Positions 1-21,853 of a DNA stretch of 21,853 nucleotides are shown here, piece after piece. Made by a program: the position numbers and the translations under genes. This DNA comes from a virus: the IMG/VR virus record IMGVR_UViG_3300049846_000481, positions 1 to 21,853 of that record; one strand, written 5' to 3'. Below the pieces are notes generated by a model, which ran no database searches, was not told the DNA's origin, and saw only the letters and a program-made list of their open reading frames with translations. How positions within the stretch are numbered: position 1 is the stretch's first letter; every line of letters starts with the position of its first letter.

Positions 1-2
1 AA

Positions 3-944
3 GTAAACATAGCAGTAAATGTCCCAGATACGGGAATTACTATTGATGGAATCGGCTCCGGCACACGTTCGACTCTTACATTTAAATCTAGCGGAATAAT
101 TCAAGCATCATTAGGTTGTGATAATGGGGGATTCGGGACAGGATCTTCTGGTGCATTAATATGTTCTTCCGTTAGTCGTATTTCTTTTTTTTGCAATGGC
201 GCACATAGGTGGGCACTAAATTCTAGTGGTGATATAGTTCCACTTCTAAATCAAACATATGGTATTGGTAGTGGTTCCGAACATTGTTATACTCTTTTTG
301 CCCAGCAATTAATTTTAAATAATTCTACAACAATGACTGTTGGCACCAATGGTGATGGTGAAGTTTTTATCAGGCAAGGTTCAATTGCAAGGGCTTTTGT
401 TTCAAATTCATTAAATATTAATGGATCTGGTCATTTCTTGCCAACATCAGATAATACATATAGATGTGGCGGAAATGGATATAGATGGGCTTCAATATGG
501 GCAGCCAACGGCACAATACAAACATCAGACGAAAGAGATAAAAACACAATAACTAATTCAGTATTAGGGTTAGATTTCATTAACGCATTAAGACCCGTTT
601 CCTATAAATGGAATATAGGACACAATGATGTTTCTGGTGGTACTTATGACGAAGAAACTGGAGAAATTTTAACAGAAGCAACCATTACCCCGGTTCCCGG
701 TTCAAGAACGCATTGGGGTCTAATAGCACAAGAAGTAAAAGAGGCGGTTGATGCCGCAGGAGTTGATTTTGGTGGTTGGGTTTTAACTGATATAAATGAT
801 CCAGATAGTCAACAAGCACTGAGATATGATCAATTTATTGCTCCAATAATTAAGGCAATCCAGGAACTAAAGGCCGACAATGATGCAAAACAAATAATTA
901 TTGATGATCTAATAGCAAGAGTAGAAGCATTAGAAAACGCATAA
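3..944 (+). CDS. Tail fibre C-terminal part with S74 intramolecular chaperone (5' end outside window)
   Basis: The reading frame is open from base 3 to the TAA at 942-944, so this is the last 313 residues of a longer protein; the internal ATG at 333 is not a real start. The visible N-terminal half is a Gly/Ser/Asn-rich repeat-like fibre region. At 525 begins TSDERDKNTI-type sequence, the S-D-x-R-x-K signature of the Peptidase_S74 / endosialidase chaperone family, followed by ALRPVSYKWN and HWGLIAQEVKEA, both typical of that family. Family knowledge: this domain trimerises the fibre and then cuts itself off just before the Ser, which would release about 139 residues (525-941). The end (QELKADNDAKQIIIDDLIAR) looks like a coiled coil. 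Its place upstream of gp13 is where T4 carries baseplate, short-fibre and fibritin genes. Likely a host-binding fibre or whisker; the receptor cannot be predicted. Confidence 0.9.
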   Translation, partial: VNIAVNVPDTGITIDGIGSGTRSTLTFKSSGIIQASLGCDNGGFGTGSSGALICSSVSRISFFCNGAHRWALNSSGDIVPLLNQTYGIGSGSEHCYTLFAQQLILNNSTTMTVGTNGDGEVFIRQGSIARAFVSNSLNINGSGHFLPTSDNTYRCGGNGYRWASIWAANGTIQTSDERDKNTITNSVLGLDFINALRPVSYKWNIGHNDVSGGTYDEETGEILTEATITPVPGSRTHWGLIAQEVKEAVDAAGVDFGGWVLTDINDPDSQQALRYDQFIAPIIKAIQELKADNDAKQIIIDDLIARVEALENA

Positions 945-945
945 T

Positions 946-1845
946 ATGAAAACCTTTAAGCATTTTATAACAGAAGGTGCTATTGATAAATTATTTGCAT
1001 TTTCGCAAGATTTATCGATGGCCCTTAAAAATGCCAAAGTCGAAATAAAAAAATCAATAGTAAACTTTACAGAGGATCCGAATAATCACATATCAGGAAA
1101 ATTTGAACAATTAAAACATGATATTGAATTTTCACTTAAAGATGAAATAAAACCATTAATCGGCAAATATAAATTTGATTCATATATTAATGACATAATT
1201 TTTGTATTTAACAACACACCAAGTGGTGCCCATTTTGATTCCAATTCAAAAGCAATTGTTGTTTTTTTAAAAAATGTGGAAAAATTAGATTTAGATAATC
1301 AAAATTCACATTATGAATACAATAGAATTTACAGTAATATTATCCATGAAATGATACATGCGTTTTCTATAAAATTATTGAATAAAAATAAAAATTATCT
1401 AAAACCATCTCCCGCAAGTACATCAATTCAAACTGCAACAAATTATGTAGAATATGCACTACAAACAATAGAATTTGAAGCACAAATTGTTGGATATGCA
1501 TTCTTATTTGCAAAATATTTTAATACAACCGAAAAGATGTTAAGATATTTTGATGATATTAAGAAAATTGCTATAGAATTTTCAAATGATAGAGATTTTC
1601 AACGTGAAGGTTATATCGACATTGAGCAAATCACCACAAGGATTTCCCAATTAACCAGAGAATACAATTTACGAGAAATGGCACCTGGATACATTTATGC
1701 AATTTGCGTATTGTTATCAAAAAGAAAATCTGAACCATATACTAGGCCATTAGAACGTGTTTTAAATTGGATCAAAAAACTTATATCTTATCACAAAAAG
1801 ATAAAGATATTCGAAAGAGAGGCCAATAGGAGAAGTAATATATAA
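946..1845 (+). CDS. Putative capsid-targeted zinc metallopeptidase-like protein
   Basis: A 299-residue protein starting one base after the fibre stop. Residues 1-10, MKTFKHFITE followed by G, closely match the capsid-targeting peptide of T4 internal proteins (MKTYQEFIAE) and end in I-T-E|G, a good fit to the (I/L)-x-E site of prohead protease gp21. Residues 134-138 are HEMIH, an HExxH zinc-protease motif inside a hydrophobic helix (IIHEMIHAF), and Glu176 or Glu178 in TIEFEAQ lies at a spacing suitable for a third zinc ligand in a gluzincin-like fold. The remainder is Lys/Asn-rich, with a basic tail. No signal peptide or membrane segment is visible. Inference: a protein packaged in the head, trimmed at residue 10 and injected with the DNA, possibly cutting a host protein. 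The HExxH motif could be fortuitous, and no named family is recognised. Confidence 0.72.
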   Translation: MKTFKHFITEGAIDKLFAFSQDLSMALKNAKVEIKKSIVNFTEDPNNHISGKFEQLKHDIEFSLKDEIKPLIGKYKFDSYINDIIFVFNNTPSGAHFDSNSKAIVVFLKNVEKLDLDNQNSHYEYNRIYSNIIHEMIHAFSIKLLNKNKNYLKPSPASTSIQTATNYVEYALQTIEFEAQIVGYAFLFAKYFNTTEKMLRYFDDIKKIAIEFSNDRDFQREGYIDIEQITTRISQLTREYNLREMAPGYIYAICVLLSKRKSEPYTRPLERVLNWIKKLISYHKKIKIFEREANRRSNI

Positions 1846-1850
1846 ATAAT
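1841..1850 (+). promoter_or_regulatory. T4-type late promoter box TATAAATAAT
   Basis: Exact match to the T4 late promoter -10 element TATAAATA at 1841-1848. It overlaps the TAA stop of the upstream gene (1843-1845) and lies 29 bases before the ATG at 1878. In T4 this element is read by the gp55 late sigma factor with gp33 and the gp45 clamp; whether this phage encodes them is not visible here. Confidence 0.75.
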
Positions 1851-1877
1851 ATATAAACTATAATAGATCATTTTTAT

Positions 1878-3338
1878 ATGAAAACCTTTAATTTGTGGCT
1901 ATCAGAATCAGTTTCATCTAATAATATAGATGCAATCAATAAAATTGTACTTCAATATCTTTCAAGAAAAGTTGGAACAAAATTTTATGCGTATCCTGGT
2001 GTTGAACAATTTACTAATTCAACAAGCAGGGGATATGGAGTAAGATATTTTTATAAAAATAAGAGCATTAGATTTAATTGGAAAGGCACAAACATCACAT
2101 CATTTACTCTCGATAGCGTAGATCTTTGGAATGGAACATCAAGAGACCCAAATTGGCATGTTGAATTTGATGATCAGGTGAGTCTTGTGAAAATACTACC
2201 AATGATAGTTGATTTAATTAAAAGACCTATAAAATCCGAAGAAACCTTTTCCTTTATACCAGATCAAAATATAAACACATTTAATGAGCATTTAATACTT
2301 GAGGGCCTTCGAGATGATCCATTTGATATTGTAATGGGTTACTTAAGCCCAAATACAAGGGTTCGACCAAATGAAATTGGTGATAAACACGGCAGGCCAT
2401 CATTTCTCGTAATACAACAAATTAGAACTCTATATCCAAATCTTTTTCAAAAAGAAGGTGTGGCTATCATGTTTGTTGGAACAAATAAAGACATCAAACA
2501 AATAGAAAATAACAAAGGATCAATTATAGGTTCTATAGGTGGTGTCAAAGTTAAAATAGACAAGGGTGGTAAAAAAGAAAAATACGCAAAAACATCAGCA
2601 GAGGAAGAAGTTTCGGTTGGTGAAAATGAAATGTCAAAAATAACCTATGAGGAAAAATTAGAACATTTAAAGGTTTTGCTGAGACTTGTTGTGGGAGGAA
2701 ATTCTAACGCATTATTTGTTGCTGGAAGAGGTGGAACAGGCAAAACTCAAACGGTAGAATCTGAATTAGCTAAATTTGGATTAAGTGACGGCAACGGTTA
2801 TTTTAAAAATACTGGCACTGCAAGCCCAATGGGAATATACATGACACTTTATAATAATCAAGATGGGCTTATTTTATTTGATGATTGTGATAGTGCATTA
2901 GATACTGTAGAGGGTCGTAATTTAATTAAAGCTGCAACAGATACGAAAAAAATTAGGAAGATTTCATGGAACAAAAAGATTGTTGGTGATATTGATATAC
3001 CAAATTCCTTTGAATTTACGGGTCAAATTATATTCATTTCTAACCTTAGATTAAATAAACTAGATCCTGATGGTGCATTAAGAACACGAGGATTTGTAAT
3101 CGAGATCAACCCAACCGATATTGAACTTATAGATTACATGGCCAAAATTGCTAAAGACATTAGATTGGAAAATGATGCAAAATTAAAACAAGCAGATATA
3201 GACGAAGTTATTGGCTTGATCAAAAATAGCAAAAATAGAGATGATGTATCTTTACGGAAGTTGGTTAGAGGTCTTAATGTAAAAGCCGCATTGGGAAACG
3301 ATCCAATGGTTGCGGCTATTATTACCCTATACGCATAA
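1878..3338 (+). CDS. Putative capsid-targeted AAA+ ATPase with an internal second targeting/cleavage site
   Basis: A 486-residue protein. Residues 1-10 are MKTFNLWLSE followed by S: a capsid-targeting-like peptide ending in an L-S-E|S gp21-type site. Residues 11-130 form a domain I do not recognise. Residues 132-142, INTFNEHLILE followed by G, look like a second copy of the targeting peptide, ending in I-L-E|G. The C-terminal part is an AAA+ ATPase: Walker A GRGGTGKT at 283-290, Walker B LILFDDCDS at 331-339, sensor-1-like Asn389 in IIFISNL, and Arg402/Arg404 in ALRTRGF as arginine-finger candidates. A late promoter box lies just upstream. If both sites are cut in the prohead, fragments 11-142 and 143-486 would result. 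The ATPase call is firm; packaging and processing are inferred; the target of the ATPase is unknown. Confidence 0.8.
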   Translation: MKTFNLWLSESVSSNNIDAINKIVLQYLSRKVGTKFYAYPGVEQFTNSTSRGYGVRYFYKNKSIRFNWKGTNITSFTLDSVDLWNGTSRDPNWHVEFDDQVSLVKILPMIVDLIKRPIKSEETFSFIPDQNINTFNEHLILEGLRDDPFDIVMGYLSPNTRVRPNEIGDKHGRPSFLVIQQIRTLYPNLFQKEGVAIMFVGTNKDIKQIENNKGSIIGSIGGVKVKIDKGGKKEKYAKTSAEEEVSVGENEMSKITYEEKLEHLKVLLRLVVGGNSNALFVAGRGGTGKTQTVESELAKFGLSDGNGYFKNTGTASPMGIYMTLYNNQDGLILFDDCDSALDTVEGRNLIKAATDTKKIRKISWNKKIVGDIDIPNSFEFTGQIIFISNLRLNKLDPDGALRTRGFVIEINPTDIELIDYMAKIAKDIRLENDAKLKQADIDEVIGLIKNSKNRDDVSLRKLVRGLNVKAALGNDPMVAAIITLYA

Positions 3339-3355
3339 AAACAAAAAAGTTTAAA

Positions 3356-3997
3356 CTAATGTTTATGTGGAGTTGTGACCTTTGGATCTTCTTTTATTCT
3401 TCCATTTGTACACACCCAGCGTTTTGAAACATCTCGGACAACAAATTTATCTTTGTCACCAACTTTACATGGATGAACTTCACCCTTTGACGTTTCAATA
3501 TAAAACATCACCTGAATTGGTTGATGTTTGCGTAAATCCTGAAATTTAAATCCTGGCTTAAAATTGAACCTACCATATTTGTAACCGGGTAGTTGATTGC
3601 CCCTTGTTGTACTATAACTTTTATTTCTTTTGAGTGGAATATCGTTTCCATTTTTATCCAAAAGTTTAAGTCTAAGATGCTCAATTCTAATATCATCGGC
3701 TGCTACAGCCAATACCAATTCTGGCGAAGTATCAGATGTTGGTTTCCATAAACAATGTTGCACACCTCGACCATTTATATTCGTTCCCGGAGGATTATTA
3801 ATGTCAACTGGTGGTGATTCAACAATGGGTGGAACTTCAGGTTGGAACTCTTCATCATCATTATTACTAGGTTCTTCTTCAGTTTTAACTTCTTCGGTTT
3901 CGACTATTGGTTCTTCTTTATGTTGAATTTCTTCGCCTACAAATTTCCTTAATAGGTTTTCAATTACATTCAATACGGTTTTGAAAAAGTTTTTCAT
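3356..3997 (-). CDS. Unknown minus-strand protein with acidic/proline linker
   Basis: 213 residues, encoded against the surrounding late genes. Residues 1-25 (MKNFFKTVLNVIENLLRKFV) could form an amphipathic helix. Residues 26-75 are a strongly acidic, Pro-rich linker, probably disordered. Residues 76-205 form a basic, mixed alpha/beta-looking domain with three cysteines. The start at 3997 is supported by GAGG about seven bases upstream on the minus strand (near 4004-4009). It converges with the AAA+ gene (17 bases between stops) and diverges from gp13. I recognise no family. The opposite-strand frame at 3630-3926 is shorter and poorly supported, so the minus strand is preferred. Its orientation suggests a separately acquired gene, possibly expressed at another time from the late structural genes. 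Confidence 0.65.
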   Translation of the reverse strand: MKNFFKTVLNVIENLLRKFVGEEIQHKEEPIVETEEVKTEEEPSNNDDEEFQPEVPPIVESPPVDINNPPGTNINGRGVQHCLWKPTSDTSPELVLAVAADDIRIEHLRLKLLDKNGNDIPLKRNKSYSTTRGNQLPGYKYGRFNFKPGFKFQDLRKHQPIQVMFYIETSKGEVHPCKVGDKDKFVVRDVSKRWVCTNGRIKEDPKVTTPHKH

Positions 3998-4058
3998 GTT
4001 CTGGCCTCGATTTAAATATTTTCATTAACTATAGCACAAATTCTTTTAATTGTAAATA

Positions 4059-4066
4059 CATAAATA
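4059..4066 (+). promoter_or_regulatory. Late promoter-like box CATAAATA upstream of gp13
   Basis: Differs from TATAAATA by one base and ends 27 bases before the gp13 ATG at 4094, a spacing similar to the exact-match boxes. A GGGGA ribosome-binding stretch follows at 4083-4087. It sits in the divergent gap between gp13 and the minus-strand gene. Confidence 0.55.
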
Positions 4067-4093
4067 TATCAGAATATATATAGGGGATATTTA

Positions 4094-5068
4094 ATGTCTT
4101 TACCATCAACTCGTAGACAACTAAAAGATTGGGTTCTTAGAAGATTGGGCGCCCCGGTCATAGACATCAACATATCTTCGGATCAATGTGAGGATCGTTT
4201 GTGTGAAGCACTATCATATTTTATGCAATACCATAATGAGGGTGTAGAAGAAATATACCTAAAACATAAAGTTACTGCATCCACATTAAATTTTAGTGCT
4301 GCTGTAATTCCACAATTTCAAGATGGTGAGGTTATTGTGGGCTTAACATCTGGTGCGACTACGCAGTTTATAGACAAAGCCCAAAATAATTTATCTATAA
4401 GGGTTCAAAAAACCAGTACTAGCCCAACCTTTATTGCAGGAGAAACAGTAAGAGGACAAAACAGTTTAACTGTTGGTATATTGACTCCGACAAATTTTTA
4501 TATCCCTGGTGACATTGATAATCAATTTTTGCCATTAGGAAATGATATAATATCCATATCAAACATTTTATCTATAGATAATGGGTTTGGTGGTAATGGA
4601 ATATGGAACACAAAATATCAATTTGCCTTGAATAATTTACCAAATTTGGTTTCAACTGATATTGTTAGTTATGATATGTTTAAAAAGCACATGGCATTGC
4701 TGGACTTTGAATTAAATGCTCAACCCAATTTTAGGTTTAATCAAATTACAGAAAGAGTTTATATTGATGGTGAATGGGGAACACAAATAAAAGTTGATCA
4801 ATACATTATTATAAAATCATATAAAGCATTGAATCCGGCACAGTATCCAAAGGTATATGAGAATTATTTCTTGAGGCAATATGCATATTTACTATTCAAG
4901 ATGCAATGGGGGAATAATCTGAAGAAGTATGATGGAGTTGCTTTGATTGGTGGTGTTACCTTAAATGGTCAAAAAATATATGATGAGGCGTTGGATGAAA
5001 TGGCAAAACTTGAAGAAAGGTTACAAAAAGAATTTCAGTTGCCGATGGGATATATTTTTATGGGGTAA
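4094..5068 (+). CDS. 13: Neck protein, T4 gp13-like
   Basis: 324 residues (T4 gp13 is 309). The N-terminus, TRRQLKDWVLRRLGAPVIDI followed by SSDQCEDRLCEALSYFMQYH and EEIYLKHKVT, is the hallmark opening of T4-like gp13 neck proteins. Residues about 210-324 contain the conserved YIIIKSYKALNP, LRQYAYLLFKMQWG and GVTLNGQKIYDEA blocks. Role known from T4: with gp14 it forms the collar that closes the packaged head and accepts the finished tail. Residues about 72-132 hold a beta-rich insert (FQDGEVIVGLTSGATTQF, then FIAGETVRGQNS) similar to a segment in gp14 of this phage. The 3' end overlaps the convergent homing-endonuclease-like gene by 11 bases. The RBS GGGGA is strong. Confidence 0.92.
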   Translation: MSLPSTRRQLKDWVLRRLGAPVIDINISSDQCEDRLCEALSYFMQYHNEGVEEIYLKHKVTASTLNFSAAVIPQFQDGEVIVGLTSGATTQFIDKAQNNLSIRVQKTSTSPTFIAGETVRGQNSLTVGILTPTNFYIPGDIDNQFLPLGNDIISISNILSIDNGFGGNGIWNTKYQFALNNLPNLVSTDIVSYDMFKKHMALLDFELNAQPNFRFNQITERVYIDGEWGTQIKVDQYIIIKSYKALNPAQYPKVYENYFLRQYAYLLFKMQWGNNLKKYDGVALIGGVTLNGQKIYDEALDEMAKLEERLQKEFQLPMGYIFMG

Positions 5069-6551
5069 CGGTAAATTTCCATAAAAAATTACCGGCATCA
5101 TATACTCTATAGTATCCATTATTGTTTGCATTTTCCTCTTCTGTTAAGTTAGCATCAAAATTATCAAATATTTTTTCTTGTTTGTGCTTTTGTAGGGTTG
5201 TTCTACTCTTTCTTTCTGTTCCATTAATATAGAAAAAACCAGGCGAAGTCTGTCGAATTAATTGAAATCCATATATTTTGTATAGATTTCCCGTTGAAAT
5301 TCTACAATCAGAAAATGAATAAATGTCACCACAATAAGTATTGTTCTTAATATAGTATGACAACAGTTTACTAAATCCCCCTCGACATTGTGTGTGTATC
5401 TTATTTGCAAATCTGTAAATTTCAACACCCTTATCCTTCCCATATCTCATATCACCAATTGATATACAAGAGACAATTTCATCACCAAATACTAATGCTA
5501 TATGTTGAGATTTATTGTTTATCGCTCCTTGTAAATGATTGTTCCTATAGAAGGCATTGGCATCCTTTGCCTTAATTTGAACTATGTTACATTTTCTGGC
5601 ATCATATTTTTTATCAATAATTCCAACGTTGGCTAATATAATTGATTTGCAAATTTCAGGACTTTCTTCTAATTCATGTGTAAAAAGTTGGATAAGTTTT
5701 ATGCCTCTATGGATTGATATATTAAATTTATTTTGATGATACTTTTTATTAGTTCTAAATTTCGTAGAATGAAAGTAATCTCCATGAATTTCCAATCCAA
5801 CATTATATTCTTCATTGAAGAGATCAATTTCATATCTGTCTAATATTTTTCTTTTTTTTGACCAAGTTAGTTTTGTTGAATCTTCTAAAATTGATTTCCA
5901 CTTAATTTCATAAAATGACTCAAATTTTTTAAATTTAATATTGCTTCTAGTTAAAATGTTTCTCAAGTATGTACGATTATAATTTGGAAATACTTGTGAT
6001 AATTTTGCAATAGACAATTCTGTTTTAGCATTCTCTCGCATCCATTTGTTTAATTGAATTTTTCTTTGTGATAAATTACTTCTTTTACTCAATTGGCGCT
6101 TTTTATTGGTCTCTATACTAGCCATATTACATTTTGCGGAACAATAATCTGCATAACCAGCATTTCTTTTATTTGTTTTATTATAGTATTTTGTTGGAGA
6201 TTTACAAGTTTTGCAAAATTTTTGTTCATGTATAATTCTATTGGATCTATAAATCTCCCGACCCTTTAATTTATTGAAACAAGATATACTACATGTTTTT
6301 CGATATCCATATCCATCTTCATTGCTCACCCAACCAAATTTAACCTCATTATTACAATTTGGACATAACGGAATAGAATTGATATTATTAAGTATGACAT
6401 ATACCCTTTCTTGTAGAGTTGCCGTATCTGGTAAGAATGTGGTGTGGTTTTTAATATTATCTAGTAATGCGGCATAATAGGATTTGCGGTGCAATCCTGC
6501 TAATTTGGTAGATTTTAAAATACATTGCAATGAGTTTAGATCATCCTTCAT
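5058..6551 (-). CDS. Homing endonuclease-like protein with Vsr/EDxHD-type nuclease region
   Basis: 497 residues, convergent with gp13. Two Cys4 zinc-binding clusters occur near the N-terminus: Cys63, Cys66, Cys87, Cys91 and Cys113, Cys116, Cys137, Cys141. A basic stretch (145-170) and a helix-turn-helix-like segment (178-200) follow. Residues 240-295 (YEIDLFNEEYNVGLEIHGDYFHS, YHQNKF, GIKLIQLF, with Asp243, Glu254, Asp258, His261, His272) resemble the Vsr-like nuclease core of phage free-standing homing endonucleases such as the I-Bth0305I type. The C-terminal 190 residues match the tail of the second such gene in this window (14286-15980), including N-x-x-HLQG, a gly-rich GGFSKLL block and LQKHK. 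It has no visible structural role and is probably a selfish element spreading into the gp13 region. All core parts are present, so it looks intact; activity is unproven. Confidence 0.78.
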   Translation of the reverse strand: MKDDLNSLQCILKSTKLAGLHRKSYYAALLDNIKNHTTFLPDTATLQERVYVILNNINSIPLCPNCNNEVKFGWVSNEDGYGYRKTCSISCFNKLKGREIYRSNRIIHEQKFCKTCKSPTKYYNKTNKRNAGYADYCSAKCNMASIETNKKRQLSKRSNLSQRKIQLNKWMRENAKTELSIAKLSQVFPNYNRTYLRNILTRSNIKFKKFESFYEIKWKSILEDSTKLTWSKKRKILDRYEIDLFNEEYNVGLEIHGDYFHSTKFRTNKKYHQNKFNISIHRGIKLIQLFTHELEESPEICKSIILANVGIIDKKYDARKCNIVQIKAKDANAFYRNNHLQGAINNKSQHIALVFGDEIVSCISIGDMRYGKDKGVEIYRFANKIHTQCRGGFSKLLSYYIKNNTYCGDIYSFSDCRISTGNLYKIYGFQLIRQTSPGFFYINGTERKSRTTLQKHKQEKIFDNFDANLTEEENANNNGYYRVYDAGNFLWKFTVTP

Positions 6552-6564
6552 AATTTACATTTAA

Positions 6565-6574
6565 CATAAATAAT
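6565..6574 (+). promoter_or_regulatory. Late promoter-like box CATAAATAAT
   Basis: CATAAATA at 6565-6572 is one base from the T4 late consensus and ends 31 bases before the ATG at 6604. It lies in the 52-base gap between the divergent homing-endonuclease-like gene and the accessory gene, and it is oriented towards the latter. Confidence 0.5.
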
Positions 6575-6603
6575 TGAAATAGTCAAGGTATTATATTTAA
6601 CTT

Positions 6604-7659
6604 ATGAAATCATTCAAACAATTTATAAATGAAAAGAGACTATACACCAATAGAACCGAATTTGTTCGACTTGTTGGTACTTCACAATGGAAACTAATAT
6701 TAGATCAAAAAGCAATATCAATTAGAAAATCATTAGTATCAAAGGTATTTAATAATGATGTTATAGTAACAGGTGCCCACATAACCGAACCAACAGAAGA
6801 AATGTACAATAGACTATCATCAATACAAGGAAAAAATAGTTCTATATCAACCACACTAACGGTTCATGGTAATACGATTGAACGTGGAATTGCAACAAAA
6901 GGTGGTGCGGTTTATATTGTATCGGGTACACCTTTAATAGTTTCTCCAGAAGATGCATATACTGTTATGGATAAACAAGGAAATAGGTGGATCGCCAGAA
7001 ATACAATTTTTGCATTAGCATTAAAAAAGAAGTTAAATATTGAAAAAATTGATTATACTTTAGAAGTGTTAGGGCCAACTTTAGTAGAAACTATCAAAAG
7101 ATATCCCGAACTAGGTGAATTGATTCGTGAAAATCTAGATAACTTTAATGGAAAATCCGAAAGTGAAATCAATATTTTGGCTATGAAATTATCAAATTTA
7201 CTATATGAAGCACCACGATCTAATGTAGGTTACGGTATTGATTTGCAAAAGGTTAAATATAGTCTAATAAAATCATACTTTTTTTATGTGGAAAAACACA
7301 TTAAAAAGCATATGCAATTCTATCAAGATTTATTTTCAATAAAAAACATCAAAGATGTGAAAACTGATGATAAATCATTTGATAGAGAAGCACCAAATGA
7401 AATAGTACTATCAAATATTAAAATTGAGTATATTTTAATTTATGATAATATTGGCGATAAAAACACAATGGACAGTGATACGTGGGAAGTTGATGGTGAG
7501 GATCTTCAAAATATAATATTAGGTAAAACTCCATGGGATGAAATAACCAATGCATTAGAAGATGATAATATGAGATATGATTTTTATGATGATTTGGATG
7601 AAATGGAAAAAATGGCAAATGATATGATCAAAGATTCAAATAAAAATGTCACAAATTAA
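6604..7659 (+). CDS. Putative capsid-targeted accessory protein, possibly ADP-ribosyltransferase-like
   Basis: 351 residues. Residues 1-10, MKSFKQFINE followed by K, resemble the T4 internal-protein capsid-targeting peptide and end in I-N-E; the Lys after the cut is less typical than Ala, Gly or Ser. Residues 67-135 contain LSSIQGKNSSISTT, then IERGIATKGGAVYIVSGTP and DKQGNRWI; residues 261-275 contain REAPNEIVLSNIKIE. The S-S-I-S-T-T strand and a later E-x-x-x-E followed by a beta strand recall the R-S-E class of ADP-ribosyltransferases (to which T4 Alt, ModA and ModB belong), but the match is weak and a clear catalytic Arg is not assigned. The C-terminus (285-345) is very acidic. The gene overlaps the next one by 14 bases. 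Coding status and the N-terminal peptide are well supported; the enzyme suggestion is only a hypothesis. Confidence 0.6.
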   Translation: MKSFKQFINEKRLYTNRTEFVRLVGTSQWKLILDQKAISIRKSLVSKVFNNDVIVTGAHITEPTEEMYNRLSSIQGKNSSISTTLTVHGNTIERGIATKGGAVYIVSGTPLIVSPEDAYTVMDKQGNRWIARNTIFALALKKKLNIEKIDYTLEVLGPTLVETIKRYPELGELIRENLDNFNGKSESEINILAMKLSNLLYEAPRSNVGYGIDLQKVKYSLIKSYFFYVEKHIKKHMQFYQDLFSIKNIKDVKTDDKSFDREAPNEIVLSNIKIEYILIYDNIGDKNTMDSDTWEVDGEDLQNIILGKTPWDEITNALEDDNMRYDFYDDLDEMEKMANDMIKDSNKNVTN

Positions 7660-8317
7660 AAGTTTCAAAGAATTTTTAAAGTCTAGATCTGTTACATTTG
7701 TTGATATAGATGAAACTCTATTCAGAACATTTGCAAAAATTAAAGTAATAAAAAACGGAAAAATCGTAGCATCTTTAAACAATACGGAATTTAATACATA
7801 TCAATTAGAGGATGGTGAATCATTTGATTTTGGTGAATTTAGAAATTCTGAACTATTTAAGCGCACATCAATACCAATTCAAACAACAATATCACTATTA
7901 AATCGGATTCAAAGAAGTGCAAAACAAAGAAATTCACCAATATACTTACTTACGGCCAGAGCTGATTTTGATAATAAAGATTCCTTATTAGACTTTTTAA
8001 AAACACATAATATCGATGTAGGGCACCATCGAGATGGTAAGGTTCATATAATTAGAGCAGGTAATATAAGTTCAGGTAAAGGTTCAGCCGTAAACAAAAA
8101 AATCATGATTCATAAAATAATGCAAATGGGTAATTTTAATTATGTGGTTTTAGTTGATGATGATCTTAGTAATTTAAATGCTTTCCTTAGTGTTCCATAT
8201 GAATTGTCAAAAAAGACCATATTATCTTCTGGTGGTAAAATAATATTCCATGCAATAATAGTAGATCATGGAAATATGAAAGATTACCGAAAAGAGGTCA
8301 TATCAATCAATAAATAA
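7646..8317 (+). CDS. HAD-superfamily phosphatase-like protein
   Basis: 223 residues. Motif I is VDIDETLF (nucleophile Asp20, acid/base Asp22, Thr24), motif II is Thr103 in YLLTAR, a motif III Lys lies among Lys145-Lys152, and motif IV is the DDD at 171-173 after the hydrophobic strand VVLV. This order is the HAD phosphohydrolase fold; a polynucleotide 3'-phosphatase or small-molecule phosphatase are both possible. Residues 4-13 (IKSFKEFLKS) look like the capsid-targeting peptides of nearby genes but lack the terminal Glu for gp21 cleavage, so it may be a decayed or uncut version. The start overlaps the upstream gene's end by 14 bases (different frame), indicating translational coupling. The stop codon overlaps a late promoter-like box for gp14. 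Confidence 0.75.
   Translation: MSQIKSFKEFLKSRSVTFVDIDETLFRTFAKIKVIKNGKIVASLNNTEFNTYQLEDGESFDFGEFRNSELFKRTSIPIQTTISLLNRIQRSAKQRNSPIYLLTARADFDNKDSLLDFLKTHNIDVGHHRDGKVHIIRAGNISSGKGSAVNKKIMIHKIMQMGNFNYVVLVDDDLSNLNAFLSVPYELSKKTILSSGGKIIFHAIIVDHGNMKDYRKEVISINK
8309..8316 (+). promoter_or_regulatory. Late promoter-like box AATAAATA upstream of gp14
   Basis: One base from TATAAATA, overlapping the preceding TAA stop (8315-8317) and ending 28 bases before the gp14 ATG at 8345. The spacing agrees with the other boxes. Confidence 0.5.
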
Positions 8318-8344
8318 TGGATAATGCTTATTCATTAAACAACT

Positions 8345-9211
8345 ATGTCAACGAATCCATATTTCAGACAATTTAGGGTTAGATCCGAGAGAGATCTTAT
8401 AGATGATCTACTTCAAGAAGCAATACAGATACATGGTATTGATGTTGTATATTTGCCTAGGTCCAAGCAAAAGTATGATTTGGTTTTTGGTGAGGACACA
8501 TTATCAAAATTTGATGACTATTATGATATTGAAATTTATGTAGAATCTTCATCGTTTGAGGGTGCCACAGAACATATAACAAAATTTGGTCTAGAAATTG
8601 AAGATCAAATAAAAATTGCTATATCTAAAACAAGATTTGATAAAGTTACAAATTATGAAATAATATCACCCACCGAGGGCGACCTAATTTATGATGCGGT
8701 TACTAATTCATTATGGGAAATTAAATTTTCCGATGATGATGAAAGATGGTTTCAATTGGGCGATTTACCAATATATACTGTAAATTTAGCTAAGTTTGTT
8801 TATGGTAATGAGAAAATTGATACTGGATTATTTGAAATTGATAAATTAGAGGAAGATTATTCCTCTTCAATAGTATTACAATTTGATACGACTCCTGGAA
8901 ATTTTATAGACAATGAATGGGTATTCCAAGGATCTAGTTTATTAACAGCCACAGCCAAAGGTGAAGTAGTTAGGTGGGATTATACAGACGATACACTTAA
9001 AATAATAAACATGGTTGGAGAATTTAATATTGCAGATGGGGTGGTCACCGGTGCCACAAGTGGAGTATCAAAAACGTTAAGTATAGAACCATCTCAAATA
9101 GAAAATACACAAATTAATGATTTTAGTGATAATAAAAAATTAGAGGACGAGGGTTCCGGCTATTTGGATTTTTCGGAAGATGATATTTTTGGATTCTTAA
9201 AGGATAATTAA
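8345..9211 (+). CDS. 14: Neck protein, T4 gp14-like
   Basis: 288 residues (T4 gp14 is 256). The opening STNPYFRQF followed by ERDLIDDLLQEAIQIHGIDV, VYLPR, FGEDTLSKFDDYYDIEIYV and FEGATEHITKFGLEIEDQIK is diagnostic of T4-like gp14. It partners gp13 in the neck complex between portal and tail. Residues about 187-245 form a beta-rich segment (NEWVFQGSSLLTATAKGEVV, then DGVVTGATSG) resembling the insert in gp13 here. The gene is followed one base later by gp15. In T4 gp14 directly follows gp13; here 3.3 kb of accessory DNA separates them. Confidence 0.93.
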   Translation: MSTNPYFRQFRVRSERDLIDDLLQEAIQIHGIDVVYLPRSKQKYDLVFGEDTLSKFDDYYDIEIYVESSSFEGATEHITKFGLEIEDQIKIAISKTRFDKVTNYEIISPTEGDLIYDAVTNSLWEIKFSDDDERWFQLGDLPIYTVNLAKFVYGNEKIDTGLFEIDKLEEDYSSSIVLQFDTTPGNFIDNEWVFQGSSLLTATAKGEVVRWDYTDDTLKIINMVGEFNIADGVVTGATSGVSKTLSIEPSQIENTQINDFSDNKKLEDEGSGYLDFSEDDIFGFLKDN

Positions 9212-9212
9212 T

Positions 9213-10082
9213 ATGTTTAATGATGAGTGGTTTTATAATAAATCCCTAAGAAAAGTAATTACAGTATTTGGTACGGTATTCAATAATATAACAGTAAAAA
9301 GAATTGATTCATCTGGTGGTGAAGTTGAACGGTTTAAGTTACCCATTTCATATGGCCCAAAAGAAAGATGGGTGTATAGAACTGAACAAAATAGTGCGGT
9401 GGATAACCAAAGAAGCCCGGCATCGCAACCAATCCAGAGTGATGAGCCTAGAATATCATATACAATGACATCATTACAATATGATGGTGAAAGAAAATTA
9501 TCAAAAATCAATAAAATTATAAAACCAACTAACACGGATAAAGTTTTAAGGCAATTCAATCCCGTAGCATATGAGATTGGATTTGATCTATTCATAATAT
9601 CTAAATTTACCGATGAAGCATTACAAATCGTTGAGCAAATTTTACCATATTTTACTCCAAATTTAACGGTACAGTATATACCAATACAAGAATTAAATTT
9701 GAGAGATGATTTACATATCACACTAACGGGGGTATCATTTGAAGATAATTGGGAAGATGATTGGGTAACAAAAAGAAATATAATTTGGACATTAAATTTT
9801 ACAGCAAAGATGAATTTCTATGGACCAATATTAGAACAAGGAATCATAAGGGAAGTTATAACAAATGTACATGCGAACGTTCCACTTAATGAATATGGTG
9901 AAATAGAGACTTCAATGGAAAATCTACATAAAATACCAAGAGTGCAAAGACTAACAGTGACTCCAGATCCAATAACTGCCGGTCCGACCGATGATTATGG
10001 TTTTACGGAAGTGTGGGAAGATTTCAATGATGGAAGGCGATACGATCCAATAACAGGAACAGATGTTGATGTTGATGAGTAA
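9213..10082 (+). CDS. 15: Proximal tail sheath stabiliser, T4 gp15-like
   Basis: 289 residues (T4 gp15 is 272). The start FNDEWFYNKSLRKVITVFGT, the SYGPKERWVYR block, the ISYTMTSLQYDGERKL block and the MNFYGPIL segment are characteristic of T4-like gp15. In T4, gp15 forms the hexameric terminator on the head-proximal end of the tail and binds the gp13/gp14 neck. The ATG lies one base after the gp14 stop, with AAGGAT in the gp14 end as RBS, so the two are probably translationally coupled. The C-terminal tail is acidic. A 162-codon open frame on the opposite strand at 9233-9721 is a shadow. Confidence 0.93.
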   Translation: MFNDEWFYNKSLRKVITVFGTVFNNITVKRIDSSGGEVERFKLPISYGPKERWVYRTEQNSAVDNQRSPASQPIQSDEPRISYTMTSLQYDGERKLSKINKIIKPTNTDKVLRQFNPVAYEIGFDLFIISKFTDEALQIVEQILPYFTPNLTVQYIPIQELNLRDDLHITLTGVSFEDNWEDDWVTKRNIIWTLNFTAKMNFYGPILEQGIIREVITNVHANVPLNEYGEIETSMENLHKIPRVQRLTVTPDPITAGPTDDYGFTEVWEDFNDGRRYDPITGTDVDVDE

Positions 10083-10090
10083 GGAAAAAT

Positions 10091-10567
10091 ATGACAGATG
10101 AATATAAGCCGGGAATTTCACCAAAAGATAAATCATTTTTTATGAATAAAGATTCTGAAAATGAAATTAAGGAATTAACAAAAAAAGAAGTTAATAACAA
10201 TATTGAGGTCCTTAAAGCAGAAAATAAAGAAATAAAAAACAAGATGAATAGCACCTTAAATGTCGCCGCAGAAGATGATTATCATTTTGCTAGGGAAAAC
10301 ATGAGAGAACTTTTGGGTGATGGGCAAAATGCTATTGCTGAATTGGCTGATTTGGCTAGGCAATCTCAACACCCAAGGGCATATGAAGTTCTATCGTTAA
10401 TGCTCAAAACTATGTTAGAGGGTAATAAGCAATTAATGGAAATCAGTAGCCTTAAAAAAGAAATAGAGCATACAGAAGATGAACCGGTGCAAACAGTAAA
10501 TAATAATCTATTTGTAGGAAGTACAACCGAACTTGATAAATTCATAAAACAACTGAAAGAAAAATAA
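10091..10567 (+). CDS. 16: Small terminase subunit, T4 gp16-like
   Basis: 158 residues (T4 gp16 is 164), immediately before the large terminase with zero spacing. The N-terminus is charged; residues 20-55 are a Lys/Glu-rich predicted coiled coil; the central part (DDYHFARENMRELLGDGQNA, ELADLARQSQHPRAYEVLS) matches the conserved oligomerisation core of T4-like small terminases. It recognises and presents DNA concatemers to gp17 and stimulates its ATPase. RBS TAAGGA at 10080-10085 overlaps the gp15 stop. Confidence 0.92.
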   Translation: MTDEYKPGISPKDKSFFMNKDSENEIKELTKKEVNNNIEVLKAENKEIKNKMNSTLNVAAEDDYHFARENMRELLGDGQNAIAELADLARQSQHPRAYEVLSLMLKTMLEGNKQLMEISSLKKEIEHTEDEPVQTVNNNLFVGSTTELDKFIKQLKEK

Positions 10568-12214
10568 ATGTCACAGAGAAAAAAGGTCTATAAAGGTAAT
10601 CCAAACCTAAAGGCCACAAACATTCAACAAGGGTTTACTAAAGAGCAAATAGAAGAACGCATAAGATGTGCCCAAGATCCTGTACATTTTATTGAGAATT
10701 ATATTAAAATAGTAACACTTGATGAAGATGAACCAGAAAAATATATGGAAATGTACGATTTCCAAAGAGATATCATAAGAAAATATCACACTGAAAGATT
10801 TTGTATAGTAAAGGCATCCAGGCAGATCGGAAAATCAACAATTACTTGTGCATTTGTTTTATGGTCAATATTGTTTAATCCCAATTATAAAGTGTTAATA
10901 TTGGCAAACAAAGCCGATACCGCAATTGAAATTTTAGGTAAAGTTAGATATGCATACGAGCAATTACCATCTTGGATGCAACAAGGTGTTGCTGAATGGA
11001 ATAAGCAAAGTTTGCTACTAGAAAATAATTCAATGGTTCGGGCAGTTCCTACATCCAGTTCTTCTGGTCGAGGTGGTAGTTATAATCTTGTACTCTTGGA
11101 AGAATTTGCATTCGTAGATGAAAACATTGCTGATGAATTTTTGGCTTCAGTTTTCCCTGTTATATCATCTGGCCAAAGAACAAAACTTTTCATTATATCT
11201 ACACCAAATGGTATGAACCATTTCTATAGATATTGGACGGATGCAATCAATAAAAAGAATAACTTTCTACCTATAGAAGCACATTGGTCACAAGTTCCCG
11301 GTAGAGATGAAATCTGGTATCAAACCCAGATTAAAAATATGGGTGAAGAAAAGTTTATTCAAGAATTTGGTGGCGATTTCTTAGGTTCAACCAATACGCT
11401 AATATCGCCGGCAAAAATAAAAGCAATAAACTGGACCCAACCAATTAAAATTAATAACGGGGTTCACGTATTTGAAGAACCTAAGCCCGGTCATTTGTAT
11501 TTTATTGCGGTTGATGTCGCCGAAGGTGTTTCACAAAACTATACAGCATTTCAGATAATAGACGTAACAGATCAAACATATAAACAGGTTGCTAGATATC
11601 GATCAAATAAAATTGCCGATATTATGGTCCCCACAATATTGGTCAATATTGCCAAATATTATAATGAAGCATATATTTTGGTTGAAATAAACACCGGCGA
11701 TAAAATTCCATACATCATATGGACAGATTTGGAATATGAAAATTTATTGTGTACATGTGATAAGGGTCGTGGTGGTCAAAACTTAACTTTGGGTCCAGGA
11801 AAAAACAGATCACGGTTGGGTTGGAAAAATACTCAATATTCTAAAAAACTAGGATGTTCAACTTTAAAACTATTAATAGAACAAGATCGTTTAGTGCTTA
11901 ATGATTTTGAAACAATTAGCGAATTGACGACTTTTGTTTCATCAACTGTAGCAAAACACGGGTATCAAGCTGAACCGGGTAGATTTGATGATTTGGTTTC
12001 TGGTTTAGTTATTTTTGCTTGGGCAACAACTGATGCATTATTTACACAATTGACAAATAATAACCTTAGGCAACAATTGGTTAAAGAAGTTGAAGAAGAT
12101 AAAATTCCATTTCCTATGGTTTATTCAAGTGAAGAATCAAATACATATACAGACACCACCGGTCAAATGTGGCAAATAATACCTGGGTTTTCATTGGACT
12201 TGTTATTAAAATAA
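10568..12214 (+). CDS. 17: Large terminase subunit (packaging ATPase and nuclease), T4 gp17-like
   Basis: 548 residues (T4 gp17 is 610). ATPase domain: Walker A SRQIGKST at 84-91, Walker B LVLLEEF with Glu178/Glu179, coupling motif STPNG at 211-215. Nuclease domain: Asp316 in IAVDVAEG, Glu373 in VEINTGD and Asp474/Asp475 in RFDDLVSG form the metal-binding acidic triad of the RNase H-like fold. It docks on the portal, drives DNA into the prohead and cuts at headful. All catalytic positions are present and the reading frame is uninterrupted. The start abuts the gp16 stop. The C-terminus is shorter than in T4. The stop overlaps a late promoter-like box at 12210-12217. Confidence 0.97.
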   Translation: MSQRKKVYKGNPNLKATNIQQGFTKEQIEERIRCAQDPVHFIENYIKIVTLDEDEPEKYMEMYDFQRDIIRKYHTERFCIVKASRQIGKSTITCAFVLWSILFNPNYKVLILANKADTAIEILGKVRYAYEQLPSWMQQGVAEWNKQSLLLENNSMVRAVPTSSSSGRGGSYNLVLLEEFAFVDENIADEFLASVFPVISSGQRTKLFIISTPNGMNHFYRYWTDAINKKNNFLPIEAHWSQVPGRDEIWYQTQIKNMGEEKFIQEFGGDFLGSTNTLISPAKIKAINWTQPIKINNGVHVFEEPKPGHLYFIAVDVAEGVSQNYTAFQIIDVTDQTYKQVARYRSNKIADIMVPTILVNIAKYYNEAYILVEINTGDKIPYIIWTDLEYENLLCTCDKGRGGQNLTLGPGKNRSRLGWKNTQYSKKLGCSTLKLLIEQDRLVLNDFETISELTTFVSSTVAKHGYQAEPGRFDDLVSGLVIFAWATTDALFTQLTNNNLRQQLVKEVEEDKIPFPMVYSSEESNTYTDTTGQMWQIIPGFSLDLLLK

Positions 12215-12249
12215 ATACATCCATTTTACAGAACTTAAAAAGATAAATA
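12210..12249 (+). promoter_or_regulatory. Two late promoter-like boxes upstream of gp18
   Basis: AATAAATAC at 12210-12218 overlaps the gp17 stop, and GATAAATAAC at 12242-12251 lies 52 bases before the gp18 ATG. Each differs from TATAAATA by one base. A strong AGGAGA ribosome-binding site is at 12291-12296, fitting high expression of the sheath protein. Confidence 0.5.
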
Positions 12250-12301
12250 ACTAGTAAGAATTAATTTAGATAGTTATATTCAAAATATTAAGGAGAAAGA
12301 A

Positions 12302-14197
12302 ATGGGATTTCAAGTCAGCCCTGGCGTAAATGTCAGTGAAATCGACCTAACGACTATTGTACCAACTGCAAGCACAACTGAAGGTGCCTTTGCTGGTAAC
12401 TTTTCTTGGGGTCCAGTAATGGATATCCAATTAATAGAAAGCGAATTAGATTTAGTAGAACAATTTGGAAAACCAACTGATAGTAATTTTGTTAGTTTTT
12501 TTACTGCTGCAAATTTTTTAGCGTATGGCAATAAATTGAGATTGGTTAGAGTGGTTGGGGCTGGTGCTCTTAATGCGACCGCAGAAGCAACAACAGGCTC
12601 AGGAACTCCAGGAACTGGAGCATTGATTGACAACGAAGAAGATTACTTAAATAATTTTTCTAATGGTCTTGCTAACATTGGACCATTTGCCGCAAAATAT
12701 GCTGGAGTAAAAGGAAATTCACTTAGAGTTTCTATATGTCCTTCTGCAACTGCATATTCACAAAATTTATTGGCAGTATCTAGTTCTGGAACAACTTTAT
12801 CAATTGCATCTGGATTTAATGCTGCACTTGAGCCGGGAAGCATAATTAGAAATAGTGCTGGATTAGAAAGAACCATTGTTTCTGTTACAAATGATACTAC
12901 GGCGGTATTAAATGAAGCGTTTCCAGTAAACTTGGCAGCAGAAACAGTTACCGCAAAATGGCAATATTCTGATGCAATTAGATTTATCCCAGGAACATCC
13001 GCTTATGTTGGTGAAAGATTGGGCTCCAACGATGAAGTTAATGTTATTGTTGTGGATGAGGATGGGTTGTTTACTGGCCAAGCAAATTCTGTTTTAGAAA
13101 GATTTCCATTAGTTTCATTGGCCAGAGATGCCAAAAAAGAAGATGGCACAAGTAATTATTATGTAGACGTTTTAAATAGAAATTCACAATATGTTTGGTG
13201 GACAGATCATGTTCCTGCTGGAGTAAATTGGGGCTCAACTGCTGCCGGAACTGTATTCACTAATGTAACAAAACCAGAATCATATAGTTTGGCAGGTGGT
13301 GCCGATGGTGCTGCACCTACTAATTCAAATAAACTATTAGGGTTTGATTTATTCAGAGATTCTGAACGGGTTGATATTTCATTTGTGTTGGGTGGTGATG
13401 CTGATGCAGTTGTTGCAACATATCTTATTGGAAATATTTGTGAATATAGAAAAGATTGTATTGCCGTATTATCACCCCAATTAGATGATGTTGTAGGAAA
13501 CGTTAATCAAGAGGCTGAAGATATTATATCATTTCGAAACAATCTTCCATCATCCTCATATGCGGTTTTGGATAGTGGTTGGAAATACCAATATGATAAG
13601 TATAATGATGTTTATCGTTGGGTTCCACTTAATGGTGACATTGGCGGATTAATGGTCCGCACCGACACGGAAAGGGATGCTTGGTGGTCTCCTGCCGGAT
13701 TTAATCGTGGTAATATTAAGAATGTTGTTAAATTGGCATATAATCCAAATAAAGCAGATAGAGACGATTTATATCAACAAGGCATTAATCCGGTAGTTGC
13801 ATTTCCGGGTCAAGGAACCGTTTTATTTGGTGATAAAACTCTATTGGCCAAGCCAAGTGCATTTGATAGGATTAATGTTAGAAGATTATTTATTGTTTTG
13901 GAAAAAACAATTTCTAGGGCAGCAAAATTTACTCTATTTGAATTTAACGATGAATTCACTAGAGCACAATTTAAATCATTGGTTGAGCCGTTCCTAAGAC
14001 TAGTACAATCTAGGCGTGGTATCTATGAATTTTATGTTGTTTGTGATAGTAGGAATAATACTCCTGAAGTAATTGACCGAAACGAGTTTGTTGGGGATAT
14101 ATACATAAAACCTGCTAGAAGTATCAATTTTATTCAACTTAATTTCATCGCAGTGCGAACTGGAGTAGAATTTAACGAGGTAATTGGTAAATTCTAG
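12302..14197 (+). CDS. 18: Tail sheath protein, T4 gp18-like
   Basis: 631 residues (T4 gp18 is 659). The start MGFQVSPGVNVSEIDLTTIV, followed by STTEGAFAGNFSWGPV and FLAYGNKLRLVRVVG, is typical of T4-like sheath proteins; the C-terminal domain has the conserved RINVRRLFIVLEKTISRAAK, FNDEFTRAQF and GIYEFYVVCD blocks and the IKPARSINFIQLNFIAVRTG strand that links neighbouring subunits. Residues about 155-225 look like a variable surface beta-domain insert. The protein forms the contractile sheath. A strong RBS (AGGAGA) and tandem promoter-like boxes precede it, and a terminator-like hairpin follows at 14206-14242. Confidence 0.96.
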   Translation: MGFQVSPGVNVSEIDLTTIVPTASTTEGAFAGNFSWGPVMDIQLIESELDLVEQFGKPTDSNFVSFFTAANFLAYGNKLRLVRVVGAGALNATAEATTGSGTPGTGALIDNEEDYLNNFSNGLANIGPFAAKYAGVKGNSLRVSICPSATAYSQNLLAVSSSGTTLSIASGFNAALEPGSIIRNSAGLERTIVSVTNDTTAVLNEAFPVNLAAETVTAKWQYSDAIRFIPGTSAYVGERLGSNDEVNVIVVDEDGLFTGQANSVLERFPLVSLARDAKKEDGTSNYYVDVLNRNSQYVWWTDHVPAGVNWGSTAAGTVFTNVTKPESYSLAGGADGAAPTNSNKLLGFDLFRDSERVDISFVLGGDADAVVATYLIGNICEYRKDCIAVLSPQLDDVVGNVNQEAEDIISFRNNLPSSSYAVLDSGWKYQYDKYNDVYRWVPLNGDIGGLMVRTDTERDAWWSPAGFNRGNIKNVVKLAYNPNKADRDDLYQQGINPVVAFPGQGTVLFGDKTLLAKPSAFDRINVRRLFIVLEKTISRAAKFTLFEFNDEFTRAQFKSLVEPFLRLVQSRRGIYEFYVVCDSRNNTPEVIDRNEFVGDIYIKPARSINFIQLNFIAVRTGVEFNEVIGKF

Positions 14198-14205
14198 TTG
14201 ACAAT

Positions 14206-14242
14206 AGGCATCCATAGTTTATAATTAATTATGGATGTCTTT
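14206..14242 (+). terminator. Probable Rho-independent terminator after gp18
   Basis: An 11-bp stem pairs AGGCATCCATA (14206-14216) with TATGGATGTCT (14230-14240), one G-T wobble, with a 13-base AT-rich loop that may pair further, followed by a short TTTAT run. It isolates gp18 transcription from the downstream homing-endonuclease-like gene. The U tract is short, so efficiency is uncertain. Confidence 0.6.
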
Positions 14243-14285
14243 ATATAATTATATAATGTAGAATTTGTGAAACTTTAATGATATT

Positions 14286-15980
14286 ATGGATAATATATTT
14301 GAATTCTATTTAACCAAGTCCGGTAGACTCGATAGCAACAAGATTAAAAAGTTTGCTAATAGTGATCAAAACCTAATTAATTTACAAAATAATCTGAATT
14401 GGTGTGAGTCCATATCAGAATTATATTACTGCTATCAAAATAATATAAACACTAGACCGCTATGTGGTCATTGTGATCAGGATGTAAAATATTATAATCC
14501 TAAAAGTGGATATGCCAAATTTTGCTCTAAAGTCTGTACATCCAGATCAGATCTAACTATACTTACAAAGTTAGAAAAGCGAAAATCTAAACAAGTTACA
14601 GATTTATCTGCATATAAATTGGAATTTCCATGGATCACCACAACATCCGAGGGTAAATATTGCAAACAACATCATATAGTAACACAACCTGAATGTTTTT
14701 GTGGAAATAAAATAAAATTTATTATTGGTCACAATTATCCAAAAAGGTGTTCTTATTCCTGTGCAAATAAACAAGATGCATTATCTAAACTGGAGAAAAC
14801 AAAATTGACTAATTTAAAAAAATATGGAGTCGATAACTATGCAAAGTCCGATGAATGGAAAAATCGATATGGCGAAATACAAGAAAAAATAATCGAAACT
14901 TCAACTAGTAAATATGGTACAAGATCTTTTAATCAAAGAAAATGTAAAGATATAGACTTGACATATAATAAAGAATATTTACACCAAAAACACATAATCG
15001 AAAATATACCAGTATATGCTATAGCGGAAATGCACTCAACTAGTTCTTTCTATTTGGGGCAAAGAATGAAAAAAATGGGTATAACTATTAACGCTTTAAG
15101 TAAAACCTCATACAAAGAAGAATTAATAGCCAATTTTATTAAAAATGATTTAGGTGTCGAGGTTGAAAGGAATTGTTATGGTATATTGGACAATAAAAGA
15201 GAATTAGATTTAAAATATGGCAATTTTGCAATAGAACTTGATTCGTTATATTGGCATTCATATGATAAAAAAGAAACATGGTCTCAAATAAACAAACACC
15301 AACAAAAAAGTCTCGACTGCCATAAAATCGGAATAGATCTATATCACATATGGGATTATGAGTGGAAAAACAAAAGAACTAGAGAAATATGGAAGTCAAT
15401 GATTAGATATAAATTAGCAGTCAATTCTATAAAAAGAGTTTTTGCGAGAAAGTGTTTGGTTAAAGAAATTGATAAAAATTTAGCCAAAGAATTTTGTAAA
15501 GAAAATCATATACAAGCATCAACTGGGTGTGCAAAGGCTTATGGCCTATTTTATGAAAATCAATTACTTTCTGTTATGACATTTGGGATTCCAAGATTTA
15601 ATAAAAAATATCAATGGGAATTGTTAAGGTTTTGTACTCTTAAAAATCATATTGTAATAGGAGGTGCATCAAAATTACTTACCCACTTCGAAAGGGAAAA
15701 TAAACCAAAAAGTTTAATATCATATGCCAATATTAGATGGTCCAATGGAAATCTATATAAAACTCTGATGTTTACATACAAAGGGATAAGTAAACCTAGT
15801 TATTCATATACAGATAAGACCGGAACAAAAATATTAAGTAGAAATAAATGTCAAAAACATAAATTGTCACATATTTTAGATAATTTTGACGTAAACAAAA
15901 CAGAATATCAAAATATGTTTGAACATGGATACAGACGTTTCTGGGATTGTGGAAATTTCGTGTTTATAAAACACTACTAA
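14286..15980 (+). CDS. Homing endonuclease-like protein with NUMOD-like and Vsr/EDxHD-type regions
   Basis: 564 residues, inserted between gp18 and gp19. Cys clusters: Cys60, Cys63, Cys80, Cys84, and Cys137, Cys139, Cys155, Cys159. Residues 175-200 (LKKYGVDNYAKSDEWKNRYG) resemble the short DNA-binding repeats of phage homing endonucleases. Residues 305-360 (RELDLKYGNFAIELDSLYWHS, HQQKSLDCHKIGIDLYHIW, DYEW) carry the E-D-x-H pattern of the Vsr-like nuclease. The C-terminal region (RVFARKC, ENHIQASTGC, SVMTFGIPRFNKKYQWELLR, ISYANIRWSNGNLY) is a conserved domain shared with the gene at 5058-6551. It is separated by a terminator from gp18 and by tandem promoters from gp19, so it is insulated from the structural operon. 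Appears intact; probably a selfish element. Confidence 0.82.
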   Translation: MDNIFEFYLTKSGRLDSNKIKKFANSDQNLINLQNNLNWCESISELYYCYQNNINTRPLCGHCDQDVKYYNPKSGYAKFCSKVCTSRSDLTILTKLEKRKSKQVTDLSAYKLEFPWITTTSEGKYCKQHHIVTQPECFCGNKIKFIIGHNYPKRCSYSCANKQDALSKLEKTKLTNLKKYGVDNYAKSDEWKNRYGEIQEKIIETSTSKYGTRSFNQRKCKDIDLTYNKEYLHQKHIIENIPVYAIAEMHSTSSFYLGQRMKKMGITINALSKTSYKEELIANFIKNDLGVEVERNCYGILDNKRELDLKYGNFAIELDSLYWHSYDKKETWSQINKHQQKSLDCHKIGIDLYHIWDYEWKNKRTREIWKSMIRYKLAVNSIKRVFARKCLVKEIDKNLAKEFCKENHIQASTGCAKAYGLFYENQLLSVMTFGIPRFNKKYQWELLRFCTLKNHIVIGGASKLLTHFERENKPKSLISYANIRWSNGNLYKTLMFTYKGISKPSYSYTDKTGTKILSRNKCQKHKLSHILDNFDVNKTEYQNMFEHGYRRFWDCGNFVFIKHY

Positions 15981-16011
15981 AATAAAGTATTAGTATTCAA
16001 ACTCCAATTTA

Positions 16012-16032
16012 TATAAATAACTCTATAAATAC
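16012..16032 (+). promoter_or_regulatory. Tandem T4-type late promoter boxes upstream of gp19
   Basis: Two exact TATAAATA elements, at 16012-16019 and 16024-16031, spaced 12 bases start to start. The second ends 34 bases before the gp19 ATG at 16066. An ACGGAG ribosome-binding site follows at 16052-16057. A doubled exact box fits the high dose of tube protein needed. Confidence 0.75.
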
Positions 16033-16065
16033 ATATAAAGCCACAAACTATACGGAGAATCACAA

Positions 16066-16671
16066 ATGGCAATTAACGTAGAAGAGTTTAAAAATAGATT
16101 AAAATATGGTGGAGCCAGAAATAATTTATTTAAAGTATTCGTAAGGCCACCCGCTGTTATTCCAGGTGCGGCAGCATCAGATATCCCATTTTTCTGTAAA
16201 GCTGCACAATTGCCTGGAGTGACTCAGGCTGTGGTTGAAGTTCCATATCAAGGTCGAATAATTAAAGTGTATGGAAACAGAACTTACGAAGATTGGACAA
16301 TAACTCTATATAATGATGAGTCGCCTGGTGTGCAAAGTGCTAGAGATATGTTTCTTCAATGGTCAAACCGTATGAATGGCTTTGAGTCAAATGTAAGCAA
16401 TGGTGTTATTGATGCACCACCTGCATCTTATAAAACTTCTGCGACCATCCAACAAATATCTAAAGATGGATCTGTATTGAGAGAATATGGATTGGTTGGC
16501 GTATGGCCGAGTTCCGTTGGTGCTATTGATATGTCATGGGATCAATCCACTAACATACAAGAGTTTACAGTTACCATTTCATATGATTATTGGGTTCCAT
16601 CACAAACAGCCGCACCTGGAGTTGGTACGGCGGTATTGGAGAGGGATTTTATTGAAGTTACTCCTGGATAA
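16066..16671 (+). CDS. 19: Tail tube protein, T4 gp19-like
   Basis: 201 residues (T4 gp19 is 163). The blocks FKNRLKYGGARNNLFKVFV, PFFCKAAQLPGVTQAVVEVP, YQGRIIKVYGNRTYEDWTIT and DMFLQWSNRMNGFESN are characteristic of T4-like tube proteins, followed by the VGVWPSSVGAIDMSWDQSTN and FTVTISYDYW strands. It polymerises into the inner tail tube through which DNA passes. It is preceded by two exact late promoter boxes and followed by a strong terminator, so it forms its own transcription unit. The extra length lies in a loop near residues 25-40 and in the C-terminal tail. Confidence 0.95.
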   Translation: MAINVEEFKNRLKYGGARNNLFKVFVRPPAVIPGAAASDIPFFCKAAQLPGVTQAVVEVPYQGRIIKVYGNRTYEDWTITLYNDESPGVQSARDMFLQWSNRMNGFESNVSNGVIDAPPASYKTSATIQQISKDGSVLREYGLVGVWPSSVGAIDMSWDQSTNIQEFTVTISYDYWVPSQTAAPGVGTAVLERDFIEVTPG

Positions 16672-16697
16672 TAATCTCATAATGACGTTAATAAAAG

Positions 16698-16721
16698 AAG
16701 CCTCCATCTGGGGGCTTTTTT
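16698..16721 (+). terminator. Rho-independent terminator between gp19 and gp20
   Basis: An 8-bp stem, AAGCCTCC (16698-16705) with GGGGGCTT (16710-16717), one T-G wobble, closes an ATCT tetraloop and runs into six T residues. This is the clearest intrinsic terminator in the window and the most GC-rich short stretch in its neighbourhood. Confidence 0.9.
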
Positions 16722-16726
16722 ATTGG

Positions 16727-16736
16727 TATAAATAAT
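16727..16736 (+). promoter_or_regulatory. T4-type late promoter box TATAAATAAT upstream of gp20
   Basis: Exact TATAAATA at 16727-16734, six bases after the terminator's T tract and 33 bases before the gp20 ATG at 16768. The terminator-promoter pair resets transcription between tube and portal genes. Confidence 0.75.
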
Positions 16737-16767
16737 TTGATGAATATCATTCAGTGGAAACATTTAT

Positions 16768-18540
16768 ATGAAAATATTTGGATTTGAACTCAAAAAAAGC
16801 AAAAAGGAACAAGAATCCGATAAAGTACAAAAAAGCCCGGCGGTACCTAATGATCATTCCGGTTCATTAATCATCGATCAATTTATGCGAAATGCGGCAG
16901 ATGCATTGCAATATTCTGCAATGAGCGAAGCCGAATTAATAACCAGATATAGGGAGATGTCACTATATCCTCATTGTGATTCTGCAATTGATGATATTGC
17001 AAATGAGGTTTTAGGACCAGAAGAAAAAGAAGAAAGTATTTCTCTTGATTTTATATTAGATAATGATTTGCCAGCAAATCTAAAGAAACGAATAATTGAC
17101 GAATTTAAAACCACAAAACAATTATTAAATTTTCGAGAAGATGGCTATAGAATATTTAAAATATGGTATGTTGATGGTAGAATAAACTACCATGCATTAA
17201 TAACACCAGGCAAAGAAAAAGAAGGAATAAAGGAACTTCGATATTTAGATCCAAGGCAAATTAAAAAAATTACAGAAGTTCATAGAAGTGTTGAGCCAAA
17301 TAGCGGTCTTGAGGTGGTTGATAGAATTGAAGAATATTTTATATATAATCAAATGGGGTTGCATGGCAATTTAGATCTGCAAACCATTCCATTTTATAAT
17401 GCATCAATGCCAGATATATATTCAAGTTATAAATTCACTCCCGATTCTATAATCTATTGCCATTCTGGTATAGTGGACAAATATGCTAATATGGTATACT
17501 CTCATTTGCATAAAGCAATGCGCCCATTAAATCAATTAAAAATGATGGAAGATGCATCTGTAATTTACAGAATAACTAGGGCACCTGAAAGGAGAATATT
17601 CAAAATTGATGTTGGTGGTTTAGCACATAATAGAGCAGTTCAGTATGTTCAAAGTATGATGAACGCTTTTAGAAATAAATTAGTTTATAATCAAGAAACA
17701 GGCGAGGCGCAAACTGATAAACAGTTTCATTCTATGCAGGAAGACTATTGGCTGCCAGTTAAAGATGGTTCAAATGGTTCATCAATTGATACATTACCAG
17801 GTGGACAAAATCTTGGTGAAATTGCAGATATTGAATATTTTCAAAGAAAATTTTATCAAGCATTGAATGTGCCCATTGGTAGATTGGATTCCCAAAATAA
17901 TTTTAATGTTGGTAGAGTTACCGAAATTACTAGAGATGAGGTAAAATTCTATAAATTTATATGTCGAATCAGACAACAATTTTCTCAATTATTTTTAGAA
18001 ATTCTAGAAAGGCAGCTTATATTAAAAAACATAGTAACTCCGGATGAATGGGAAACCATAAAATCACAAATTTATTTTATTTTCTCAAAAGATAATTATT
18101 TTGGTGAACTAAAGGAGCAAGAAATAATGATATCAAGAATGAATGCCCTACAAGTATTGGACCCATATATTGGTAAATACTTTTCACATCAATATATTCG
18201 TGATGTCGTATTATGTCAATCAGAGAAACTACAAAAGACTATTGATAAACAAATCAAAATGGAACAAGATCAATATCTTGAGAAGGCCGAAGATAAAAGT
18301 GAGATTGATCTTTCAACAGCAGAATATCAATCACTTGCAATTGAACCAGTTCCAACTGAACCCGGAAATTTCCCTGAAAATCTAATAGGAAATAGGAATA
18401 ATTTACTAGACAAAGAAGAAAGCAAAGAATCTGAATACGATTTAAGAAAAGACAAAGATTTAGCCAAAGAAGCAAGAGAAGTCGAATCAATGTTGACATT
18501 ACTTGAATCTATTGATGATATAGTAATTGGGAACAATTAA
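16768..18540 (+). CDS. 20: Portal protein, T4 gp20-like
   Basis: 590 residues (T4 gp20 is 524). The N-terminal MKIFGFELKK, the AELITRYREMSLYPHCDSAI followed by DDIANEV block, LRYLDPRQIKKI, NMVYSHLHKAMRPLNQLKMM followed by EDASVIYRITRAPERRIF, and the TLPGGQNLGEIADIEYFQRK segment with YQALNVPIGRLD are the T4-like portal signature used in environmental surveys of this family. It forms the dodecameric head vertex, the docking site for gp17 and the neck. The C-terminal 60 residues are highly charged and more variable. It has its own promoter after a terminator; the stop is directly followed by another promoter-like box (18542-18549). Confidence 0.97.
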   Translation: MKIFGFELKKSKKEQESDKVQKSPAVPNDHSGSLIIDQFMRNAADALQYSAMSEAELITRYREMSLYPHCDSAIDDIANEVLGPEEKEESISLDFILDNDLPANLKKRIIDEFKTTKQLLNFREDGYRIFKIWYVDGRINYHALITPGKEKEGIKELRYLDPRQIKKITEVHRSVEPNSGLEVVDRIEEYFIYNQMGLHGNLDLQTIPFYNASMPDIYSSYKFTPDSIIYCHSGIVDKYANMVYSHLHKAMRPLNQLKMMEDASVIYRITRAPERRIFKIDVGGLAHNRAVQYVQSMMNAFRNKLVYNQETGEAQTDKQFHSMQEDYWLPVKDGSNGSSIDTLPGGQNLGEIADIEYFQRKFYQALNVPIGRLDSQNNFNVGRVTEITRDEVKFYKFICRIRQQFSQLFLEILERQLILKNIVTPDEWETIKSQIYFIFSKDNYFGELKEQEIMISRMNALQVLDPYIGKYFSHQYIRDVVLCQSEKLQKTIDKQIKMEQDQYLEKAEDKSEIDLSTAEYQSLAIEPVPTEPGNFPENLIGNRNNLLDKEESKESEYDLRKDKDLAKEAREVESMLTLLESIDDIVIGNN

Positions 18541-18541
18541 T

Positions 18542-18549
18542 AATAAATA
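18542..18549 (+). promoter_or_regulatory. Late promoter-like box AATAAATA before the gp67-position gene and gp21
   Basis: One base from TATAAATA, starting two bases after the gp20 stop and ending 39 bases before the preferred ATG at 18589. It would serve the small gene, gp21 and the following gene, which are tightly packed. Confidence 0.45.
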
Positions 18550-18588
18550 TATTTTAGAACTAAATTATTAATAAATTTGGAAAATCAA

Positions 18589-18816
18589 ATGAATGTATTA
18601 GACCAATTAAAAGAAATTGTTAGTACCAAACAAAGGGCCAAAGTTACTTTTCAAAATGGTGCAAAATTAATGGTGGATACTTTTACCGCCAGCGCAATTC
18701 TATCGGCATATAACATGATGTCCGATCAAAACAAATCAAAATTTGAAAGGATGGTTAATAAAGGTCCTCAAAATTTTATGAAAATAATGGATCTATCATT
18801 AAGTAAAGGTGAATAA
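18589..18816 (+). CDS. Small protein in the gp67/gp68 (prohead core) position
   Basis: 75 residues from the ATG at 18589; an in-frame TTG at 18577 would add four residues, but the ATG has GGAAA (18579-18583) as a plausible RBS and is preferred. The sequence has VLDQLKEIVSTKQRAKVTFQ, then LMVDTFTASAILSAYNMMSD and KFERMVNKGPQNFMKIMDLS: mostly helical, with no catalytic motif. Small proteins with this FTASAIL-type core sit between portal and protease genes in many T4-like phages. T4 places the prohead core proteins gp67 and gp68 here, so a core or assembly role is plausible from position only; sequence similarity to T4 gp67 is not evident. It overlaps the gp21 start by one base (TAATG), indicating coupling. 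Confidence 0.75.
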   Translation: MNVLDQLKEIVSTKQRAKVTFQNGAKLMVDTFTASAILSAYNMMSDQNKSKFERMVNKGPQNFMKIMDLSLSKGE

Positions 18817-19478
18817 TGAAATTAATTAAAGAATTAATAGAGGACGTAAAAGTCCAAATAGTAGAAGGTAAAGAAAATTCCCCAAAATCTTATTTTATTG
18901 AGGGTGTGTTTTTACAATCTGAAGTTGGAAATAGAAATGGTAGAATTTATCCGCATGAAATATTGAAAAAAGAAGTTAATAGATATATTAACGAATCGGT
19001 TTCTAAGAATAGAGCATTGGGGGAACTTAATCATCCAGAAACACCAACGGTAAATCTTGACCGGGTTTCTCATATGATCACATCATTAAAGGAAGATGGT
19101 ACTAATTTTATAGGCCGGGCCAAAGTTTTAGATACTCCTATGGGGAAAATCGTCAAGGCTTTTATTGATGAGGGGGTTCAATTGGGTGTTTCGTCTCGTG
19201 GTATGGGCAGTTTACGAGAAATTGATGGTAACTTACAAGAAGTCCAAGATGACTATTATCTATCTACGGTTGATGTGGTTGCAGATCCTAGTGCACCTGA
19301 TGCTTTTGTTGAGGGGATATTGGAAGGAAAGGAGTGGGTTTGGAATAATGGAAAGATCATTGAAAGAAATGTAGCCCAATATAAAAAAGAATTAATAAAA
19401 AACACCAAGAAAAAGAGCATTAAAGAAGAAGTTGCCATTAGACTTTTTCAAGATTTTTTAAATAAAATATCCAAGTAA
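18816..19478 (+). CDS. 21: Prohead core protease, T4 gp21-like
   Basis: 220 residues (T4 gp21 is 212). Conserved pieces are FIEGVFLQSEVGNRNGRIYP, the catalytic His73 in GELNHPE, Ser126/Ser127 in LGVSSRG and the DVVADPSAP segment, as expected for the herpes-assemblin-like U9 family of serine proteases. In T4 this enzyme sits inside the prohead, digests the scaffold, trims capsid and internal proteins after (I/L)-x-E, and then destroys itself. Candidate self-cleavage sites are IVE|G at residues 15-18 and ILE|G at 168-171. It is the expected processor of the capsid-targeting peptides found on the accessory genes of this window. The start overlaps the preceding stop by one base. Confidence 0.95.
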   Translation: MKLIKELIEDVKVQIVEGKENSPKSYFIEGVFLQSEVGNRNGRIYPHEILKKEVNRYINESVSKNRALGELNHPETPTVNLDRVSHMITSLKEDGTNFIGRAKVLDTPMGKIVKAFIDEGVQLGVSSRGMGSLREIDGNLQEVQDDYYLSTVDVVADPSAPDAFVEGILEGKEWVWNNGKIIERNVAQYKKELIKNTKKKSIKEEVAIRLFQDFLNKISK

Positions 19479-20075
19479 ATGCTATCGGAAAATATACGTC
19501 ATATTATTAAACAAGAACTAGTAATAGACCCCATTGGGTATAACTATAGATATTTTATCAATGCATATCGGCAATCATTAAATGTAAATTATCTGCATTC
19601 TTTATTATTCTTATTACAAGAGCCAATAAATGAAACGGTTATATCAAAGGGAACAATGAATGATTTCTATACATTTTTAAATATATTACCCCAAATTACA
19701 CCAATTAATAATATCAATATTATCTGGATACTGTTATCAAGAATTTCTTATGAAACAATACCATCGGTAGTCTCCTCAATAAACAATATAGAAGCCGACA
19801 AATTGTTATATTTTCTGAATAACTATGGCGGTGCTGCATTATTATATGCATTTGGTAATCCACACTATACTGAAGATGAATTAATGCTATTTGAAACTGT
19901 CACAAGAAATGTTTTATTGTTTCTTGTCAATAATAAAAGTGATGTTCAAGAATATGCAATAAAAAAAGAAAATACTACTATACCAAGGATAACACTCATA
20001 TTAAGTGGAATTCCAGATTCACCAAATAGTATTAACATTGATGATTTTGTTGATATAATCAATGCCATAGATTAA
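19479..20075 (+). CDS. Unknown protein directly downstream of gp21
   Basis: 198 residues, starting at the base after the gp21 stop, so almost certainly co-translated with it. The sequence is rich in Ile, Asn and Leu, largely helical, with hydrophobic segments (NINIIWILLSRISY; GGAALLYAFG; NVLLFLVNN) that look like buried helices of a soluble protein rather than clear membrane spans. I recognise no family. In T4 the scaffold gp22 occupies this place, but gp22 is highly charged and coiled-coil rich and this protein is not, so it is not assigned as gp22. Position hints at a head-assembly or accessory role; nothing more can be supported. Confidence 0.7.
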   Translation: MLSENIRHIIKQELVIDPIGYNYRYFINAYRQSLNVNYLHSLLFLLQEPINETVISKGTMNDFYTFLNILPQITPINNINIIWILLSRISYETIPSVVSSINNIEADKLLYFLNNYGGAALLYAFGNPHYTEDELMLFETVTRNVLLFLVNNKSDVQEYAIKKENTTIPRITLILSGIPDSPNSINIDDFVDIINAID

Positions 20076-20088
20076 TACTAAATAGTTT

Positions 20089-20096
20089 CATAAATC
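20089..20096 (+). promoter_or_regulatory. Weak late promoter-like box CATAAATC
   Basis: Two mismatches to TATAAATA, ending 21 bases before the ATG at 20118. It lies in the 42-base gap after the upstream unknown gene. Listed as a possibility only. Confidence 0.3.
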
Positions 20097-20117
20097 TATT
20101 TTTCATCAGGCAAGTAA

Positions 20118-20597
20118 ATGGCAGTAACAAATATACAATATCAAAGCGTTACAAATATAACTATTTCTCTCGCATCTCTTGCCAACAATGCCGCTAGAGA
20201 ATCGACCTTTATAGATAATTCATCAACTTTGTTTTTAGACGCAATGGTATATCTCGCCATACAATTGCAAACAGGAACACCATCAAATGATCAGGCAATA
20301 CAAATTTGGTTTTATGGTTCATCTGATGCGACAAATTATACTGATAATGCAACCGGGACAAATGCACCATTAACAATGAGAACCCCCACAAATCTTAGGG
20401 GGCCTTGGACAATTGTAACACCAACATCCGGTGGACTTTTATATAAGACGGTAATTCCATCAGTGGCTACTATTTTTGGTGGCATAATGCCAATTAGATG
20501 GGGCATTGTTGTGGAAAATAGAACAGGTATTGCTTTTAATGCCACAGAAGGGAATCACATAAAAACGTTCCGAGGTGTCAATTTAACCACAACTTAA
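20118..20597 (+). CDS. Probable beta-rich virion structural or decoration protein
   Basis: 159 residues, rich in Thr, Asn, Ala, Gly and Ser with few charged residues. Alternating hydrophobic strands (TLFLDAMVYLAIQL; AIQIWFYGSSDATNY; PIRWGIVVENRTGIAF) suggest a single beta-sandwich like many phage fibre-tip or head-decoration proteins. No cysteine, no signal peptide and no catalytic motif are seen. It is followed 21 bases later by a LamG-like repeat protein, and the two probably form a pair of surface proteins. The role is inferred from composition and neighbours only; a small fibre-associated adhesin is an equal alternative. Confidence 0.62.
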   Translation: MAVTNIQYQSVTNITISLASLANNAARESTFIDNSSTLFLDAMVYLAIQLQTGTPSNDQAIQIWFYGSSDATNYTDNATGTNAPLTMRTPTNLRGPWTIVTPTSGGLLYKTVIPSVATIFGGIMPIRWGIVVENRTGIAFNATEGNHIKTFRGVNLTTT

Positions 20598-20618
20598 AAT
20601 TTTTAGTTGATATTATAA

Positions 20619-21853
20619 ATGGCATTTAATAGATTTTTCACAAGAACCCGATGGGTGACACCTCCTGGTCCGGGTACACCAATCGATTATGAAAATCCAA
20701 TAACTCGTGGCTTAATTACATACCATTCTTATAATGGAACGGTAAACTTAATATATGATAAGGTAAACAATCAACCTATTGCAAATTTTAACGGTGCAAC
20801 CAGGGGTGCACTTATTACTAATACAAGATTGGCTGGGTTATTTGGTGTAGCCTTAACTGGTTCAGCAAATTTATATTGTGGTGGTATAAGTGACGTATTT
20901 TTTGCACCAAAAAATCTTGACTTTTTTAACAAATACCCAATCGGCGCATCACAAAGAAGTATTTCATTTTGGGTCAGGCCAACCACAACATCACTTAGAA
21001 ATATTATATCATATTCTTCAAATACTGCAACCGCTGGTGCAAAGTTTGATATTAGGAGCACAAACAATACTTTATTATTAGATTTTAATGGCCACACCCG
21101 GGTAACGGCTGCTTCAACTTTAAACATTAATACTTGGAGTCATGTTGTAGTTGTCGTCCCCGTTGGTGCTACAACCACTGCTAATGTATTGGTATATATT
21201 AATGGCATATTGAGAACATTAACAACTTCAACTGGTGCATCTATTGCACTAAACACACAGAATGCCGAATTGCAATATGGTGTAGCATATGACGGAACAA
21301 CAACCGATTGCAATATTGCAGAAATGGGTATTTGGAATAGGGCACTAAATCTAAATGAAATTATTACAATATATAATAGCCCATATTCAATATTAGTTGA
21401 ACCGGGTTCATTATTCAATAAATCAAAAATTAGTACAACTCTTAATGTTCAAAATATAACACCAACTGCAATTCCATCCCAAGAAGCATTTGGTTTACAC
21501 CAGTTAAACCTGACCATATATCCACAGACCATTGCAAGTGCTGAAGCATTTGGTTCTCATAAAATAAACCGTAATGTTAAGCCGCAGGACATTGCAAGTG
21601 CTGAAGCATTTGGTGTGCCCCAAATTATAAGAACATATCAAATATTACCAACAGGACCACCATCCACTGAAGCATTTGGTTCTCATAAAATAAACCGTAA
21701 TGTTAAGCCGCAGGCCATTGCAAGTGCTGAAGCATTTGGTTCTCATAAAATAAACCGTAATGTTAAGCCGCAGGCCATTGCAAGTGCTGAAGCATTTGGT
21801 TCTCATAAAATAAACCGTAATGTTAAGCCGCAGGCCATTGCAAGTGCTGAAGC
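20619..21853 (+). CDS. LamG-like (concanavalin A-like) protein with tandem SAEAFG repeats (3' end outside window)
   Basis: The frame is open from the ATG at 20619 to the window end: 411 codons, incomplete. Residues about 25-260 form a lectin-like LamG/concanavalin A-type domain: GLITYHSYNGT near the start, RSISFWVRP, NTWSHVVVVV, VLVYINGILR and the closing AEMGIWNRALNLNEI, which is a very typical LamG ending. From residue 285 come 20-residue repeats of the form I-A-S-A-E-A-F-G followed by a variable or conserved dozen residues (SHKINRNVKPQA in most copies). Family knowledge: such domains bind glycans or proteins, and SAEAFG repeats occur in phage and prophage surface proteins. Probably a virion surface adhesin or capsid fibre. 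It ends mid-repeat, so total length is unknown. Confidence 0.82.
   Translation, partial: MAFNRFFTRTRWVTPPGPGTPIDYENPITRGLITYHSYNGTVNLIYDKVNNQPIANFNGATRGALITNTRLAGLFGVALTGSANLYCGGISDVFFAPKNLDFFNKYPIGASQRSISFWVRPTTTSLRNIISYSSNTATAGAKFDIRSTNNTLLLDFNGHTRVTAASTLNINTWSHVVVVVPVGATTTANVLVYINGILRTLTTSTGASIALNTQNAELQYGVAYDGTTTDCNIAEMGIWNRALNLNEIITIYNSPYSILVEPGSLFNKSKISTTLNVQNITPTAIPSQEAFGLHQLNLTIYPQTIASAEAFGSHKINRNVKPQDIASAEAFGVPQIIRTYQILPTGPPSTEAFGSHKINRNVKPQAIASAEAFGSHKINRNVKPQAIASAEAFGSHKINRNVKPQAIASAE
21471..21853 (+). repeat. In-frame 60-base tandem repeats, running off the window end
   Basis: Units start at 21471, 21531, 21591, 21657, 21717, 21777 and 21837 (last one cut by the window end). Unit lengths are 60 bases except the third, which is 66. 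Units 1 and 3 are diverged; units 2, 4, 5 and 6 are nearly identical over GAAGCATTTGGTTCTCAT and the bases that follow, with one base change (GAC versus GCC near the unit end of unit 2) and a diverged first 12 bases in unit 4. Multiples of three keep the frame open. Confidence 0.93.

Follow-up and report, generated by a model that had tools for sequence, protein, structure and literature searches.

A shared N-terminal tag with a gp21-type cleavage site on three unrelated proteins of a T4-like phage

Three unrelated proteins encoded in the window (the whole stretch analysed, 21,853 nt of IMG/VR record IMGVR_UViG_3300049846_000481) began with a peptide that fits the capsid targeting pattern MK[TS][FY]xx[FYW][LI]xE. 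We consider it probable that these proteins, P946, P1878 and P6604, are tagged internal head cargo of a T4-like phage, cut by gp21 and injected with the DNA. An earlier note on this DNA had proposed a modular tag that directs proteins to the capsid and ends in a gp21-type site, and this reading of the putative tag was well supported. The tag was N-terminal, occurred on dozens of unrelated bodies and was present on some versions of a body and absent from others; its Glu was strongly constrained, in the same cleavage context as the gp23 site of relatives; late-promoter-like boxes preceded two of the three genes, while the third followed a tail-fibre-like gene; and in phage S-SM1 others had found a tagged enzyme in virions.

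Tagged genes in the window

An ORF check of the window confirmed the starts and positions of all three tagged genes (Table 1). The shared starts, as reported in the earlier note, were real and far beyond chance: among the 21 window genes, the expectation for starts matching MK[TS]F..[FW][LI].E was 6e-6 to 2.5e-5, and 200,000 shuffles of residues 2–20 gave one tag start in 12 shuffles and two in none. In sequence terms, each tag ended in a gp21-type L/I-x-E (I-T-E/G, L-S-E/S and I-N-E/K; slashes here mark tag ends). The same note had located a gp21 gene, which was indeed present, and had called the bodies unrelated; no relation among the three was found on comparison. Its description of the bodies as enzyme-like held clearly for P1878 alone, an AAA+ protein; P946 had a HEMIH motif and no family match, and no relatives of P6604 were found. 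Neither P946 nor P6604 had relatives in Pfam, PHROG, phage records or IMG/VR; sequence searches of the PDB gave no significant match for either, and PADLOC, run alongside, gave no match. Since the AlphaFold2 model of P946 (single sequence, pLDDT 48) was unusable, its HExxH stays a motif only. All three genes were absent from the corresponding stretch of the closest relative.

Table 1. Positions of the tagged genes and associated features in the window
Feature	Position	Strand	Basis or remark
TATAAATA, late-promoter-like box 29 nt upstream of P1878	1841..1848	+	
CATAAATA, late-promoter-like box 31 nt upstream of P6604	6565..6572	+	
P946, 299 aa, HEMIH (HExxH) motif, orphan	946..1845	+	ORF
P946 tag MKTFKHFITE, predicted gp21 cut between E10 and G11	946..975	+	L/I-x-E rule; context of the gp23 site in relatives
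P1878, 486 aa; N-terminal alpha/beta domain behind the tag, then a linker and an NrdC.10-like AAA+ ATPase (phrog_1250)	1878..3338	+	
P1878 tag MKTFNLWLSE, predicted gp21 cut between E10 and S11	1878..1907	+	E10 alignment
E142 codon (LILE/G), predicted second gp21 site in P1878, linker between N-domain and AAA+ part	2301..2303	+	
P6604, 351 aa, tagged orphan	6604..7659	+	
P6604 tag MKSFKQFINE, predicted gp21 cut between E10 and K11	6604..6633	+	P1' Lys less usual
HAD-type protein MSQIKSFKEFLKS, tag core lacking Glu, overlaps P6604 end	7646..8317	+	
gp21 prohead protease, N-terminus MKLIKELIE/D, own L-I-E at residues 7–9	18816..19478	+	Peptidase_S77 PF03420 3.9e-43; phrog_207 5.9e-79

The late-promoter-like boxes of P1878 and P6604 were, as sequences, the same as those at head and tail genes. 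The TATAAATA box with one mismatch allowed showed no overall enrichment, and the signal lay solely in the positions of NATAAATA: nine of ten such boxes lay 27–52 nt upstream of a gene, P1878 and P6604 among them. P946 started 1 nt past the stop of the tail-fibre-like gene.

The HAD-type protein at 7646 was a fourth protein with a tag core, missed in the earlier note. Its homologue L188 had a full tag (MLSFKTYLSE/A), as did a similar protein, L235 (MKSFKDYLIE/E). The P1878 relative L292 started MSQLNE/A, with the aromatic part of the tag missing. Given this start and the tag core lacking Glu in the HAD-type protein, some tags have therefore decayed or are unneeded.

Conservation and spread of the tag

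The constraint on the tag Glu could be measured in the P1878 family, P946 and P6604 being orphans. A tblastn search with P1878 gave matches in over 1200 phage records. Of 40 aligned sequences, 39 had Glu at position 10 and the remaining one was gapped there; the tag Glu was retained across the family at 36–45% identity. The AAA+ part (residues 203–463) matched phrog_1250 (3.3e-35), a fold search gave generic AAA+ matches only, and the AAA+ core is homologous to NrdC.10 as judged by sequence similarity. The family contained a second conserved position, E142, which was Glu in all 40 sequences, nearly always within [LI]-x-E and followed mostly by A, S or G. The linker around it was otherwise variable and of lower confidence. 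This predicted site, of the same [LI]-x-E type as that of the tag and lacking the aromatic core, is new here as a conserved second site of the P1878 family. The gp23 site of relatives was [LI][STN]E/[AST], again of the same type as the tag cleavage context.

Among 17 records, the tag pattern gave 31 matches in the forward direction versus 2 in the reversed control. T4 contributed three (ipII, ipIII and 61.1). The earlier note had given the start MKTYQEFIAE for all of T4 IPI–III; it was found in IPII and IPIII, where Ala follows, and not in IPI, which starts MKTFKEFTSTTTPVSTITE/A and whose likely gp21 site lies further in. The single match in S-SM1 was SSM1_190, a cytidylyltransferase of cluster T4-GC190 starting MKKFSAFLNE/AERS. 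This protein was detected by mass spectrometry in purified S-SM1 virions by Sullivan et al. (PMC3037559), although detection alone does not establish that it sits inside the head or is cleaved. The UvsW helicase of phage C48C1, a replication protein, started MKDYSHFMVE/A, a loose match to the tag; this start and the Lys at P1' of P6604 are counterpoints. The DUF6267 proteins of P-HM2, Syn9 and S-SM1 lacked the tag, which was present on other DUF6267 proteins, and no fused polyproteins bearing tags were found at the two cyanophage loci examined.

A single codon version of the tag, searched in IMG/VR, gave at least 120 stretches with Glu and 12 with Lys in its place, a Glu/Lys ratio of at least 10; this control overstates chance, because decayed tags fall within it. 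Stricter clustering of 119 tagged ORFs gave 39 body clusters, replacing an initial version (32 clusters) that had over-merged unrelated proteins. A 24-member cluster containing a match to the SAM-lyase family was one such false merge, and two representatives truly matched that family. The tag lay close to the ORF start in nearly all 119 ORFs, with Ser (57/119) and Lys (8/119) at P1' and Thr or Ser at P2 in 61 of the 119. Orthologous bodies occurred both with and without it. The tagged bodies included the anti-CBASS protein Acb1, encoded between gp23 and gp3 inside a head-gene cluster, a SAM-lyase-family protein immediately following gp16, an adenylate kinase and a protein with an ADP-ribosyltransferase domain, the last not found in the window. 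The most frequent tagged cluster matched phrog_14802, 'virion structural protein'.

Known head cargo and alternative readings

T4 IPI, IPII and IPIII are internal head proteins with a capsid targeting sequence and gp21 cleavage, and are anti-GmrSD inhibitors. The window proteins resembled IPII and IPIII in the N-terminal tag and the L/I-x-E rule, and the T4 internal proteins generally in having one tag ahead of unrelated bodies with gp21 in the genome. They differed in size (299–486 aa versus 95–193 aa for the T4 precursors) and one of them is an AAA+ ATPase for which a second gp21 site is predicted. The window bodies showed no relation to those of T4 IPI–III. That unrelated T4 internal proteins share only the tag sequence is established (PMC3012670, PMC12373910), as is L/I-x-E as the gp21 cleavage rule (PMC9026906). 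A full-size enzyme as head cargo is also exemplified by T4 Alt, an ADP-ribosyltransferase that is packaged, injected and processed by gp21 (PMC9026906, PMC5694885) and to which no sequence relation of the window proteins was shown. The cytidylyltransferases SSM1_190 and Syn9 gp184 (T4-GC190) are likewise full-size enzymes of T4-like phages that carry the tag, MKKFSAFL[NS]E/AERS, although the body is unrelated to the window proteins and the P-HM2 homologue lacks the tag. In T4-like isolates, the NrdC.10-type proteins examined were about 320–340 aa long and untagged, and matched the C-terminal half of P1878 only. The ejection proteins of the giant phages phiKZ and SPN3US are head proteins whose propeptides a gp21 homologue cleaves behind Glu (PMC5694885, PMC9026906). 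These propeptides often exceed 100 residues and have no common 10-residue tag, and the phiKZ motif is S/A-x-E, unlike the L/I-x-E of the window.

We hypothesize that the first ten residues, with the core F-x-x-[FYW]-[LI]-x-E, would bind the prohead core during head building, and that gp21 would cleave behind the tag Glu, leaving the body in the head with the DNA. The bodies of P946, P1878 and P6604 would then be injected at infection, by analogy with known internal proteins. A further cut in P1878, after E142, would separate its N-terminal domain from the AAA+ part. The T4 internal proteins, and the tagged Acb1, SAM-lyase-family and ADP-ribosyltransferase proteins elsewhere, suggest that the host is acted on early, and the three window proteins may have an anti-defence or host-takeover role.

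It is improbable that the tagged proteins reach the prohead core and serve there as assembly or scaffold components instead of injected effectors. Late-promoter-like boxes as at head genes, the phrog_14802 match of the commonest tagged cluster and the tag-like start on gp21 of some relatives agree with such a role. However, the window bodies are accessory and lineage-specific, as their absence from the closest relative indicates, and several tagged bodies elsewhere (Acb1, SAM-lyase family, ADP-ribosyltransferase, adenylate kinase) are by family host-facing or nucleotide enzymes. Still less probable is that the peptide has no packaging role and is a helix that docks onto some other protein of phage or host, with the Glu in its docking face. 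The short motif with spaced aromatic and aliphatic residues would suit a helix, as would the hydrophobic core lacking Glu in the HAD-type protein, but the tag is also on T4 IPII, IPIII and a virion-detected enzyme, its P2 and P1' preferences resemble those of a protease site, and the second P1878 site is conserved without the aromatic core. That the three N-termini are coincidental, or a functionless relic of one duplicated start region, is hardly credible: the AT-rich genome and short motif would favour chance, but the window expectation (about 2e-5), the Glu retained in the diverged P1878 family and the IMG/VR Glu/Lys ratio already contradict it.

Implications for aquatic T4-like phages

That T4 internal proteins with unrelated bodies share a tag was known before; the spread of the tag over enzymes of aquatic T4-like phages is new here. 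In the literature searched for capsid targeting and cyanophages together, a review alone named both. The functions of most environmental T4-like phage genes are unknown, and the tag, which marks predicted cargo in cyanophages and freshwater relatives, points to those likely carried in virions. Because it occurs on dozens of unrelated environmental proteins, including an anti-immunity enzyme, it may be used to find phage-injected proteins: it yields a list of uncharacterised proteins as candidate first-minute effectors, and predicts for mass spectrometry peptides beginning at residue 11. Proteins so marked are likely delivered ahead of any phage gene expression, which ties known anti-immunity enzymes to pre-emptive delivery. 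We regard it as an evenly balanced proposition that aquatic T4-like phages possess a general cargo system, in which one ten-residue tag, moved freely between unrelated genes, would load a changing battery of full-size head enzymes. These would include pre-emptive anti-immunity enzymes (Acb1 against CBASS, and the SAM-lyase family), and some, as predicted for P1878, would be cut into working domains by gp21 after packaging.

Tagged starts in a late gene block

The window (21,853 bases, from IMG/VR) is a fragment of a T4-like phage and carries late genes in the order gp13 to gp21. Its portal was closest to cyanophage gp20 (~46% identity). The three open reading frames that the earlier note had described as sharing a capsid-targeting tag were recovered with the same positions and N-termini, and the gp21 (prohead protease) gene that the note also placed in the window gave a clear family match. 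Based on residue composition, 6 × 10−6 to 2.5 × 10−5 tag starts were expected by chance in 21 genes, and two tag starts were reached in 0 of 200,000 shuffles. The window gp21 itself starts MKLIKELIE/D, and gp21 of some relatives (L064, L069 and L074) begins tag-like.

Tagged proteins and other features (a slash follows the Glu of the tag or tag-like site)
Source	Position	Strand	Feature	N-terminus or remark
Window	946		P946, 299 aa	MKTFKHFITE/G
Window	1878		P1878, 486 aa	MKTFNLWLSE/S
Window	6604		P6604, 351 aa	MKSFKQFINE/K
Window	7646-8317		HAD-type protein	tag core without Glu (MSQIKSFKEFLKS); overlaps end of P6604
Window	5058-6551	-	homing-endonuclease-like protein	zinc-ribbon-like Cys pairs
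Window	14286-15980	+	homing-endonuclease-like protein	zinc-ribbon-like Cys pairs
Window	20619-21851		ORF, LamG-like start	C-terminal tandem repeat AFGSHKINRNVKPQAIASAE continuing past window end
L064	4727-5347	+	gp21	MGFVEYITE/D
L188	5982-6926	+	cupin and HAD domains in one frame	KSFKKFTVE/G then MLSFKTYLSE/A between domains
L292	9529-10032	+	tagged Acb1 gene	between gp23 and gp3
L196 (phage C48C1)	19419-20918	+	UvsW helicase	MKDYSHFMVE/A
L205 (T4; AF158101 18966-19130)	667-831	-	gp61.1, 54 aa	MKTFKEFIKE/D
L207 (Vibrio phage D479)	917-1231	+	hypothetical protein, ~104 aa	MKTFDQFITE/A

The closest long relative, contig G001 (156,877 bases), encoded a gp21 75% identical to that of the window. 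Since its matching stretch lacked P946, P1878 and P6604, these are accessory. Also missing there were the two proteins resembling free-standing homing endonucleases, which are related to each other (E 1.7 × 10−27).

The element NATAAATA, the T4 late-promoter element, occurred 10 times on the plus strand and once on the minus strand. Nine of the 10 plus-strand copies lay 27–52 nt upstream of a gene, as was reached in 0 of 20,000 random placements. One copy each preceded P1878 and P6604, likewise gp13, gp14, gp18, gp19 and gp20; P946 starts 1 base past the stop of a tail-fibre-like gene, and the homing-endonuclease-like gene at 14286 lacked the element.

No relatives of P946 or P6604 were found in Pfam, PHROGs, the phage collection, IMG/VR or PDB. 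An HExxH motif (HEMIH) is present in P946, for which a model from the single sequence did not reach a quality that would allow a protease fold to be tested.

Two conserved glutamates in the P1878 family

The C-terminal part of P1878 belonged to the AAA+ family of T4 NrdC.10 (phrog_1250), with matches in >1200 phage records; the NrdC.10-type proteins compared were ~320–340 aa long and untagged. Relatives of P1878, the majority full-length, were encoded at at least 80 IMG/VR loci (36–45% identity to the window protein). Despite varying exact starts (MSKLTEFKRYLTE/A, MGTMLEFKEYITE/E, MKSFKSYLKE/G, MKFSQYLYE/G), nearly all conserved F-x-x-[YFW]-[LI]-x-E. The tag Glu was present in 39 of 40 aligned sequences, the remaining one being gapped there.

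A second glutamate, E142, was invariant (40/40) within a variable linker, nearly always as [LI]-x-E and followed mostly by Ala, Ser or Gly. In a structure model from 21 sequences, it fell in a weakly predicted linker after a folded N-terminal domain (~14–126), and the AAA+ core began at ~257. The gp23 of relatives carried the same type of site at the expected place (MLNE/APA in G001). The simplest reading is that the family has two predicted gp21 sites, E10 and E142.

Spread of the tag and its predicted cargo

In a single codon version, MKSFKxx[FY][LI]xE occurred in at least 120 IMG/VR stretches. A control with the Glu codon changed to Lys gave 12 in the entire collection, several resembling decayed tags on T4-like phages. 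For a similar pattern, 17 records gave 31 forward matches versus 2 with a reversed control. Among the matches listed, 75 of 120 stretches (average length 9 kb) carried a T4-type core gene, and 119 ORFs of at least 60 aa were tagged, with nearly all matches near the ORF start. The Glu was followed by Ser in 57/119 and by Ala in 16, and preceded by Thr/Ser in 61/119. These ORFs formed 39 body clusters; the representative of the largest (33 members among the matches listed) matched a PHROG named virion structural protein.

The tag was found on DUF6267, DUF5824 and cytidylyltransferase proteins, a DnaJ-domain protein, an adenylate kinase, an ADP-ribosyltransferase domain protein, SAM-lyase-family proteins (the gene of one, in L232, immediately follows gp16) and the anti-CBASS protein Acb1, all of them enzymes by family name only where an activity is implied. 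The L292 Acb1 kept both HxT motifs, and its tag finished just ahead of the conserved core; its gene cluster included gp19–gp23 as well as a relative of P1878 whose tag is incomplete. T4 Acb1 (57B) adjoins ipI and starts MMEFKDFSTG, without the full tag. The two tandem tag-like stretches in the L188 cupin–HAD frame suggest a fused cargo protein, predicted to be cut by gp21.

Cultured phages and relation to T4 internal proteins

In T4, the pattern matched ipII, ipIII and 61.1. Judging by its start, gp61.1, which has no assigned function, may be an unrecognised internal protein. IPI has the core MKTFKEF and is likely cut at ITE/A, residue 19, so a targeting core need not adjoin its cut site. The whole S-SM1 genome gave a single match, the cytidylyltransferase SSM1_190 (cluster T4-GC190; MKKFSAFLNE/AERSFAAK). 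In the work of Sullivan and co-workers (PMC3037559), mass spectrometry of purified S-SM1 virions revealed the cytidylyltransferase of T4-GC190. Since the Syn9 enzyme is tagged like that of S-SM1 and the P-HM2 homologue starts straight at the catalytic core, tag and body are separable. The HAD-type protein also indicates this, with a complete tag on the L188 homologue and a similar L235 protein, and the Glu-less core in the window and, in the same form, G001. The D479 protein extends the tag past cyanophage-like and enterobacterial relatives. The C48C1 UvsW, a replication protein, matched loosely, possibly by chance or as an exception.

It is established that unrelated T4 internal proteins have only the tag in common, undergo gp21 cleavage after L/I-x-E and reach the host by injection (PMC3012670, PMC5694885, PMC9026906, PMC12373910). 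The window proteins resembled them in every sequence test made, and P946, P1878 and P6604 are predicted to be present in virions, cut by gp21 and injected. Compared with the literature consulted, the wide range of enzymes predicted as cargo in environmental T4-like phages, the Acb1 and SAM-lyase-family proteins among them and the conserved second site of the P1878 family would be new.
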